64,000 nucleotides of DNA. Source: an uncultured Lachnospiraceae bacterium (GTDB lineage Bacteria > Bacillota > Clostridia > Lachnospirales > Lachnospiraceae). The stretch spans positions 62,001-126,000 of the forward strand of contig CAMWFQ010000002.1 in assembly GCA_947173495.1 (NCBI GenBank), written 5' to 3'. The first letter of the stretch is position 1. Every line of letters begins with the position of its first letter. Both the position numbers and the translations under genes were made by a program. Below the pieces are notes generated by a model, which was not told the origin of the DNA, ran no database searches, and worked only from the letters and a program-made list of their open reading frames with translations. Below, one piece after another: positions 1 to 64,000 of this stretch.

Positions 1-1362
1 CGTCTCATCCCTGTCTGCAAAAACCGTCTTGACGGCCAGCATAATGCGGGAAAGCTCACCGCCGCTGGCAATCTGCCATAAGGGTTTTAGCGCCTCTCCC
101 GGATTGGTGGAGATCAGAAATTCCACCTGATCATAGCCATCTGCCGCAAATTCATCCTCCTGTACCGTCACGGAAATCTCAAATTCCACGTCCAGAAAAT
201 TCAGATCAATCATCGCCTGTTTCAGGTGTTCTGAAAGAGGCTGCGCCGCTTTTTTTCTCAACTTTGAGAGCCTTTTGCACAGCTGCAGAATATCTTCTTT
301 CTGTTTCTTTATCTTTTCCTTCAGCTGTTCTACATATACCTCATAGTTTTCCAGCTTTTCCAGGTTCTTTTGCTTTTCTTCCCGGCTTTCCAGGATCTCC
401 TCTATCGTGCTTCCGTACTTATCCTTCAGGTGGTTGATCACATTCAGCCTCTCCTCCAGATACATAAATTCTTCTTCATCAAACTCAAGGCTGTCTCTGT
501 ATTGAGCCACGGCACGATTAAAATCATTTAAGAGATCGTCTATCTCCGTAAGCTGAGAGATCAATGGCACACTTTCTTCATCATAGTCACTCAGCGCTTT
601 CATCTTACTCAGAGCATGTCCTACTGCAAGCCCGGCGCTTCCCTCTTCCTCATATCCGGTAAGGGCATGCACCGCATAAATCACTTCCTTCAGCTTCTTT
701 CCGTTTACCATCAGACGGTACTTTTTTTCCGCCTGTTCATCCTCCCGGGGATCGAGTCCGGCTGCTTCTATTTCATTGATCTCAAACTCCAGAAGGCTCG
801 CCTCTCTTGCTCTCATTTTCTCATCCGAGCTCTGTTCCTCCAGTTCCTGTTTCCACCTTCTGTAGTCAGATAATCCGGCCTTCAGCTGATCCTTTATTTT
901 TTTTGCCTCATCACCGATATAATCATCCAGCATCTTTTTGGAAGCGGCAGGCTTTAAGAGAGACTGATGCTCATGCTGCCCGTACATGTCCAGAAGACAT
1001 CCCGCAAGATTTTTCAGCTGTCCCGCGCTGATGCTTTCGCCATTTGCCCGGCAGCTGCTTCTCGTCTCTGTGATCTTCCTCTGCAAAATCAGAATATGGT
1101 CTTCCTCTATGGGAAGTTCCATCTCCCTCACCCTGGCGCACTGCTGATCATTTAATGAAAATATCAGTTCTACAAGAGCATATTCCGCACCCGTCCGGAT
1201 ATAATCTTTTCCGGCTTTCGCCCCTAACGCCAGATTAATGGAGCCGATGATAATGGACTTTCCCGCACCGGTCTCTCCGGTCAGAATATTCATTCCTTCT
1301 GAAAAAGTCACTTCCTGCTCTTCAATCAGCGCCAGATTTTTCACGTGTAAACTTTCAAGCAT
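1..1362 (-). CDS. recN: DNA repair protein RecN (3' end cut by window edge)
   Basis: SMC-like ATPase that acts in double-strand-break repair by homologous recombination. The first 454 residues are visible; the usual length is about 560, so the C-terminus lies beyond position 1. The N-terminus begins MLESLHVKNLALIEEQEV and carries the Walker A motif GETGAGKS near residue 30. A long charged coiled-coil region follows, and the ABC signature ASGGELSRIMLAVKTV appears close to the window edge. The ATG at 1362 has a GGAGG-type ribosome binding site. It is the last gene seen of the core operon, 65 nt after argR; that gap holds a small hairpin (arms at 1404-1409 and 1415-1420). The argR-recN pairing is classical in Firmicutes. 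Confidence 0.96.
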   Translation of the reverse strand, partial: MLESLHVKNLALIEEQEVTFSEGMNILTGETGAGKSIIIGSINLALGAKAGKDYIRTGAEYALVELIFSLNDQQCARVREMELPIEEDHILILQRKITETRSSCRANGESISAGQLKNLAGCLLDMYGQHEHQSLLKPAASKKMLDDYIGDEAKKIKDQLKAGLSDYRRWKQELEEQSSDEKMRAREASLLEFEINEIEAAGLDPREDEQAEKKYRLMVNGKKLKEVIYAVHALTGYEEEGSAGLAVGHALSKMKALSDYDEESVPLISQLTEIDDLLNDFNRAVAQYRDSLEFDEEEFMYLEERLNVINHLKDKYGSTIEEILESREEKQKNLEKLENYEVYVEQLKEKIKKQKEDILQLCKRLSKLRKKAAQPLSEHLKQAMIDLNFLDVEFEISVTVQEDEFAADGYDQVEFLISTNPGEALKPLWQIASGGELSRIMLAVKTVFADRDET

Positions 1363-1427
1363 ACTTCTTCCTCCTTTACGCCCCTTCTCTCAAGCGCACA
1401 GCAGGTAATTTTTGATTACCGTCAGGA

Positions 1428-1880
1428 CTATTCATCCAGTACGCCGCGGATCTTTCCCATAATGATCTGCGTATCTTCCACAGTCTTTACAGCCATCATA
1501 ATGGTATCATCCCCGGCAATAGAACCTACGATCTCTTTCAGCTTCATGGCATCAATGGCTGCCGCCACTGCCATAGCCATTCCCGATACAGTTTTCACCA
1601 CGAGAATGTTCTGTGCCATATCCATGGACACAAACCCATCTTTGAGTACCCGTATGTATTTATCATTCAGATAATGATCGCTCTGTGCCAGAATCGTATA
1701 CTTCTGTCTTCCATCACCCATTGAGACCTTGGTCAGTTTAAGCTCTCTGATGTCTCTCGATACCGTGGCCTGTGTTACATTACAGCCTGCTCCTCTCAAC
1801 CGTTCCGCGAGCTCTTCCTGGGTTTCTATTTCAAACTGATCAATTAGTTCTTTTATCTTCTGATGTCTGCTCTTTTTCAT
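1428..1880 (-). CDS. argR: Arginine repressor ArgR/AhrC
   Basis: Arginine-responsive transcriptional regulator of arginine biosynthesis and catabolism. The 150-residue length is normal for the family. An N-terminal winged helix-turn-helix includes TQATVSRDIRELKL (about residues 40-53), and the C-terminal hexamerisation and arginine-binding domain includes AGDDTIMM. I place the start at the ATG at 1880 (MKKSRHQKIKEL), with GAGG six bases upstream. The frame stays open upstream through a dispersed repeat (1887-1978), which would add 36 unrelated residues; that extension is probably not protein, though translation from a leader start cannot be excluded. The gene follows nadK in the core operon. 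Confidence 0.95.
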   Translation of the reverse strand: MKKSRHQKIKELIDQFEIETQEELAERLRGAGCNVTQATVSRDIRELKLTKVSMGDGRQKYTILAQSDHYLNDKYIRVLKDGFVSMDMAQNILVVKTVSGMAMAVAAAIDAMKLKEIVGSIAGDDTIMMAVKTVEDTQIIMGKIRGVLDE

Positions 1881-1886
1881 CTTTTT

Positions 1887-1978
1887 CCTCATTTCCGCGC
1901 TTCTTTCTGCGCATGACGAGTTTGTGGCAAGCAGTGCGCAGACACAAATCTCGTGATTGAAAATTTTAATTTTCAATC
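1887..1978 (-). repeat. Family B structured repeat, copy 1, carrying the argR ribosome binding site
   Basis: A 92-bp element fills most of the nadK-argR gap; a second copy lies at 61369-61491 before nth. Read on the minus strand it starts with an AT-rich hairpin (arms ATTGAAAATT / AATTTTCAAT). Then TTTGTG, TCTGCGCA, CACAAA and TGCGCAGA follow in the interleaved order expected of an H-type pseudoknot. It ends in GCGCGGAAATGAGG, which provides the GAGG ribosome binding site just before the argR ATG. A reading frame starting TTG AAA ATT runs through it in phase with argR. What is seen is the repeat and its pairing; any function is inference. Confidence 0.7.
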
Positions 1979-2000
1979 TTATCCTCATTTCAACACGTCT

Positions 2001-2858
2001 TCAGTCACTCATCTTTCTATGAAGCACTTCCAGAAAACTTACATGACTTAATTTGACAATCCCGGTCGTCTTATCGGATTTTCGGATCCGGATCTTCTCA
2101 CCGGTACATAAGCTGATCCTGTGGCATCCATCAAAGATTGCCTCCACCTCCTGTATTTCTCCATCCCTGCCGCTCTCAATTTCCACCATGACTTCATCTT
2201 CAGGTGAAAGCACGATACTGCGGCTCTGCATGGAATGAGGACAGATGGGTGAAAGCAGAATCACCTCCGCTCCCGGCTCCACAATAGGCCCCCCCGCAGA
2301 AAGATTATAGCCGGTAGAACCGGTAGGCGTAGATACAATCATCCCATCCGCATAATATCGGTGAAGGAACTGATTATTGACATAAATATTAAAATTTATG
2401 ATCTCAAGAGAGCCTTTTCTTGTGATGACAATATCATTCAGCGCCCTTGCTTCATCTTTCTTATTTCCCGTCAGGTCAAAACTCTTACCCAGGAGCATCA
2501 TCCGTTTTTCAATTTCATATTCATTCCTTATCAGTTTTTCCAGGGCATCGTCGATGTCCGATTTATTTACCTCCGCCAGAAAACCCAGAGTTCCCATGTT
2601 GATTCCCAGAAAAGGAATCTCTCTGTCAGCCAGGTCTGTGGCCGCCTGCAGAAGCGTGCCGTCTCCTCCCAACACTATGATACAGTCCACCTCCAGGCTT
2701 ACCTGCTCCTTATAGCTGTATCCTTCTCCTCCCGGCTTTCTCGCTCCGATATCCACAATACAGCTCATACCGTGATCCATCAGCCAGTTCCTGATAGAGG
2801 TAGCAATTTTCAGCTCCGCATCCTTGGTGGGATTGGTTATCACATAAAAATGTTTCAT
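2001..2858 (-). CDS. nadK: NAD kinase
   Basis: Phosphorylates NAD+ to NADP+ in the cytoplasm. The 285-residue protein has the diagnostic motif GGDGTLLQA near residues 65-73 and the conserved NAD-binding block around ADGMIVSTPTGSTGYNLSAG in the middle. The ATG at 2858 overlaps the tlyA stop codon in an ATGA arrangement, so the two are translationally coupled. Position between tlyA and argR is the conserved clostridial order. Confidence 0.96.
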   Translation of the reverse strand: MKHFYVITNPTKDAELKIATSIRNWLMDHGMSCIVDIGARKPGGEGYSYKEQVSLEVDCIIVLGGDGTLLQAATDLADREIPFLGINMGTLGFLAEVNKSDIDDALEKLIRNEYEIEKRMMLLGKSFDLTGNKKDEARALNDIVITRKGSLEIINFNIYVNNQFLHRYYADGMIVSTPTGSTGYNLSAGGPIVEPGAEVILLSPICPHSMQSRSIVLSPEDEVMVEIESGRDGEIQEVEAIFDGCHRISLCTGEKIRIRKSDKTTGIVKLSHVSFLEVLHRKMSD

Positions 2859-3751
2859 ACCTGTTTTCCAAAACTTTCGTGCGCATTTTCCACTACGTTT
2901 TCAATCATTCCGGAGATATCTTTCCGCCATGAGTACCCGCTTTTTTCCGCTGTTATTTGTTCAAGCCGCATTTGAGCCTGTTCCTCCGTAATACCTTCCG
3001 TTTTCTTCCCTTCAGAGCCGCTTTTCTGCAGATGAATCAGATATTCAATATTTCCCTCCGGACCCTTAACAGGCGAAAAATCCAGATGCAGAATTCTAAA
3101 ACCGATCTCATTCGCATAATCCGTAACTTTACGGATCACTTCCACATGTGTCTGTGGTTCTCGGACCACACCCTTTTTTCCTACCTTCTCACGCCCCGCT
3201 TCAAATTGAGGCTTGATCAGACAGACCATTTCCGCCTGATCTCTGAGCAGCGCCCTTGCAGGCAGAAGAATTTTCGTAAGGGAAATAAAGGAAACATCTA
3301 CTGATGCAAAATCCAGTTTTTCAGGAATATCCTCTTCTTTCATAAATCTGAAGTTCGTCTTTTCCATGCAGACGACCCGCCGGTCATTTCTCAGTTTCCA
3401 GTCCAGCTGTCCGTGCCCCACATCCACAGCATACACCTTTCCCGCTCCGTTTTGCAGCATACAGTCTGTGAACCCTCCCGTGGAAGCCCCAATGTCCATG
3501 CAGCACATTTCATCCAGGATCAGTCCGAAGCTTTTGATCGCTTTTTCCAGCTTCAGACCTCCGCGGCTTACATAACGCAGAGTCCCGCCCCTGACCTCAA
3601 GCTTCACCTTACTTATATCAAAAAAGGTACCCGCTTTGTCCTCCCGCTGTCCATCCACAAATACATTTCCGGACATAATAATTGCTCTTGCTTTTTCTCT
3701 GGAAGCTGCATATCCTTCCTGGATAAGCAGCACATCCAACCGTTCCTTCAT
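2855..3751 (-). CDS. tlyA: TlyA family rRNA 2'-O-methyltransferase
   Basis: SAM-dependent methyltransferase of the TlyA/hemolysin A family, which in characterised members methylates 16S and 23S rRNA. Residues 1-60 form an S4 RNA-binding domain (MKERLDVLLIQEGY start). The FtsJ/RrmJ-like methyltransferase domain follows, with the SAM motif DIGASTGGFTDCML near residue 85. The length of 298 is somewhat above the family average because of a charged C-terminal extension. The start overlaps the dxs stop (ATGA), giving a tightly coupled dxs-tlyA-nadK series. The hemolysin name is historical. Confidence 0.93.
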   Translation of the reverse strand: MKERLDVLLIQEGYAASREKARAIIMSGNVFVDGQREDKAGTFFDISKVKLEVRGGTLRYVSRGGLKLEKAIKSFGLILDEMCCMDIGASTGGFTDCMLQNGAGKVYAVDVGHGQLDWKLRNDRRVVCMEKTNFRFMKEEDIPEKLDFASVDVSFISLTKILLPARALLRDQAEMVCLIKPQFEAGREKVGKKGVVREPQTHVEVIRKVTDYANEIGFRILHLDFSPVKGPEGNIEYLIHLQKSGSEGKKTEGITEEQAQMRLEQITAEKSGYSWRKDISGMIENVVENAHESFGKQV

Positions 3752-5613
3752 GACAGATTTTCCATTTCTTTTTTGATTCTTTCCGTGATGGTTTCCGTGT
3801 CTATTCCGATCTCTTTCTTGAGCTGTTCCACATTTCCATGCTCCACATATTCATCCGGTATCGCGACCTGTAAAAACCCCGCACTGGTTTTCATCTGCCC
3901 CATCGCTTCCCTGATCTTCTCCCCGTAACCGCCGCTGGCAACATTTTCCTCCAGAGAAACCACAAGCTTATGATAACCGGCCGCCCATCTGACCGCTGTC
4001 AGATCAATGGGTTTGACGAATCTGGCATTAATGATACTGCATTTATATCCATCATTCTTCAGTCTCTCCCTTACTTCCACAGCCGTCTTTACCATACTGC
4101 CTGCCGCCATGAGACAGACTTCCCCCTCAGCATAGATCAGTTCGGCCTTTCCAAACTCAATGGGCGCCCGGTATTCCTTCAGTCCGCCATAAGCTTCCCC
4201 TCTGGGATAGCGGATCGCGACAGGACCGCCAAAGGTAACTGCAAATTTCATCATATCAGAAAGCTCCCATTTGTTTTTGGGCGCCATTATATGCATATTG
4301 GGAATAGAGGAAAGATAAGAAAGATCAAAAATCCCCTGATGGGTTTCCCCATCGCTTCCCACCAGTCCCGCCCTGTCAATGGCGAACACTACGGGAAGAT
4401 TCTGGATACAGACATCATGAAGAATCTGGTCATAGGCACGCTGTAAAAACGAAGAATAAACTGCTACAACAGGCTTTAGTCCTCCTGCCGCCAGACCTGC
4501 AGCAAATGTAACCGCATGTTCCTCGGCAATTCCCACATCAAAGAAACGCTCGGGATACATATTCCGAAACCGCTTTAATCCGGTCCCGTCAGGCATTGCA
4601 GCCGTAATTGCGACCACCTTTTCGTCTCTTGCCCCCAGCTTTGTCATCACTGTTGAAAAAATATCCGTATAATTGGCCGTAGTCCTGGGTTTTGCAGGAA
4701 TCCCCGTCGCAATATCAAAGGGTTCCGCCCCATGAAATCTTGCCGGATGGCGCTCCGCCGGCGAATACCCCTTGCCTTTTTGTGTAATCACATGAACGAT
4801 CACTGCATTTCTGGTCCGCTTTGCTTCCTGAAATACTTTCAGCATGGCTGGAATATTATGTCCATCCACCGGCCCCAAATAGGTGATACCCATATCCTCG
4901 AAAAACATTCCCGGAACCACCAGATGTTTAAAGCTGCTCTTGGCTTTCCGAATTCCCTCCACGACTTTATTTCCCTTAGGAATTTCTTTCAGGGTATTGT
5001 ATACGCCCTCCTTAATATCCAGATAAGCATTGGCCGTCCTGATATTGTTCAGATATTTGGACATGCCCCCCACATTTTCAGAGATCGACATATTATTGTC
5101 ATTGAGCACCACAATAAAGTTGGTTTCCAGTTTGGCCGCATTATTCAGAGCCTCGTAAGCCATACCGCCTGTAAGAGATCCATCTCCAATCACAGAAACT
5201 ACCGTATTGGTTCCTCCCTGAATATCCCTGGCCATTACCAGCCCCAGACCTGCAGAAATAGAAGTAGAGCTGTGGCCTGTGTCAAAACAGTCGCAGTCAC
5301 TCTCCTTGCGCTTGGGAAAACCGCTCATTCCGCCGAACTTGCGGAGGTTTTCAAATCCCTCCCTCCTGCCGGTCAGCAGCTTGTGCGTATAGGCCTGATG
5401 TCCCACGTCCCAGATCAGCTTATCCTCAGGAAGATTCAAAAACAAATGAAGCGCCATCGTAAGCTCCACTGCTCCAAGGTTCGACCCCAGATGCCCTCCT
5501 GTTTTTGAGATCTTTTCAATCAGAAAGCTGCGTATCTCCTGAGCAAGCTCCGCATAATCTGAAGGATCTATATTCTTAATATCATTCACACCTTTAATCG
5601 TATCAAGCAACAT
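3748..5613 (-). CDS. dxs: 1-deoxy-D-xylulose-5-phosphate synthase
   Basis: First enzyme of the MEP isoprenoid pathway: pyruvate plus glyceraldehyde 3-phosphate gives DXP, with thiamine diphosphate. The 621-residue length is typical. Visible landmarks are the substrate histidine segment GHQAYTHKLLTGR, the TPP/Mg motif GDGSLTGGMAYEALNNA, and the transketolase-type segment SDGETHQGIFDLSYL. I start at the ATG at 5613 (MLLDTIKGV) because AAGAAGG sits seven bases upstream. A start at 5655 would overlap the ispA stop but has no ribosome binding site. It lies directly after ispA, so precursor synthesis and prenyl elongation are linked. Confidence 0.96.
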   Translation of the reverse strand: MLLDTIKGVNDIKNIDPSDYAELAQEIRSFLIEKISKTGGHLGSNLGAVELTMALHLFLNLPEDKLIWDVGHQAYTHKLLTGRREGFENLRKFGGMSGFPKRKESDCDCFDTGHSSTSISAGLGLVMARDIQGGTNTVVSVIGDGSLTGGMAYEALNNAAKLETNFIVVLNDNNMSISENVGGMSKYLNNIRTANAYLDIKEGVYNTLKEIPKGNKVVEGIRKAKSSFKHLVVPGMFFEDMGITYLGPVDGHNIPAMLKVFQEAKRTRNAVIVHVITQKGKGYSPAERHPARFHGAEPFDIATGIPAKPRTTANYTDIFSTVMTKLGARDEKVVAITAAMPDGTGLKRFRNMYPERFFDVGIAEEHAVTFAAGLAAGGLKPVVAVYSSFLQRAYDQILHDVCIQNLPVVFAIDRAGLVGSDGETHQGIFDLSYLSSIPNMHIMAPKNKWELSDMMKFAVTFGGPVAIRYPRGEAYGGLKEYRAPIEFGKAELIYAEGEVCLMAAGSMVKTAVEVRERLKNDGYKCSIINARFVKPIDLTAVRWAAGYHKLVVSLEENVASGGYGEKIREAMGQMKTSAGFLQVAIPDEYVEHGNVEQLKKEIGIDTETITERIKKEMENLS

Positions 5614-5651
5614 TTTTTCAACCTTCTTTTCTTTTGTCTGCCTGCGAACTC

Positions 5652-6551
5652 TCATTTTTCTCTGGTAACCAGGAAACGGATCAGTTCCTCCAGAAAGCAG
5701 TTCTTCTTTTCAAAAGATGCCAGAAGTGCAAGTGCCTCCTCCGAGAGTTCCTTCACCTTTCGTCCGGATTCTTCCAGTCCATAGAAACTTACAAAAGTAA
5801 GCTTATGATTTCTTTCATCGCTTCCCACAGGCTTACCCAATACCTCTGCCGAGCTGGTCACATCCAGGATATCATCCTGGATCTGAAACGCGATTCCTAT
5901 ATTATAAGCTGCTTTTTCCATTGCTGCTATGGAAGCTTCCCCGGCTCCCGCCAGCACTGCTCCGATCATCATTGCTGCCTGAATCAGGGCTGCCGTCTTA
6001 TTTTCATGTATAAACAAAAGATGCTCTCTGGTAAGATGCCCGCCCTCTTCCGCTTCCATATCAGCGGCCTGTCCTCCTATCATTCCGTAAATACCCGCTT
6101 TCTGCCCAAGCACCTGCAGGGCGCGGATCACCTGCCTGATATGCTTTTCATTCTCCGCCAGGTCAAATGCCCGGAGGGCCGTTTCAAAAGCCAGATTCAA
6201 AAGACCATCTCCCGCCAGGACAGCCATGCCATCGCCATAAACATTCCAGGTGGTTTTCCTTCCTCTGCGGTACTCATCATTGTCCATAGCCGGCAGGTCA
6301 TCATGTACCAGGGAATAATTGTGGATCATCTCAAGAGCCGCCATAAACGGCTCCACAATCTCTCCTTCACCCCCTGCTAAAAGAAAACTTTCCTCCATGA
6401 GAATCGGACGCAGACGCTTTCCTCCCGCCATCACACTGTAATTCATGGCTTCAAGTACCTTCTTCTGGAATCCCTCTTCTTTCGGCAGATATTTCTGCAA
6501 AACATCCCGGGCCCGTTTTGTTTTTTGCTCCAGTACCTCATTAAAATTCAT
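5652..6551 (-). CDS. ispA: Polyprenyl (farnesyl) diphosphate synthase
   Basis: Condenses IPP with DMAPP/GPP to make farnesyl diphosphate for undecaprenyl and quinone precursors. The all-alpha prenyltransferase fold is indicated by the two aspartate-rich motifs HDDLPAMDND (first) and QDDILD (second). The start ATG at 6551 (MNFNEVLEQ) has GGAG six bases upstream; an ATG four codons earlier (6563) has poorer spacing. The 5' end overlaps the xseB stop by 11 nt. Confidence 0.94.
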   Translation of the reverse strand: MNFNEVLEQKTKRARDVLQKYLPKEEGFQKKVLEAMNYSVMAGGKRLRPILMEESFLLAGGEGEIVEPFMAALEMIHNYSLVHDDLPAMDNDEYRRGRKTTWNVYGDGMAVLAGDGLLNLAFETALRAFDLAENEKHIRQVIRALQVLGQKAGIYGMIGGQAADMEAEEGGHLTREHLLFIHENKTAALIQAAMMIGAVLAGAGEASIAAMEKAAYNIGIAFQIQDDILDVTSSAEVLGKPVGSDERNHKLTFVSFYGLEESGRKVKELSEEALALLASFEKKNCFLEELIRFLVTREK

Positions 6552-6765
6552 CTGCTTCTCCATCCTCGCTTAAGACCAGCACCTTTTTTTCCACTCTGTC
6601 AATTGCCTGATTACACGCCTTTAAGAGTTCCATCCCTTTTTTGTAGATGCCAAAGGACTCCTCTAAAGAAAGATCCTCTCTCTCCAGCGCCGCAACCGCT
6701 TCCTCCAGATTTTCAAACGCTTCTTCCAGATTAAACGCCTTTCCCTCCTGTTTTTCAGCTTCCAT
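6541..6765 (-). CDS. xseB: Exodeoxyribonuclease VII small subunit
   Basis: The 74-residue XseB subunit forms the ExoVII complex with XseA, degrading single-stranded DNA to oligonucleotides. The sequence is a short acidic helical protein with the family pattern FEEAFENLEEAVAALEREDL-like heptads and SLEESFGIYKKG. It overlaps xseA at its 5' end (11 nt) and ispA at its 3' end, as usual for this operon. Confidence 0.94.
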   Translation of the reverse strand: MEAEKQEGKAFNLEEAFENLEEAVAALEREDLSLEESFGIYKKGMELLKACNQAIDRVEKKVLVLSEDGEADEF

Positions 6766-7975
6766 CTTTATTTCGTTCCTCTCTTACCTTCTGTGTGACT
6801 CTGGCCTGCATCCGTCCATTTCTGACATAGATCCAGAGCCTGTCCCCTACCGCAATCTTCTCGATATCCGTTACTGTCTTTCCCTCTTCGTCCGCCACAT
6901 AGGAATATCCCTGATTCAATTTGTCAAGAGGAGAGAGACCTTTCAGTTTTTCGATATAAAGCGCCAGCCTGTGCCTGTTGTCCGTGACACGTTTTTTCAT
7001 TGCCGCAGCCAGACGCTCTTCGATATTTAATCCTCTGCTCCTGCTCTCCCGGATCCTGCCCGCAGGGCTGTGAAGCTTAAGCCTTGCATCCATAGCCTGA
7101 AGATCCGCCCTGAAGAGCCTGATTTTCCCGCGCATCTGACGGCTTAAAGAAATTTCGATTCCCTTCATTTGCTCTGAAAGCAGAGAAAAGTCTCTGATTG
7201 CAAGCTCTGCTGCCGCGGAAGGGGTCGGCGCGCGCAGATCGGCAACATAATCAATAATCGTAGTGTCTGTCTCATGGCCTACTGCAGAGATTACCGGCAC
7301 GATGCAGTCAAAAACCGCCTGTGCTACCATTTCTTCATTGAATGCCCATAAATCCTCTATGGAGCCGCCTCCTCTGCCCACAATCATCACATCCACCGCT
7401 CTCTTTTCCAGTGCCCTGATCCCTCTGACAATGCTTTCAGGCGCCGCCTCTCCCTGGACAAGTGCAGGATACAGAATGATTTGCAAATATGGATTTCTCC
7501 TCAGCGAAACGTTTATAATATCTCTCACCGCCGCCCCGGTGGGCGCCGTTACAATCCCCAGCGTCCTGACAAATCCGGGAATCGGCTTTTTATATTCCGG
7601 CGCAAACATTCCCCTTTCTGAAAGTTCTGCTTTTAGACGTTCAAACCTCTCATAGAGCTCTCCCGTTCCCTCCCTGGTAATCGCTCTGGCATACATCTGA
7701 TATTTGCCATCACGCTCATATACGTCAATACTGCCCTTTACCACTACCTGCATTCCTTCATTCATCCGAAATGCAAGACCGGAACGGTTTCCTGCAAACA
7801 TCACGCAGGAAATCGTTCCTTTTTCATCCTTCAAGGTAAAATAAATATGCCCGGAGGAATGATACTTGCAGTTGCTGACTTCTCCTCTGACCGACAGCTC
7901 CTGAAGCAGAAAATCCTGCACGAACATATTTTTAATGTATGAATTTATCTGTCCAACCGTATATACATTCTGCAT
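6755..7975 (-). CDS. xseA: Exodeoxyribonuclease VII large subunit
   Basis: Catalytic subunit of ExoVII, 406 residues. It opens with an OB-fold (YTVGQINSYIKNMF, then GHIYFTLKDEKGTISCVMF) followed by the nuclease domain with VGRGGGSIEDLWAFNEE and SAVGHETD. I start at the ATG at 7975 because GGGAG lies six bases upstream; an ATG nine codons earlier would overlap nusB and lacks a good site. It is followed by xseB. Confidence 0.95.
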   Translation of the reverse strand: MQNVYTVGQINSYIKNMFVQDFLLQELSVRGEVSNCKYHSSGHIYFTLKDEKGTISCVMFAGNRSGLAFRMNEGMQVVVKGSIDVYERDGKYQMYARAITREGTGELYERFERLKAELSERGMFAPEYKKPIPGFVRTLGIVTAPTGAAVRDIINVSLRRNPYLQIILYPALVQGEAAPESIVRGIRALEKRAVDVMIVGRGGGSIEDLWAFNEEMVAQAVFDCIVPVISAVGHETDTTIIDYVADLRAPTPSAAAELAIRDFSLLSEQMKGIEISLSRQMRGKIRLFRADLQAMDARLKLHSPAGRIRESRSRGLNIEERLAAAMKKRVTDNRHRLALYIEKLKGLSPLDKLNQGYSYVADEEGKTVTDIEKIAVGDRLWIYVRNGRMQARVTQKVREERNKDGS

Positions 7976-7994
7976 CTTGATCTCCCGGCCGCTT

Positions 7995-8393
7995 TTATGC
8001 AAACTTTGCCAAAACTCCGTTTACAAAAGAGGCAGAAGAGTCCTGTCCGAATTTTTTTGCCAACTCGACCGCTTCATTGATCGCCACTCTGGTTGGGATC
8101 TCCTCATCGTACAAAATTTCATAAACGGCCAGACGCAGAATGGTAAGATCTACCTTTCCCATCCGATCCGTATTCCATCCCTCCACCTTACCGTTCAGCG
8201 TCTGGTCTATCTCTTCCAGTTCTGCAACGATCCTGTTAAATTTATCACTGATCTGAGCATGTTCTTCCTGCCCGGCATTATTTTCTTCATCATCAAAGAA
8301 AAACGCCTCCTGCTCCGCCATCTCTTCCCTGGGATTAAATTCTATCCGGAACAGCAGCTTAAAGATCTGCTCTCTCATTTCTCTTCTGCTCAT
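7995..8393 (-). CDS. nusB: Transcription antitermination factor NusB
   Basis: RNA-binding factor that, with NusE (S10), joins the rRNA antitermination complex. The 132-residue length is normal. It starts [16 protein letters not shown], with a characteristic acidic insert ([11 protein letters not shown] region) and the C-terminal motif [19 protein letters not shown]. The ATG at 8393 has AGGGA upstream; longer forms read into the upstream gap. It lies 16 nt after asp23. Confidence 0.95.
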
Positions 8394-8409
8394 AAGATTG
8401 TCCCTGCGC

Positions 8410-8796
8410 TTATTTTTCCTTCTGCATACACACTCCGGCAATCCGGATATCTACGTCTGATACTTCAAGGCCGGTCATGTTCTGCACAGTTGATTTTACT
8501 TTTTCCTGAACCCTCTGTGAGACAGTGGGAATGTTATAACCATACTCAATAATAAGGGCGAGCTCTGTCTTCACTCTCTTTCCCAGAACTTCCACCTTAA
8601 CACCCTTGGCCAGATTTTTCACGCCCATTTTATTCATCAGCTCATGACTGATATTTCCGGCCATGGCGGCAACGCCCTTTACTTCAGTTGCTGCAAGACC
8701 TGCGATCATTGCCACTACATCATCGGCAATTTTAACTGTGCCAAGCTCGTCTGTTTCCTGTAACACACTGGTATTCTGTTCAAAAGTTTTTTCCAT
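8410..8796 (-). CDS. Asp23/Gls24 family envelope stress protein
   Basis: A 128-residue DUF322/Asp23 domain protein; homologues (YqhY, AmaP-associated Asp23) act at the membrane in envelope homeostasis and are linked to acetyl-CoA carboxylase control in Bacillus. The core includes [21 protein letters not shown] and [18 protein letters not shown]. The start at 8796 is supported by AAAGGAA upstream. It is the first gene of the core operon running down to recN, a position typical of YqhY in Clostridia. The molecular function here is not shown by sequence. Confidence 0.85.
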
Positions 8797-8841
8797 AATA
8801 GATTCCTTTCTTTCCCTGTACTGCAAGTCTTAATATTATTT

Positions 8842-8850
8842 ATCATACCA
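8842..8850 (-). promoter_or_regulatory. Candidate extended -10 promoter for the asp23-recN operon
   Basis: On the minus strand the sequence TGGTATGAT forms an extended -10 element 46 nt before the asp23 start; no good -35 box is present. Just upstream a 5-bp hairpin (TATGC/GCATA, 8856-8870) followed by ATTTTT may be a weak terminator for the lipoprotein gene. Confidence 0.4.
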
Positions 8851-8888
8851 AAAATTATGCTTTTTGCATAGTCCCAAGTATTCACAGA

Positions 8889-10118
8889 TTACAGCCAGAA
8901 GCTTAAACTCAGCTGTTCTTCGTTTTCCGCATAAGAGACCGTGCCTTCCTGGGCGTTTAAATAACTGAAAATCTCCTGTTTCTCTATCAAATGCAGGATC
9001 ATCTCCTCATACACCAGCGGATCTGCACATTTCAAGGTCACATAACTGCTTCCCTGCTCATAGGAGGCGGCAAAAACCTCCTTCAGCTTCTCCTCATCCA
9101 CCTGCGTAAAGTACAGCCCTTCTCTGACATAATAGTTGTCCTCCATGGAATTGCACTCCGGGATATCCACAATCGGTTCTATTGTATGTGTCTTTTCCAT
9201 CTGGGCAGTCGTAACACACAGATAATCGTAGTTGATCGGCGGAATACTTCCCAGATTCTGACCGGAACTCCCTTCCGTGATCTGATAGGAGGCGTCTCCC
9301 CATGTCGTGTCTACATAATAATAATTTCCATCCAGCCTGACCAGATTCCAGGCATGTCCCTCTCCTCCTGAAACTCTTCCCATGACCAGTGCCGCTTCGA
9401 TTCCGGCCTTTTCCATAAGATATTGGGTTGCCTTTGCATATCCCTGGCACACACTTTTATGATGAATAAATACCGAGCAGATATTCTGATTATCAGCCAC
9501 AGCCGCATCATATTCGGTCCCGTTGATAATATACTCATAAATATATTTCACTTTTTCATATTCATCCATACCGCTTTCCATTCCTGAGAGGCACTCCTCC
9601 ACATAGCGGGCAATCTGTTCTTCCCGGGCCGGAAGCTCCTTCTGCTCTATATTATAAGTTCCGGAAAAGGTAATCTTCTTTACTTTTTCTCCCAGCGTGT
9701 AACGGGTAAAGGTATAGCCATCCACATAAAAGATTTCCGGGTGATCATTCAGAACGCTCTGGAATACCTTTTCAATCATATCGTTTTCCGTGCCGGAAAG
9801 CGCAGTTCTTTCCCGGAAGTCCCTTAAGATGATCAGTATTTCTGCATAAGTGATCTGCTCTTCCTCATTCAGCCTGTCATAATGAAAGCGCCCTGTCTGC
9901 TGTTTCCTTACAAAAGCAGTTTCCTCAACGGGAATTTCAGCAATACCTGCCATCTCATCCGCCTCAGAATCCTGTGCGGAAAAATGACCTGCAGCCTGCT
10001 CCGCTTCCTTTAATTGTTCCCCTCTGTCTTCCGCTTTATCCCTTCCCCCCCAGAATCCACAGCCTGAAAAAAGCAGAATACAAAAAAAAGCGGAAAATAT
10101 GTTTCGTTTTATCTTCAT
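8889..10118 (-). CDS. Lipoprotein with transglutaminase-like domain
   Basis: A 409-residue predicted surface lipoprotein. The N-terminus is a lipoprotein signal with lipobox LLFSGC, lipidated Cys at residue 20, followed by a charged linker. The C-terminal half carries a transglutaminase-like triad: Cys in [13 protein letters not shown] (about 224), His in GEGHAWNL (about 253) and Asp in YYVDTTWGD (about 268). Such domains can be proteases, transglutaminases or peptidoglycan-related enzymes, so the substrate is unknown. The ATG directly follows the prfC stop codon, so it is probably co-transcribed and coupled to prfC, an unexplained pairing. Confidence 0.85.
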
Positions 10119-11711
10119 TTAATCACGTCCAAATTCTGAGAGTACCAGTCCTTCATTTCTGTCCAGTGTCATTCCCACACTCCACGGATTGATAAACAGA
10201 AGGAGCGGATTCCCCTTTAAATCCTTTATCTTTTTCATATCGGAGGTCCCTGAGAGCCTGCTTATATCGATATCTTTATTTTCAATCCATCTGATATGCT
10301 CGTAAGGCAGATTTTCCAGCCGGATTTCTACATTGTACTCATTCTCAAGACGGTACTTCAGCACATCAAACTGCAAGACTCCCACTACTCCCACAATAAT
10401 TTCTTCCATGCCAGTGTTAAATTCCTGGAAAATCTGAATTGCGCCTTCCTGGGCAATCTGGGTGATTCCCTTTACAAACTGTTTTCTCTTCATGGTATCT
10501 ACCTGTCTTACCCTGGCAAAGTGCTCCGGCGCAAATGTGGGAATTCCTTCATAACAAAAATGCTCTTTCGGCATACACAGCGTATCCCCAATGGAAAATA
10601 TCCCCGGATCAAAAACACCGATAATATCTCCTGCATAGGCCTCTTCCAGTATCTTTCTGTCACTGGCCATAATCTGCTGCGGCTGGGAGAGACGCATCAC
10701 CTTTTCGCCCTGCACATGCCTGACCTCCATACTGGCCTCATATTTGCCGGAGCAGATCCGCATGAACGCAATCCTGTCCCTGTGCGCCTTGTTCATGTTT
10801 GCCTGAATCTTGAAAACAAACGCTGAAAACCCATGCTCTGCAGGCATGATTTCCCCAATATCAGACTTCCGAGGAAGCGGCGTGGTCGTCATTTGAAGGA
10901 AATGCTGTAAAAAGAACTCCACTCCAAAGTTCGTCAGTGCCGATCCGAAAAACACCGGCGTCAGATCCCCTGCCCGCACCTGATCCAGGTCAAATTCCGC
11001 ACTGGCCCCATCCAAAAGCTCAATTTCATCCTTCAGCGTCTCTGCCGCTTCTTCTCCCAGAGCCGCTTTCAGATCCGCCTCATTGCGAATCGGTATCTCA
11101 CTGGATTCTCCTTCCTTCGTCCCTTTCTCCGTATCGGAATAGGTGATAATACATTCTCTCTCCCGGTCATAAACGCCTTTGAAACTCTTTCCTGATCCAA
11201 TGGGCCAGTTTACCGGACAGGTGGCGATTCCCAGCTCTTTCTCAATTTCATCCAGAAGTGCAAAGGTGTCGTTGGCATCCCTGTCCATCTTATTGATAAA
11301 AGTAAAGATCGGAATCTTACGCATCACACAGACCTTAAACAGCTTACGTGTCTGAGCCTCCACTCCCTTGGACGCATCAATCACCATCACTGCGGAATCC
11401 GCCGCCATGAGCGTGCGGTAAGTATCCTCCGAAAAATCCTGATGGCCCGGCGTATCCAGGATATTGATACAGAAGCCATCATACTCAAACTGCAATACCG
11501 AGGAGGTCACGGAAATTCCTCTCTCCTTTTCAATTTCCATCCAGTCGGAAACTGCATGTCTGGCCGTGGCCTTCCCCTTGACACTCCCGGCCAGGTTAAT
11601 CGCCCCTCCATAGAGCAGAAGCTTTTCTGTCAGAGTCGTCTTGCCCGCATCTGGATGGGATATAATTGCAAAAGTCCTTCTTCTGTTTATTTCCTGATTA
11701 TAGTTGTCCAC
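10119..11711 (-). CDS. prfC: Peptide chain release factor 3
   Basis: Translational GTPase that recycles RF1/RF2 after termination. Of its 530 residues the G domain shows SHPDAGKTTLTEK (P-loop), a Thr switch region GISVTSSVLQF, DTPGHQDF and the base-specific NKMD. The start is a GTG at 11711 (residues MDNYNQEINRRRTF), with GGAGG seven bases upstream. An upstream TTG would place that ribosome binding site inside the gene, so I reject it. It is 45 nt after deoB. Confidence 0.94.
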   Translation of the reverse strand: MDNYNQEINRRRTFAIISHPDAGKTTLTEKLLLYGGAINLAGSVKGKATARHAVSDWMEIEKERGISVTSSVLQFEYDGFCINILDTPGHQDFSEDTYRTLMAADSAVMVIDASKGVEAQTRKLFKVCVMRKIPIFTFINKMDRDANDTFALLDEIEKELGIATCPVNWPIGSGKSFKGVYDRERECIITYSDTEKGTKEGESSEIPIRNEADLKAALGEEAAETLKDEIELLDGASAEFDLDQVRAGDLTPVFFGSALTNFGVEFFLQHFLQMTTTPLPRKSDIGEIMPAEHGFSAFVFKIQANMNKAHRDRIAFMRICSGKYEASMEVRHVQGEKVMRLSQPQQIMASDRKILEEAYAGDIIGVFDPGIFSIGDTLCMPKEHFCYEGIPTFAPEHFARVRQVDTMKRKQFVKGITQIAQEGAIQIFQEFNTGMEEIIVGVVGVLQFDVLKYRLENEYNVEIRLENLPYEHIRWIENKDIDISRLSGTSDMKKIKDLKGNPLLLFINPWSVGMTLDRNEGLVLSEFGRD

Positions 11712-11756
11712 GTATTTTCCTCCAAGTTCTTTCAAATGTATCCTGAAAATGCTTTT

Positions 11757-12908
11757 TTACAGCACAGACTTTCCCGCAATGTTTCCTTCCACATCCAAAA
11801 CCTTAAGCACGGTAGCGCCGATATCAGCAAAGGTCTGCCTGGTTCCCAGATTTCCGGGTTTGATACTCTTCCCATAGATCAGAAGCGGGGTATATTCTCT
11901 GGAATGATCGGTGGACACGGTATATCCGGGATCACAGCCATGATCCGCTGTTATCATCAAAAGATCTGTATCCCTCATCCTGGAACAGATCTGCGGCAGT
12001 GCGGCATCAAACTCAGACAACGCCCTGGCATAGCCCTCGATATCGTTTCTGTGCCCATAGAGCATATCATAATCCACCAGATTAATAAAGCACAGCCCCT
12101 CAAAATCCTGATCAAGGTATGCCAGCGTCCGGGCAATTCCCTCTGCATTTTTACTGGTATATACATGGGATGTGATTCCCCTGCCTGCAAAAATATCATA
12201 AATCTTTCCGACGCCAATCACCTCTTTGCCTGAGCTCTGAAGTACATCCAGCATCGTTTCTTTGGGCGGCTCCAGAGAAAAGTCATGCCTGCCGGCGGTT
12301 CTGTAATAGTTTCCCGGCTCTCCTGCAAAGGGCCTTGCAATAACCCGGCCCACACCATGTTCTCCCGTAAGAAGTCTGCGCGCCATACGGCAGTATTCAT
12401 ACAGGGTCTCAGCCGGCACAACATCCTCGTGAGCCGCTATCTGAAACACGCTGTCTGCAGAGGTATAAACGATCAGATTTCCTGTTTTTACATGCTCGTC
12501 TCCATAATCCTTGATCACCTCTGTCCCTGAATAAGGCAGATTACACAAAATACCTCTTCCCGTCATCCGGCAAAAGGCATCGGTGATCTCCGCAGGAAAA
12601 CCGTGCGGGTAGACCGGAAGAGGCTGTTTCGAGATCACTCCTGCGATCTCCCAGTGTCCTATCGTAGTATCTTTCCCTCTGGAGGCTTCCTTCATTCTTC
12701 CATAAAGAGCTTTGGGACTGTCCGTACCTTCCCGCCAGTCAATCCCGTCAATATTAAACAGCCCCATCCCTTCCATATTCGGCATGTGGAAACAGGAACC
12801 TTTTGAGGCGGAGCGCAGCGTATTGGTTCCCGCATCTCCAAAATCCGCCGCATCCTCCATGGCGCCTATTCCCACACTGTCTAAAACGATTAAAAAAACT
12901 CTTTTCAT
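11757..12908 (-). CDS. deoB: Phosphopentomutase
   Basis: Interconverts (deoxy)ribose 1-phosphate and 5-phosphate in nucleoside catabolism; a member of the alkaline phosphatase superfamily using two Mn2+. Of the 383 residues the N-terminus MKRVFLIVLDSVGIGAMEDA contains the first metal-binding aspartate. SKGSCFHMPNMEG, GHWEIAGV and the C-terminal metal ligands ADHGCDPGYTVSTDHSREY are typical. No nucleoside phosphorylase genes adjoin it. The 91-nt gap upstream to spoIIIAH is AT-rich, with only a weak possible -10 (TGGTATTCT). Confidence 0.95.
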   Translation of the reverse strand: MKRVFLIVLDSVGIGAMEDAADFGDAGTNTLRSASKGSCFHMPNMEGMGLFNIDGIDWREGTDSPKALYGRMKEASRGKDTTIGHWEIAGVISKQPLPVYPHGFPAEITDAFCRMTGRGILCNLPYSGTEVIKDYGDEHVKTGNLIVYTSADSVFQIAAHEDVVPAETLYEYCRMARRLLTGEHGVGRVIARPFAGEPGNYYRTAGRHDFSLEPPKETMLDVLQSSGKEVIGVGKIYDIFAGRGITSHVYTSKNAEGIARTLAYLDQDFEGLCFINLVDYDMLYGHRNDIEGYARALSEFDAALPQICSRMRDTDLLMITADHGCDPGYTVSTDHSREYTPLLIYGKSIKPGNLGTRQTFADIGATVLKVLDVEGNIAGKSVL

Positions 12909-12999
12909 CCGGGTATCCCTCTCTTTACCAAAATCCTCTGTATCTTTTTCATTTTATTTCCTGTATTAGAATACCACATTTTTCAAAATATAGCATCAT

Positions 13000-13728
13000 T
13001 TAGTTTAGCGTACTGATCACTATGGCATCTGCCGATACGCCTGTCTTACGGACAATGATATCCTCTATCTGAGCGCGCTGCGCCTCTGTCAGTTCATCGG
13101 TATTCACCACCACATCCACCGTATCTTCTGTAATACTTACCACCACATCATTAAAACCTTTGCTCTCCAGGAGGATTTCTGACGCGGTTTCCTTCTCCGC
13201 CACATCCGTGATTGCAATCATATTATCCACTGCTTCCTGCTTCTGTTCCTCACTGATATTTACATTATTGATGATCTCAAGTAACGTCTCCTTATTCCTT
13301 GCTCTGGTCTGTTCCTTCAAAAGTCTTGCCCCTGAAAGAGCGTTAAGACTGGAGGCTGAAGTAAATACCGCCTCCCCCGGTGTATCCCCGTCAGAAAGCT
13401 GATTTTCAGTATTCTGCGCTATATCTCCCATGGTATTTTCAGCGATCAGCTCTTCCATTCCCTCGTCCAGATAATTTTCCTCCTCCAGTACTACATCGGA
13501 ATCCAGGCTCTCGATATCTGTATAGGCGGTCTGATCCATATCTTCATCGGATATCTCAAACAGTGCTGCCACATCGGAATCCGTCTGTGTTTCTTCTGAT
13601 ATTACAGTCCCCGATCCCGCTGTCATAATCTCCTCTTCCGTAATCCGGCTGCCGGCAAAATTCAGGTATCCTGCAACTGCGATCATGATTGCCAGCGCCG
13701 TGATCATGATCTGATTTCTTTTCACCAT
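13000..13728 (-). CDS. spoIIIAH: Stage III sporulation protein AH
   Basis: Mother-cell protein whose extracellular domain binds forespore SpoIIQ across the septum and forms part of the feeding-tube ring. The 242-residue protein has one N-terminal membrane segment (IMITALAIMIAVAGYLNFAG), a long acidic linker (about residues 40-120), and a YscJ/FliF-like C-terminal ring-building domain ending ISTLN. ATG at 13728 preferred (GGAG nine bases upstream); a TTG three codons earlier is an alternative. Last gene of the spoIIIA operon. Confidence 0.92.
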   Translation of the reverse strand: MVKRNQIMITALAIMIAVAGYLNFAGSRITEEEIMTAGSGTVISEETQTDSDVAALFEISDEDMDQTAYTDIESLDSDVVLEEENYLDEGMEELIAENTMGDIAQNTENQLSDGDTPGEAVFTSASSLNALSGARLLKEQTRARNKETLLEIINNVNISEEQKQEAVDNMIAITDVAEKETASEILLESKGFNDVVVSITEDTVDVVVNTDELTEAQRAQIEDIIVRKTGVSADAIVISTLN

Positions 13729-13752
13729 ATTTTTCAACTCCGCTTCTCCTTC

Positions 13753-14412
13753 TTATTGTGATATCATTTTAACTATTTTTATTTTATGTGCCTCTATACC
13801 AAATAATGCCTGAATTGCTTCTGTTATGCTCTGAACAATCTGTGGATTTCCTCCTCCTTCTGCGGATACGGCAACCCCCTCCACCTTCGGTGACAAAACC
13901 TGCTTCACATAAGGCAGAGAAGCACTTTTCTGATCATTCCGATAGACTGTTTCGTCACTTTCGCTGATATCCGTCGTATTTCTGCTGCCTCCGGCTGCAT
14001 CCACCTGGGTACTTCCGCTTCTGATTCTGCTCTGGTCCTTTTCCACTACAGCCTCACCGGAATCTCGCAGAGTTACCATCACCCTGACTCTTCCCACTCC
14101 CTCCATGGTACCCAGCAGTTCTTCCAGAGACTGTTCCAGCATTGCTGCATAAGAGCGCATCTCCTCCCCATCTCCTGCTTTGTCTGATCCGGTATTCTCC
14201 CCTTCCATATCCGGTTGCAGATTCAGTATATCAGTTTCATTGTCCCATAATTCGGACTGATCATCTTTTTTTCCGTCCTTTTTATCCACAGGCCACAGAA
14301 TGACCAGGATCAGTATTCCCGCAAGGATCAGAATCAGAAAATTGTCCCTGGTCATTTTTCCTTCCATCTTTTCCGATATCTTCTTTTTCCAGTTCCAACT
14401 TCTCTCCTGCAT
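13753..14412 (-). CDS. spoIIIAG: Stage III sporulation protein AG
   Basis: Forms a ring in the intermembrane space in the engulfed forespore channel. A basic N-terminus and a membrane helix (NFLILILAGILILVILWP) are followed by an acidic linker and a ring-building domain containing EGVGRVRVMVTLRDSGE and ISEAI-like terminal residues. I chose the ATG at 14412 (MQERSWNWKK) because repeated GGAGGAGGAG precedes it; an ATG at 14460 is in frame but its GGAG is only two bases away. Confidence 0.9.
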   Translation of the reverse strand: MQERSWNWKKKISEKMEGKMTRDNFLILILAGILILVILWPVDKKDGKKDDQSELWDNETDILNLQPDMEGENTGSDKAGDGEEMRSYAAMLEQSLEELLGTMEGVGRVRVMVTLRDSGEAVVEKDQSRIRSGSTQVDAAGGSRNTTDISESDETVYRNDQKSASLPYVKQVLSPKVEGVAVSAEGGGNPQIVQSITEAIQALFGIEAHKIKIVKMISQ

Positions 14413-14465
14413 CTGCTCCTCCTCCTGCTTTTCCTTTCTATTTCCGACAGCTGTCAGCATATCTC

Positions 14466-15011
14466 CTATTGGAAAATAATCGTCAGTTTTTCCGCTTCCA
14501 CCCCGATACAGCTTCCATACCTGTTTTTCAGTTCTCTGATCTCCTTCTCTTCCTTCTGCAGTTCCTGTTCCGCATCCTCTCCAATTCTTACCGGCTCTAC
14601 CCGGATTGTCTCCTGCTGCATCCGGCCCGTATTCTGCCGCAGCGTGATCACAATACCGTTTCCTTCCTTTTCTATTGACACATCCGTCACTTCATAGCTG
14701 TCGTCACATTTTTCCAGCCGGCTCCTCAATTCCTCTTCAATTTCCTGATAAATTTCTCCGGTATAATCCTCCACTTCAAACGCCTTCTCTTCCCGGGAAA
14801 TCTCTCCTTTCAGAACTGCCATCCGTTCCAGAATTTCCCGGCTTTTTTCCTCATCCATAAACAGCCCGAATACCGGTTCCATCATTCTCAGAATGATAAT
14901 GATCCCCACCAGAACCCTTACATATTTCATATAAGAGGTTCCCGGTACGAAAAAGAGGATGGTCTGGGCGATTATCATAAAAATACAGATTTCCTTAATC
15001 TCTGTCAGCAT
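14466..15011 (-). CDS. spoIIIAF: Stage III sporulation protein AF
   Basis: Component of the SpoIIIA-SpoIIQ channel complex. The 181-residue protein has two N-terminal membrane helices (about residues 5-55, IFMIIAQTILFFVPG and VLVGIIIILRMM), then a soluble ring-building-like domain. The start ATG at 15011 has GAGGAG upstream. Lies 12 nt after spoIIIAE. Confidence 0.91.
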   Translation of the reverse strand: MLTEIKEICIFMIIAQTILFFVPGTSYMKYVRVLVGIIIILRMMEPVFGLFMDEEKSREILERMAVLKGEISREEKAFEVEDYTGEIYQEIEEELRSRLEKCDDSYEVTDVSIEKEGNGIVITLRQNTGRMQQETIRVEPVRIGEDAEQELQKEEKEIRELKNRYGSCIGVEAEKLTIIFQ

Positions 15012-15023
15012 TTTTTCTCCTCT

Positions 15024-16208
15024 TTACGTGGAAGCTGTATAAGATATCACCGCTATCACAATCACGAACAAAATCACTGCCGTAAATACACAGCGAAGAA
15101 GCAGCAGACATCCCTGCCCCACCCGGTCGGCGCAGGCCGATATCCTTTTATCACTGACAATCCCGGTAACAGCCGCCCCCAGCTTTACGGTTCCTGTGAT
15201 GATCAGGATCTTGAGAAGGGGCAGCGCTAGGGCTCCGAAAATCAGCACAAGAAGCAGTACCCCCATACTGTTTTTGATCAATACTGCCGACCCCAGCATC
15301 AGTTCCGTCATTCCCTCCACCACCGACCCGATCCCCGGAATAGAGGACAATGCCTTGCGCATGGCGGAGAGCTTCAGCCGGGAAGCAGCCGGAACCACCA
15401 GAGCCTGTACCAGGCTTAATCCTGTAACTGCTCCCATGGACACTTTAAGCGCCAGCACAATCGCCTTTTCTATAAAATCAAGCAGAAGGCTCAGCTTCTC
15501 TTCCTCCCACAGGCCATTTAATAAAGCCAGCATCACAAAGCTGCAGATCAGAGGGAGCAGCAACGAATTTAAAAAGCTTTCCACCAGATAGGCCAGCACC
15601 AGCATCAGCTGATAATAATACATTGCTGCTGCCGCTCCCTGGGCCGCCCCTACTGCCGTAAAATAAGTCGGGATAAACAGCTTAATGAACATGACAATAT
15701 TGCCAACAGCGGAAGAGGCAATTTCTGATACAAACAGAAATACCTTTGTAAGAATCCCCATTAAAAACAGATACAGAAAATAAAATCCGGCTTTGGCAAT
15801 CTGCCCTCCTGCGAACAGGTCGGAAAATTCCGAAAAAAGCGCTGAAACAATCCCCAGAACCAGAATCAAAACCAGAATCTGCTTCAGCGATGCAATCTCT
15901 CCTGCAATCCCTTCCCGTACCTGACTGACCAAAAGCCGGAAGGCTTCCCCTGCCTCCCCTCTCAAAATCATGGAAAGAAGTTCTCCGCCATCCAGATGAA
16001 TACCCGGAAAGAGCTGTCCGATCCCCTCATTGATCTCCCCCAGATCGCAGGAAGCAAGCCACTGATCTATATATTCAAAATCTGGTTCCTCTTTTTCAGA
16101 AGTCTGTATTTTCTCCGTCTGCTCAGCGGCATACACCTCCCGGGCTGACAGTATGCTGAAAAAAAATATCCCGGCTGCCAAAAAGAATCCGGCTGTTTTT
16201 CCTTTCAT
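15024..16208 (-). CDS. spoIIIAE: Stage III sporulation protein AE
   Basis: Polytopic membrane protein of the feeding-tube complex. The 394 residues begin with a signal-like hydrophobic segment ending in SAREVYAAE, then a soluble region, then about seven to eight hydrophobic helices from residue 120 onward. ATG at 16208 (MKGKTAGFF) is preferred with GGAG six bases upstream; an ATG at 16223 is also possible. Follows spoIIIAD. Confidence 0.92.
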   Translation of the reverse strand: MKGKTAGFFLAAGIFFFSILSAREVYAAEQTEKIQTSEKEEPDFEYIDQWLASCDLGEINEGIGQLFPGIHLDGGELLSMILRGEAGEAFRLLVSQVREGIAGEIASLKQILVLILVLGIVSALFSEFSDLFAGGQIAKAGFYFLYLFLMGILTKVFLFVSEIASSAVGNIVMFIKLFIPTYFTAVGAAQGAAAAMYYYQLMLVLAYLVESFLNSLLLPLICSFVMLALLNGLWEEEKLSLLLDFIEKAIVLALKVSMGAVTGLSLVQALVVPAASRLKLSAMRKALSSIPGIGSVVEGMTELMLGSAVLIKNSMGVLLLVLIFGALALPLLKILIITGTVKLGAAVTGIVSDKRISACADRVGQGCLLLLRCVFTAVILFVIVIAVISYTAST

Positions 16209-16227
16209 CCCTCTCTCCGTCATACCG

Positions 16228-16614
16228 CTATACAGATATAGCGGAAATATTTTCAATCACTGCCACAAGAACCGGGATCCCCATAAGCAATACCGACAGC
16301 TTTCCGAAGATTTCGATCTGTCCCGCCACCGCTCCATATCCCGCATCTTTGCAGATAGACGCACAGAACTCGCACACATAAGTAATTCCCACCGCTCTGA
16401 GCAAAAAGCCAAGATAATCCCCGCTGCCCTTTAAATATCCCTGCAGCTCTCTTACCCTTTCAAAAAGAATTTTCAGACCGCTTACAGAAAAGGTAAAAAT
16501 CACCAGACAAATTCCCGCTCCCAGATATAATCCATATTCCGGCCGGTTTGACCTGAACTGCAGCGCAAGCATCACACCCGCTACGCCAAGAATTCCGATT
16601 TTAATAATTTCCAT
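16228..16614 (-). CDS. spoIIIAD: Stage III sporulation protein AD
   Basis: Small membrane protein of 128 residues with about four hydrophobic helices, beginning MEIIKIGILGVAGVM. It is related to SpoIIIAC, and both are needed for forespore gene expression after engulfment. The ATG at 16614 has GGGAG upstream; the in-frame TTG five codons before it would sit on that site. Gap to spoIIIAC is 79 nt. Confidence 0.92.
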   Translation of the reverse strand: MEIIKIGILGVAGVMLALQFRSNRPEYGLYLGAGICLVIFTFSVSGLKILFERVRELQGYLKGSGDYLGFLLRAVGITYVCEFCASICKDAGYGAVAGQIEIFGKLSVLLMGIPVLVAVIENISAISV

Positions 16615-16693
16615 ACCATACTCTCCCAATTCCAGCTTTTATTTCAGGCTTATCATTGCTGCAGATATCTCCATTTCCGCACATTTTACCGGA

Positions 16694-16888
16694 TTACAGG
16701 CTGAACAAATCCTGTATCATAACGAACAGGTCATAAATATAAGGTAAAATCCATGTAAGAACAAGGATCAGGCCGGCCAGACTGATCAAAAAGGCATGTT
16801 CCTCCCGCCCGCTGTGCTTCAGGATCTGCCCCAGAATCGTAATCAGAATCCCTACTGCCGCAATTTTAAAAATCAGATTTATTTCCAT
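16694..16888 (-). CDS. spoIIIAC: Stage III sporulation protein AC
   Basis: A 64-residue protein with two membrane helices, starting MEINLIFKIAAVGILIT and containing ILKHSGREEHAFLISL. The length matches the family (about 65). The ATG at 16888 has a GGGGGTG ribosome binding site; the frame extends upstream but without one. Easily missed because of its size. Confidence 0.92.
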   Translation of the reverse strand: MEINLIFKIAAVGILITILGQILKHSGREEHAFLISLAGLILVLTWILPYIYDLFVMIQDLFSL

Positions 16889-16919
16889 AGATTTCACCCC
16901 CTGCCCGCACCTGCTTTTC

Positions 16920-17432
16920 TTACAGCAGCAAAAGAACCAGTAAACAGCCGCCTGCAGCGCCAAGGCTCATAATCAGTTTATTTTTGTTTCTTTTTTCTTT
17001 TTCCAGTTCCTCAATCTGCAGCCGGATCTGTCTCAGTAACTCATCCAGCGCAAGAGCCTGCGCGTTTTCTTCCATATATCCCAGACAGGAGGGAAAATCA
17101 TAGATCAGTTTTTTCTCCTCCCTTTTTAGTGGCAAAGGTTCTACCGCCTTTTCCATTTCTTCCTGCCAGATGCCGGGGAAGTTCTCTCCCCCCTCGTAAA
17201 TTCTGATATAAATCGCTTTAAATGCAGTACAAAAGGGACCTCCTTTCTTTTCCGCCATTTTCCCTAATGCTTCGGGTACTGCTGCTTTCTGATACGAAAT
17301 ATAATACTTCAGGTTTTCAAAAATCTCTCTCAACTGCAGTAAAAGGGCCAGCCTTCTGTTCAGGTCCATACAGATGCTTCCCGCAAATCCCAGGCATCCG
17401 GTTATCACCAGTAAGCAGCCGATCAACCGCAT
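16920..17432 (-). CDS. spoIIIAB: Stage III sporulation protein AB
   Basis: A 170-residue membrane protein with hydrophobic helices at both ends (MRLIGCLLVITGCLGFAGS at the N-terminus; LIMSLGAAGGCLLVLLLL at the C-terminus) and a helical cytoplasmic middle related to T2SS/T4P GspF-type proteins. The start overlaps the end of spoIIIAA by 10 nt, indicating coupling of the ATPase with its membrane partner. Confidence 0.92.
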   Translation of the reverse strand: MRLIGCLLVITGCLGFAGSICMDLNRRLALLLQLREIFENLKYYISYQKAAVPEALGKMAEKKGGPFCTAFKAIYIRIYEGGENFPGIWQEEMEKAVEPLPLKREEKKLIYDFPSCLGYMEENAQALALDELLRQIRLQIEELEKEKRNKNKLIMSLGAAGGCLLVLLLL

Positions 17433-18394
17433 AACCGGTTCCCCTGTCTGTCCAGTATTTCTCTGACCCGGTAGTTTTCCCTTTTCTTTTCCAGAAAAAG
17501 GTACCGTTCAAACAGCTTTCCCAAATTCTCCGCATCCCCTTCTCTCATATATTTCTCCTCCTTTATGCGCCCGGTAACATCTTCCATGGAATTTCCATGC
17601 ATGGTCGCCACCACACTTCCTCCGCACTGCATCACCTGACAAATCGCCTTTATATCCTCCCGGTTTCCAATCTCATCCACTGCCACTACTGCGGGAGACA
17701 TAGAGCGCACCAAAAGCATCATTCCCTGCGCTTTGGGACAGCCATCCAGCACGTCCGTCCGGCGTCCAAGATCATTCTGGGGAATTCCCATAAAGCCTCC
17801 GGCAATTTCTGATCTCTCATCCACCACTCCCACTTCTCTTCCCCTTCCCCACCTGTTCCCATTCGAAATTTGTCTTATGATATCCCGGAGCAGCGTCGTC
17901 TTTCCGCAACCCGGAGGAGATACCAGAAGTGTGTTTAAAAACCGGCCTTCTTCATACAAATAAGACATGATCTCTTCAGCCGCCCCGATTACCTGGTGAG
18001 AGATTCTGATGTTAAGGAAACGGATATGTACTATATTCCTCACTTCTCCTCTGTCATTCAATACCACCTGTCCGGCCATTCCGATTCTGTGCCCGCCCTG
18101 CACGGTCAGAAACCCCTGTCGGATCTCATTCTCAAATGCATACGGGGAATAACGACATATATTTTTGACAATCTCATCCAGCTCCCCTTCCGTAAGGTGC
18201 CAGGCTCCCGCACTGCTTACCGTCACAGTCCCGTCCACACACAGAAAACGTTCCTCTCCGGATGTATGAATTCTCACCGGTTGTCCCACACCAAGACGGA
18301 TTTCCTGCAGTTTGTCCTCTTCTGAAAGGACCTGCTCCCATTTCTTTTTCATATGATCCGGAAAAATCCGGAGAATCTCTTCTCTCTTTGCCAT
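17423..18394 (-). CDS. spoIIIAA: Stage III sporulation protein AA, ATPase
   Basis: Secretion-type ATPase energising the SpoIIIA channel. The 323-residue protein shows Walker A PPGCGKTTLLRD near residue 163, Walker B-like VVAVDEIGN and VVATMHGNS. I start at the ATG at 18394 with GGGG eight bases upstream; a GTG at 18403 is in frame but would bury that site. First gene of the complete spoIIIAA-AH operon, so the organism is very probably spore-forming. Confidence 0.94.
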   Translation of the reverse strand: MAKREEILRIFPDHMKKKWEQVLSEEDKLQEIRLGVGQPVRIHTSGEERFLCVDGTVTVSSAGAWHLTEGELDEIVKNICRYSPYAFENEIRQGFLTVQGGHRIGMAGQVVLNDRGEVRNIVHIRFLNIRISHQVIGAAEEIMSYLYEEGRFLNTLLVSPPGCGKTTLLRDIIRQISNGNRWGRGREVGVVDERSEIAGGFMGIPQNDLGRRTDVLDGCPKAQGMMLLVRSMSPAVVAVDEIGNREDIKAICQVMQCGGSVVATMHGNSMEDVTGRIKEEKYMREGDAENLGKLFERYLFLEKKRENYRVREILDRQGNRLCG

Positions 18395-18413
18395 CAGCTT
18401 CACCCCTTATCCC

Positions 18414-18442
18414 AATATATGATACTTTGTCCAAGTTATTAC
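18414..18442 (-). promoter_or_regulatory. Candidate sigma-E promoter of the spoIIIA operon
   Basis: On the minus strand GTAATAA (18442-18436) is followed after 14 bases by CATATATT (18421-18414). The latter matches the -10 consensus CATAYAHT of sporulation sigma-E; the -35 match is partial. In Bacillus this operon is sigma-E dependent. The predicted transcript would start only about 12-15 nt before the ATG, which is tight for the ribosome binding site. Confidence 0.4.
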
Positions 18443-18473
18443 ACAAATCGAACATGGAAAATTTTCCTGTGCA

Positions 18474-18560
18474 ATCGAGTAGGGAAGAGCTATCTTCCCC
18501 TACTCGCGCGCGGCCCGCACGCCGCGTCAGCAGCAAATTTCCCTATGCGGGCCTGCGCAT
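18474..18560 (-). repeat. Family A structured repeat, copy 1 (stem-loops 2 and 3)
   Basis: Read on the minus strand it begins ATGCGCAG immediately after the pnp terminator, which takes the place of stem-loop 1. Stem-loop 2 has arms GCCCGCA / TGCGGGC, a purine-rich internal bulge and an inner stem GCTGC/GCGGC capped by TGAC. Stem-loop 3 has arms GAGTAGGG / CCCTACTC, and the copy ends in CTCGAT. Related copies at 45717-45842 and 51366-51486 keep the pairing with different bases. Located between pnp and spoIIIAA, about 30 nt before the sigma-E-like promoter. Confidence 0.75.
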
Positions 18561-18594
18561 AAAAAAAGCCCGGGAATCTGGTTTCGATTCCCGG
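18561..18594 (-). terminator. Rho-independent terminator of pnp
   Basis: Minus-strand stem CCGGGAATC / GATTCCCGG with a seven-base loop followed by GC and seven T residues, 20 nt after the pnp stop codon. It also occupies the stem-loop 1 position of the adjacent family A repeat. Confidence 0.88.
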
Positions 18595-18614
18595 ACAATG
18601 AATTATTATTCTGT

Positions 18615-20711
18615 TTATTTGGTTGCCTGCGCAACGTCCTTCATGGAAAAGCTCATTCTTCCCATTCTGTCTTTGCCAAGGCACACCACTGTCACCTTAT
18701 CGCCAAGGGTGAGAACATCCTCCACACGATTGATCCGGCTCCTTGAGATCTTGGAGATATGGACCATTCCCTCCTTGCCGGGAGCAAATTCAACAAAAGC
18801 GCCGAATTCCTTGATGCTCACCACCACGCCCTGGAAAATCTGTCCTTCCTGATAGTCTGTGACAATGGTCTTGATGTATTCTACCGCCTTGTCCATCATC
18901 TCGGCGTCTGTACCGCAAACCGACACATTTCCATCGTCCGTAATATCGATCTTTACTCCGGTACGGGCAATAATCTCATTGATGGTCTTACCTCTCTGCC
19001 CCACCACATCGCCGATCTTCTCAGGATCTATCTGAATGGAAATAATCTTCGGCGCGTAAGGACCGACCTCCGGTCTGGGCTCTGCAATCGCCTTCTTCAT
19101 ACAGGTATCCATAATAAACAGCCTTGCCTCATGGCACCTTGCAATAGCGCCCTCCACCATATCTCTTGTGAGACCGTGGATCTTAATATCCATCTGAATG
19201 GCTGTAATACCTTCTGTGGTTCCGGTTACCTTAAAGTCCATATCGCCAAAGAAATCCTCAAGCCCCTGGATGTCTGTCAGAAGGACATAATCTTCATCTG
19301 TCTCCCCTGTTACCAGACCGCAGGAGATGCCGGCAACCATCTTTTTAATCGGTACGCCAGCTGCCATAAGCGACATACAGGAAGCGCATGTGGATGCCAT
19401 AGAAGTAGAACCGTTTGATTCAAAAGTCTCCGAAACGGTACGAATCGCATAGGGGAACTCTTCCTCAGAAGGAAGTACGGGGATCAGCGCCCTCTCCGCC
19501 AGCGCGCCATGTCCGATCTCTCTTCTTCCGGGCCCTCTTGAAGGCTTTGTCTCTCCTACAGAGTAGGAAGGGAAATTATAGTGATGCATATAGCGCTTGC
19601 TCACTTCATTCTCATCCAGCCCGTCAATTCTCTGCTGTTCCGATAAAGGCGCCAGCGTACACACGTTGCAGATCTGTGTCTGCCCGCGGGTAAACATGGC
19701 GGAGCCGTGTACCCTGGGAATAATGTCAACTTCCGCAGAAAGGGGACGGATCTGTGTGATCTCACGTCCGTCAGGACGTTTGTGATCCTTCAGGATCATC
19801 TTACGCACAGTCTTTTTCTCATACTGATAAATCGCCTCTCCCAAAAGAGCCAGCCACTCCTCATTTTCTGCAAATGCTTCTTCCAGTCTTTCGGTAATTT
19901 TTTTGATATTTTCCTCACGAACCTGTTTTTCATCGGTGAAAACCGCTTCTTCCATTTCCTCCGACGGAACCAGTTCCTTCATGGCCGCAAACAGCTCTTC
20001 GGGAACCGCACAGCTCGTATACGCATGCTTGGGTTTGCCCATTTCCGCCACGATCTGATTGATAAACGCAATGATGGTCTGATTGATCCCGTGGGCCATA
20101 TAGATCGCTTCGATCATCTTATCATCGGGAACCTCATTGGCGCCCGCCTCGATCATGATCACCTTCTCTGTGGTAGATGCAACGGTAAGATTCAGGTCGC
20201 CGTTTTTCCACTGTTCCTGAGACGGATTCACAACGAATTCTCCATCCACCATTCCCACCTGGGTCATGGCACAGGGACCGTCAAAGGGGATATCGGAGAT
20301 GCATGTCGCGATTGCTGCTCCAAGCATTGCCACCAGTTCCGGACGGCATTCCGGGTCGACGCTCATAACCATATTATTCAGGGTGACATCATTTCTGTAA
20401 TCCTTGGGAAACAGCGGACGCATGGGTCTGTCAATTACACGGCTGGTAAGAACGGCATTCTCCGAAGCCTTTCCTTCTCTTTTGTTAAATCCGCCGGGAA
20501 TTTTTCCCACTGCATAGAGCTTTTCTTCATATTCCACACTTAAGGGAAAGAAATCAATTCCTTCCCTGGGCTTGTCCGATGCGGTTGCTGTGGATAATAC
20601 AGTCGTATCACCGTAGTGCATAAACGCGCATCCGTTTGCCTGCTTGCCTACTCTGCCGATATCCACGCTTAATGTACGGCCTGCAAGTTCCATTGAAAAC
20701 GTCTTGTACAT
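18615..20711 (-). CDS. pnp: Polyribonucleotide nucleotidyltransferase (PNPase)
   Basis: Phosphorolytic 3'-5' exoribonuclease of the RNA degradosome. The 698-residue protein has two RNase PH domains (about residues 1-210 and 310-540), then KH (IIARTGVKIDITDDGNV) and S1 (GQIFQGVVVSIKEFGAFV) domains at the C-terminus. The start ATG at 20711 (MYKTFSMELAGRTL) has AGGAGAG upstream. The rpsO-pnp order is widely conserved. Confidence 0.97.
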   Translation of the reverse strand: MYKTFSMELAGRTLSVDIGRVGKQANGCAFMHYGDTTVLSTATASDKPREGIDFFPLSVEYEEKLYAVGKIPGGFNKREGKASENAVLTSRVIDRPMRPLFPKDYRNDVTLNNMVMSVDPECRPELVAMLGAAIATCISDIPFDGPCAMTQVGMVDGEFVVNPSQEQWKNGDLNLTVASTTEKVIMIEAGANEVPDDKMIEAIYMAHGINQTIIAFINQIVAEMGKPKHAYTSCAVPEELFAAMKELVPSEEMEEAVFTDEKQVREENIKKITERLEEAFAENEEWLALLGEAIYQYEKKTVRKMILKDHKRPDGREITQIRPLSAEVDIIPRVHGSAMFTRGQTQICNVCTLAPLSEQQRIDGLDENEVSKRYMHHYNFPSYSVGETKPSRGPGRREIGHGALAERALIPVLPSEEEFPYAIRTVSETFESNGSTSMASTCASCMSLMAAGVPIKKMVAGISCGLVTGETDEDYVLLTDIQGLEDFFGDMDFKVTGTTEGITAIQMDIKIHGLTRDMVEGAIARCHEARLFIMDTCMKKAIAEPRPEVGPYAPKIISIQIDPEKIGDVVGQRGKTINEIIARTGVKIDITDDGNVSVCGTDAEMMDKAVEYIKTIVTDYQEGQIFQGVVVSIKEFGAFVEFAPGKEGMVHISKISRSRINRVEDVLTLGDKVTVVCLGKDRMGRMSFSMKDVAQATK

Positions 20712-20750
20712 ATTCTCTCTCCTTTTCTTATCTACCGGAAACAAACACTC

Positions 20751-20765
20751 TCCTGCTTCGCAGGA
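20751..20765 (-). other. Short hairpin in the pnp 5' leader
   Basis: Perfect 6-bp stem TCCTGC / GCAGGA with a GAA loop, 40 nt before the pnp start and after the rpsO terminator. In enteric bacteria the pnp leader hairpin is an RNase III processing and autoregulation site; whether this shorter hairpin plays such a role is inference. Confidence 0.4.
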
Positions 20766-20782
20766 CATCTTATTTTGATAAC

Positions 20783-20814
20783 GAAAAGGCGGAGTATCAA
20801 TTCTGCTCCGCCTT
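20783..20814 (-). terminator. Rho-independent terminator of rpsO
   Basis: Minus-strand stem GGCGGAGC / CTCCGCC with an A/T-rich loop followed by TTTT, 12 nt after the rpsO stop. Read-through into pnp is possible because no clear separate pnp promoter is seen in the remaining 70 nt. Confidence 0.8.
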
Positions 20815-20825
20815 AAACTGCCATT

Positions 20826-21092
20826 TTACTTTCTCAGTCCCAGTTTCTCAATCAAAGCACGATATCTTTCAATATCCTTATCCTTAAGATAATTAAGAAG
20901 ACCACGTCTCTGACCTACCATCTTGAACATACCTCTTCTGGAATGATTATCCTTGGGGTGATTTTTGAGATGCTCTGTGAGCTCTGCAATCCTTGCTGAC
21001 AATACTGCAATCTGTACTTCCGGTGATCCGGTATCACCCTCGCATCTTGCATATTCCTTCATGATAGCTGTTTTCTTTTCCTTAGAAATCAT
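20826..21092 (-). CDS. rpsO: 30S ribosomal protein S15
   Basis: Primary 16S rRNA-binding protein of the small-subunit platform. The 88 residues are standard, with [15 protein letters not shown] and [19 protein letters not shown] conserved. The ATG at 21092 has a perfect GAGGAGG site. The 85-nt leader is predicted to fold and could be the autoregulatory S15 target. Confidence 0.97.
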
Positions 21093-21177
21093 TGTTTTCC
21101 TCCTCGTTTTTAAAAACGCCTGATGCCAGGAGCCGGTTGGAGCCTCCAAAGCTCTGGGCAGCGGCTAAATTTCACAA
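21093..21177 (-). promoter_or_regulatory. Structured 5' leader of rpsO, candidate S15-binding regulator
   Basis: The transcript predicted from the promoter at 21184-21212 begins near 21177. It contains a layered hairpin: UGCC/GGCA at the base, GAGC/GCUC in the middle and GGAG/CUCC at the top, followed by the Shine-Dalgarno site. S15 is known to autoregulate through unrelated leader structures in several phyla. The structure was folded by eye. Confidence 0.4.
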
Positions 21178-21183
21178 CAATTA

Positions 21184-21212
21184 ATGATAGCATAATCACC
21201 GTGGGCTGTAAA
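21184..21212 (-). promoter_or_regulatory. Sigma-70 type promoter of rpsO
   Basis: TTTACA, 17-base spacer, TATCAT on the minus strand, only four bases after the stop codon of the beta-glucuronidase gene. No terminator separates the two genes. Confidence 0.72.
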
Positions 21213-21215
21213 GCA

Positions 21216-23036
21216 TTAGTTTTCAGATTTTTCCCATCTGTTCTTCATGGCGTAGGCTGCATCCTTTGGCTGCCTGTTTCTGGTAAAGATACCCTTCTTG
21301 TTTCCGTTTACACGCATGATCCCCTCCTGGGCCTGGAAATCCGCAAAATTCCACGCAAGCTCTCCCTGCACAAAGGAATATTCATCCATCACCTCGAAGG
21401 ACATTTCCATGTATTTGTTCTGATATTCCTGGGTCCACATCACGCCGGGCAGCTTGTGCTCGGAAACCAGCGTATCTGTTCCAAATTCCGTGAATACAAA
21501 CGGCACCTTCAGCTTCTTGCCTTCCCAGGCATCCATCTCCTCCCTGAACTCCTCCATTGCATCCTCGATATCCGGCCCGCCGTTGATATACCAGCCATAG
21601 TACCGGTTCAGACACACGAAATCCAGCAGGGAAAAACATTTGCATTCTTCCGGCGAGCTGTTCTTTTCCAGAGCTCCTGTAAGAGGACGCTTCTGAGGAT
21701 CCAGTTTTCTGGCATGTTCAAATACCGCCGAAAAATAATTTCTGGAAGCATCGCTGGTGGTCTCCGGTTCGTTAAAGAGACTGAACGCAAACACACAGGG
21801 ATGATTCTTATCCCGCGCGATCATCTCCTCTGTCTGCTTTTTATGGTTTTTCAGCAGTTCGGATGCGGTGGGCGCTTCAAAGAAGGCCGTAAACTTCCCG
21901 GTTCCCGCATCTGCAAAATTCAGCATGGAACGCATCATTCCCACAGCGGGCACCTCGTCAATTACCAGGAATCCCTCCTGATCGGCCAGCTGATACCACT
22001 CTTCCGCATAGGGATAGTGGCTGGTTCTGAAGCAGTTTGCCCCGATCCATTTCATACACTCGAAATCACGCTTTGCCACTGCCCAGTTAAAGGCCCTCCC
22101 GATCACTTCAAAATCTTCATGCTTTCCAAAGCCCTTCAGATATACCGGCTTTCCATTGATCAGGATCTTTTCATCTTCGATCTTTACCGTCCTGATGCCG
22201 ATCTGCTCCTGGTATTCGTCCGTCTTTTTTCCATCCTGCCAGAATTCCATTTTAAAAGTATAGAGATAGGCTCTTCTCACCTGCCAGAGATGAACCTTTT
22301 CCACCTTCAGGATACCCCGGGCGCCTTCTCCAGCAGCCACCTGTTTTCCCTCCGCATCGTAAAGACTCACCCTTACCTGACCCTCTCCGGCACAGGCGAC
22401 CTGATAGTGTACCTTCGCATCCCCGCCTTCCAGTTCATAGGTCACACTGTAATCCGCAATTCCCTGTTCCGGAAGTTCCAGCAGATATACGCTCCGGTGA
22501 ATACCCGCATAATTAAAAAAGTCAAAGTACGGCTTTGCCAGCTTTTTCCCTGACCGCAAGGTTTTTACACTGCCACAGGGAAGCGTGCTTTCGCTCAGTT
22601 CATTGTTGGCCCATACCACCAGCCGGTTCATCTCTCCCTTTTTCACAGCCTCTGTGATATCGCACACCACCGGCAGAAATCCGCCCTCATGCTCCGCCGT
22701 CTTCTGTCCGTTACAGTAAACAGCCGCCCGGTGGGTGATGCTCCCGAAACGCAGGATCAGCTTTTTATTCTGAAGATCTGCAGGAGCGTAAAACTCTGTC
22801 TCATACCAGAAATCCCCGCAGTAGTCTCGCTCCTTTTCTGTGGTAAACAAATCTGCAAAGCTGGCGGGAACCGGCATGGAAACAGGACTGGCAATTCCTT
22901 CCTCCGTCCACTTTTCCTTTTTCCCTTTTGCCTCCGGATCAAAACAGAATTTCCACAGACCATCCAGCGATGTTTTACGCCTGCAGGCGTTACTGCGCGG
23001 ATACAACAATGAATTTTGCATCATACTTTTTTCCAT
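21216..23036 (-). CDS. uidA: Beta-glucuronidase, glycoside hydrolase family 2
   Basis: Removes terminal glucuronic acid from host, dietary or drug glucuronides. The 606-residue protein has the GH2 sugar-binding, immunoglobulin-like and TIM-barrel domains in order. The acid/base Glu lies in FSLFNEPETTS (about 422) and the nucleophile Glu in FVFTEFGTDTL (about 515). The NxK signature that recognises the glucuronate carboxylate is present as GNKKGIFTR (about 577), which separates it from beta-galactosidases. An extended segment after VPAVGMMRSMLNF corresponds to the active-site loop 1 seen in enzymes processing small glucuronides. No signal peptide, so cytoplasmic. GGGAG precedes the ATG. Confidence 0.93.
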   Translation of the reverse strand: MEKSMMQNSLLYPRSNACRRKTSLDGLWKFCFDPEAKGKKEKWTEEGIASPVSMPVPASFADLFTTEKERDYCGDFWYETEFYAPADLQNKKLILRFGSITHRAAVYCNGQKTAEHEGGFLPVVCDITEAVKKGEMNRLVVWANNELSESTLPCGSVKTLRSGKKLAKPYFDFFNYAGIHRSVYLLELPEQGIADYSVTYELEGGDAKVHYQVACAGEGQVRVSLYDAEGKQVAAGEGARGILKVEKVHLWQVRRAYLYTFKMEFWQDGKKTDEYQEQIGIRTVKIEDEKILINGKPVYLKGFGKHEDFEVIGRAFNWAVAKRDFECMKWIGANCFRTSHYPYAEEWYQLADQEGFLVIDEVPAVGMMRSMLNFADAGTGKFTAFFEAPTASELLKNHKKQTEEMIARDKNHPCVFAFSLFNEPETTSDASRNYFSAVFEHARKLDPQKRPLTGALEKNSSPEECKCFSLLDFVCLNRYYGWYINGGPDIEDAMEEFREEMDAWEGKKLKVPFVFTEFGTDTLVSEHKLPGVMWTQEYQNKYMEMSFEVMDEYSFVQGELAWNFADFQAQEGIMRVNGNKKGIFTRNRQPKDAAYAMKNRWEKSEN

Positions 23037-23057
23037 CTTTTCTCCCTTCTCCCTTTT

Positions 23058-24362
23058 TCATAATATCTGAAACAGCCTCGCACCATGAGGCGGCACACGC
23101 TCTGTAAGAACCGGATCATCCAGATCTTTTTCCTTCTTTGTCCAGAGCTCCCGTACCTGCAAAGGCACAGCCCCTTTCCCTGCAAACTGCTCTATTTCAG
23201 TGAGCCCGCACCGGATCTCCTGCTCCGTATCCAGAAAATTGAAAAACGCCGCATATCTTTCTCCTGTATAATCGTTCAGGCAGCTCCAAATCGCATACTC
23301 CGCATTTTTTTCATACTGACATCCCCTGTATTCACAGGAAAGGAGCTTCAAAACATCCTGATTCATCAAAAGAGCAAGCGTCCAATCATCCAGCTTTGTC
23401 AGCTCAGCTCCAATCATCAGCGGAGAGCCGAAGATACACCAGAGGGTCATCATGGTTATCTGCTCCTGTCTGGTAAAGGCAGTATCTCTTTCTGCACCGA
23501 AGCCTTTTCCCAGCCTGCCCACCGGCAGCATATCGCAATCAGGATAAGAGCCTTCCGCCACATGCTCCTGCCACAGCTCGCATCTGTCGAACATCTCTCT
23601 TAAAAGATCCCAGCTGTCCCAGAAATCATCGGTGATACGCCACATATTCGCGTACTTTTCGTAATGCCACGCATGCTCGATCAGCGCCGGACCCGGAGAA
23701 AGAGACAACACCATCTCCCGGCCGCTTTTCTGAATGGCACGCTGCAGCATTTCCACCTCATGGGACGCTGAATAAGGATCATGAGGATACATATTGGTAT
23801 TGCAGATGTCGTCGCATTTGATATAATCCACTCCCCAGTCCGCATACAGGCCGACGATGGAATCATAATACTCCTGAGCGCCCTCCACTCCCTTCCTTAC
23901 GCCGTACATATCGGGATTCCAGCGGCAGATGGAAGAAGGGTCCGCAACCTCATTTGCCCCCGCTTTGCTTCCCAGTATGGGAAGATGGTTATGCGCCGCC
24001 GCTCTCGGGATTCCCCGCATAATGTGAATGCCGAATTTCAGCCCCAGATCATGGATATACCGGGCCAGAGGCCCGAACCCCTTTCCCCCTGCCGAGGAGG
24101 GAAATCTCCTGACATCCGGCAGGAATCTTCCGTATTCGTCCATTTCTTCTTCTCCGAAAGGAATATACTGGTACTTCTCTCTTTGGGTACCTGCGTCTCT
24201 GGCATACCATTCAATGTCCACCACAATATATTCCCATCCGGCCTCTTTCATATGCGCCGCCATAAAATCCGCATTGGCTTTTACCTGTTCTTCGTTGACA
24301 CAGGTATCGTAATAATCATAACTGTTCCAGCCCATTGGGGCCTGTTTCATCCGATATTTCAC
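23058..24362 (-). CDS. Alpha-galactosidase, glycoside hydrolase family 27
   Basis: Retaining alpha-galactosidase-like enzyme of 434 residues with the family start MGWNSYDYYDTCVNEE. The nucleophile Asp is in YIKCDDICNT (about 181) and the acid/base Asp in RITDDFWDSWD (about 245). A C-terminal beta-sandwich follows the TIM barrel. The start is GTG at 24362 with AGGAG upstream. No signal peptide. GH27 also contains beta-L-arabinopyranosidases and alpha-N-acetylgalactosaminidases, so the exact sugar is not settled. Lies 21 nt before the beta-glucuronidase gene, likely one transcript. Confidence 0.88.
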   Translation of the reverse strand: MKYRMKQAPMGWNSYDYYDTCVNEEQVKANADFMAAHMKEAGWEYIVVDIEWYARDAGTQREKYQYIPFGEEEMDEYGRFLPDVRRFPSSAGGKGFGPLARYIHDLGLKFGIHIMRGIPRAAAHNHLPILGSKAGANEVADPSSICRWNPDMYGVRKGVEGAQEYYDSIVGLYADWGVDYIKCDDICNTNMYPHDPYSASHEVEMLQRAIQKSGREMVLSLSPGPALIEHAWHYEKYANMWRITDDFWDSWDLLREMFDRCELWQEHVAEGSYPDCDMLPVGRLGKGFGAERDTAFTRQEQITMMTLWCIFGSPLMIGAELTKLDDWTLALLMNQDVLKLLSCEYRGCQYEKNAEYAIWSCLNDYTGERYAAFFNFLDTEQEIRCGLTEIEQFAGKGAVPLQVRELWTKKEKDLDDPVLTERVPPHGARLFQIL

Positions 24363-24381
24363 AGTGTTTCTCCTTTACTTT

Positions 24382-24407
24382 AAAAGTTCAGCGCTCCGGT
24401 GCTGAAC
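24382..24407 (-). terminator. Weak terminator or attenuator hairpin between GH43 and GH27 genes
   Basis: Minus-strand stem GTTCAGC / GCTGAAC with an eight-base loop followed by TTTT, in the 74-nt gap. The short T-run suggests partial termination, which could set different levels of the two enzymes. Confidence 0.5.
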
Positions 24408-24436
24408 TGCGCGAAAATGGGGTCACGAAGTGGGGT

Positions 24437-26227
24437 TTAATTTGTAATCACCGGCATCAGAAAGCCATCCTGATCAAACGCAAGGGGCGCGATACATACC
24501 TCCCTGTGCCACCCCTTCCCCTCCGTATAATCGGCAAGCGGACGGGCAAAGCGGTGATAAGCGATCAGATAGCGATCCTCTCCGGGCATTTTCAGAATAC
24601 AATGATGGCCGGTTCCCAGAATATCCTTGCACGGTTCCTTACTAAGAACAGTGCCGATAAATGTTACCGGTCCCCAGAGGGAATCCGACACCCCATAATT
24701 GACATGATAATCCTCGCTCCCCGTATCATCGCAGGACCAGGTAAAGTGGTAACGTCCCTTTCTCTTAAAAACGGTGAGCGCTTCCCGGAAATCTTCCAGC
24801 CCTTCGATCTGTCTTAGCGAGTCCTCTTCAATATGAAGCAGATCCTCCGAAAGCTTTGCCACAGCGGCAGCCGTATTCCCCAGGATCAGATAATAATCCT
24901 CCCCCTCCCGGTATACGGAAGGGTCAATGGTCTGCGCCATTTCGATTCCTTTCTCCCGCACCATTTCCAGGGTCACCAGGGGCGTATCCATTGCTGTAAA
25001 AGGACCTGCGGGGGATTTCGAAACAGCCGCCCCGATGCAGGAGACGCCCTCTTTATTTTTGGCACAGAAGTAAAAATAATACTGATCGTTCTTTTTGGTA
25101 ATGCAGGGCGCCCAGGCACTGCCCGCCGCCCAGGGCACTTCTTCGGAAGCCACATCGAGAATTCTCGCTTTTTTCGCAAACTGCTTTCCATCTCCGGATG
25201 TGAATACATAGAATTCATTTCCGGACCAATGGGGAAATCCATCCGTGGTGGGATAAAGGTAGTACATCCCGTCTTCAAACCAGAGGTCCGGATCCGCATA
25301 TAAGCCGTCCAGCACCGGATTTTTCCGGTCAAACCAGTACAGCAGCCTTTCGTATTCCTCATCTGTGATCTGCAGAACGCCGCCGTGGCGCTTCTTTGTC
25401 TCTCCCATATCGTACTGATCCGGTGAAAGAATTTCCAGCTTCCCCGATGCCAGATCCTCCGATATCATCGGAAGATATCCCCTGCCTGCCTGAAACTGAT
25501 CCGCAATCAGACACCATGTTTTTCCATCCGGAAGAAGATAGCCTTCCGGCCCCTCCACTCCTTCCAGTGCGGAAAGTACAGGCGAGTCAATCTGCTTAAA
25601 TTCTCCCAGAAGGGAATCCGATACCTCCAGCATCAGTCGTTTGGTGACCTCATCCTTGGATACACGGTAAAAATGTTCTTTCCCTTCCAATATCGTGGTA
25701 TCGATTACATGATTTTCCCGCTCCATATATAGGAAAGTATCCGAAAATCTTCTGAAATCCTTCGTATAAGCAGCATAAATCCTCTGCTTTGCCACTTTCT
25801 CTCCGGCAGCCTTTCCCATTGATGCAAAGAACACCAGGAATTCGCCTTTTTCTCTGTCATACACAGCCTCCGGCGCCCATACGCAGCCGGCGCCGTCAAT
25901 CCCCACCGTACAGCTTCTCTCTTTGCTCCAGTGAATCAAATCCTCCGACTCCCATACGATCAGGTCACGGCTGCCCTCATACTGCGCCTTTTGCCATCCA
26001 TGCCCCGCCTCAATCCGCAGGTCTGTTGCTATCAGATAAAAAATCCGGCTTTCCGGATCCCTGACCAGAAAGGGATCCCTGACCCCGCAGGTTCCTGTCC
26101 GGGAATACAGCACCGGATTTTTGTCATTTAAATCTTTCCAGTGCAGTCCATCCCTGCTCAGGGAAAAATAAATCTGCTCTCCGTTTTTTTCTTCACCCAC
26201 AAAATGCACAAATAAATATCCGGCCAT
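24437..26227 (-). CDS. Double-propeller glycoside hydrolase family 43 protein
   Basis: A 596-residue protein made of two GH43-like five-bladed beta-propellers in tandem. The N-terminal unit runs about 1-300 (YLFVHFVGEEKNGEQIYFSL, GVRDPFLVRDPESRIFYLIATD). The C-terminal unit runs from about 300 onward and has the catalytic-type start LDGLYADPDLWFEDGMYYLYP, then SAWAPCITKKNDQYYFYFC and AQTIDPSVYREGEDYYLILG. GH43 enzymes are mostly arabinofuranosidases, arabinanases and xylosidases; the substrate here is unknown. No signal peptide. I use the ATG at 26227, which has GGAG; one five codons earlier is possible. Confidence 0.85.
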   Translation of the reverse strand: MAGYLFVHFVGEEKNGEQIYFSLSRDGLHWKDLNDKNPVLYSRTGTCGVRDPFLVRDPESRIFYLIATDLRIEAGHGWQKAQYEGSRDLIVWESEDLIHWSKERSCTVGIDGAGCVWAPEAVYDREKGEFLVFFASMGKAAGEKVAKQRIYAAYTKDFRRFSDTFLYMERENHVIDTTILEGKEHFYRVSKDEVTKRLMLEVSDSLLGEFKQIDSPVLSALEGVEGPEGYLLPDGKTWCLIADQFQAGRGYLPMISEDLASGKLEILSPDQYDMGETKKRHGGVLQITDEEYERLLYWFDRKNPVLDGLYADPDLWFEDGMYYLYPTTDGFPHWSGNEFYVFTSGDGKQFAKKARILDVASEEVPWAAGSAWAPCITKKNDQYYFYFCAKNKEGVSCIGAAVSKSPAGPFTAMDTPLVTLEMVREKGIEMAQTIDPSVYREGEDYYLILGNTAAAVAKLSEDLLHIEEDSLRQIEGLEDFREALTVFKRKGRYHFTWSCDDTGSEDYHVNYGVSDSLWGPVTFIGTVLSKEPCKDILGTGHHCILKMPGEDRYLIAYHRFARPLADYTEGKGWHREVCIAPLAFDQDGFLMPVITN

Positions 26228-26263
26228 CTTTGTTTTCTCCATTCCGGTTTTGCATCTACTGCC

Positions 26264-29200
26264 TCAACCTTTTTCTTTCTTCCTTCTGCGCGGCGCTCTG
26301 TGTTTTCCGGCAAATATCAAACACAGGATCAGCAGAGCTCCTCCTGCCGTCCCTCCCAGGATCAGCCAGAGCTTTGATCTCTTCTCCGCCACACAGAAGG
26401 ACTGCTCTGTACCTGTCATAGTGACCTGTAGATACTGCCCTCTTACTTTACTCTCCATCTCGGTCCATGACCCATCCTGGTATCCCCACACCTGCGCATT
26501 CTCATAAGGATTCAGCAACCGCAGCGCGAAGGTTTCTTCCCCGCTGATACCGGCATTTTCAAGGGTAATATCATAGATTACATATTCTTTTCCCTTCGCC
26601 TGCTCAGGAGGCATCCTGCTGCCGGGCACGGCATTCAGAACGGTCTCCTCCGTAAAACGCTGTTCCACCAGGGCATAGGGCTTTTCACGTAACTTTCCTT
26701 CTTCGGACGCCAGCTTTTCGCCGCTCTGCACAACGGTAACATCCTCCTTGTACATGCCGGTAATCATAAGGCTGCCTTTCATGATCTGATCCGAGCAATC
26801 CGGCCATACGCCATAAAAACCCTCCTTCTCAGGAATCGTGGGATAATTCAGCTTTGACAGGCTCTCTCCGAATCTGACCTCTTCTGACCCCAGATACTGA
26901 TCTTCCACTCTGTAAGTGACCTTGAGATGCCTGAACTGTGTGGGAAGTCCCTCCAGAGTCAGCAGAGTTTCATAGCTCACAGGCTCCGCAACCCCTGTAT
27001 AGCTGATATTATCGATCCCATACAGATCGTCCCCCACATAATAGTTGCCGCTTACCCTGGCCTCTTCTTCGTTCAGCGCATCCTCATAATCCGCAGTCTG
27101 CCCGGCGATGGCGCCTTTTCTGCCTGCCAGCGCCCTGCAGTCCACAATGGCCCTGCAGTCCTTCAGGGTATCTGCAAATCCTGCGATACCTCCCACATTT
27201 TTGCCGCCGGAAGCCGAGCAGAGAGCATAGCAGCGCTGAATGACCGTAAAAGATTCTCCACAGATACCGCCCACATAGTTTCCTTCTGTACTCTCCACAC
27301 TGCCATAGCCTTCACAGTCCATCACGATTCCATGGCGCATATATCCCACGATTCCGCCGGCGCCATCCTTTTTGGCTGTAATATAGCCCTCATTTACGCT
27401 TCCGGTAATCATACATTTCGTAAAGTACTTTCGTCCGGGCTGGTAATCCACATTTCCCGCCGCACTTTCCTCCGGATCCTCCTCGTCAATGGACATGGCG
27501 CCGGCAATCCCGCCTACATTGATATCGCCCCGGATGATTCCTTTGTTGGTACAGTTATCCGCCTTCCCTGTGGTGATGCTGTCTGTCTCTTCGATGTCCA
27601 CGTCCTCATAAAGTTCTTCCACACTGATCTCATTATAATTGGTCAGATGATCCGCCAGAAGGTTAAACACCACATTCATCTGATCATTGACCGCTTTTAA
27701 ATCCTCGTTGACCACATCGGAATAAGCAGAGGCATTATCACTGAGATTTTTAATGCTCTCGGACATCCCCTGGAGCTGCCCGTGAAGCGCTTCTCTGTTG
27801 ACATCAAATTCCTCTCCCAGCTTTGAAAACCGGATATCAGGCTCTCCGTTCACATAATCTACAATACTTCTCATGTTTCTGGTGGCTGCCTTCACACAAT
27901 CCACCGAATCCTGCAGATGATCGAATACCACACCCATATCATCACCCACATTTTCCATTGTGTCAAGCACCTGCTGCCCTAAAATATTAGAAACCACACT
28001 TAAATTGCTCATAACAGCAGCTGTGGCTCCCGACATACTCTCAAGAGCGGCGGCCAGCTGTGCCAGCTGATCGGCGGTCACAGTGCCATTCCCGTCCTGA
28101 ATCTCCCGAATCAGATCATTTACCCGCTCCGCCGCTGCCTGCTGCTGCCTTACGGCGCTGTTAATATCCCCTCTGGCACTGTTCATCGCCTGCGGTTTAT
28201 CCAGCTTCTGAAAGGCAATACGCACATCATATGTTCCTCCGCCGCTCACATCAAAGGTATAGCAATATTCTCCTCCGGCCGAAACGGAAACCTCAACTTC
28301 CCCTCCCGGCCCGGTTACGACAGGTATCTGCTTCACCGTATAGGCGCCATCAGGAATCACCCTTACTTCCGCCGTGGTCCCGTCTATATCACAGAATGCA
28401 TTTCCGCTTAAGTTAGAGCTGAGTCTGATCGTCGCCTGGTCTGCCGCGGGCATCACTTCCCTGATCTGCACCTCTCCTTCGATCTCCTCACTCATCCGCA
28501 GGGGCAGTATATACTTCTTCTGCTCCGTTTTGATTTTCCCGCTGTCTCCGTCTGCGCCGTCTGCTTTCTCTCCTGCATGGAACTCCTTACGCTCTTTGTT
28601 TTCCGAACTTTCGCCCGTACTGCCGTCCTTGTCTTTGGAATCCCCTTCTTCCTTCTCTGTTCCCTCCTGGCCGGTCTGATCTTTGTCGTTATGATCGGGC
28701 TGATCCGGATCTGTTCCGTCCGAACCGCTTTCATCTCCGGATCCCTCTTTATCTGTCTGGTCCGGATCTTCCTCCTTGTCCGGAGCTTCTTCCTGGTCCG
28801 GGTCTTCCTCCTTGTCCGGGTCTTCTTCCTGGTCCGGATCTTCTTCCTGGTCCGGGTCTTCCTCCTTGTCCGTGCCTTCTTCCTTGTCCGGGTCTTCTTC
28901 CTGATCCGGATCCTCCTTCTGGTCCGGTTTTTTCAGGCTGCTATCAACTCCCGGCTCCCTGATCTGAAACCCCGATGATGTGCCTTGCCAGGTAAAATAC
29001 GCTTCCACTCTTACATTGGGATCAGGCATGGTAAAGGTATAGTTTTTCTCGTCTTCCCGGTCCACACTGATCCCGTTCCCATACGCGTCATACACTCTGA
29101 CGATATCAATCCCATAACCGTCATTGGGCTCCGCCACAAGATGTACCTGTTCGCCTGCCTCCGGATAATACTGCATGCTCAGGATGCTTCCTCCCACCGT

Positions 29201-30577
29201 TGAAAGAAGGGAAAGCCTGTTATAGTCTGTCTCAATATAGTCGCCGCTAATATCCGCCGCCGCCTTCACATCATCTGCAATCAGCGCCAGCGCCGCGTTT
29301 ACCTCGGAAAAGCTCTCCTCTGCAGCATAAACATCATCAAATACACCGGGCAGCATTTCCATAACATGGCTTAATCTGTCCGTCATCGCCTGAGCCTGAT
29401 CCAGATTGTCATCCACAAAATCAGCCATCTGTCCTGCAAGAGCGTCTCCGGCCTCCAGTGCGCCGTCGCTGTAGACTGTCAGATGATCAAGCTCCTCCTT
29501 CACGGCATCTTTTCCTTCTCCCATATCCTCAATCGTTTTCTCTATCAGATCATGGAGCTTATTGACTGCATTGCGAAGAGACTGCGCCTCGTCCACTTCT
29601 ATGTAAGGCTCCATCTGGCCCACGATTCCGCCCACGTCTTTTCTGCCATATACTGTTCCATTATTTGTACAGGCAGATACCACTCCGCATTGCCTGCCCG
29701 CAATCCCTCCAATATTATAGCCCGTATGTTCATATCCCACTCTTCCGTAATTAGAGCATCGGATAATCGTCCCATCTGAATGGCCGGCAATTCCTCCTGT
29801 GTCCACGCCGCTGAAAAGCTCCGCCTTTGAGTCGCTGATATTAAGGCTCAAAAAAATTCCCAGCCCCATCTCATCGTCTTCTTCCACCCATTCACTGTCA
29901 TTGTTAATTGCTGCACGGCTGACGCAATAGGTTAAGGTTCCATGATTCTTTCCGACGATACCCCCGGTAGAATAATATCCCGTCACATGGCCGCTCACGG
30001 CGCAATTACGGATGATCCCCGTTCCTTCATTGACGCCGGTCAGTCCTCCTACCGTCGTTCTGCCGCTGACATTCCCCTGAAAGCTGCATCGTTCAATGGT
30101 TCCGTAATTGACACCGCACAGTCCGCCGATACATTCCTTTTCATCCTCCGCGATCACATTCCCCTGCACCTTCAGATCCTGTACCACACCTCCTTTTTTG
30201 ATATAGCGGAACAGACCGGCCACATAACCGGCTCCTGTGTACCGGAAATTGGAAATGGTATGTCCCTGGCCATCAAAAATGCCGGTGAATACCGGTATTG
30301 CCTCGAATCCTGTTCCCGCAAGATCCAGATCCGTATTCAGAACCACCATTTTATCAGAAGACCACTGATCCAGCGCGCACTGATCCGCAAATTCCAGGAA
30401 ATCCTCCGCCGAATCGATCGTTATGATTTTTCTCTGTACCGTTTCCTCCTGCTCGTTTTGTACCTTTTCAACATTTTCAGCTGCCATAGACTGCAGGGGA
30501 AGCAGATTCCCGGAAAGTGCCAGCACAATGCCAAAGGATATCATTTTCTTGTAAAGCTTTCTATTTTTCCCTGTCAT
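26264..30577 (-). CDS. Giant surface protein with GLUG repeats and split coiled coil, partner of MMPL transporter
   Basis: A 1437-residue exported, membrane-anchored protein. A signal peptide ends near residue 33 (QSMAAEN). Then come GLUG-type beta-helix repeats (about 100-330, such as GGLCGVNYGTIERCSFQGNV), a first long helical segment (about 335-465), an InlB-B-like repeat ending YTFTMPDPNVRVEAYF, an acidic hexapeptide tract (about 550-607), a beta-rich domain (about 690-795), a second helical segment (about 800-1005), more GLUG repeats (about 1010-1215), and a beta domain. The C-terminal membrane helix (LILGGTAGGALLILCLIFAG) is followed by a basic tail. The helical parts recall the extracellular region of YhgE/Pip proteins. 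AGGAGGAG precedes the ATG, which overlaps the end of the MMPL gene by 17 nt. Function unknown. Confidence 0.85.
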   Translation of the reverse strand: MTGKNRKLYKKMISFGIVLALSGNLLPLQSMAAENVEKVQNEQEETVQRKIITIDSAEDFLEFADQCALDQWSSDKMVVLNTDLDLAGTGFEAIPVFTGIFDGQGHTISNFRYTGAGYVAGLFRYIKKGGVVQDLKVQGNVIAEDEKECIGGLCGVNYGTIERCSFQGNVSGRTTVGGLTGVNEGTGIIRNCAVSGHVTGYYSTGGIVGKNHGTLTYCVSRAAINNDSEWVEEDDEMGLGIFLSLNISDSKAELFSGVDTGGIAGHSDGTIIRCSNYGRVGYEHTGYNIGGIAGRQCGVVSACTNNGTVYGRKDVGGIVGQMEPYIEVDEAQSLRNAVNKLHDLIEKTIEDMGEGKDAVKEELDHLTVYSDGALEAGDALAGQMADFVDDNLDQAQAMTDRLSHVMEMLPGVFDDVYAAEESFSEVNAALALIADDVKAAADISGDYIETDYNRLSLLSTVGGSILSMQYYPEAGEQVHLVAEPNDGYGIDIVRVYDAYGNGISVDREDEKNYTFTMPDPNVRVEAYFTWQGTSSGFQIREPGVDSSLKKPDQKEDPDQEEDPDKEEGTDKEEDPDQEEDPDQEEDPDKEEDPDQEEAPDKEEDPDQTDKEGSGDESGSDGTDPDQPDHNDKDQTGQEGTEKEEGDSKDKDGSTGESSENKERKEFHAGEKADGADGDSGKIKTEQKKYILPLRMSEEIEGEVQIREVMPAADQATIRLSSNLSGNAFCDIDGTTAEVRVIPDGAYTVKQIPVVTGPGGEVEVSVSAGGEYCYTFDVSGGGTYDVRIAFQKLDKPQAMNSARGDINSAVRQQQAAAERVNDLIREIQDGNGTVTADQLAQLAAALESMSGATAAVMSNLSVVSNILGQQVLDTMENVGDDMGVVFDHLQDSVDCVKAATRNMRSIVDYVNGEPDIRFSKLGEEFDVNREALHGQLQGMSESIKNLSDNASAYSDVVNEDLKAVNDQMNVVFNLLADHLTNYNEISVEELYEDVDIEETDSITTGKADNCTNKGIIRGDINVGGIAGAMSIDEEDPEESAAGNVDYQPGRKYFTKCMITGSVNEGYITAKKDGAGGIVGYMRHGIVMDCEGYGSVESTEGNYVGGICGESFTVIQRCYALCSASGGKNVGGIAGFADTLKDCRAIVDCRALAGRKGAIAGQTADYEDALNEEEARVSGNYYVGDDLYGIDNISYTGVAEPVSYETLLTLEGLPTQFRHLKVTYRVEDQYLGSEEVRFGESLSKLNYPTIPEKEGFYGVWPDCSDQIMKGSLMITGMYKEDVTVVQSGEKLASEEGKLREKPYALVEQRFTEETVLNAVPGSRMPPEQAKGKEYVIYDITLENAGISGEETFALRLLNPYENAQVWGYQDGSWTEMESKVRGQYLQVTMTGTEQSFCVAEKRSKLWLILGGTAGGALLILCLIFAGKHRAPRRRKKEKG
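28757..28927 (-). repeat. 18-bp tandem repeat encoding acidic DPDQEE/DPDKEE hexapeptides
   Basis: About nine to ten imperfect 18-bp units inside the giant surface protein gene encode DPDQEE, DPDKEE and close variants (GTDKEE, APDKEE). The tract forms a flexible, strongly negative spacer between the InlB-like and beta-rich domains. Units differ mainly at the Gln/Lys position. Such tracts often vary in copy number between strains. Confidence 0.85.
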
Positions 30578-33038
30578 TATTGTTCTCCTCCTTTTCAGCT
30601 CTTTTATCCGCAGCCGTCTGCAGCAGCAATGTCAGATCGTCGCTTTCATCTTCCCGCATTTCCATTTTCCCCATTTTTACAAACAGGTTGGCATCGCCCC
30701 GGATAAAGCCGTGCATCTCTCCTATTACCATACCGTTGATCTGGCCCTGTACCAGTCCGTCCACTCTCATCAGTCCGGAAGCCTTATCCAGCTTCAGAGG
30801 AATTGAAACCGCGAAGGAGGTCTTATCGATCACCTTTTCCCCTAAAAGCAGGATCTGGGGTAGCACAAACATAACAATCACAATAGACATAATGGTTCCC
30901 CGGCCCAGGCACTGCCCGATACCACAGATGGCGCCATCGGAAGACATCTGCCCGATCAGTATTCCCGCAAGCGCAAGCATGGAGCCGGACGTCACAATGG
31001 TAGGAAACGCAAAATTCATAGTCTCTATGATCGCTTCTTTTTTGGACATTTTCTCCTTCAATTCCATAAACCGCCCGGAAATAACAATGGCATAATCAAT
31101 ATTGGCGCCCATCTGAATGGAGCTGACAATCAGATAACTCATGAAAAAAACATTCTTCTGCTGAATCGCCGGAACAGAAAAGTTGATCCAGATAACCCCC
31201 TGAATGACCATAATCAGAAGCACCGGCATTCCGGCGGACATAAAGGTGAACAAAAGCACTACCAGCACCGCCAGAATGGAAACCACATTTACTACCGTGT
31301 TATCCCTCTGGAACGTTTTATAGAGATCATACTGGCTGGTCGCTTCGCCGGGAATCAGAATGGTTCCTTCATAATATTTACCTGCGATCTCATGCATTTC
31401 ATCCAGAAATGCAAAGGTCTCTTCCCCCTCCTGAGGGAGATTTAAGTATATCAGCATCCGGCTGTATCTCTCTCCCTGCAGCTGATCCAGGGCAATCTGC
31501 ATTTTCGTATGGGCATCCTCAAGGGTCTCCATAAGATCATCCTCAAGGGTGACATACCCTTCCTCCACCTCGTCGTATAAAAACATAAACATATCGATCA
31601 GAGGCACGCTGTAGGAGGATAATCCGTTGATGATCTTGGCATAGTTTTCATCGTTCACCGCGTAAGCCATGTAGAGAACCTCTGCAATCTCATAATCCAG
31701 CTCCAAAAGCTCCGAAAAATCTCTCGCTGTCAGCCTGTCGGTGAGCATATAGCCATCCATTGCCTCCGTATTGGCAAGCCCCATGGTATAGTCTACTTCT
31801 TCTCTTGCATCCAGTTCCGCCAGAAGCCTTTTTTCCTTATCATAATTACCGGCGGGAACCACCAGCGCTACCATATTGGAATCGCCAAAGCTCTCCCGGA
31901 TCATTTCATCTACCACCATGGCATCGCTCTCCACAGGCGTCTCCAGCTTCGTATATCCGTATACGTAGGGACAGTTTGACGAAACGAAATAAGCCCCGAT
32001 AATCAGCAGAAGGAACAACGGCGGCATAATATACTTTGTCGCATAAGCAAATTTCCCCACAAACGGAATCGGCGGAATAAAGCTTTTATGTCTCGTCTTA
32101 TCCATGGCCTTCCCGAAAAGCATGATCAGCCCCGGCATCAGCAAAAAGACTGCCAGAAGACTTAATATGATAGCACGGATCAGGCAAAGCGCCATATCGC
32201 TTCCAATTCCGAACTGCATGAACATCATAGCGATCAGCCCTCCCACTGTCGTCAGCGAGCTGGAGGAAATCTCCGGTATGGCTTTGCTCAGCGCCACAAT
32301 ATCCGCTTCCCGGGTGGGAAGCTTTTGATGCTCTTCTTTATATCGGTTACAGAAAATTACAGCATAGTCAATTGACAACGCCAGCTGCAGTACAATGGTC
32401 ACCGAGTTGGATACAAAGGAGATCGTTCCCATCACAAAATTGGTTCCCTTTGTAATCAAAGCGGCTGCACAGAAGGTCAGAAGGAGCACCGGTACTTCCG
32501 CCCAGGTTTCTGATGTCAGAAGCAATACGGAAACCACCACAAAAGCAACCAGCACGCTTATCACCTGCATCTCGCTTGCGATCTGTTCTGCAGAAGCATC
32601 TCCCATGGAGGTTGATATGTAATAATCGTACCCCTCCAGCATATCCTCGACGCGGTCCAGCGCCTCCAGCGCCCTTTCATCTGTTTCCTCGTATCCAAAG
32701 GTAATATCATACAGAGCCGAAAAATTATTATAATGATCTGTGCTGCTGTCAAAGGTCAACATGATCACCTCATCAAGCGCATCTATCTCTTTTGAGATTT
32801 GATCCGCTTCCAGATAAGGGATATTCGTCACCATCACTTTCGCTGTACCATAGGTGATAAACTGCTCTTCCATACGGTCCAGCCCCTGACGGGTCTCTGT
32901 AGAATCCGGCAGATAAGCCGACATTTCATTTTCCACACTGACCCAGTTCATTGACACCACCGAAAAAATAAGGGCAATGCCAAATAACAGGAAAAACAAA
33001 TTCCGCCTGTCAACAATAAAGGTGGCAACTTTGATCAT
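30561..33038 (-). CDS. MMPL/RND family transporter
   Basis: An 825-residue RND-superfamily permease with two six-helix halves. A first helix (FLLFGIALIFSVVSMNWV) is followed by a large extracellular loop, a helix cluster (about 175-345), a second extracellular loop, and a second cluster (about 590-740). DYAVIFCNRYKEEH and NIDYAVIVSGRFMELKEK-like segments mark the two MMPL domains. A short soluble tail after the last helix has Gly-spaced repeats. I use the ATG at 33038 (MIKVATFIVDRRN); the ATG at 33080 also has GGAGG upstream, 11 bases away. Family members export lipids or drugs. Divergent from a TetR gene and coupled to the downstream surface protein. Confidence 0.9.
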   Translation of the reverse strand: MIKVATFIVDRRNLFFLLFGIALIFSVVSMNWVSVENEMSAYLPDSTETRQGLDRMEEQFITYGTAKVMVTNIPYLEADQISKEIDALDEVIMLTFDSSTDHYNNFSALYDITFGYEETDERALEALDRVEDMLEGYDYYISTSMGDASAEQIASEMQVISVLVAFVVVSVLLLTSETWAEVPVLLLTFCAAALITKGTNFVMGTISFVSNSVTIVLQLALSIDYAVIFCNRYKEEHQKLPTREADIVALSKAIPEISSSSLTTVGGLIAMMFMQFGIGSDMALCLIRAIILSLLAVFLLMPGLIMLFGKAMDKTRHKSFIPPIPFVGKFAYATKYIMPPLFLLLIIGAYFVSSNCPYVYGYTKLETPVESDAMVVDEMIRESFGDSNMVALVVPAGNYDKEKRLLAELDAREEVDYTMGLANTEAMDGYMLTDRLTARDFSELLELDYEIAEVLYMAYAVNDENYAKIINGLSSYSVPLIDMFMFLYDEVEEGYVTLEDDLMETLEDAHTKMQIALDQLQGERYSRMLIYLNLPQEGEETFAFLDEMHEIAGKYYEGTILIPGEATSQYDLYKTFQRDNTVVNVVSILAVLVVLLFTFMSAGMPVLLIMVIQGVIWINFSVPAIQQKNVFFMSYLIVSSIQMGANIDYAIVISGRFMELKEKMSKKEAIIETMNFAFPTIVTSGSMLALAGILIGQMSSDGAICGIGQCLGRGTIMSIVIVMFVLPQILLLGEKVIDKTSFAVSIPLKLDKASGLMRVDGLVQGQINGMVIGEMHGFIRGDANLFVKMGKMEMREDESDDLTLLLQTAADKRAEKEENNNDREK

Positions 33039-33168
33039 AAATCCGCCCTCTTCTTTTCCTCCTTTTGTTTTCACTCCCATCTCACATCACACCTCCGCGT
33101 AAAATATGATTATTTTTACGATCAGACATCAAAAAAAATGTGTAACCTTATAATAGCTCAAAGTTTCT

Positions 33169-33197
33169 TGACTGATGTCCAATAATCGATTATAATA
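33169..33197 (+). promoter_or_regulatory. Sigma-70 promoter reading into the tetR gene
   Basis: TTGACT, 17-base spacer, TATAAT: near-consensus on the plus strand, about 140 nt before the TetR start. The long leader is AT-rich. Confidence 0.8.
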
Positions 33198-33263
33198 TAG
33201 CAAATACAGAAAACGATTTCCATTATCTATATTGTCATATAGACCAATAATGGACATTTAGTC
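33171..33263. promoter_or_regulatory. Candidate TetR operator sites
   Basis: GACTGATGTCCAATAAT (33171-33187), which overlaps the tetR promoter, is repeated in inverted orientation as ATAATGGACATTTAGTC (33247-33263), with one indel. A further GACATCA lies at 33126-33132. The position in the divergent tetR/MMPL gap suggests binding sites for the neighbouring regulator; this is inference. Confidence 0.45.
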
Positions 33264-33337
33264 TAAAATAACCAGTATTTTATATAAGTTTGTGTTTAAC
33301 GCCCAAATTTGCAGGTGTTGGCAGCGGGGAGATTCGT

Positions 33338-33868
33338 ATGGATAAAAGACAAATCAAGACAAAGAGAAGCATCAAGAACGCATTTTTAAAGATCCGATCG
33401 AAAAAATCGATTGAAAAAATCACAATCAAAGAGCTCTCTGACGAAGCGGAGATCAGCAAAGCGACCTTTTATCTGCATTACAAAGATATCTATGATCTCT
33501 CCGCCTCTCTGGGTACTGAAATTATTGAGAACATCCTGAGGGGTATTTCGGATCCCAACAGCATACTGGATGATCCCGCCCTGTTTATCAGAGAATTCAT
33601 TAATGCCTGCATTGCAGAAAAAAATATGATAAAGATCCTGTTTTCAGGTTCTCAAAATTACATTCTGGCTGACAGCCTCGAAGCTGCCATAAAAAACTTT
33701 ATTCTGGAGCTGCATCCGGAATACAGAGAAGATCTTTCTTTCAACATACAGCTTTCTTTTACCATTAAGGGAGCCTACTATGCCTTCATCGATCATCTGG
33801 ATCAGTTTGAGCCCTATACCCTTATCGAAGAATTATGCAAGATCTCTTCCCGTCATCCTTTCTTCTGA
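33338..33868 (+). CDS. TetR/AcrR family transcriptional regulator
   Basis: A 176-residue regulator and the only clear plus-strand gene in the window. The N-terminal helix-turn-helix is in KITIKELSDEAEISKATFYLHYKDIYDL (split here only as KITIKELSDEAEIS and KATFYLHYKDIYDL). The C-terminal ligand/dimer domain is of the TetR_C type seen in Clostridia. The ATG at 33338 has GGGGAG upstream. Divergent to the MMPL/surface-protein pair, which it probably represses. Confidence 0.9.
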   Translation: MDKRQIKTKRSIKNAFLKIRSKKSIEKITIKELSDEAEISKATFYLHYKDIYDLSASLGTEIIENILRGISDPNSILDDPALFIREFINACIAEKNMIKILFSGSQNYILADSLEAAIKNFILELHPEYREDLSFNIQLSFTIKGAYYAFIDHLDQFEPYTLIEELCKISSRHPFF

Positions 33869-33960
33869 CCGCTCTTCCTTACTCTTATTACGTCAGGATT
33901 TCATTGGGTTGAAGAAAACGCAGAAATTTCTTAACAGACTAATGTGCTTATAACTTTGCA

Positions 33961-34020
33961 GGGGAGTTTCGCAGGTCAGCTGATTCATTCAGCAGACTGT
34001 ACGCGGAACTCCCCTTCTTT
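33961..34020 (+). terminator. Long hairpin terminator between convergent tetR and EamA genes
   Basis: Outer stem GGGGAGTT / AACTCCCC with an inner stem (GTCAGCTGA/TTCAGCAGAC, imperfect), followed by TTCTTT. It lies between convergent genes and could serve both. Confidence 0.65.
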
Positions 34021-34031
34021 ATAAATACAAA

Positions 34032-34445
34032 TCATATAACCATAAACAGTGTTCCTGCTCCAATCAGAATACAGCCCACCAGTGACTTTATGGTAAATTG
34101 TTCGTGAAGAAACAGAAATGCCATTAAAAGGGTAATCACAACACTCAGCTTATCAATCGGCACCACCTTGGAGGCTTCCCCCATCTGTAATGCACGGTAA
34201 TAGCAGAGCCATGACGCGCCGGTTGCCAGCCCGGAAAGGATTAAAAAAATCCAGCTTTTTTTACTGATCTCCGCTATGCCGCTCTGTGTGTTTGTCAGAA
34301 ATACCATCCCCCATGACATGATAACAACTACCACTGTCCGTATTGCTGTGGCAAGATTTGAGTTCACGCCTTCTATACCGATTTTAGCCAGTATAGACGT
34401 TAATGCCGCAAACAGAGCAGACAATATTGCAAATAAAAACCACAT
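34032..34445 (-). CDS. EamA/DMT family single-domain permease
   Basis: A 137-residue protein with about five membrane helices that corresponds to one EamA repeat. It starts MWFLFAILSALFAALTSILAK-like residues and ends FLHEQFTIKSLVGCILIGAG. Two-repeat DMT transporters are about 300 residues, so this half-size form must dimerise if active. The ATG at 34445 has GGGGGTG. The substrate is unknown. It has its own promoter at 34492-34520. Confidence 0.85.
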   Translation of the reverse strand: MWFLFAILSALFAALTSILAKIGIEGVNSNLATAIRTVVVVIMSWGMVFLTNTQSGIAEISKKSWIFLILSGLATGASWLCYYRALQMGEASKVVPIDKLSVVITLLMAFLFLHEQFTIKSLVGCILIGAGTLFMVI

Positions 34446-34491
34446 ATATGTCACCCCCGCCTTACATATCCTTTCCCATTTTTCCAGCACG

Positions 34492-34520
34492 GTATTAAAC
34501 CAACGTGAATATCGTGTAAA
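34492..34520 (-). promoter_or_regulatory. Sigma-70 promoter of the EamA permease gene
   Basis: TTTACA, 17-base spacer, TAATAC on the minus strand, about 47 nt before the start codon. Confidence 0.65.
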
Positions 34521-34576
34521 ATTATGGTATAAGGCATTATTTTTGTATCATCCATGACGTTTCCAGATACAAATAT

Positions 34577-35764
34577 TCACCTGTGCTCCAGAATATAATC
34601 CAACAATCTGTCCGCCACCTCTTCCTTACTCATGATCGGGAGCTCCACCACTTCATCTCCGGAAAGCAGTGTCACCACATTGGTATCTGTTCCGAATCCG
34701 GCTCCCTGCTGCTTCAGATTGTTGGCAACGATCAGATCAAGGTTCTTCTTTGTAAGTTTTGCCCGGGAGTTTTCTATCACGTTCTCTGTTTCCATGGAAA
34801 ATCCGCACAGAAACTGGCCTTCTCTTTTATGCGCGCCCAAAAATCCCAGGATATCCTCTGTTCGCTCCAGTTCGATGCTCATATCGGAATCTTTTTTCTT
34901 CACTTTTTCTTCTGCAATATATTTCGGACGGTAATCCGCAACCGCTGCTGCCTTGACGATAATATCCTGTTCCCGGGCGCATGCCTTAACCGCCTCTGAC
35001 ATATCGGCGGCAGAGATGATCTCCTTTGTATGCACTCCTGCAGGCGCCGCAAGACCGGTTTTGCCTGTTACCAGCGTCACTTCTGCGCCACGCATCATTG
35101 CTGCCCCGGCTATGGCATAGCCCATTTTCCCGCTGGAATGATTGCTGATGAACCGCACCGGATCGATCTTTTCCATAGTTGGGCCTGCTGTAACCAATAC
35201 CTTAAGCCCCTTCATATCTTTGGGATGCAGGGTCTTTACAATGAACTGATACAGAACCTCCGGCTCCGGCATCTTTCCCTCCCCCGTATCGCCGCAGGCC
35301 AGGTAGCCTTTTGCAGGTGAAATCACCTCCATCCCATACTGTTCCAGGACCCTCAGATTATCCTGCACGATGGGATTCTGGTACATGCGGGTATTCATGG
35401 CAGGCGCAATAATCTTTGGACACTCGCAGGCAAGCAGCGTGGTGGTCAGCATATCATCGGCAATCCCGTGCGCTGCTTTGGCGATTACATTGGCGGAGGC
35501 CGGAGCAACCAGAAACACATCCGTCTGCTTTGCCAGTGACACATGCTCCACGCTGAACTCAAAATTCCGGTCAAACGTATCCACCAGACATTTATTTCCC
35601 GTCAGGGTTTCAAAGGTGATAGGATTGATAAAATTAGTGGCATTCCGGGTCATAATAACGGTAACATCTGCCGCCTGTTTTTTCAGCATACTTGCCAGCG
35701 ATGCGATCTTATAAGCAGCAATACTCCCTGTAACGCCCAGTATGATATGTTTTCCTTTCAGCAT
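34577..35764 (-). CDS. coaBC: Bifunctional phosphopantothenoylcysteine decarboxylase / phosphopantothenate-cysteine ligase
   Basis: Catalyses two steps of CoA synthesis. The N-terminal flavoprotein CoaC domain (about 1-180) has GVTGSIAAYK, APAMNTRMY and ACGDTGEGKMPEP with its catalytic Cys. The C-terminal CoaB domain (about 185-395) has NHSSGKMGYAIA and the Lys-rich VKAAAVADYRP segment. The 395-residue length is typical. AAGGAA precedes the ATG. It follows coaX and panT, making a pantothenate-to-CoA set. Confidence 0.95.
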   Translation of the reverse strand: MLKGKHIILGVTGSIAAYKIASLASMLKKQAADVTVIMTRNATNFINPITFETLTGNKCLVDTFDRNFEFSVEHVSLAKQTDVFLVAPASANVIAKAAHGIADDMLTTTLLACECPKIIAPAMNTRMYQNPIVQDNLRVLEQYGMEVISPAKGYLACGDTGEGKMPEPEVLYQFIVKTLHPKDMKGLKVLVTAGPTMEKIDPVRFISNHSSGKMGYAIAGAAMMRGAEVTLVTGKTGLAAPAGVHTKEIISAADMSEAVKACAREQDIIVKAAAVADYRPKYIAEEKVKKKDSDMSIELERTEDILGFLGAHKREGQFLCGFSMETENVIENSRAKLTKKNLDLIVANNLKQQGAGFGTDTNVVTLLSGDEVVELPIMSKEEVADRLLDYILEHR

Positions 35765-35790
35765 CTGTATTCCTTCTTTCTCGATCTTAA

Positions 35791-35828
35791 TGGGCAGGGA
35801 ATATTTTCTCCCTGCCCGCGCGTGGCCG
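35791..35828 (-). repeat. Half copy of the family A repeat (stem-loop 3 only)
   Basis: In the coaX-coaBC gap the minus strand reads GGCCACGCGC then a hairpin with arms GGGCAGGGA / TCCCTGCCC, resembling the 3' half of the 45717-45842 copy (GGCCGCGCGGC, GGGCAGGGGAG). Stem-loops 1 and 2 are absent. Chance similarity of a GC-rich hairpin cannot be excluded. Confidence 0.5.
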
Positions 35829-35853
35829 CTTCTTATCCATTGTCTTTACCATT

Positions 35854-36630
35854 TTAATCTGCAGCTTCTGTATTCTTTCTGTAAATGATATCCAGACCCT
35901 TAAGCGTCAATTCATTGTCACAGACAATTTTTTCTTTGCAATGGGGGATAATAGAGCCTGCCAGCCCGCCTGTCGCAACCACACAGGCATCATATCCCAG
36001 CTCCTGTCTGATCCGCTGGATCATACCATCCATACAGGCGGCCTGCCCCATGACGATACCGCTCTTCATACAGTCTATGGTATTTTTGCCGATGATCTTT
36101 TTCGGTGCCTCCAGACTGATCCTGGGCAGCTGAGAGGTACGGTTCACCAGCGTTTCCAGAGAGATCCTCACTCCCGGCATAATCATTCCGCCGATATAAT
36201 TTTCATTTTTATCTACCACGCTGATGGTAGTAGCTGTCCCCATGTCAATGATGATAACAGGCGCTCCATAGTATTTAAGAGCTGCTACCGCATTGACGAT
36301 CAGATCGGATCCCACCTGAGCCGGATGATCCATCAAAATGTTCATGCCGGTCTTAACGCCCGGCCCTACAATCAACGGCGTGATATGAAGCAGTTTCGTC
36401 ATTGCGGTTCTGACGATATTCACCAGCGGAGGTACCACCGATGCAATGATGCAGCCGGTGATCTCTTCCGTTTTGATCTGATACAGATCGAAAAGAGTCT
36501 TAAACTCCACCACATACTCCAGCTCTGTTTTGGAAATATTGGTAGACACCCTTTCCACAAAAAGTACCTTCTCCTCATGGGTACAGCCAATCACAATATT
36601 GGTATTTCCTATATCAATTGCTAAGATCAT
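35854..36630 (-). CDS. coaX: Type III pantothenate kinase
   Basis: Phosphorylates pantothenate, the first step of CoA synthesis. The 258 residues show the ASKHA-fold motifs MILAIDIGNTNIVIG (phosphate 1), IIDMGTATTISVV (phosphate 2) and the substrate motif GSDLIVNAVAAL. AGGAG precedes the ATG. Positioned between a pantothenate-type ECF S component and coaBC. Confidence 0.95.
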   Translation of the reverse strand: MILAIDIGNTNIVIGCTHEEKVLFVERVSTNISKTELEYVVEFKTLFDLYQIKTEEITGCIIASVVPPLVNIVRTAMTKLLHITPLIVGPGVKTGMNILMDHPAQVGSDLIVNAVAALKYYGAPVIIIDMGTATTISVVDKNENYIGGMIMPGVRISLETLVNRTSQLPRISLEAPKKIIGKNTIDCMKSGIVMGQAACMDGMIQRIRQELGYDACVVATGGLAGSIIPHCKEKIVCDNELTLKGLDIIYRKNTEAAD

Positions 36631-36649
36631 TTCAGCTCCTATATTCTTA

Positions 36650-37471
36650 TTAATCCTTTATGCCTTTGATGGGTTTTATGTGGATCAGTGCCATTCCGAT
36701 GCCTGATACAAGAATCGCTGCAACCACTGCTTCCACAATACCGTTGAAACTCACCACTCCCATGATTACGTCGATCACCGTATCTCCGGCAATGCCCAGC
36801 GCGTTGGCATAAGCGTCCTTATACAGAATAAAAATACCGCTCATCACAAACAGGGTATTGGTAAATGCTCCCGTAAGCCCGGCATAGGCAAGGGCAATAC
36901 TGGCGCTTCCCTTTTTCCCGGCGCTGAGACTCAGAACCACAAACAATATGATTCCTGCTGCAACTCCGGCCAGAGTACCGATCAGCGCGCTTTCCCCACC
37001 CACCAGATTCATGATAAATGCTCTCACGGAAATCAATAAGATGACGGATGCCGCTGCATGAATGACAATGCGCCATATTTTCTGCTCTCTCTTCAGCAGA
37101 TTCCGGATCAGGAGATACACAAAATAGGGAATGATCCCTACCAGGATCCTGGGCACAAAGCAGATGTATAAACTTTTAAATACACCTGATATTCCCACGA
37201 TATCCGCCGCCAGAACAGGCGAGAACACAAACGCGGACGCCGTCGCTGCCTTGAAGGTATTGTTGATAAAGCTGGTCAGACCAAATACAAAACCCAGGAA
37301 TGCACCTTTCTTCGGTCCCAGAAATAGTGCTCCCAAAATCACCGGAATATGTATGACGGTCGCATTGATAACAACCAGCGGAATATATCCCAGCGGTGTG
37401 AATGCCATTATCACAATAATAGCGGTGAACAGTGCCGTCAGCACAAGTTCATAAGTCTTTTCATTTTTCAT
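36650..37471 (-). CDS. panT: ECF transporter S component, probably for pantothenate
   Basis: A 273-residue integral membrane protein with the S-component N-terminal signature LTALFTAIIVIMAFTPLGYI and GPKKGAFLGFVFGLTSFINN. It would bind vitamin outside and work with the shared ECF energising module encoded elsewhere. The pantothenate assignment rests on the adjoining coaX and coaBC genes. The protein is longer than the usual 180-200 residues because of a poorly conserved middle region (about 120-190). GGAGG precedes the ATG. Confidence 0.85.
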   Translation of the reverse strand: MKNEKTYELVLTALFTAIIVIMAFTPLGYIPLVVINATVIHIPVILGALFLGPKKGAFLGFVFGLTSFINNTFKAATASAFVFSPVLAADIVGISGVFKSLYICFVPRILVGIIPYFVYLLIRNLLKREQKIWRIVIHAAASVILLISVRAFIMNLVGGESALIGTLAGVAAGIILFVVLSLSAGKKGSASIALAYAGLTGAFTNTLFVMSGIFILYKDAYANALGIAGDTVIDVIMGVVSFNGIVEAVVAAILVSGIGMALIHIKPIKGIKD

Positions 37472-37522
37472 GGTACGTTTCCTCCTGTTATTATTCTCTT
37501 AATCGAGATACAATACGGTGTA

Positions 37523-37551
37523 ATCATACCACGCTGGTGTTTTCTTGACAA
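37523..37551 (-). promoter_or_regulatory. Sigma-70 promoter of panT-coaX-coaBC
   Basis: TTGTCA, 17-base spacer, TATGAT on the minus strand, about 52 nt before panT. No riboswitch-like structure is seen in the leader. Confidence 0.75.
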
Positions 37552-37578
37552 TATTTTTCTGTATAATTTGGAACCGGT

Positions 37579-39966
37579 TCATATTTTATGGCATAATGCT
37601 TCCGCGTAGAAATGCCGGTCTCTTCCTTCAATAAAACGTGTCCCTTTTACGGTAAAGCTGCCTTTCAGGCGCATATCCGCCGAGGACGCTCCTATGTAAA
37701 TATGAAACTCTCCCTTTTCAACCTTCCACTTTCCGTTCTCATCCACAAATGCCATCTGATCATGAAACAACCGGAATGTAACTGCCTTTTCTTCTCCCGG
37801 CGCAAGAGCGATACGCTGAAAACCTGCCAGTTCCATAACCGGACGCACCATACTTGCCCTGCAGTCCTGAATATACAGCTGAACAATTTCCACCCCTTCC
37901 AGATTCCCTGTATTGCATATCTGAAAACAAATCTCTGCCTGATCGTCTTTCTCCAGAACTGCCAGGTTCTTATACTCATAATCCGTATAGGAAAGCCCGA
38001 ATCCAAAAGGATAACGTGGTTTATGTGTCAAATCCACATACTCCTCATATCCGATGCTTCCGCCCTGGGTAAAACCGGAGCCATTGGGCATATTATAAAA
38101 CAAAGGGATCTGCCCTGCATGGTACGCCACTGTAACCGGGAGCTTTCCGGAAGGATTCTCACGGCCAGACAGGATTTCCGCTACCGCCTTGTTCCCGGCT
38201 TCTGCCGGGCTCCATGCTTCCAGAATAGCATCCAGCACTTCATCCGCCGCGTCGCTGGATACGGGGCGTCCATCATAATGAATTCCAATCAGTTTCTTTC
38301 CCCTTTTTTTGATTCCTTTCAGAAAGTTTTCCTGGCAAGCCGGCAGATTGATGTTTACCGCATCTATTCCTTCTCCCATAGAAGCGATTTTCCTCGTGCC
38401 ATGCTTGCCTCCCAGGGTCAGTATGACCACATCCGCGTCCTCCATGAGCTGATACGCTTCTTCATAAAGAGAGTTATCCGTACCTGCGAACTGATATCCA
38501 CAGGCCCAGTTAATCTCTGTTTCGGGAAACTCTGTTTTAAGAGCTTCCAGAAGATTTTTACAGTCCGGTTTCTGGTGATGCAGCAATTCTTCATAATCGC
38601 TGCTTTCGCTCTTCTCGATCACGGTACCGGGGATCACCTCACATTCCTCTCCCGCTTCCGAAGCCAGCTTTTCATGCTTCATGGCTAAATTCCCTTCCGC
38701 CATGCTGTAATGAGTATAACCGCCGAACAAAAAACGGCCTGTTATCGCGTGGACGCCAATCACCGCCATTTTCCTTATTCCTTTTGCAAGGGGGAGCGCA
38801 TCCTGATTTTTCAGCAGCACCATACCCTCCTGTGCGCTTTTTTTGCTGCAGGCAGCATCCGAAGCCTGATAAAATTTCCCGGCCAGGGCTGCTCCTTCCA
38901 TCCCATAGGGATGCTCGAACAGACCCATGCGGAATTTTGCTTCCAGGATTCTCTCTACAGCTCTGTCCAGTATTTCCACTGGCAGCTCTCCCCTTTCGAA
39001 CCTCTCCTTGAGTCTGCTTCCATATGCCTCCAGATACGGCTCCTCCACATCAATCCCCGCTTCCAGGCAACGTGCACCGGCTTCTGCAAGGTTCTCATAA
39101 AGTCTGCAGTATTGGAAGGCGTTCAGGATGGCATCATAGTCTGATACCGCAAGGCCGTCAAATCCCATCTCCTTCCGCAGGAAATGCTGCAGCATCTTTT
39201 TTGAAGCCGAAACAGGGATTCCGTTGACAGGATCATAGCAGGGCATCACTCCTCTTAAATCCGCTTTTGATATTGCTGCCTGAAATGGTTTCAGGTAGAT
39301 TTCCTTCAGAAGGCTCTCGCCAAATTCTGCTGCCGCAAACTGGATACCTCCTATGCTTGCATGGAAACCGGCAAAGTGTTTTGCTACAGCCTCCGGCCGG
39401 ATCCCGGTTCCGTGTTCTGACTGTATCCCCTTAATATAAGCCACACCAAGACTGGATGCCAGTACCGGATCCTCTCCATAGGTTTCTCCCATACGCCCGT
39501 TTCTGGGATCTCTGTTCAGATCAAGCACAGGCGCAAACACATGTCCAATCCCCAATGCACTTTCCTGTCTGCCCACGATACGCCCAATCTCCATCTCCAG
39601 TTCCGGATCCCATGAGGCCGCCCTGCAGAGACCGTCGGGAAAGGAGGCTGCTCCCTGTACAGTCGGCCCGCACAAACCTTCCATATGAAAAATCGCCGGA
39701 ATGTGATGCTTGCTTTTTTCCATCATTACATTCTGCCACTTTTTCTGAAATGCAGTACACTCCTCCAGCGTCTCCAGAATCCTCATATAAGTTGCGCTTA
39801 CAACACCTGCTCCCTGGGGATATTGCTCCAGTCTCTCCGTATCATCTATCGCCTTGGGCCAGAAACAGACGATCTGCCCCATCTTTTCTTCCAGATCCAT
39901 ACGTGAGAGCAAATCCTCCGCTCTTTCCTTTTCTGATCGTTCTTTGTTCAAATATATTCTTTCCAT
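37579..39966 (-). CDS. Beta-glucosidase-like glycoside hydrolase family 3
   Basis: A 795-residue GH3 enzyme with an N-terminal TIM barrel, alpha/beta sandwich and fibronectin-like C-terminal domain. The KHF motif is in AVAKHFAGFHAS and the nucleophile Asp in LAVSDYDAI (about 274). Activity may be beta-glucosidase or beta-xylosidase. No signal peptide, so it acts on imported sugars. GGGAG precedes the ATG. Last gene of the ABC-GH78-YesMN-GH3 operon, and its natural partner is the rhamnosidase. Confidence 0.9.
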   Translation of the reverse strand: MERIYLNKERSEKERAEDLLSRMDLEEKMGQIVCFWPKAIDDTERLEQYPQGAGVVSATYMRILETLEECTAFQKKWQNVMMEKSKHHIPAIFHMEGLCGPTVQGAASFPDGLCRAASWDPELEMEIGRIVGRQESALGIGHVFAPVLDLNRDPRNGRMGETYGEDPVLASSLGVAYIKGIQSEHGTGIRPEAVAKHFAGFHASIGGIQFAAAEFGESLLKEIYLKPFQAAISKADLRGVMPCYDPVNGIPVSASKKMLQHFLRKEMGFDGLAVSDYDAILNAFQYCRLYENLAEAGARCLEAGIDVEEPYLEAYGSRLKERFERGELPVEILDRAVERILEAKFRMGLFEHPYGMEGAALAGKFYQASDAACSKKSAQEGMVLLKNQDALPLAKGIRKMAVIGVHAITGRFLFGGYTHYSMAEGNLAMKHEKLASEAGEECEVIPGTVIEKSESSDYEELLHHQKPDCKNLLEALKTEFPETEINWACGYQFAGTDNSLYEEAYQLMEDADVVILTLGGKHGTRKIASMGEGIDAVNINLPACQENFLKGIKKRGKKLIGIHYDGRPVSSDAADEVLDAILEAWSPAEAGNKAVAEILSGRENPSGKLPVTVAYHAGQIPLFYNMPNGSGFTQGGSIGYEEYVDLTHKPRYPFGFGLSYTDYEYKNLAVLEKDDQAEICFQICNTGNLEGVEIVQLYIQDCRASMVRPVMELAGFQRIALAPGEEKAVTFRLFHDQMAFVDENGKWKVEKGEFHIYIGASSADMRLKGSFTVKGTRFIEGRDRHFYAEALCHKI

Positions 39967-39990
39967 AATAATCTCCCTTCCGCCAATACA

Positions 39991-40014
39991 CTGTGAAAAA
40001 TTTATTTTTTACAG
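39991..40014 (-). other. AT-rich inverted repeat between yesN and GH3 genes
   Basis: Arms CTGTGAAAAA and TTTTTTACAG with a four-base loop, 25 nt before the GH3 start. It could be a processing hairpin, weak attenuator or operator; nothing more can be said from sequence. Confidence 0.35.
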
Positions 40015-40044
40015 TATCATCCTTTCGGCTTTCTTCTTACACTT

Positions 40045-41637
40045 TCACTCCGGTTTCCGGAATTTCTTCCTGTACTCTGCGGGATTCATTCCCTCCTGCC
40101 GCTCAAACATCCGGTTAAAATGGTTACTGTCCGTATATCCTACCATGGCGCAGATCTCCCCCAGCTTCATGTTTGTCTCTTCCAGAAGCTTCTTAGCCCG
40201 GTTGATCCGGATCTGTGTCAGATAATTCTGATAATTCATGCCGGTTTTTTTCTTAAAAAGCTGGCTGAAATAATAAGGATTAATAAAAAATCTTTCCGAT
40301 ATCTCATTCAGTGTAATATCTCTGTTAAAGTTTTTGTGTATATATTTTTTTACATCTTCCACCAGATCCCGCTTCTTGGGAACACTTTCCTTCAGCATCA
40401 GCTCGTTCATACCGTTTAAGCAGTTAATAATCCAGTTTCGAAGCTGCCGGATGGTCTGGAACTGCGCAATACTTTCCAGAGAAAAGATATTTCTTCCCAG
40501 ATATTCGTTGATCTGAAACTGCATAAACGGCATCTTGCGCAATCCGGTAAGAAGCAGATTCAGACACAGAATCTGAAGCTGCTGCATACTCAGGTTTCCC
40601 TTCCTCTCCAGCTTGTCGAATATAATATCCACCACTTTCCGATACTGCCTCTCCTCCCCGGTATCTACAGCTTTTTCAAAGGCTTCAATATCCTCTGCAT
40701 CCAGAAAATCCGCGGCAGGCTCAATACTCTTTATCTCTTCATAACAAATACAGCAGTCCGCTCCCCGCAGGATTTTATAATTCAGAGCGCACCTTGCCTC
40801 CTCGAATGCCTGACTGATCTCCTCTGCTCTGAGATGAAGCATACTGATTCCCGCGCTGATCTCCTGATCCATCTCCTCAGCCAGTTCCAGACGCATTCTT
40901 CCTGTACGATTATTAATCTTCTTCTGTTCTGTTTCTTTTCCTATCGTCAGGGCAAGAACCACTCCCGTATCGGAAAGCTTCAGCACATGGCAGCCTGAAC
41001 AAAAATCAAAATATCGTTTTGAGAGACGCTCTGACAGCTTATAAAGCGTTTCTTCCCTGTTTGTTTCTTCCGTCCGTATTTCCCATCCCGTATCCAGGAG
41101 AACACAGGCGTACTGTCTCTCCGCGGTCAGAAACCCCACAGAGCTTAATTGCTCCAGAATTTCCTTCCGGTTTCTGTATTTTCCTTCCAGAACATCCTTT
41201 AACAGATAATCCCGGACTGTTCCCTGAAGCGCTTCCCGTCTGCGCTCTCTGCTTCTTTCCTGTTCCACTCTTTTGCAGAGTCGCCCAAGTACCTGTTTTA
41301 ATTCCTGCTCATCCACCGGTTTGGTGATATAATCCCGGACTCCCAGCTGCATGGCCGATCTGGCATATTCGAATTCCGCAAATCCACTCAGCACCACAAA
41401 ATGCGTTTTGATCCCCTGGTCTTTCAGTCTGCTGATCATCTCTATTCCATCCAGTACCGGCATTCTGATATCCGTGATGACAATATCCGGCTGCAGAGCG
41501 CTGATCAGACCTGCGCCCTCCTCCCCGTTATAGGCCACAGCCTCCACGCAGCATTCGGGCACATACTTTTCTATCAGAAATTTCAATCCGCTCAGCACAC
41601 CTGCTTCATCATCCACGATTACTGTCCTGTACTCCAT
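40045..41637 (-). CDS. Response regulator, YesN family with AraC-type DNA-binding domain
   Basis: A 530-residue activator. Residues 1-120 form a receiver domain (acceptor Asp in DIVITDIRMPVLDG, about 55). A middle helical region is followed by two C-terminal AraC helix-turn-helix motifs (LNEISERFFINPYYFSQLF and KLGEICAMVGYTDSNHFNRM). It pairs with the histidine kinase encoded just upstream (genes overlap by 29 nt) and most likely controls the neighbouring glycoside transporter and hydrolases. Confidence 0.92.
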   Translation of the reverse strand: MEYRTVIVDDEAGVLSGLKFLIEKYVPECCVEAVAYNGEEGAGLISALQPDIVITDIRMPVLDGIEMISRLKDQGIKTHFVVLSGFAEFEYARSAMQLGVRDYITKPVDEQELKQVLGRLCKRVEQERSRERRREALQGTVRDYLLKDVLEGKYRNRKEILEQLSSVGFLTAERQYACVLLDTGWEIRTEETNREETLYKLSERLSKRYFDFCSGCHVLKLSDTGVVLALTIGKETEQKKINNRTGRMRLELAEEMDQEISAGISMLHLRAEEISQAFEEARCALNYKILRGADCCICYEEIKSIEPAADFLDAEDIEAFEKAVDTGEERQYRKVVDIIFDKLERKGNLSMQQLQILCLNLLLTGLRKMPFMQFQINEYLGRNIFSLESIAQFQTIRQLRNWIINCLNGMNELMLKESVPKKRDLVEDVKKYIHKNFNRDITLNEISERFFINPYYFSQLFKKKTGMNYQNYLTQIRINRAKKLLEETNMKLGEICAMVGYTDSNHFNRMFERQEGMNPAEYRKKFRKPE

Positions 41638-43444
41638 TTTCCATTCCTTCTTCCAAAAACGTCTTTGGTCCCGGTATCAGAATCTCCACTGTAGTTCCCG
41701 TTCCATCACTCTTGAGTATGCGCAGATAATAGTCGGTGCCATAGTGCAGCCAGATACGCTCCGCAATATTTTTAAGTCCGATGCTTGTCTGCTCCTGCTC
41801 TTCTTCCATTATGGAAACCGGCTCTTCTCTCTGCAGCTGTTCATTGATCTCACAGACCCTCTCCTGTGACATTCCCCGGCCGTCATCCCTGACCTGCAGC
41901 CACACATCTCCGTTGGCTCTCCTTCCGCCTCTCAGCTCAATGACAAGTCTGCTTCCATACCCTCTGAATCCATGATTAATGCTGTTCTCAATGACCGGCT
42001 GCAGCACCAGGCCGATGATCTCCGTATTCAGAATCTCTCCGGGAACATTCTGTATCAGCTCAAAGCTGTCCGGGAAGCGAATATTCTGCAGTCTCAAATA
42101 ATTCGCCGCGTAATCAATCTCATCCCGGATCTCATGTCTTTCGCCGTCCCTGCCAAGAGCCATCCGGAACATCCTGCCCAGTATTTTAATCATTTCCGCC
42201 ACCTCGTCCGCGTCGCACATAAGCGCCTTTGCACGGATTGATTCCAGCGTATTATAAAGCATATGAGGATTGATCTGGGTACGGAGCGCCAGATATTTGG
42301 CATTCTTCTGCTTAATCTGCGCCAGATAAACGTCTTCAATCAGCGTTCTGATCTTTACTACCATCTGATTATACTTTTTCACCAGATGCCCGATTTCATC
42401 ACTGCTCTCCAGCTCCGGCAGCACCTCGTATTTTCCCTCTTCTATCCCCTCCATTCTGATCTGAAGAGAACGAAGAGGCCGAATGATCATATTGCTTAAC
42501 AAAATAGAAATAGCGATCACAGCGCTGCAGCAAAGCACCACTGCCAAAAGTGTCAGCGTTGTGATATGGTTCAGCTTAAAAAGCAGATCACTCTTTGGAA
42601 TCACAACATTGACCGAAATATTGGAATACTCAGACTGATCTCTCAGAATCAGATAGTCCTGCGCATTTCTCTGATACAGCAGCATACTTTCCTGATCCGC
42701 CCCGCTCCAGCTGAGCCTTCCACTGGCAATATCCGAATCATAAAAAATCCTCTGCTTATCATCTGTAACACTGATCTTAATATTATACTGATTTCTGGCA
42801 AGCAGAAATTCATTTCCCAGACTGATGAGACCGGAGGGATCCACATCAATGAGAAGCAGCCCCAGATACTTTCCTCTCTGGCTGAAAATCTTTCTTCCAA
42901 TGGTTAATACAATGCCATCCTGCTTTCTGTCGTAGTAGCTTCGGTCATGAAGCGCTGTTATTCCAAGGATCTCCTTCCAGCCATATATTTCCTTAAGCCA
43001 GTCCTGTTCTTCCAGCACCGTTCTGTCGATCTCTCCTCCTTCATTATTAAACTGATACAGGCTTCCATCCGGCAGAAACAGACTTACTGTCTCAATATCC
43101 GGCTGTATCGTGGCAAGCTTAATCACCACGGATCGAAGGTACAGCTGTCTGTCGATTCTGCTCAGCATATCATTCCCTTCCTGGCTGCTGTCCAGATGTT
43201 CAAGCAGCCTGCTGTCTAACAATACCAGCTTGGTAAGCTGGTCGTAATTATCCATAAACTCGTCGATTCCGGAAGCTACCTGGGAGCTGAAGGCCGAAGC
43301 AAATTCCATGGAGGATTCCTCCAACGAACGCGCAGATACACGATAAATAACCGCACTGACACTCAGCAGCGGGATCAGACACGCCACCAGATAACTCAGC
43401 ATCATCCGCTTTGTAATGGATGTTCGCCTCAGCCATTTTTTCAC
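41609..43444 (-). CDS. Sensor histidine kinase, YesM family
   Basis: A 611-residue membrane kinase. The first helix (MLSYLVACLIPLLSVSAVIY) and second helix (ITTLTLLAVVLCCSAVIAIS) enclose an extracellular cache-like sensor; HAMP, the His_kinase motif RTQINPHMLYNTLESIRAKA (phosphorylated His) and an HATPase domain (LVIELRGG to SIGLKNIAERI) follow. The start is GTG at 43444 with GGAGG nine bases upstream; an in-frame TTG at 43462 would overlap that site. Lies four bases after the GH78 stop. Family members sense extracellular sugars. Confidence 0.9.
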   Translation of the reverse strand: MKKWLRRTSITKRMMLSYLVACLIPLLSVSAVIYRVSARSLEESSMEFASAFSSQVASGIDEFMDNYDQLTKLVLLDSRLLEHLDSSQEGNDMLSRIDRQLYLRSVVIKLATIQPDIETVSLFLPDGSLYQFNNEGGEIDRTVLEEQDWLKEIYGWKEILGITALHDRSYYDRKQDGIVLTIGRKIFSQRGKYLGLLLIDVDPSGLISLGNEFLLARNQYNIKISVTDDKQRIFYDSDIASGRLSWSGADQESMLLYQRNAQDYLILRDQSEYSNISVNVVIPKSDLLFKLNHITTLTLLAVVLCCSAVIAISILLSNMIIRPLRSLQIRMEGIEEGKYEVLPELESSDEIGHLVKKYNQMVVKIRTLIEDVYLAQIKQKNAKYLALRTQINPHMLYNTLESIRAKALMCDADEVAEMIKILGRMFRMALGRDGERHEIRDEIDYAANYLRLQNIRFPDSFELIQNVPGEILNTEIIGLVLQPVIENSINHGFRGYGSRLVIELRGGRRANGDVWLQVRDDGRGMSQERVCEINEQLQREEPVSIMEEEQEQTSIGLKNIAERIWLHYGTDYYLRILKSDGTGTTVEILIPGPKTFLEEGMENGVQDSNRG

Positions 43445-43448
43445 CCCT

Positions 43449-45668
43449 TTATACCTCCACAATATCCTCAGGAATTTCTTTTTGTAAATTTATCTTCCCT
43501 TTTTCTTTTTTCCACTTTACACGGATCATTCCTCTGGGCGTGATCACGTTTCCTTCCGCCCAGCTTAAACGTCCTGTACACGGGCTGATCCTCACTGCTG
43601 CAAAACCGGGGCTGGCCGGCCTGACCCCCAATATCACTGCCGGAAGCTCGTACAGAGCAAGCGCTCCCCACCCGTGGCAGTCGCTGCGCTCATCTGTATC
43701 GTTCTCCACACAGGTCGTCAGATCCTTCTCAAGCATTCCACGCCATATCTCCCACAATTCATCTGTGCGCTCATACTGACCTGTCTTTTCCAGCGCTCTG
43801 AAAAGATAATAGCTCATGGCTACGGAGCACTGCGCAGCCCCCTGTACACCCACCGTTTTCTCCAGCGCTTTCCTGCCTTCTTCTATTGTCAATACCCCGG
43901 CCAGAACTGCGAACACCTGGCAGTGCACACTGTATTCCTCTATCCCCGGTCCATCCTGGATCAGTCCGTTCAGCCCCATACAATGCTTCCTTACCGCCTT
44001 CTTCAATCTGTCCGCTCTCTTCTCATATTCCCGGGCTGTATCTTTTCTGTCCAGATACCCATTGATCCGGGCTGCCGCGAAAAGTCCCAAAAGATATAAC
44101 AGACTTTCCATTGTAATTCCGCCCTTCCTCACCGCAGTGGGTACTCCGGTCGTCTCATCCCACTCCCTGGTCCAGTCGATAAAGGACCAGTAATCCTGTT
44201 TCTGATTTTTACCGCCGATCCTTTCCACCAGCCCTCTCTCATCCAGATGACTGTGGAAAAAAGAAAGCACCCCGTCAATTGCCGGCACATGCCTGAAAAG
44301 AAGCTCCCGATCCCCGAAATACATCATATGGTCATACACCATCAAAATATAATAAATGGAAAATCCCGGAATTACATGAGCACGCAGCGCAGGAGCACAG
44401 CTGTTTACCAGCCCTTCCCCGTTCACCGAGCACCGGAAGTCCTCCATACAGCGCCGTGCCAGCCTGTCATCTGCTGAAACCGCATAGGTATATAAAATCT
44501 CCGATCTGGCATCCATGGCATATTGCAGCTGCTCATAATAGGGGCAGTCTACATAAGTATCATGCATACATCTTTTCAGGGTTCGCTCACTGATCTCCCA
44601 GATCCGCCCCATCGATTTGTCAGAGGTTTTCACACAGGAGCATACTTTGAGAGGATAGCCTGTCTCCAGATACCGGAAATCATGCAGTACAAGCGTCTTC
44701 CCTGCCTCCACGGCCAGTCTTACATAGCGAAAGGTACGAAACCAGAAAGGCGCATACTCCTCCGGCTGTTCTTCTGTCCCTGCTCCCGATACCTGATAAT
44801 GATCCTCGTTTCCCAAAAGAATCCCTCTTTCGCTCTCGCTTCTGTTTTCTTTATAAAATATCCCTCTTTTTTGAAGATAATAGCTTTCGCCATAAAGAAG
44901 GGAGATCCTGCTCCCCTCACCGCCGGACATTTTTAAGAAGCAGTAGGCTGTCATCAGTTCTCCGGCATCCAGTTCCACACACAGGCTGCTCCCGGCAGGT
45001 ACCACAATCGGGAACGGAGACTGCAAAAACGCTCCCGGCCGCAACACTGCTGCAGGGATCGGCCTTTTCTTCAAAGATCTTGGCGTGTCAGAAAGCTTCA
45101 TTCTCTCAAATCCATAGCATTCTGTCTCCGCCCAGTTCCTGTCTTCAAATGACGCCCTTTTCCAGCCATGAAAAGAAGCATCCGCCACTGTATCCTCCAC
45201 AATATGCAGAGGGGCAGGGACCGTATTCTCTCCCTGAAAGCAGATATGTCTTGCCGTCCTGCTTTTCCAGCCCGCCGTCTCTGTAAGAGCCTCCAATTCC
45301 TCTCCTCCCTCCAGGTACAGATATGGCAGGCCTGTCCGCAAAAGACTGTGGTTACGTCTTCCAAAATCCTCCGGATACCTGAGCACCTCCACGGCAATAC
45401 AGTTCATTCCTTCCTGCAGACAACGCCCCGGCTGACAGGTATCATAATAAAAGTTCCCCCTGTTTGCCTTACAGGGGCCCTCCTGAATCAAAGTTCCATT
45501 TATATAAAGTTTATACCGGGAATCTGCCGCGATCTTCAAAATTCCATCCGGGCTGATCTGTTCACCCGAAATACATTTCCTGAAGCAGCAGATGCGGGGA
45601 GCCAGATCGTCCTCCCTGTTCCAGTCCTTTGTCCAGAATCTTGTTCCATACAGTGAATCTTTACCCAT
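43449..45668 (-). CDS. Alpha-L-rhamnosidase-like glycoside hydrolase, family 78
   Basis: A 739-residue protein with N-terminal beta-sandwich domains (LYINGTLIQEGPCKANRGN), an (alpha/alpha)6 barrel containing DCPYYEQLQYAMDARSE and DYWSFIDWTREWDETTGVP, and a C-terminal Greek-key domain. These match the rhamnosidase six-hairpin family. No signal peptide. ATG at 45668 with AGAGAGG; the open frame upstream runs into a dispersed repeat and is not protein. Sits between the binding protein and the two-component genes; likely removes rhamnose from plant glycosides or rhamnogalacturonan fragments. Confidence 0.85.
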   Translation of the reverse strand: MGKDSLYGTRFWTKDWNREDDLAPRICCFRKCISGEQISPDGILKIAADSRYKLYINGTLIQEGPCKANRGNFYYDTCQPGRCLQEGMNCIAVEVLRYPEDFGRRNHSLLRTGLPYLYLEGGEELEALTETAGWKSRTARHICFQGENTVPAPLHIVEDTVADASFHGWKRASFEDRNWAETECYGFERMKLSDTPRSLKKRPIPAAVLRPGAFLQSPFPIVVPAGSSLCVELDAGELMTAYCFLKMSGGEGSRISLLYGESYYLQKRGIFYKENRSESERGILLGNEDHYQVSGAGTEEQPEEYAPFWFRTFRYVRLAVEAGKTLVLHDFRYLETGYPLKVCSCVKTSDKSMGRIWEISERTLKRCMHDTYVDCPYYEQLQYAMDARSEILYTYAVSADDRLARRCMEDFRCSVNGEGLVNSCAPALRAHVIPGFSIYYILMVYDHMMYFGDRELLFRHVPAIDGVLSFFHSHLDERGLVERIGGKNQKQDYWSFIDWTREWDETTGVPTAVRKGGITMESLLYLLGLFAAARINGYLDRKDTAREYEKRADRLKKAVRKHCMGLNGLIQDGPGIEEYSVHCQVFAVLAGVLTIEEGRKALEKTVGVQGAAQCSVAMSYYLFRALEKTGQYERTDELWEIWRGMLEKDLTTCVENDTDERSDCHGWGALALYELPAVILGVRPASPGFAAVRISPCTGRLSWAEGNVITPRGMIRVKWKKEKGKINLQKEIPEDIVEV

Positions 45669-45716
45669 ATATTTCCTCTCTATTCTCAGTCGGGCAGAGC
45701 GGATTTTCTCCTTATG

Positions 45717-45842
45717 ATCGAGCAGGGGAGGCTTTTTCTCCCCTGCCCGCCGCGCGGCCTGCACGCCGCTTTAGCGGCATATTCCTCTGTGCAGGCCTGC
45801 GCATTAGGAAGAGGAAGCAAAGATAGCGCCTCTGCTCCCTCT
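45717..45842 (-). repeat. Family A structured repeat, copy 2, between binding-protein and GH78 genes
   Basis: Minus strand: stem-loop 1 (GAGG.AGCA / TGCT.CCTC, 45810-45842), then ATGCGCAG, stem-loop 2 (arms GCCTGCAC / GTGCAGGC with inner stem GCCGC/GCGGC and TAAA loop), then stem-loop 3 (GCAGGGGAG / CTCCCCTGC), ending CTCGAT. It fills most of the 190-nt gap. Compared with the other copies the arms differ but remain paired. Three stable hairpins after a binding-protein gene could protect its mRNA or lower downstream expression; that is inference. Confidence 0.75.
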
Positions 45843-45858
45843 ATCCTAACATATTCTG

Positions 45859-47478
45859 CTATTTCTGAGTAGACTGATACCACTCTCTTGCCGCTGCAGT
45901 CACTTCTGTACCGCCTGTGGCATACCACTTTTCAACAAACTCGTCAAATTTTTCAATGGGCCATTCCCCGGAAATAATCTTGGAGGCACATTCCACATAC
46001 AGGATTCTGTTCTCTATGTCATCATAATTATCGTAGATGCTGGAAGGAATACCGTCTCCTGCAATTCTCTTCCCATAATTCTGCGCTTCCTGTGCGTTCA
46101 CAATGGCCTTGTCGATGGCCCAGGCGTCTTCCGGTGTGGAAGTCAGCTCCAGCGTATGGATGGTTGATTCCAGATTCGACATACAGTCAATAGGCTTAAT
46201 GATCTGAACCTCCTGGATGGTCTTGTCCTCCGGCAGCTTGATCAGATTGCCGCTCTCATCCCTGGTACAGTGCATCCCCTCGGGTCCCATATACAGCGTA
46301 TCCTGCAGATCAGGATCTCCATAAGCGTCCAGGGCCTTCAGACAGGCTTTTACTTTTTCCATATCATCTGTTTTCTTAACCACAAACTGTCTGCCCACCG
46401 TGGGCTTCTTGGTGATAAACGCCTCATACCCCTCTGCACTGATGGCCGGAAGTACGGACCAGTCCGCCTCCACACCGACAGCGTTCTTGATGTTGGCGGC
46501 GTACATATAGCTCTGCTCCGCCCACTGGAAGAACACGCCTACCTGATCCGAATTCACCTTACCGTCCCAGGCCGCCTTGTCGTTCATCAATGTTTCCACG
46601 TCCAACAGTCCTTCTGCATACAGGTCGCTGATAAACTGCAGTGCGTCTCTCATATTGGGTGTCACTGCGGAATAGGTCAGCTCTCCGTCATACAAATCCC
46701 ACTGAGGATATCCCTCCCACATGGCAATCCCATACATGGCAAAAAGATGGTCCATCCAGCGTGCTTCTGCGCGGCCTCCGGTGGGAATTTCATCCGCCTG
46801 TCCGTTACCGTTGGGATCCTGTGTCTTAAAAGCCCTGAGCACCTCGACAAATTCTTCCTGGGTCGTGGGCATCTCCATGTTCACAGCATCCAGCCAGTCC
46901 TGTCTGATCATGCCGGCATGTCTGGTATAATCATTCATGCATGGGGTCATATAAATGCGTCCTTCCCCGGTAGGGTCATAGCTTCTCATTACATTCCAGG
47001 TCTCCTCCGGAACGGTTTCCCACAGATGAGGCGCATATTCCGGCAGAAGATCTGTCAGATCCATAACCGCTCCCTCCAAAATCAGATCTGTTTCTATTCC
47101 GTTCACGAGCTGCACCACGTCCGGCATTTCTCCCGCCGCAATGCGAAGATTCAGCTGTTCATAGTAGGTCTGTCCTCCGTTCCACTCCACATAGGGCTGG
47201 GTGATCCCCACTCCCAGCAGATCCTTATAGAAGTTGTAAGTAACGCTGTCCTTTTCCACCGGAAGATAGCCTGTATTGGTGGTCCACATCTCGATATCCA
47301 CTACATCTCCTGTGCCTTTACCGTCTTCACTCTCAGTGCCGGCCTCCGCCTGGGCTCCTTCCTCCTGCGTCTGCCCTGTCTCCTCCTGCTTTTGCTCCTG
47401 GGAATTGTTTCCGCAGCCTGCGAGCGTTCCTGTCAGCATCACTGCCAGCAATAATGCCGTAATTGCTTTCTTTTTCAT
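45859..47478 (-). CDS. Sugar ABC transporter substrate-binding lipoprotein, LplA/YtcQ type
   Basis: A 539-residue lipoprotein with signal MKKKAITALLLAVMLTGTL and lipobox TLAGCGNN, followed by a Q/E-rich linker and a long family-1 binding fold typical of LplA-like proteins for complex oligosaccharides. The ATG at 47478 has GGAGG five bases upstream. Third gene after two permeases and before the GH78 enzyme, so its ligand is probably a rhamnose-containing oligosaccharide or glycoside. Confidence 0.92.
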   Translation of the reverse strand: MKKKAITALLLAVMLTGTLAGCGNNSQEQKQEETGQTQEEGAQAEAGTESEDGKGTGDVVDIEMWTTNTGYLPVEKDSVTYNFYKDLLGVGITQPYVEWNGGQTYYEQLNLRIAAGEMPDVVQLVNGIETDLILEGAVMDLTDLLPEYAPHLWETVPEETWNVMRSYDPTGEGRIYMTPCMNDYTRHAGMIRQDWLDAVNMEMPTTQEEFVEVLRAFKTQDPNGNGQADEIPTGGRAEARWMDHLFAMYGIAMWEGYPQWDLYDGELTYSAVTPNMRDALQFISDLYAEGLLDVETLMNDKAAWDGKVNSDQVGVFFQWAEQSYMYAANIKNAVGVEADWSVLPAISAEGYEAFITKKPTVGRQFVVKKTDDMEKVKACLKALDAYGDPDLQDTLYMGPEGMHCTRDESGNLIKLPEDKTIQEVQIIKPIDCMSNLESTIHTLELTSTPEDAWAIDKAIVNAQEAQNYGKRIAGDGIPSSIYDNYDDIENRILYVECASKIISGEWPIEKFDEFVEKWYATGGTEVTAAAREWYQSTQK

Positions 47479-47524
47479 TTTTACCTCCATCCTTTTTGTA
47501 AATGATTTTGTAAGTGATCCTGTA

Positions 47525-48394
47525 TTATCCCTTCACCGACCCCAGCATTGCCCCTTTTGCAAAGAATTTCTGAAGCCATGGATATACGATTAAAATAGGT
47601 ACAATGGCGATTACCACTGCTGCGGCGCTTAAGGTTGCTTCCGTATAATTTACATGCCGCACTGCCGCAATGGCCTGCAGGTCTCCTCCTCCGTTGATGA
47701 TCTGCCGGATCTTCATCTGCAGGGGATAAAGCTTTACATCCTGGATGAACATCATAGGATGCTGATACTGGTTCCACATGGGCACTGCATAGAACAGTCC
47801 CAGGGTTGCAAGTACTGCCTTGGATGAGGGGAGCACGATCTGAAACAGCATTCTGAATTTGCCGCATCCATCGATCTGCGCCGCTTCCTCCACCTCATCC
47901 GGGAACTGCTTAAAAAAGCTCCTCATAATAATCAGATTATAGGCAGTCAGAATATGAGGAAATACCAGAACCCAGAAATTATTGTAAAGCCCGATTCCCT
48001 TCAGCGTCAGAAAGTAGGGTACCATTGGCGCTTTGAAAATCATGGTAAACACTACATAGAGCATTACATATTTTGCCGCCGGAAAGTTCTTTTTGGACAG
48101 AGGGTATGCCATCAGGGATGTAATCAGCAGCGCCAGGAAGGTGCCGATCAGCGTAGAGAGTACGGTCAGCCCGAACGCCCTCCAGATATTCCCCTTAGTG
48201 AGCATGTATTTCCACGATTCCAGTGTAAATTCTACCGGCCAGAGATTGACGATGTTCCTGTCTGATGCCGCCTTGGAGCTGAAGGATATGGATATCTCCG
48301 AAATCAGCGGTATCAGAGCAACGAATGCCATAAGGATCAGCAGCACTGTTATCGTTCCTGTAAATAACCGGTCTTTCCACGATATTTTTATCAT
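47525..48394 (-). CDS. Carbohydrate ABC transporter permease, LplC/YtcP type
   Basis: A 289-residue inner-membrane permease with six helices and the EAA loop EVEEAAQIDGCGKFRMLFQI that contacts the ATPase. Start overlaps the stop of the first permease gene (TAATG). No ATPase gene is present in the locus, so a shared MsmX-type ATPase is expected. Confidence 0.92.
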   Translation of the reverse strand: MIKISWKDRLFTGTITVLLILMAFVALIPLISEISISFSSKAASDRNIVNLWPVEFTLESWKYMLTKGNIWRAFGLTVLSTLIGTFLALLITSLMAYPLSKKNFPAAKYVMLYVVFTMIFKAPMVPYFLTLKGIGLYNNFWVLVFPHILTAYNLIIMRSFFKQFPDEVEEAAQIDGCGKFRMLFQIVLPSSKAVLATLGLFYAVPMWNQYQHPMMFIQDVKLYPLQMKIRQIINGGGDLQAIAAVRHVNYTEATLSAAAVVIAIVPILIVYPWLQKFFAKGAMLGSVKG

Positions 48395-49332
48395 TACCAG
48401 AGCCCTCCATCATCCGAATATTTCTGTGACAGTTTATTGAAAGTCACTACCAGAATCAGTCCCACCACCGACTGGAACAGACCTACCGCCGTGGAGAAGC
48501 TGTACTGTCCCTGCTGAATTCCCGAGCGGTACACATAGGTGTCAAAGATATCCGCTACAGAATAGGTCATCGGCGTATACAGGTTGTATACCTGCTCAAA
48601 GCCCAACTCCAGAAAGCTTCCGATATTCAGCAAAAATATAGTAAGTACTGTGGGAACTAAAAGCGGCAGTGTAATCAGCCTCATCTGCTGAGATCTCCTG
48701 GCCCCATCAATGGAGGCGGATTCATAAATCCCCGGATCAATTCCGCTGATTGCAGCCAGATATACGATGGTGCCGTATCCGGCCTCTTTCCAAATGGAGG
48801 AAATCACATAAATCGGCCGAAACCAGCTCTCCTTCTGCATCACCAGGACCGTATCCATTCCCAGGGCGTTCCGGATATTGTTGAACAATCCTCCCGCTCC
48901 GAAGATATCAAAGACCAATCCCCCTACAATGACCCAGGAAAGAAAGTAGGGAACACAGATCACCGTCTGAATTCCTTTTTTCAGCTTCTGGTTCCTGATC
49001 TCGTTTAACATCAGGGAAAGAATTACCGGTATGGGAAATACGATCACCAGCTTCAGCCCGCCCAGGATCAGTGTGTTGCGCAGAATCTTATAAAAATCAT
49101 CATACTGAAAGAGCTTTCGGAAATTTGCAAGCCCTGTCCAGGCGCTTCCGAAGACCCCCCTGACAATAGAAAAGTCCTGAAAGGCAATCACACTTCCCAG
49201 CATGGGGATATACTTAAACAGCGCGAGATAAATCACGCCGGGAGCCATCATCACATAATAGGGCCAGTGCCTTTCCATATGCCGCAAAAAATTTCCTTTT
49301 CTTCTCTTTTCCATGGCGGTTTCTTTTGCCAT
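48394..49332 (-). CDS. Carbohydrate ABC transporter permease, LplB/YtcP type
   Basis: A 312-residue permease with six helices and the EAA loop GIYESASIDGARRSQQMRLI. AGGAG precedes the ATG at 49332. First gene of the operon running through the second permease, binding protein, GH78, YesM, YesN and GH3. Promoter at 49365-49393. Confidence 0.92.
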   Translation of the reverse strand: MAKETAMEKRRKGNFLRHMERHWPYYVMMAPGVIYLALFKYIPMLGSVIAFQDFSIVRGVFGSAWTGLANFRKLFQYDDFYKILRNTLILGGLKLVIVFPIPVILSLMLNEIRNQKLKKGIQTVICVPYFLSWVIVGGLVFDIFGAGGLFNNIRNALGMDTVLVMQKESWFRPIYVISSIWKEAGYGTIVYLAAISGIDPGIYESASIDGARRSQQMRLITLPLLVPTVLTIFLLNIGSFLELGFEQVYNLYTPMTYSVADIFDTYVYRSGIQQGQYSFSTAVGLFQSVVGLILVVTFNKLSQKYSDDGGLW

Positions 49333-49364
49333 TTTCTTCTCCTTTCTTTGTGTTCTTTTCCTGT

Positions 49365-49393
49365 ATTATCCCTGATTTTTTCGGTGCTTTCAA
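49365..49393 (-). promoter_or_regulatory. Candidate promoter of the rhamnoside ABC/GH78/GH3 operon
   Basis: TTGAAA, 17-base spacer, GATAAT on the minus strand, about 33 nt before the first permease gene. No clear YesN site was identified. Confidence 0.6.
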
Positions 49394-49451
49394 ATGTGCT
49401 ATTTTATATATTTTCATGTGATTTTTAAGATTCAGGGCTTAAAAATGGCCG

Positions 49452-49488
49452 AAAAAAGAGTGCAAACCCGCTCTGGGATTTACACTCT
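49452..49488 (-). terminator. Terminator at the end of the arylpyruvate operon
   Basis: Minus-strand stem AGAGTGTAAATCCC / GGGTTTGCACTCT with one bulge, followed by TTTTT, about 60 nt after the ACT-protein stop. Confidence 0.85.
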
Positions 49489-49549
49489 TTTATCATTTCT
49501 CTTATGCCTTTAAAATACTACTCTTTTATATAGTCGATCTCTGGTATCC

Positions 49550-49981
49550 TCAATGAAGCCCCAGACTTTCTCCCGTAACCGTACCGATCCCGTTCTCTTC
49601 AAGAAGCGCTGTCAGACCTTCTGTATCCGCCACACGGAAGATCATGCAGGCCTGTCCCTCCTGCTGTCCGAAAACAGAATACATATATTCCACATCGATT
49701 CCCGCAGAGGAAATCACGCCCAGCACCTTGCTTAATCCCCCGGGCGTATCTGACACTGCCACGCCTACGACAGGCGTCATGGTCAGAATGAATCCCTTCT
49801 CCAGAAGAATGGAGGATGCCCTTGCCGCATCGTCCACGATCAGACGCACAACGCCGTAATCCGCCGTCTCCGCGATACTGATTGCCCGCATATTCACCTG
49901 ATTTTCCGAAAGAATATTGGTGATATCTGCAAGCTGTCCTGCTTTATTTTCCAGAAATACAGAAATTTGAGGTATTGTCAT
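49550..49981 (-). CDS. ACT domain protein linked to phenylacetate-CoA ligase
   Basis: A 143-residue protein made of two ACT modules (IPQISVFLENKAGQLADIT and VVGVAVSDTPGGLSKVLGVI). ACT domains bind amino acids and control enzyme activity. Such tandem-ACT proteins usually accompany PaaK/IorAB genes in anaerobes. It probably senses an aromatic amino acid, perhaps adjusting PaaK; this role is inference. Last gene of the operon, 36 nt after paaK. GAGGAG precedes the ATG. Confidence 0.87.
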   Translation of the reverse strand: MTIPQISVFLENKAGQLADITNILSENQVNMRAISIAETADYGVVRLIVDDAARASSILLEKGFILTMTPVVGVAVSDTPGGLSKVLGVISSAGIDVEYMYSVFGQQEGQACMIFRVADTEGLTALLEENGIGTVTGESLGLH

Positions 49982-50017
49982 GGTTTTCTCCTCTCTGATT
50001 ATTCAATCCTGTTCCTA

Positions 50018-51316
50018 TTAAATTTTCCGCTTGTCAATCACACGCACTGCCTTGCCCTCGCTTCTTGTGATGGACTTGGGCGCCACCAGACGCACCTTGG
50101 CATAGATTCCCAGCATGGCCTTGAGTGCTGAAACCAGCTTCTTCTCCATCTCTGTGATCTTACCCAGATTATCCGAGAAGGTTTCAGGCGTCATCTCCAC
50201 CATCACCTCGATGGTATCGGAGTTATTGATACGATCCACAATGATCTGATAATTAGCGGGATATCCCTGCTCCAGAAGCACGGTCTCGATCTGGGACGGG
50301 AAGACATTGACGCCCTTGACGATCAGCATATCATCACTTCTGCCCATAGGCTTGCTCATCTTAACATGCGTACGGCCGCAGGAGCACTTCTTTCTGCTCA
50401 GTACACAGATATCCCTGGTGCGGTAGCGCAGAAGCGGAAAGGCTTCCTTTGTGATTGAAGTAAATACCAGCTCTCCCTTGCTGCCCTCTGGAAGAACTTC
50501 CCCTGTATCCGGATCAATAATCTCGGCGATAAAGTGATCCTCATTGATATGCATGCCCGTCTGCTCGCTGCACTCGAAGCTGACCCCCGGGCCGCTGGTC
50601 TCCGTAAGCCCGTAGATATCGTAAGCCTTAATCCCCAGCTTATTCTGAATATCCTGGCGCATCTCCTCGCTCCATGCTTCCGCACCGAAGATACCGGCCT
50701 TTAATTTGATCTTATCCCGCAGTCCTCTCTCATGTATACTCTCCGCCAGAAATGCCGCGTAGGAAGGAGTACAGCAGAGAATCGTTGATTCCAGATCTAT
50801 CATAAACTGCAACTGACGATCCGTATTTCCCGAGGACATGGGAAGCGTCAGACAGCCCACCTTATGGCTGCCGCCGTTGAGCCCGGGTCCTCCGGTAAAC
50901 AGACCATAGCCATAACAGACATGGCAGACGTCTCCGCTGGTGCCTCCTGCCGCCACAATAGCGCGGGCACAGCAGTCTTCCCACAGATCAATGTCGTTCT
51001 GGGTATAAAACGCCACCACTCTGCGTCCGGTAGTTCCCGATGTAGACTGGATGCGGACACAGTCCTTAAGGGGTTTTGCAAGCAGACCATAGGGATAAGC
51101 CTCCCGCAGGTCATCTTTCGTCAGAAAAGGCAGCTTGTGAAGATCTTCCACACTCTGAATATCCTCAGGCGCAACACCCTTCTCCTCCATTTTGGCGCGG
51201 TAATAGGGAACGTTATCCCACACATGGCGCACCTGTTTCACCAGACGCTCATTCTGCCATGCCAGGATCTGCTCTCTGTCCGCAGTCTCAATTTCTTTCT
51301 GATAATACCGTTCCAT
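50018..51316 (-). CDS. paaK: Phenylacetate-CoA ligase family enzyme
   Basis: AMP-forming ligase that activates aryl acids such as phenylacetate or indoleacetate to the CoA ester. The 432 residues are typical, with P-loop STSGTTGRRVVAFYT, DIYGLTETSGPG and the C-terminal subdomain (SDDMLIVKGVNVFPSQIE). AAGGAGG precedes the ATG. Separated from iorB by 185 nt containing a family A repeat; no separate promoter seen. Confidence 0.92.
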   Translation of the reverse strand: MERYYQKEIETADREQILAWQNERLVKQVRHVWDNVPYYRAKMEEKGVAPEDIQSVEDLHKLPFLTKDDLREAYPYGLLAKPLKDCVRIQSTSGTTGRRVVAFYTQNDIDLWEDCCARAIVAAGGTSGDVCHVCYGYGLFTGGPGLNGGSHKVGCLTLPMSSGNTDRQLQFMIDLESTILCCTPSYAAFLAESIHERGLRDKIKLKAGIFGAEAWSEEMRQDIQNKLGIKAYDIYGLTETSGPGVSFECSEQTGMHINEDHFIAEIIDPDTGEVLPEGSKGELVFTSITKEAFPLLRYRTRDICVLSRKKCSCGRTHVKMSKPMGRSDDMLIVKGVNVFPSQIETVLLEQGYPANYQIIVDRINNSDTIEVMVEMTPETFSDNLGKITEMEKKLVSALKAMLGIYAKVRLVAPKSITRSEGKAVRVIDKRKI

Positions 51317-51365
51317 ATACTTTTCCTCCTTGCCGGGGCTCTTTTGGCTTTCCGACTGTTATTCA

Positions 51366-51486
51366 ATCGAGCAGGGGATGCTTTTTCTCCCTGCTCGCCG
51401 TGCGGGGCGCACGCTGCGTCAGCAACAACTTCATCTGTGCGCCCCTGCGCATGATAATAGAAGCCCTGCGAAACATGGATTCTATT
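51366..51486 (-). repeat. Family A structured repeat, copy 3, between iorB and paaK
   Basis: Minus strand: stem-loop 1 (AATAGAATCC / GGGCTTCTATT, 51456-51486), then ATGCGCAG, stem-loop 2 (GGGGCGCAC / GTGCGCCCC with inner stem GTTGC/GCAGC and TGAC loop), stem-loop 3 (GAGCAGGG / CCCTGCTC), ending CTCGAT. The unit is 121 nt, the same length as copy 1. Stem-loop 1 shares no sequence with the other copies but occupies the same place. Confidence 0.75.
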
Positions 51487-51501
51487 GCTGTCTTTCATTT
51501 T

Positions 51502-52074
51502 TCAGGCGTTCTTTCCCAGCTCAAATGCCTTCTTATTCAGCTCCAGGAACCTGGACGGCACACTCTGTTCTATGGCATCCATCCATTCCGTCTCGGTAAA
51601 GTCAAAGGCTCTGGACAGTCTGCCCATAAGCACCAGATTTACTGCCTTGCTGCTTCCGGCTTCCTCCGCCAGTGCAAGAGCATCCAGTGCATCCACATTG
51701 ATTCCCATCCCCTCCATCTTTTCCGCCAGATTCTCAGGGTAGGCCGCCGTGCCTGCAATCACCGGCATGGGATTGATCTGCTGACTGTTCACAATGATTC
51801 TGCCGCCTGGCTTTAAGTATTCCGTATAGCGGGCCGCCTCCAGGAGCTCAAAGGAGAGAATGCAGTCCGCCTCTCCCTTATCGATAATCGGTGAGCACAC
51901 CCGCTCTCCCCATCGGACATAGGTAACGACACTTCCGCCCCGCTGGCTCATGCCGTGCACCTCGCTGACCTTCACGTCATATCCTCTGCCAAGGAGAAGA
52001 CGTCCCAGAAGCTTACTTGCAAGCAGTGTCCCCTGTCCGCCCACGCCTACGATCATAATATTCTTCGTCTCCAT
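51502..52074 (-). CDS. iorB: Indolepyruvate ferredoxin oxidoreductase, beta subunit
   Basis: The 190-residue gamma-type 2-oxoacid oxidoreductase subunit, starting IMIVGVGGQGTLLASKLLG, with VHGMSQRGGSVVTYVRWG characteristic of the family. Works with IorA to convert arylpyruvates and CoA to arylacetyl-CoA, CO2 and reduced ferredoxin. AGGAGGG precedes the ATG; 14 nt after iorA. Confidence 0.94.
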   Translation of the reverse strand: METKNIMIVGVGGQGTLLASKLLGRLLLGRGYDVKVSEVHGMSQRGGSVVTYVRWGERVCSPIIDKGEADCILSFELLEAARYTEYLKPGGRIIVNSQQINPMPVIAGTAAYPENLAEKMEGMGINVDALDALALAEEAGSSKAVNLVLMGRLSRAFDFTETEWMDAIEQSVPSRFLELNKKAFELGKNA

Positions 52075-52088
52075 ACTATCCGTCCCTC

Positions 52089-53825
52089 CTATTGCTTTGC
52101 GCCCAACGCACCAAATTTACAGAGCTGCTCACACACACCGCATCCCACACAGAGCGTGGTGTCAATCTTTGCCCTGCCGTCTGCCATGCTTATGGCCGGA
52201 CAGCCGATTTGCATACAGGCTTTACAGCCTTTGCATTTCTCCGGATCAGAACAGATCGGCCCGGGGTGTTTTACATATTTCAGCAGTGCACAGGGACGGC
52301 GGGATATGATAACGGAAGGTTCCTCCGTCGCCAGCTCTTCCCTGAGCGCTGCCTGACATGTCTCCATATCATAAGGATCCACCACTCGCACTCTGTTAAT
52401 CCCTACGGAACGGCACAGACTCTCCAGATCGATCCTGGTACAGGGATCCCCCTTCAGGTTATAGCCTGTGGTAGGATTCTGCTGATGGCCCGTCATACCG
52501 GTGATTGAGTTGTCTAGGATAATCACAGTGGCATTCGACTCATTGTATGCAATATTAATCAGGCCTGTAACACCGGAATGAATGAACGTGGAGTCGCCTA
52601 TGACCGCTACCGTCTTTCCGGCGCTCTCTTTCTCACCTGCCTTGACGAATCCGTGCAGCCCCGATACGGAAGCCCCCATACACACCGTTGTGTCAATGGC
52701 GCCCAGCGGCGGTACGGCTCCTAATGTATAACATCCGATATCCCCCAGCACGGTAAGATTCATTTTTTTCAGGACATAGAAGATACTGCGGTGAGGACAG
52801 CCCGCGCACATCACCGGGGGCCTGGCAGGGATATTCTCATCCATGGAAGGACCTGTCTGCACCTTTTTCCCCAGCTTCTCCTTCACCGCATTCTGGCTCA
52901 GCTCTCCAATATTGGAAAAAAGCTCCTTGCCGGATACCGTAAGACCCAGATTCCTGCAGTGCGTCTCGATAAAGCCATCCAGCTCTTCCACCACCACAAG
53001 TCTGTCGACGGACGTTGCAAAATCTCTGATCTTCTGCTCCGGCAGGGGCCAGATCATTCCCAGCTTCAGGACGGGATAGGTATCTCCGAAGGCTTCCTTC
53101 ACATACTGATAGCTGGTGGAAGAGGTAAGAATACCAAGAGATTTATCGCTTCCTGCTTCAATCCGATTGATGCCCGCACTCTCCGCCCAGGCCGCAAGCG
53201 CTTTCGTCCTGGCTTCCACCTCCGGATGGCGCTTCTTTGCGTTGGCAGGCATCATAATATATTTCCCGGGATTCTTCTCATACTTCTTCTGTTCCGGAAG
53301 AATCCGCTCTCCTGTCTCAACCACACTCTGGGAATGGCTGACGCGGGTACACATCTTGATCAGAACCGCCGTATCGAATTTCTCGGAGAGCTCATAGGCC
53401 AGCTTTGCAAAGGCAATCGCTTCCGCGGAATCGGAAGGTTCCAGCATGGGTATTTTAGCCGCCTGCGCATAGTGTCTGGAATCCTGTTCATTCTGGGAAC
53501 TGTGCATACCGGCGTCGTCGGCCACACCAATCACAAGCCCCGCATTCACACCGGTATAGGAAATGGTAAAAAGGGGATCCGCCGCCACATTTAAGCCTAC
53601 ATGCTTCATGGCGCAGAAGCTCCTTTTTCCTGCCAGAGATGCGCCAAACGCTGCCTCCAGCGCCACCTTCTCATTGGGCGCCCACTCTGCGTACACTTCC
53701 TCATGTTTCGCCACGCACTCGGTAATCTCCGTGCTGGGCGTTCCGGGATAGCTGGATACAAAGCTGCAGCCAGCCTCATAAAGGCCTCTGGCAACCGCTT
53801 CGTTGCCAAGCATCAGTGTTTTCAT
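52089..53825 (-). CDS. iorA: Indolepyruvate ferredoxin oxidoreductase, alpha subunit
   Basis: A 578-residue thiamine-diphosphate enzyme. The N-terminal pyrimidine-binding domain (SYPGTPSTEITE), the TPP/Mg region (MCAGCPHRSIFYVL, GDIGCYTLGAVPP, GDSTFIHSGVTGLINIAYNE), and a C-terminal 2[4Fe-4S] ferredoxin domain (CKGCKACMQIGCPA and CVGCGVCEQLCKFGA) are all present. The cysteine-rich domain is intact. Substrates are aryl pyruvates formed by transamination of Trp, Phe and Tyr. Confidence 0.95.
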   Translation of the reverse strand: MKTLMLGNEAVARGLYEAGCSFVSSYPGTPSTEITECVAKHEEVYAEWAPNEKVALEAAFGASLAGKRSFCAMKHVGLNVAADPLFTISYTGVNAGLVIGVADDAGMHSSQNEQDSRHYAQAAKIPMLEPSDSAEAIAFAKLAYELSEKFDTAVLIKMCTRVSHSQSVVETGERILPEQKKYEKNPGKYIMMPANAKKRHPEVEARTKALAAWAESAGINRIEAGSDKSLGILTSSTSYQYVKEAFGDTYPVLKLGMIWPLPEQKIRDFATSVDRLVVVEELDGFIETHCRNLGLTVSGKELFSNIGELSQNAVKEKLGKKVQTGPSMDENIPARPPVMCAGCPHRSIFYVLKKMNLTVLGDIGCYTLGAVPPLGAIDTTVCMGASVSGLHGFVKAGEKESAGKTVAVIGDSTFIHSGVTGLINIAYNESNATVIILDNSITGMTGHQQNPTTGYNLKGDPCTRIDLESLCRSVGINRVRVVDPYDMETCQAALREELATEEPSVIISRRPCALLKYVKHPGPICSDPEKCKGCKACMQIGCPAISMADGRAKIDTTLCVGCGVCEQLCKFGALGAKQ

Positions 53826-53840
53826 ATATCCTTTTCCTCC

Positions 53841-55391
53841 TTAAGTCTGATCGCCGATGGAATCTGTCACAGAAACCGTCACCTTCTTTTCGTAGCAGGA
53901 GAAAATCTTCTCCAGCGCCTTCTGTCCGGGCGCCTTCGTCACCACGCTCACCACGGGCACAATCACAAGTCCTGCCAGCATGCAAAAAGCGCCGGCATTA
54001 ATGGGAGACTGCAGAAAGGCAGGAAAACTCGAACGGAAGAAGATATTGGCCAGCATCACAATCGTCGAGAACAGAAAGCTTACCCAGCAGGCAGCTTTGG
54101 TCGTCCGCTTCCAATATAATCCATAAAGGAAAGGCGCCAGAAACGCGCCTGCCAGCGCGCCCCAGCTCACACCCATAAGCTGTGCGATAAAAGTGACATT
54201 GGAACGGTACTGGATCAGCGCCAGAACAACCGAAATCGCAATAAACACTACTAACAGCGCCCTCATCCATTTAACCTGTTCCTTCTCATCCATCTCTTTT
54301 ATCATATTACCTTTAATAAAGTCCAGCGTCAAGGTAGAGCTTGATGCCAATACCAGGGAAGAAAGCGTAGACATAGACGCGGAAAGCACCAGAATGACCA
54401 CCACAGCGATCAGTATCGTGGGAAGCCCTGAGAGCATGGTGGGCACCACCGAATCATAGCCGTTCGCCGCAATATCGATCCTGTCACTGAAAAGACGTCC
54501 GAAGCCGCCCAGGAAATAGCAGCCGCCGGAAACAATAACAGCAAACACCGTTGAAATTACCATTCCCTTATTGATGGCGCTCTCGCTCTTGATGGCATAA
54601 AATTTCTGCACCATCTGGGGCAGTCCCCAGGTTCCCAGGCTGGTGAGGATCACCACACCTAAAAGTCCCCCGGGATCCGGCCCAAAGAAAGAATTAAATA
54701 CGCCGGGAGATGCAGATACCGTCTCGTCACTCACAGCCGACAGAGCATCAAGCGCCGCCATAAAACCGCCCTGGCTGTTTAAGACTGCAGCGATCACGGC
54801 CACAATGCCGAAGATCATAATAATACCCTGAATAAAGTCGTTAATGGCGGTAGCCATATAGCCGCCAGCTATGACATAGATGCCGGTGAGGACAGCCATA
54901 ACAATCACACACACACTATAGTCGATATCAAACGCCATACCGAAAAGACGGCTTAATCCGTTGTAAAGGCTGGCTGTGTAAGGAATCAGAAAAATAAAAA
55001 TAATCGCCGAGGCCGCCAGCTTCAGCGGCTTGCTCTCAAAACGCTGTCCGAAAAACTCCGGCATGGTGGCGCTGTTTAAGTGCTGCGTCATAATACGGGT
55101 GCGCCGCCCCAGCACCGCCCAGGCAAGAAGAGAGCCTAAGAAAGCGTTCCCAAGCCCTGCCCAGGTAGCCGCAATTCCGTATTTCCATCCGAACTGCCCT
55201 GCATATCCAACGAAGACAACCGCCGAAAAATAGCTGGTTCCATAAGCAAAAGCCGTAAGCCATGGGCCCACGCTCCTGCCGCCCAGGACAAACCCGTTGA
55301 CATCCGTAGCATGCCGGCGGCAATAAAGTCCGATGCCGATCATAACACCGAAAAAGACAATAAGCATAACCAATTTGATAAAAAGATCCAT
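53841..55391 (-). CDS. Sodium:solute symporter family permease
   Basis: A 516-residue SSS-family transporter with about 13 helices, start GVMIGIGLYCRRHATDVNGF and LGGRSVGPWLTAFAYGTSYFSAVVF. The family moves proline, pantothenate, sugars, or monocarboxylates with Na+. Position between the acyl-CoA ligase and iorA suggests import of an aryl or short-chain acid, but proline-like substrates are also possible. GAGGGG precedes the ATG. Confidence 0.88.
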   Translation of the reverse strand: MDLFIKLVMLIVFFGVMIGIGLYCRRHATDVNGFVLGGRSVGPWLTAFAYGTSYFSAVVFVGYAGQFGWKYGIAATWAGLGNAFLGSLLAWAVLGRRTRIMTQHLNSATMPEFFGQRFESKPLKLAASAIIFIFLIPYTASLYNGLSRLFGMAFDIDYSVCVIVMAVLTGIYVIAGGYMATAINDFIQGIIMIFGIVAVIAAVLNSQGGFMAALDALSAVSDETVSASPGVFNSFFGPDPGGLLGVVILTSLGTWGLPQMVQKFYAIKSESAINKGMVISTVFAVIVSGGCYFLGGFGRLFSDRIDIAANGYDSVVPTMLSGLPTILIAVVVILVLSASMSTLSSLVLASSSTLTLDFIKGNMIKEMDEKEQVKWMRALLVVFIAISVVLALIQYRSNVTFIAQLMGVSWGALAGAFLAPFLYGLYWKRTTKAACWVSFLFSTIVMLANIFFRSSFPAFLQSPINAGAFCMLAGLVIVPVVSVVTKAPGQKALEKIFSCYEKKVTVSVTDSIGDQT

Positions 55392-55405
55392 CTCTGTTTT
55401 CCCCT

Positions 55406-57043
55406 CTAGTTTTTAATCTGTGCTTCTACAAGACTGCCGTGGCAGTACCGCTCCCTCAAGAGCGGTTTTTCAATCTTCCCCGTAGGATTGCGCGGTACCC
55501 GTTCAAAAATAATCTTCCTGGGTCTCTTATAGCGGGGAAGCTCTCTGCAGAATTCCATAATCTCCTCTTCCGTACACGAAGCCTCTTCCTTAAGCTCAAT
55601 AACCGCCGCCGCGATCTCGCCCAGCCTTGCATCCGGCAGGCCGATCACCGCTGCATCCTTGATCTTATCATTCCGGCGCAGGAAATCCTCGATCTGTACC
55701 GGATAGAGATTTTCGCCTCCGGAGATGATCACATCCTTTTTCCGGTCTACCAGGTAGATAAATCCATCCTCGTCCATACGCGCCATATCTCCTGTATAGA
55801 GCCATCTGTCCTTCAGCACCTCCTCTGTGGCCTCAGGATTCTTGTAATAGCAGAGCATAACGCCCGGTCCGCGGACTATGAGTTCTCCCACTTCTCCCTG
55901 GGCGCACTCCGCTCCCTGTTCGTCCACGATCTTCGCTTCCCAGTGATAGCCCGGCTTCCCAATCGCTCCCACCTTATGTATATTTTCCACACCCAGATGC
56001 ACACAGCCGGGTCCTATGGATTCGCTCAGGCCATAGTTGGTATCATACTGATGATGCGGGAAGTGCTTCATCCATCGCTGGATCAGGCTTGGCGGAACCG
56101 GCTGTGCTCCGATATGCATCAGCCGCCACTGCTCCAGAAGATAGTGATCCATGTCCACCTTACCGGACTCAATGGCATCCAGAAGATCCTGCGCCCAGGG
56201 CACCAGAAGCCATACAATGGTACACTTTTCTTCCGTGACCGCCCGCAGAATCCACTCCGGCTTCACCCCCCGCAGAAGCACTGCCTTGCCGGCCGTCAGA
56301 AGGGAGCCGAACCAGTGCATCTTCGCACCGGTATGATACAGAGGCGGAATACAGAGAAATACATCCTCCTTTGTCTGTCCGTGATGGTTCTGCTCCGTCT
56401 CACAGGAGGAACGCAGCGCCAGGTGGTTGTGCAGGATCGCCTTCGGAAATCCTGTGGTGCCGGAAGAAAAATAGATCGCCGCGTAATCTGTCTCCTTAAG
56501 CGCCACAGGCGGCGCGCTGGAGGAGCAAAAGCCCATGAGCCTCAGACAGTCTTCCGTATAAGACGGTCCCTGAGGCCCCGGGAAAAACATTGTTTTCACT
56601 CCCGGCAGCTTGTCCACAATGGTATCCATACGGCTGATAAACTCCGGTCCGAACACCAGCACCTCCACATCCGCCAGTTCCAGACAATATTTGATCTCCT
56701 CTGCGGAATAACGAAAATTCAGGGGCACTGCTACGCCGCCCGCTTTCAGAATTCCAAAATAGACAGGCAGCCATTCCAGGCAGTTCATCATCAAAATACC
56801 TACCTTTGTCTCCCGCTTCAGCCCGCGGCTTAAAAGCAGATTCGCAAAGCGGTTGGCACGCCTGTCAAAATCCGCCCAGCTCAATTCCCGGCGGTAGGGC
56901 GCGCCATCGCCTGCGCTCTCGATCAGACTTGCCTCCCTCCAGGTCACCGCACTGTCGCGCTCCTGAGATGGATTCAGCTCTACAAGCGCCGTATCCGATC
57001 CGTAAAGGCGGGCGTTCCGCTCCAAAAACTCCGTGATCACCAT
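55406..57043 (-). CDS. AMP-forming acyl-CoA synthetase
   Basis: Class I adenylate-forming ligase, 545 residues. The P-loop is YFSSGTTGFPKAILHNH, followed by the A5 region TNYGLSESIGPG, hinge YTGDMARMDEDGFIYLVDR and the catalytic Lys in RNPTGKIEKPL. Acts on a carboxylic acid of unknown type; aryl acid likely from its operon. AAGGAGG precedes the ATG. 14 nt upstream of the symporter gene. Confidence 0.88.
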   Translation of the reverse strand: MVITEFLERNARLYGSDTALVELNPSQERDSAVTWREASLIESAGDGAPYRRELSWADFDRRANRFANLLLSRGLKRETKVGILMMNCLEWLPVYFGILKAGGVAVPLNFRYSAEEIKYCLELADVEVLVFGPEFISRMDTIVDKLPGVKTMFFPGPQGPSYTEDCLRLMGFCSSSAPPVALKETDYAAIYFSSGTTGFPKAILHNHLALRSSCETEQNHHGQTKEDVFLCIPPLYHTGAKMHWFGSLLTAGKAVLLRGVKPEWILRAVTEEKCTIVWLLVPWAQDLLDAIESGKVDMDHYLLEQWRLMHIGAQPVPPSLIQRWMKHFPHHQYDTNYGLSESIGPGCVHLGVENIHKVGAIGKPGYHWEAKIVDEQGAECAQGEVGELIVRGPGVMLCYYKNPEATEEVLKDRWLYTGDMARMDEDGFIYLVDRKKDVIISGGENLYPVQIEDFLRRNDKIKDAAVIGLPDARLGEIAAAVIELKEEASCTEEEIMEFCRELPRYKRPRKIIFERVPRNPTGKIEKPLLRERYCHGSLVEAQIKN

Positions 57044-57078
57044 AATAGGGTTCCTCCTTTTTGTATCTCAAGACAACA

Positions 57079-57504
57079 TCACTTGTTGTCTTTTCGTTCC
57101 TTACTGCTGTTCAGGGAATAGCCGTTCATTGTGGCATGAGCTACATAAGTGCCCAGCTCATCTTTCACATCCACTGCATAGAGCGCAGTCGTATGGCCTT
57201 CCTTCAGACAGATGGCCTCTGCGGTCAGACGCCTTCCTCTGGCGGGAGCCAGAAAGGTAATGGAGGCATGCTGACTGACTGTCTTTTTCTCCGAATATCC
57301 ATTGGCGGCAACAGCACAGGCCAGATCCGCCAGAGTAAAAATGGCGCCGCCCATAGGCACGTTGTTCTCATTCATATGGCGTTCTTCCAGAAGCAGCGAA
57401 CAGACCGCCTTCCCCGGCTCCGCCAGATCAATCACAATACCCGTAACTTCCGTAGCAAAATAATCCTTTTTAAAACGGTTTCGAATCTCCTCTAAAGCTG
57501 ACAT
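57079..57504 (-). CDS. PaaI-type hotdog thioesterase
   Basis: A 141-residue hotdog-fold protein with NENNVPMGGAIFTLADLACA, the family motif with the nucleophile-positioning Asn/Asp, and ASITFLAPARGRRLTAEA. Such enzymes hydrolyse arylacetyl-CoA or similar. Start ATG at 57504 (MSALEEIRNRFKK) with AAGGAG; the upstream open frame covers the promoter. First gene of the arylpyruvate operon. Confidence 0.88.
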   Translation of the reverse strand: MSALEEIRNRFKKDYFATEVTGIVIDLAEPGKAVCSLLLEERHMNENNVPMGGAIFTLADLACAVAANGYSEKKTVSQHASITFLAPARGRRLTAEAICLKEGHTTALYAVDVKDELGTYVAHATMNGYSLNSSKERKDNK

Positions 57505-57541
57505 GAACAGACTCCTTTCTTCACACGAAAATACCTTTACC

Positions 57542-57570
57542 ACTTTAACACTTTTAACTGTTAAAGTCAA
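57542..57570 (-). promoter_or_regulatory. Promoter with palindromic operator for the arylpyruvate operon
   Basis: TTGACT, 17-base spacer, TAAAGT on the minus strand. The 24-bp sequence at 57543-57566 has perfect outer arms CTTTAACA / TGTTAAAG and occupies the spacer and most of the -10, so a bound repressor would block RNA polymerase. No regulator gene is adjacent. Confidence 0.75.
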
Positions 57571-57604
57571 GAAAAACATAAAAAGAAGACCAGGCTTTTG
57601 ACAG

Positions 57605-57639
57605 AAAAAAAGCAGCCACACACCGTAGTGCATGACTGC
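57605..57639 (-). terminator. Terminator of the zinc/cadmium efflux operon
   Basis: Minus-strand 12-bp stem GCAGTCATGCAC / GTGTGTGGCTGC (with G-U pairs), loop TACG, followed by seven T residues, 26 nt after the ATPase stop. Confidence 0.88.
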
Positions 57640-57664
57640 CATACAAACTTTTTGCTGCATAAAC

Positions 57665-59533
57665 TTAATTTTCCTTCAGCGCCCTCATGGAATTCAATAT
57701 TGCAATCACAGAAACACCCACATCCGCAAAAACCGCCTCCCACATATTGGCCATGCCGAATGCTCCCAAAAGCAGCACCAGCGCTTTGATGAAGAGAGCG
57801 AACACGATATTCTGCTTTACGATTCTCAGTGTCTTGCGGGAAATCCGTACAACCGATGCAATTTTGCGCACATCATCATCCATAAGGACTACATCCGCCG
57901 CCTCAATGGCCGCATCGCTTCCCATACTGCCCATGGCAATACCGATATCCGCTCTGGTAAGTACCGGCGCATCATTAATCCCATCTCCGGCAAAGGCAAG
58001 CTTTTCCTTCCCTTTCTGTTCCGTTAAGAGCTCCTCTACCTTAGATACCTTATCCCCCGGCAAAAGCTCTGCACATACCTGATCAATTCCCAGTTCCCGG
58101 GCCACGGCTCCGGCTGCCTCTGCACGGTCCCCGGTAAGCATAACACACTTTCTGACCCCTACCTGCTTCATGCTTCGGATGGCTTCTTTTGCCCCTTCCT
58201 TTACGGAATCTGCAATCACCAACGCGCCGCGGCTCTTCCCTTCGCACGCCACATACACCACTGTGCCTGCACTTTGACAGGGCTCATAGTCGATCCGCCT
58301 CTCCTTCATCAGCTTTTCATTACCGATCAACACTTCCTTGGCATCTACCGGAATGCAGATTCCCTCCCCTGCAATTTCCTGCGCCTGTCCTACCCGTCCT
58401 GTATCGATTTCTTTTCCATATGCCTCCTTAATTGAGTTCGCAATGGGATGCGTGGAATATCCCTCTCCCAGTGCGGCCAGCTCAAGAAGCTCTTCGCTGC
58501 TGCAGCCCCGGGGCAGGATTTCCTGTACTTTAAATTCTCCTTTGGTCAGAGTCCCGGTTTTGTCAAACACAATGGTGGTCATCTCCGCCACTGCCTCCAG
58601 ATAATTGCTGCCCTTTACCAGCACGCCAATCCTGGAGGCTGCCCCGATCCCTCCGAAAAATCCCAGAGGAACTGAGATCACAAGCGCACAGGGGCAGGAT
58701 ATTACCAGAAAAATACAGGCTCTCTGGATCCAGTCGCTCCATCCGCCGCCCAGAACAAGAGGCGGCAGAACCGCAAGCAACACTGCTCCGATGGTCACCA
58801 CAGGAGTATAATATCTGGCAAATCTGGTGATAAAGTTTTCTACCTTTGCCTTCTTGCTGCCGGCATTTTCCACCAGCTCCAGAATCCTTGCCACAGTGGA
58901 ATCATCAAATTCCTTCGTGGTTCTGACCTTAAGCGTTCCGCTTCCATTGACACAGCCACTGATGATCTCGTCTCCTGCTGCGGCTCTTCTGGGAACGGAT
59001 TCTCCGGTGAGAGCAGCAGTGTCGATCAGGGATTCTCCTTCTGTCACCACTCCGTCAAGGGGTATTCTCTCTCCCGGCTTTATCACTATCATGCTCCCCA
59101 CTTCTACTTCGTCAGGATCTACCTGGGAAAGCTTTCCATCCACCTCGATATTAGCATATTCCGGACAGATATCCATCATATCGGAGATAGACTGACGGGA
59201 CTTTCCCACAGCATATCCCTGGAACAGCTCTCCTACCTGATAAAAGAGCATCACTGCAACCGCCTCTGAATACTCTCCCACACCGAACGCTCCGAAGGTT
59301 GCTATCATCATCAGGAAATTCTCGTCAAAAACCTGCCCATGGCTGATATTCCTGGCAGCCTTAAGAATAATATCATATCCGATCACCAGATAGGGGATCA
59401 GATAGATCACAACTAAAATCCAGCCCGGCCCGATCCCTTCCAGCATCCCTCCATGCTCACAGATAAACAGTATCAGAAAAAGGAGGGCAGCCGCGATAAT
59501 ACGGCCGAGCATTCTTTTCTGCTTTTTCGTCAT
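57665..59533 (-). CDS. Zinc/cadmium/lead-exporting P1B-type ATPase
   Basis: A 622-residue metal efflux pump of the ZntA/CadA group. The metal site SCPCALVISVPLGFFGG, phosphorylation motif FDKTGTLTKGEF, hinge GDGINDAPVLTRADIG and the last-helix Asp (VFADVGVSVIAIL) support P1B-2 selectivity. It lacks the N-terminal heavy-metal domain; a separate 72-residue protein encoded just upstream supplies it. The start ATG at 59533 has GGAG six bases away. Third gene of an arsR-controlled operon. Confidence 0.92.
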   Translation of the reverse strand: MTKKQKRMLGRIIAAALLFLILFICEHGGMLEGIGPGWILVVIYLIPYLVIGYDIILKAARNISHGQVFDENFLMMIATFGAFGVGEYSEAVAVMLFYQVGELFQGYAVGKSRQSISDMMDICPEYANIEVDGKLSQVDPDEVEVGSMIVIKPGERIPLDGVVTEGESLIDTAALTGESVPRRAAAGDEIISGCVNGSGTLKVRTTKEFDDSTVARILELVENAGSKKAKVENFITRFARYYTPVVTIGAVLLAVLPPLVLGGGWSDWIQRACIFLVISCPCALVISVPLGFFGGIGAASRIGVLVKGSNYLEAVAEMTTIVFDKTGTLTKGEFKVQEILPRGCSSEELLELAALGEGYSTHPIANSIKEAYGKEIDTGRVGQAQEIAGEGICIPVDAKEVLIGNEKLMKERRIDYEPCQSAGTVVYVACEGKSRGALVIADSVKEGAKEAIRSMKQVGVRKCVMLTGDRAEAAGAVARELGIDQVCAELLPGDKVSKVEELLTEQKGKEKLAFAGDGINDAPVLTRADIGIAMGSMGSDAAIEAADVVLMDDDVRKIASVVRISRKTLRIVKQNIVFALFIKALVLLLGAFGMANMWEAVFADVGVSVIAILNSMRALKEN

Positions 59534-59547
59534 AATAATCTCCATTC

Positions 59548-59766
59548 CTACAACAGAATCCGGCAGTCCGGCTCCACCTTTGCACAGACCTTCACTACCT
59601 CTTTCATGATATCGTCAAACCGCTCATCCTGAGCGTCAATGGTCATCTTCTGTGCCAGAAAGCTGACGCTGGCATCATTTACTCCCTCTATTTTTTTGAT
59701 GGCATTCTCCATCTTTGCTGCACAGTTAGCGCAATCCAGATCTTCCAGTTTGAATTTCTTTTTCAT
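59548..59766 (-). CDS. Stand-alone heavy-metal-associated (HMA) domain protein
   Basis: A 72-residue ferredoxin-like HMA domain with the metal motif DLDCANCAAKMENAI. It lies 14 nt before the ATPase gene and probably delivers metal to it, or acts as its detached N-terminal regulatory domain. AAAGGA precedes the ATG. Confidence 0.9.
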   Translation of the reverse strand: MKKKFKLEDLDCANCAAKMENAIKKIEGVNDASVSFLAQKMTIDAQDERFDDIMKEVVKVCAKVEPDCRILL

Positions 59767-59780
59767 GATTTTTTCCTTTC

Positions 59781-59890
59781 TTCTATTTTGGTTTCTTTTA
59801 TTTTGGTTTCTTTTATTCCGGTTTCTTTTATTCCGGTTTCTTTTTTCTGATTTCTTTTTTCTGATTTCTTCTATTCTAATTTCTTCTTTT
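59781..59890 (-). repeat. 15-bp polypurine minisatellite between arsR and the HMA gene
   Basis: About seven degenerate units of 14-15 bp; on the plus strand ATTCCGGTTTCTTTT and ATTTTGGTTTCTTTT, drifting to TTCTGATTTCTTTT. The mRNA strand is almost all purine (AAAAGAAACCGGAAT). No reading frame is open through it, and no terminator is visible in the 252-nt gap. It may affect mRNA stability or vary in copy number. Confidence 0.8.
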
Positions 59891-60018
59891 TCAATTTTTT
59901 TGATCTGTTTTTATATTTGTTTTCAGTTTCTTCTTTGATATCCTTCTGGATGTTTCGGTTTGTGCCGTTTATGCCGGTTTGCCCCGGCCGGGCCCGGACA
60001 TTGCCGCAAGAATCCCGA

Positions 60019-60435
60019 CTATTCCTCTATATGTTCTCTTCCCTGCGCAATGATTGTTCTCACATGTCCGTCCGCCAGAGAATAAAAAACCGATTTTCCT
60101 TCCCGCCTGCTTTTGACCAGCTTCGACTGCTTCAGAATCTTCAACTGATGAGATATCGCCGACTGAGTCATGTTCAGAACCTGTGCCAGATCACATACAC
60201 ATACCTCCGCTTCAAAAAGTACATACAGAATCCGAATTCTGGTAGAGTCCCCAAATACCTTAAAAAGTTCTGCCAGATCATAAAGTGCATCTTCCTGGGG
60301 CATCTTCTCATTGACCGCCTTTATCAGCTCCTCATGCGTCTGAAAGGTTTCACAACATTCTACACCATTAATAATCAATCCCTCACCCACCTTCCTTTTT
60401 CCGTTTTCTTTCTGCTGGATTATGTTCTGATTCAT
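60019..60435 (-). CDS. ArsR/SmtB family metal-responsive repressor
   Basis: A 138-residue winged-helix regulator. The core is ELFKVFGDSTRIRILYVLF, the CVCD element in EVCVCDLAQVL (cysteine pair as in CadC-type sensors), the recognition helix TQSAISHQLKILKQSK, and a C-terminal alpha5 metal site D-G-H ... H-I-E-E (ADGHVRTIIAQGREHIEE). I start at the ATG at 60435; it has no good ribosome binding site and lies eight bases from the operator. It probably represses its own operon until Zn, Cd or Pb is bound. Confidence 0.9.
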   Translation of the reverse strand: MNQNIIQQKENGKRKVGEGLIINGVECCETFQTHEELIKAVNEKMPQEDALYDLAELFKVFGDSTRIRILYVLFEAEVCVCDLAQVLNMTQSAISHQLKILKQSKLVKSRREGKSVFYSLADGHVRTIIAQGREHIEE

Positions 60436-60442
60436 TCCGCAT

Positions 60443-60470
60443 AAACATATGAGCAATTGTTCATATGTTT
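60443..60470. promoter_or_regulatory. ArsR/SmtB operator palindrome
   Basis: A 28-bp inverted repeat reading AAACATATGAgCAA / TTGtTCATATGTTT, perfect except one pair. It matches the 12-2-12 operator type of SmtB/CadC regulators and covers the predicted transcription start. Confidence 0.88.
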
Positions 60471-60499
60471 ATATTACCGCACACTTTTAAAATTGTCAA
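60471..60499 (-). promoter_or_regulatory. Sigma-70 promoter of the arsR-HMA-ATPase operon
   Basis: TTGACA, 17-base spacer, TAATAT on the minus strand, immediately before the operator. The transcript would have a leader of about 30 nt. Confidence 0.85.
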
Positions 60500-60597
60500 T
60501 CCCTTTTTTATTCAGTCAGGTCGGCACATTTGACTGCAAAGAATATAAGAAGGCAGATATTTTGCCAGGAGTGAACAGGCCCTTTGCGTTCCTGCAC

Positions 60598-60634
60598 AAA
60601 AAAAGCGCCGTACAGGAACACCCCATACGGCGGC
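60598..60634 (-). terminator. Terminator of nth
   Basis: Minus-strand stem CGCCGTA / TACGGCG followed by C and seven T residues, about 90 nt after the nth stop codon. The stretch from 60500 to 60597 shows nothing else. Confidence 0.75.
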
Positions 60635-60721
60635 AATTAAAAATCATTTTCCAGACAAAACGCTGTGTAAACCGGTGCGGGATAATGACAATACCAGATT
60701 CCCCTCATGCCGATCTCTGTT

Positions 60722-61363
60722 TTATGCTTCGACTCCGCATTTTCCACACACATCCGCCAGAACACACCTGTCACAATAAGGCTTCGTCCTTGCCGTACAC
60801 ACTTCTCTGCCGTGATAGACCAGGCGATGGCAGAAATCACTTCCTTCTTCTCTGGGAATCAGCTTCCACAAAATCATTTCCACTTTTTTAGGATCTCGGA
60901 TCCCATCCACAAGCCCCATGCGGTTCACCAGCCGGATACAATGGGTGTCTGTCACAATCGCCGGCTTTCCAAACACATCGCCCATAATCAGATTTGCACT
61001 TTTACGCCCTACTCCGGGAAGTTTTAAAAGCCTGTCAAAATCATCCGGCACCTTTCCGCCGTATTCTTCCTTCAAAATCTTCATGCAGGCACTGATATCT
61101 CTTGCCTTGCTGTGTCCTAATCCACAGGGCTTTACAATCTCTTCGATTTCTTCCACGGAAGCTGATGCCAGCGCATCCACGTCCGGAAATTTCCGGTACA
61201 GGTCCTGCACCACCACATTAACTCTGGCATCCGTACACTGAGCCGCCAGCCGTACGCTGACCAAAAGCTTCCACGCCTGATTATAATCCAGCGTACATCC
61301 TGCATCCGGGTATTCTTTTTTTAAGCGTTCTATGATAACAAGCGCCAGTTCTTCTTTTGTCAT
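60722..61363 (-). CDS. nth: Endonuclease III
   Basis: Bifunctional DNA glycosylase/AP lyase removing oxidised pyrimidines. The 213 residues include LLVSVRLAAQCTDARVN, the helix-hairpin-helix LPGVGRKSANLIMGDVF with catalytic Lys, the catalytic Asp in IVTDTHCIR, and the [4Fe-4S] cysteines in CTARTKPYCDRCVLADVC (first spacing one residue longer than in E. coli). The ATG at 61363 takes its GAGG from the adjoining family B repeat. Confidence 0.95.
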   Translation of the reverse strand: MTKEELALVIIERLKKEYPDAGCTLDYNQAWKLLVSVRLAAQCTDARVNVVVQDLYRKFPDVDALASASVEEIEEIVKPCGLGHSKARDISACMKILKEEYGGKVPDDFDRLLKLPGVGRKSANLIMGDVFGKPAIVTDTHCIRLVNRMGLVDGIRDPKKVEMILWKLIPREEGSDFCHRLVYHGREVCTARTKPYCDRCVLADVCGKCGVEA

Positions 61364-61368
61364 TTTTT

Positions 61369-61491
61369 CCTCATTTCCGCGCTTCTTTGTTGCGCAAAGC
61401 CATTATATGGCTAAAGCATATAATATTAACGAGTTTGCGGCAGGCAGCGCGCAGACACAAATCCCTCCATTGAAAATTTTATTTTTCAATC
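61369..61491 (-). repeat. Family B structured repeat, copy 2, carrying the nth ribosome binding site
   Basis: A 123-bp element like that before argR, ending directly at nth. Minus strand: AT hairpin (ATTGAAAA/TTTTCAAT), TTTGTG paired with CGCAAA, then an extra hairpin of about 32 nt (ATTATATG / CATATAAT) not present in copy 1, then TTGCGCA, and GCGCGGAAATGAGG with the ribosome binding site. A TTG-started frame of 28 codons (KNKIFNGGICVCALPAANSL...) preceded by GGAGG runs through it and stops within the extra hairpin. Confidence 0.7.
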
Positions 61492-61573
61492 GCTACACCT
61501 CCTGCATACAACAGGTAAAGCCTGTCTTACCTTCGGCTATAGACAGCCTGCCAGTTCCTCGTGAATCCGGACG

Positions 61574-64000
61574 TCAGCCTTCCTGTTGGAACAGAAATCT
61601 GCGCAATACCTGCAGGAGCTCTTTCATATCGATAGGCTTTGCCACATGAGCATTCATGCCGCAGTCCAGACAGATCTGCACATCATTGTCAAAGGCATCT
61701 GCTGTCATTGCAATAATGGGAAGATCCTTGTCTCCCCTCTCAAGCGCCCGGATCGCTCTCGTCGCATCGTAGCCATCCATCACCGGCATACGGATATCCA
61801 TCAGTATCAGCTTATAATATCCCACCTCTGATTGTTTGAACATATCAACGCATACCTGTCCGTTCTCCGCACGCTCTGTCTCAAATCCAAAAGCGGAAAG
61901 GAGTTCATCTGCAATTTCCCAGTTAATGTCAATGTCTTCCGCCAGCAGGATCCTGATTCCGGCAAAATCCAGCTCTTCCGTCTCCTTTTTCTCCTCTTTG
62001 GCCGCATTTCCCTCCACATATTTCTTTAAGCCGTGATACAGCGTGGATTTAAACAGCGGCTTTGCGATAAAGCCTTCGATTCCCGTATTGACGATCTCTT
62101 CCTCAATCTCATTCCAGCCATAGGCTGAGATCAGGAAAATTGGAATATCCTTACCCACCCTTTTGTGAATTTCATGTATGGTCTGCAGCCCGTCCATATT
62201 GGGCATCTTCCAGTCGATCAGCACAAAACGGTAATCGTCGTTTCTCCGGTGCCGTTCTGCAATCATTTCTACCGCATTCCTGCCGTCCATCGTCCATTCT
62301 GCGTGAACGCCCAGCTCTTCCAGATTGGAAACCGCGCTCAGACAAAGCTGCTCATTGTCGTCCACTACCAGTATGTTCCATGCCGGAAGTTTCATTTCCT
62401 GTATGGATTCCGCCTTCTTCAAATCCAGAATAATATGGAAAGTGCTCCCTTTTCCCGGCTCGCTGACGAGTCCGATCCTTCCTCCCATGAGGTCCACGAT
62501 TTTCTTGGAGATCGCGGTGCCCAGCCCGGTTCCGGTCGTTCTCTGCACCACATCCGAATCGTCTCTGGAAAAAGCATCCCAGATCTTCTCCTGAAACTCT
62601 TTTGACATTCCAATACCATTATCCGCAACTTCTATATGCGTGCATACATATTCTCCGCCCTTGGCAGAAGGCTCCTGATAAAGATATACGTCAATCCTGC
62701 CCTCCTCCTGGGTAAATTTAACCGCATTGGACAAAAGATTGATCAGAACCTGATTCAGGCGTACCTCGTCACAATATACCTCCTCCGAGAGAATGTCTCT
62801 GATAAAAATATCAAAATACTGATGTTTGGCCTTCACCTGAGGCTGCATAATATTTACGGCATCATCCATGATCTCCTTCAGGGAAAGCGGATTCATATTC
62901 AATGTCATCTTTCCGCTTTCAATCTTGGACATATCCAGTACATCATTGATCAGCCCCAGAAGGTGTTTACTGGAGAGCAGAACCTTTTTCAGACAGTCCT
63001 CTATCCGTTCCGGATTGTCCGAATTTTTCATGGCAATCTCCGTCATTCCTATGATCGCGTTCATCGGGGTACGGATATCATGGCTCATGCTGGATAAGAA
63101 TTCGCTCTTTGCATGACTGGCGCGGACCGCTTCCCGCTTTGCTTTGTCCAGATTTCGCATCTGCTCCGTAGCCAGTTGCATATATTTGACAAAGACCACT
63201 ACCATAGCGATCAGAATGATCATGGAAGAAGCCAGCATGATTCCCAGTCTCACTTTATCCAGTCTTGTGATTGCCTCATTTAAAACACTGGTCTTCATCA
63301 CACTGATCAGGTACCAGGTCGTATTGTCAGAAAGGGGGGCGCAATAGATCTGCTGTTCTTCTCCGCCCACGGATATATTATCACTATAGATTCCATGAAC
63401 ATCCATTGCCTCTCTCAGCAGCCGGGCATAATCTTCCTTCTCTTTTCCGTTGTAGACATCATAGATCTCCATGATCCGCTCAAAATAGTTACTGCGAAAA
63501 GCGTCCCCGCTTCTCACTACAAAATAGCCTTCCTTATCAATGATATGAGAATATACCCTTCCATTCTCTTCGTCCAGATACAACACACGGGTCAGATAAT
63601 CCATGGAAATTCCCGCCACCAGAGCGGCGGTCTTTTCTCCATCCTCCAGGGTATAGGCGGCCGGCTGACCCAGCATCAGGAACTTGTCTCCCTGTTCATT
63701 GATTCCCTGGGCGACAATTTCTTTCTTCGTCTGCAGTGTTTCTACAACATCGCTTCTACTGCTGAAATCAATATCATCTCCGAATATTTTCACCAGTCTC
63801 CCATCCGCTGTACAGAATCCCAGATAGGTGAAATTCCTGATCGAAGCACTGTCAGTAAGCTTCTCCTCCATCTTTTCTTTGTATTCCGGTGAATCCTGAG
63901 AGACACTGCTTACAATTCCCGATACCTGCTCCAGACGCAGGCTGATGATTGATTCAAATTTCTGCTGCAGCTGCGTATTCACTTCTTCCATGTATATTTC
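61574..64000 (-). CDS. Hybrid sensor histidine kinase with two receiver domains (5' end cut by window edge)
   Basis: At least 808 codons in frame to the window edge with no upstream stop; an internal ATG at 63991 has no visible ribosome binding site, and a first membrane helix is missing, so the start lies outside. Visible parts, counted from that ATG: an extracellular cache-like sensor (about 1-245), membrane helix IMLASSMIILIAMVVVFVKY, the HisKA site SMSHDIRTPMNAIIGM (His near 302), an HATPase domain ending DLMGGRIGLVSEPGKGSTFH, then two receivers with LIDWKMPNMDG and LMDIRMPVMDG. No HPt or DNA-binding domain. Target unknown. Confidence 0.9.
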   Translation of the reverse strand, partial: EIYMEEVNTQLQQKFESIISLRLEQVSGIVSSVSQDSPEYKEKMEEKLTDSASIRNFTYLGFCTADGRLVKIFGDDIDFSSRSDVVETLQTKKEIVAQGINEQGDKFLMLGQPAAYTLEDGEKTAALVAGISMDYLTRVLYLDEENGRVYSHIIDKEGYFVVRSGDAFRSNYFERIMEIYDVYNGKEKEDYARLLREAMDVHGIYSDNISVGGEEQQIYCAPLSDNTTWYLISVMKTSVLNEAITRLDKVRLGIMLASSMIILIAMVVVFVKYMQLATEQMRNLDKAKREAVRASHAKSEFLSSMSHDIRTPMNAIIGMTEIAMKNSDNPERIEDCLKKVLLSSKHLLGLINDVLDMSKIESGKMTLNMNPLSLKEIMDDAVNIMQPQVKAKHQYFDIFIRDILSEEVYCDEVRLNQVLINLLSNAVKFTQEEGRIDVYLYQEPSAKGGEYVCTHIEVADNGIGMSKEFQEKIWDAFSRDDSDVVQRTTGTGLGTAISKKIVDLMGGRIGLVSEPGKGSTFHIILDLKKAESIQEMKLPAWNILVVDDNEQLCLSAVSNLEELGVHAEWTMDGRNAVEMIAERHRRNDDYRFVLIDWKMPNMDGLQTIHEIHKRVGKDIPIFLISAYGWNEIEEEIVNTGIEGFIAKPLFKSTLYHGLKKYVEGNAAKEEKKETEELDFAGIRILLAEDIDINWEIADELLSAFGFETERAENGQVCVDMFKQSEVGYYKLILMDIRMPVMDGYDATRAIRALERGDKDLPIIAMTADAFDNDVQICLDCGMNAHVAKPIDMKELLQVLRRFLFQQEG

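Follow-up and report, generated by a model that had tools for sequence, protein, structure and literature searches.

The window, that is, the whole stretch of 64,000 nucleotides that was analysed, carries three copies of one small unit on its minus strand (Table 1). Copy 1 has pnp before it and spoIIIAA downstream. Copy 2 neighbours a gene with a weak match to substrate-binding proteins and an alpha-L-rhamnosidase-like gene, and copy 3 lies within an operon, next to an indolepyruvate oxidoreductase beta gene and the gene of an AMP-binding enzyme. The unit starts at its 5′ end with ATGCGCAGG and ends with CTCGATT (CTCGATC in copy 2). Hairpin 1 has a long stem, interrupted on one side by a loop of about 10 bases, and an inner stem of 5 bp; hairpin 2 comprises about 11 bp, and AT at the 5′ end and about 3 bases at the 3′ end stay unpaired. 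Folded as RNA, the copies are more stable than their shuffled sequences (z = −6.1, −7.5 and −4.8 for copies 1, 2 and 3). A sequence-only reading of this DNA had described the three copies, all of which are present, as an element of 121–126 nt with three stem-loops. The conserved unit is 88–89 nt long and the stem-loop 1 of that reading lies outside: it differs from site to site and is either the terminator of the host, as at copy 1, or an unrelated hairpin, so that two hairpins remain for the element. The arm changes that had been quoted for these two hairpins are correct. At copy 1, relatives have the pnp terminator at the same place without the element.

Table 1 Copies of the element in the window and the hairpins or remnants next to them.
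Feature	Position	Strand	Remarks
pnp intrinsic terminator, directly before copy 1, outside the element	18561..18596	-	−20.6 kcal/mol, z −5.0, then T7
Element copy 1 (88 nt)	18473..18560	-	hairpin 1 18558-18508; hairpin 2 18506-18476; free ATT tail; 103.4 bits
Possible remnant of an older unit behind copy 1 (GCACAGG...TTCGATT)	18441..18472	-	by eye; no model match on the strand
Hairpin before copy 2, outside the element	45805..45848	-	−26.1 kcal/mol, z −4.9; without T-run, fails the T-run test
Element copy 2 (89 nt)	45716..45804	-	hairpin 1 45802-45752; hairpin 2 45749-45719; 97.3 bits
Weak hairpin before copy 3, outside the element	51453..51486	-	−8.6 kcal/mol, z −2.6; by eye resembles the second small repeat (L020)
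Element copy 3 (88 nt)	51365..51452	-	hairpin 1 51450-51400; hairpin 2 51397-51368; 91.4 bits

The pairing of both hairpins is conserved. In alignment A2, which holds 42 copies of the same genome (41 of them distinct), 96.0% of the cells pair and both sides have changed at 11 of 27 pairs; in alignment A5, which holds 50 matches from other genomes and was fitted to the covariance model, which favours it, 91.8% of the cells pair and both sides have changed at 24 of 27 pairs. In covariation tests that kinship among the copies inflates for both alignments, A2 surpassed all of 500 shuffles in the share of paired cells, in double changes and in covariation score, 39 of 500 came up to its count of pair types, and no measure of A5 was reached by any of 500 shuffles. 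Pairing is lost in A2 and in A5 when the partner columns are shifted by 1–3 positions. The double-sided changes postulated from three copies therefore hold within the genome and beyond it, and the repeat is a real, dispersed, covarying hairpin element. Since this conserved pairing could act in DNA as well as in RNA, a new RNA family, which had been offered as one reading, does not follow from it.

The claim of dispersal was borne out by further copies. The pattern ATGCGCAGGNNNGCA occurs 61 times without mismatch in the 4.58-Mb draft genome, its reversed control not once. For covariance model R1, 42 of the 61 copies were used, picked without any upstream condition; left out were 12 in which the script found no end motif and 7 that are short or truncated. 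Against the own genome R1 gave at least 149 matches at E ≤ 0.01, a lower bound because 150 of 2167 candidates were scored. The loci examined for units (30 from the exact pattern and 96 further stretches) hold 163 non-overlapping units at about 26 bits or more and 181 including weaker ones, and an HMM made from the units found 196 units in 120 arrays, 55 of which comprise at least two units. Dispersed copies have unrelated flanks. Two places with different flanks share one and the same 89-nt sequence, which we count as a sign of recent activity.

In the wider genome_contigs records at least 109 stretches with the pattern were found. Among the 80 loci listed, 41 have a model match, in records titled Lachnospiraceae, Eubacterium, Acetatifactor, Roseburia, Agathobacter, Clostridiales or ‘uncultured bacterium’, and the 39 loci without a match include unrelated taxa (for instance Pseudomonas and Akkermansia) as well as some Lachnospiraceae. 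These loci are uninformative on targeting because the scan pattern demanded TTTT. Spread by phages or plasmids was considered as well: blastn with one copy gave no match in plasmids or phages, and none of 45 viral contigs with the short pattern had a model match. Comparison with Rfam revealed no known family. The whole window gave no match at gathering scores, and in a search at E ≤ 5 with the region of one copy the best score was 27.4 bits against a cut-off of 60, which is nowhere near. We found no description of the 88-nt element in the open-access literature, a search that covers few of the subscription journals.

The position of the element is as characteristic as its fold. An array head was counted as lying behind a terminator if a run of four or more T occurs within the last nine bases before it and a hairpin below −6 kcal/mol lies close upstream. 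Both features are found directly upstream of 75 of 114 array heads; taken singly, the T-run occurs at 82 and the hairpin at 101 heads. For comparison, of 539 positions drawn at random from the same loci and strand, 3.9% have the T-run, 36% the hairpin and 1.1% both (n = 6), and on the opposite strand at the 3′ side the T-run is found in 7 of 124 cases and the combination in 1 of 124. Many of the 39 heads that fail the joint test, to which copies 2 and 3 of the window belong, follow a strong hairpin whose T-rich tail is shorter. Under a slightly different head rule, which gives 120 heads, T makes up 73–83% at each position from −1 to −5, and upstream of this tract the sequence turns G+C-rich, as at the foot of a terminator stem. 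Copies from other genomes that were fetched by the model without any T-run condition behave in the same way: 17 of 20 abut a run of at least three T and the other three (L070, L322, L325) have a T-run within two bases, a count made by eye in which not all copies are independent and L066/L068 and L072/L073 look like shared sites. The orientation of the element behind the terminators is fixed, and its association with terminator T-runs is very strong.

A role as mRNA stabiliser, which had been suggested from the sequence, is unlikely for most copies because the element begins only beyond the T-run, at which transcription should already have stopped. Two copies lie directly after a short T-run behind a tRNA gene, with no simple terminator hairpin (L034:509-587 behind tRNA-Gly and L045:435-515 behind tRNA-Ala). 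On contigs C1 and C2 of the own genome (G000) all matches listed lie on the minus strand, and on C4 all lie on the plus strand. This bias may just follow gene orientation but could reflect replication direction. A separate count of gene orientation was set aside as unreliable, 38 of 131 elements lying inside probably spurious ORFs.

Across the genus the element is distributed unevenly. In a comparison between species, with one genome per species, matches at E ≤ 1e-5 were obtained for 21 of 37 species and none for the other 16. The own genome has at least 119 such matches, G020 has 63 (63–67), G048 has 44, G012 has 23, G040 has 22 and G005 has 8, and the remaining genomes have 0–4. Individual sites also differ between species. 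Between gapA and pgk, loci that were matched in 33 of the 37 genomes, an internal terminator (GGACCGGACCC or close variants, followed by a T-rich tract) recurs in all loci read, and the model has a match at 5 of 30 loci, the own one included. In G000, G045, G040 and G048 the match starts at the T-rich tract itself or only a few bases away. The match in G052 is weak (E 0.006), with another hairpin in between. The HMM adds a second unit in G000, and G051 has a shortened copy that was seen by eye and missed by the model; the other 24 loci have neither a model match nor a copy recognisable by eye. At the pnp site the model matches 1 of 30 loci, that of the own genome, three of these loci being without gap length and one running into masked bases. 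In G008, G003 and G013 the pnp terminator is followed almost directly by the conserved AACTTGGACAAA or a close variant. No copy is recognisable at the site of copy 3 in the three relatives G012, G020 and G021. Target duplication is evident neither at gapA-pgk nor at pnp. The site differences between species support mobility of the element. As in miniature mobile elements, orthologous sites are occupied or empty (between species) and near-identical copies are dispersed.

The same distribution bears on the question whether the host itself retains the element behind its terminators. An RNA or DNA element serving the host as a termination back-up, in transcript processing or as a protein-binding site, and kept in place by selection, would have conserved pairing and a place behind terminators, and REP elements elsewhere are credited with such roles in the part of the literature that we consulted. 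However, most related species lack the element behind the same conserved terminators, the 16 species without matches at E ≤ 1e-5 do without it altogether at this threshold, no gene class was prominent by eye, and exact abutment to the T-run needs no selection on the host. We therefore regard a host-serving element as very improbable. The internal gapA-pgk terminator (GACCTTAAGGGTCCGGTCTTATGGACCGGACCC) is itself nearly constant in the loci read (L379–L408), and this conservation suggests a regulatory role of the terminator.

Where several units lie together they are arranged head to tail with a period of about 83–94, and the arrays look polar. With all units found by the HMM taken into account, the terminator-proximal unit resembles copies elsewhere more closely than the other units do on average in 46 of 55 arrays, while 9 arrays show the contrary (sign test, p 4e-7). 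Nearest identity averages 0.92 for the first unit, 0.87 for the second and third and 0.83 for the fourth. Since the head motif served to select 61 loci, the count is partly biased; where the loci came from the model instead, the polarity is found in 25 of 28 arrays. With covariance-model units only, which miss units found by the HMM, 33 of 40 arrays agree, with 6 against and 1 tie, and in model-fetched loci 16 of 19. The simplest reading of these polar arrays is that new units enter beside the terminator. Between the type of hairpin 1 and the loop type of hairpin 2 no linkage was seen (p 0.16, with crude classes); such free combination is compatible with recombination inside arrays. Truncated heads were considered as ends of a larger coding element and are by eye deletions instead. 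The near-identical tandem units of L241 (G000:C2:298836-299231), with a period of 87, continue up to where contig C2 ends, and there are further copies close to contig ends (L204 and L211, on C21 and C25), which suggests that there are longer arrays that break the assembly.

We consider it probable that the 88-nt repeat, with its at least 149 matches, is non-autonomous mobile DNA that a trans-acting enzyme would join to the T-tract at the 3′ foot of terminator hairpins; a REP/PATE-like mobile DNA hairpin that targets terminators is the best reading of the element. With 88 nt the repeat is too short to encode an enzyme, which would have to act in trans. We propose that this enzyme cuts one folded strand of the element and joins it behind the terminator hairpin at the T-tract; the DNA that moves would be a single folded strand, in the manner of IS200/IS605 and REP systems. 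Hairpin 1 might serve as the recognition end, and hairpin 2 together with the GATT tail might imitate a hairpin with its T-tract, so that the end of the element and its target would be alike to the enzyme. New units would enter at the terminator, and older units would be pushed away from it. The element lacks terminal inverted repeats, ATGCGC at one end and CTCGATT at the other not complementing each other in the A2 consensus, and no duplication of the target can be seen. Together with the constant orientation and a hairpin close to either end, these are the marks of single-strand transposition as described for IS200/IS605 and REP systems (PMC6006769, PMC8266576).

Like the REP, BIME and REPIN sequences, which are described in the available parts of the sources as short intergenic hairpin repeats that occur in more than 100 copies, are amplified in some species, are often grouped and are non-autonomous (PMC2817692, PMC3733652, PMC6006769), our element is high-copy, intergenic, hairpin-forming, uneven between species and grouped. 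In contrast to REP, it consists of two hairpins in a fixed 88-nt unit, is repeated in direct tandem behind terminator T-runs, and resides in a genome without a Y1 gene. The tag of REP, according to the same excerpts, is a GTAG/GTGG (or CGTC) tetranucleotide at the hairpin foot. In the A2 consensus a GT[AG]G tag is absent from the hairpin feet, GTAG occurring only inside the stem of hairpin 2; AT alone precedes the stem of hairpin 1, and a G+C-rich linker precedes hairpin 2. With PATEs and other IS200/IS605 derivatives the element shares subterminal hairpins, the lack of inverted ends, the lack of an evident duplication and insertion 3′ of a T-rich target, as far as the consulted text on PATEs goes (PMC7290912). 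It differs from PATEs, IS200 and REP in that there is little room for a tetranucleotide guide 5′ of hairpin 1 and no guide is evident, and from PATEs in that its target was judged by a hairpin plus a T-run. Among the loci read, no full-length, tnpA-carrying element with the same ends was seen. The suggestion of a mobile REP-like element thus stands as far as a dispersed, covarying, possibly mobile and REP-like repeat is concerned, and falls as to strict membership in REP, there being neither a GTAG-type tag nor a Y1 gene here.

A stricter version holds that a Y1 transposase of the IS200/RAYT type moved the element and has since been lost from three of the richest genomes or is missing in their assemblies. 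Short hairpin repeats with fixed orientation, without terminal inverted repeats and without evident duplication speak for it, and Y1 genes (PF01797) are present in 21 of 37 genomes of the genus (11 of 24 and 10 of 13), including the rich G040 and G048. However, PF01797 is absent from G000 (97% complete), G020 (94%) and G012 (59%), the element is not near any of the 6 Y1 loci searched in the genus, and the tag at the hairpin foot is lacking. This explanation is therefore unlikely in our view.

A second possibility is that a reverse transcriptase acting in trans converts a small structured RNA into DNA at terminators, in the way that group IIC introns choose their site. The accessible text on these introns states that they insert behind a terminator stem-loop (or attC) in the same orientation (PMC7923331), and our element likewise sits behind a terminator hairpin in the same orientation. 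Unlike the introns it is 88 nt long, shows no intron domains in the Rfam search, and is abundant in a genome (G020) without a reverse transcriptase match. Hairpin 2 contains more G·T than A·C cells (36 to 15 in A2, 63 to 21 in A3, 76 to 30 in A4 and 32 to 18 in A5, partly from one inherited pair), and RVT_1, which was searched in 24 of the 37 genomes (a set without G040 and G048) and has matches in 17, gives two matches each in the own genome and in G012. Hairpin 1 shows no such wobble excess (9 to 6 in A2, 24 to 20 in A3, 32 to 57 in A4 and 25 to 40 in A5), so that the wobble cells single out neither strand as the active one, G020 with its 63–67 copies has no RVT_1 match, one of the two matches of the own genome falls in an open frame with Cas1, and Rfam, intron domains included, gave no match. 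RNA-mediated copying is thus quite improbable.

Searched in 37 genomes, PF04986 (IS91-type Y2) has matches in 9 and is absent from all five rich genomes (G000, G020, G048, G012 and G040), and none of the Y1, Y2 and RVT_1 classes fits all element-rich genomes. ORFs beside elements in other species are by eye ordinary genes. The RVT_1 match at G000:C5:212140-212760 (L261) lies in an open frame of 935 aa that also has a Cas1 domain (PF01867, E 3e-84) and is, judging from its domains, apparently an RT-Cas1 fusion; G012 too has a 935-aa frame with RVT_1 (L262).

Among other Firmicute repeats, the pneumococcal BOX, RUP and SPRITE are presented, in the part of the source that we used, as intergenic stem-loop repeats that are judged parasitic, BOX being modular with tandem boxB (PMC3049150). 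The sequence and architecture of our element are different, and SPRITE resembles a terminator whereas the element sits behind one. An insertion sequence of the IS1272 type is reported to act on stem-loop-forming targets, the inverted repeat of which is said to be replaced (PMC5678879, partial text); in contrast, the element leaves the terminator intact.

Returning to the terminator-targeting mobile hairpin that we favour, what is new here is the landing site of the element behind terminators. The landing pad would be a generic gene feature, the intrinsic terminator, read by its structure and not by its sequence, and such targeting would explain how more than 140 copies are carried without gene damage. 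More tentatively, and with some doubt, we speculate that the element represents an undescribed class of mobile DNA, in which an 88-nt unit is moved by an enzyme outside the Y1, Y2 and RT groups, any terminator is recognised by its shape, the 3′ end of the unit itself mimics a terminator, and the arrays are polar. Every array would then be an ordered record of past insertions, and if the polarity holds, arrays give a time order of these insertions. If it is found, the enzyme could serve to put DNA behind genes without harm. With the gapA-pgk terminator occupied in some species and free in others, the targeting can be tested directly.

A second, smaller hairpin repeat of about 34 nt (ATAAG-stem-CTCGCGAAGCGTG-stem-GTTTG, with variable arms) also occurs behind terminators, for example between gapA and pgk in several species (L390:1949, L394:2030, L396:1954, L398:2045), at L202:612 and perhaps in the window before copy 3 at 51453-51486. 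A strict expression for this repeat found 5 copies in 641 kb of loci (reversed control 0), and a looser motif found 4 in 198 kb (control 1). In G051 the second repeat lies between the terminator and the shortened 88-nt element.
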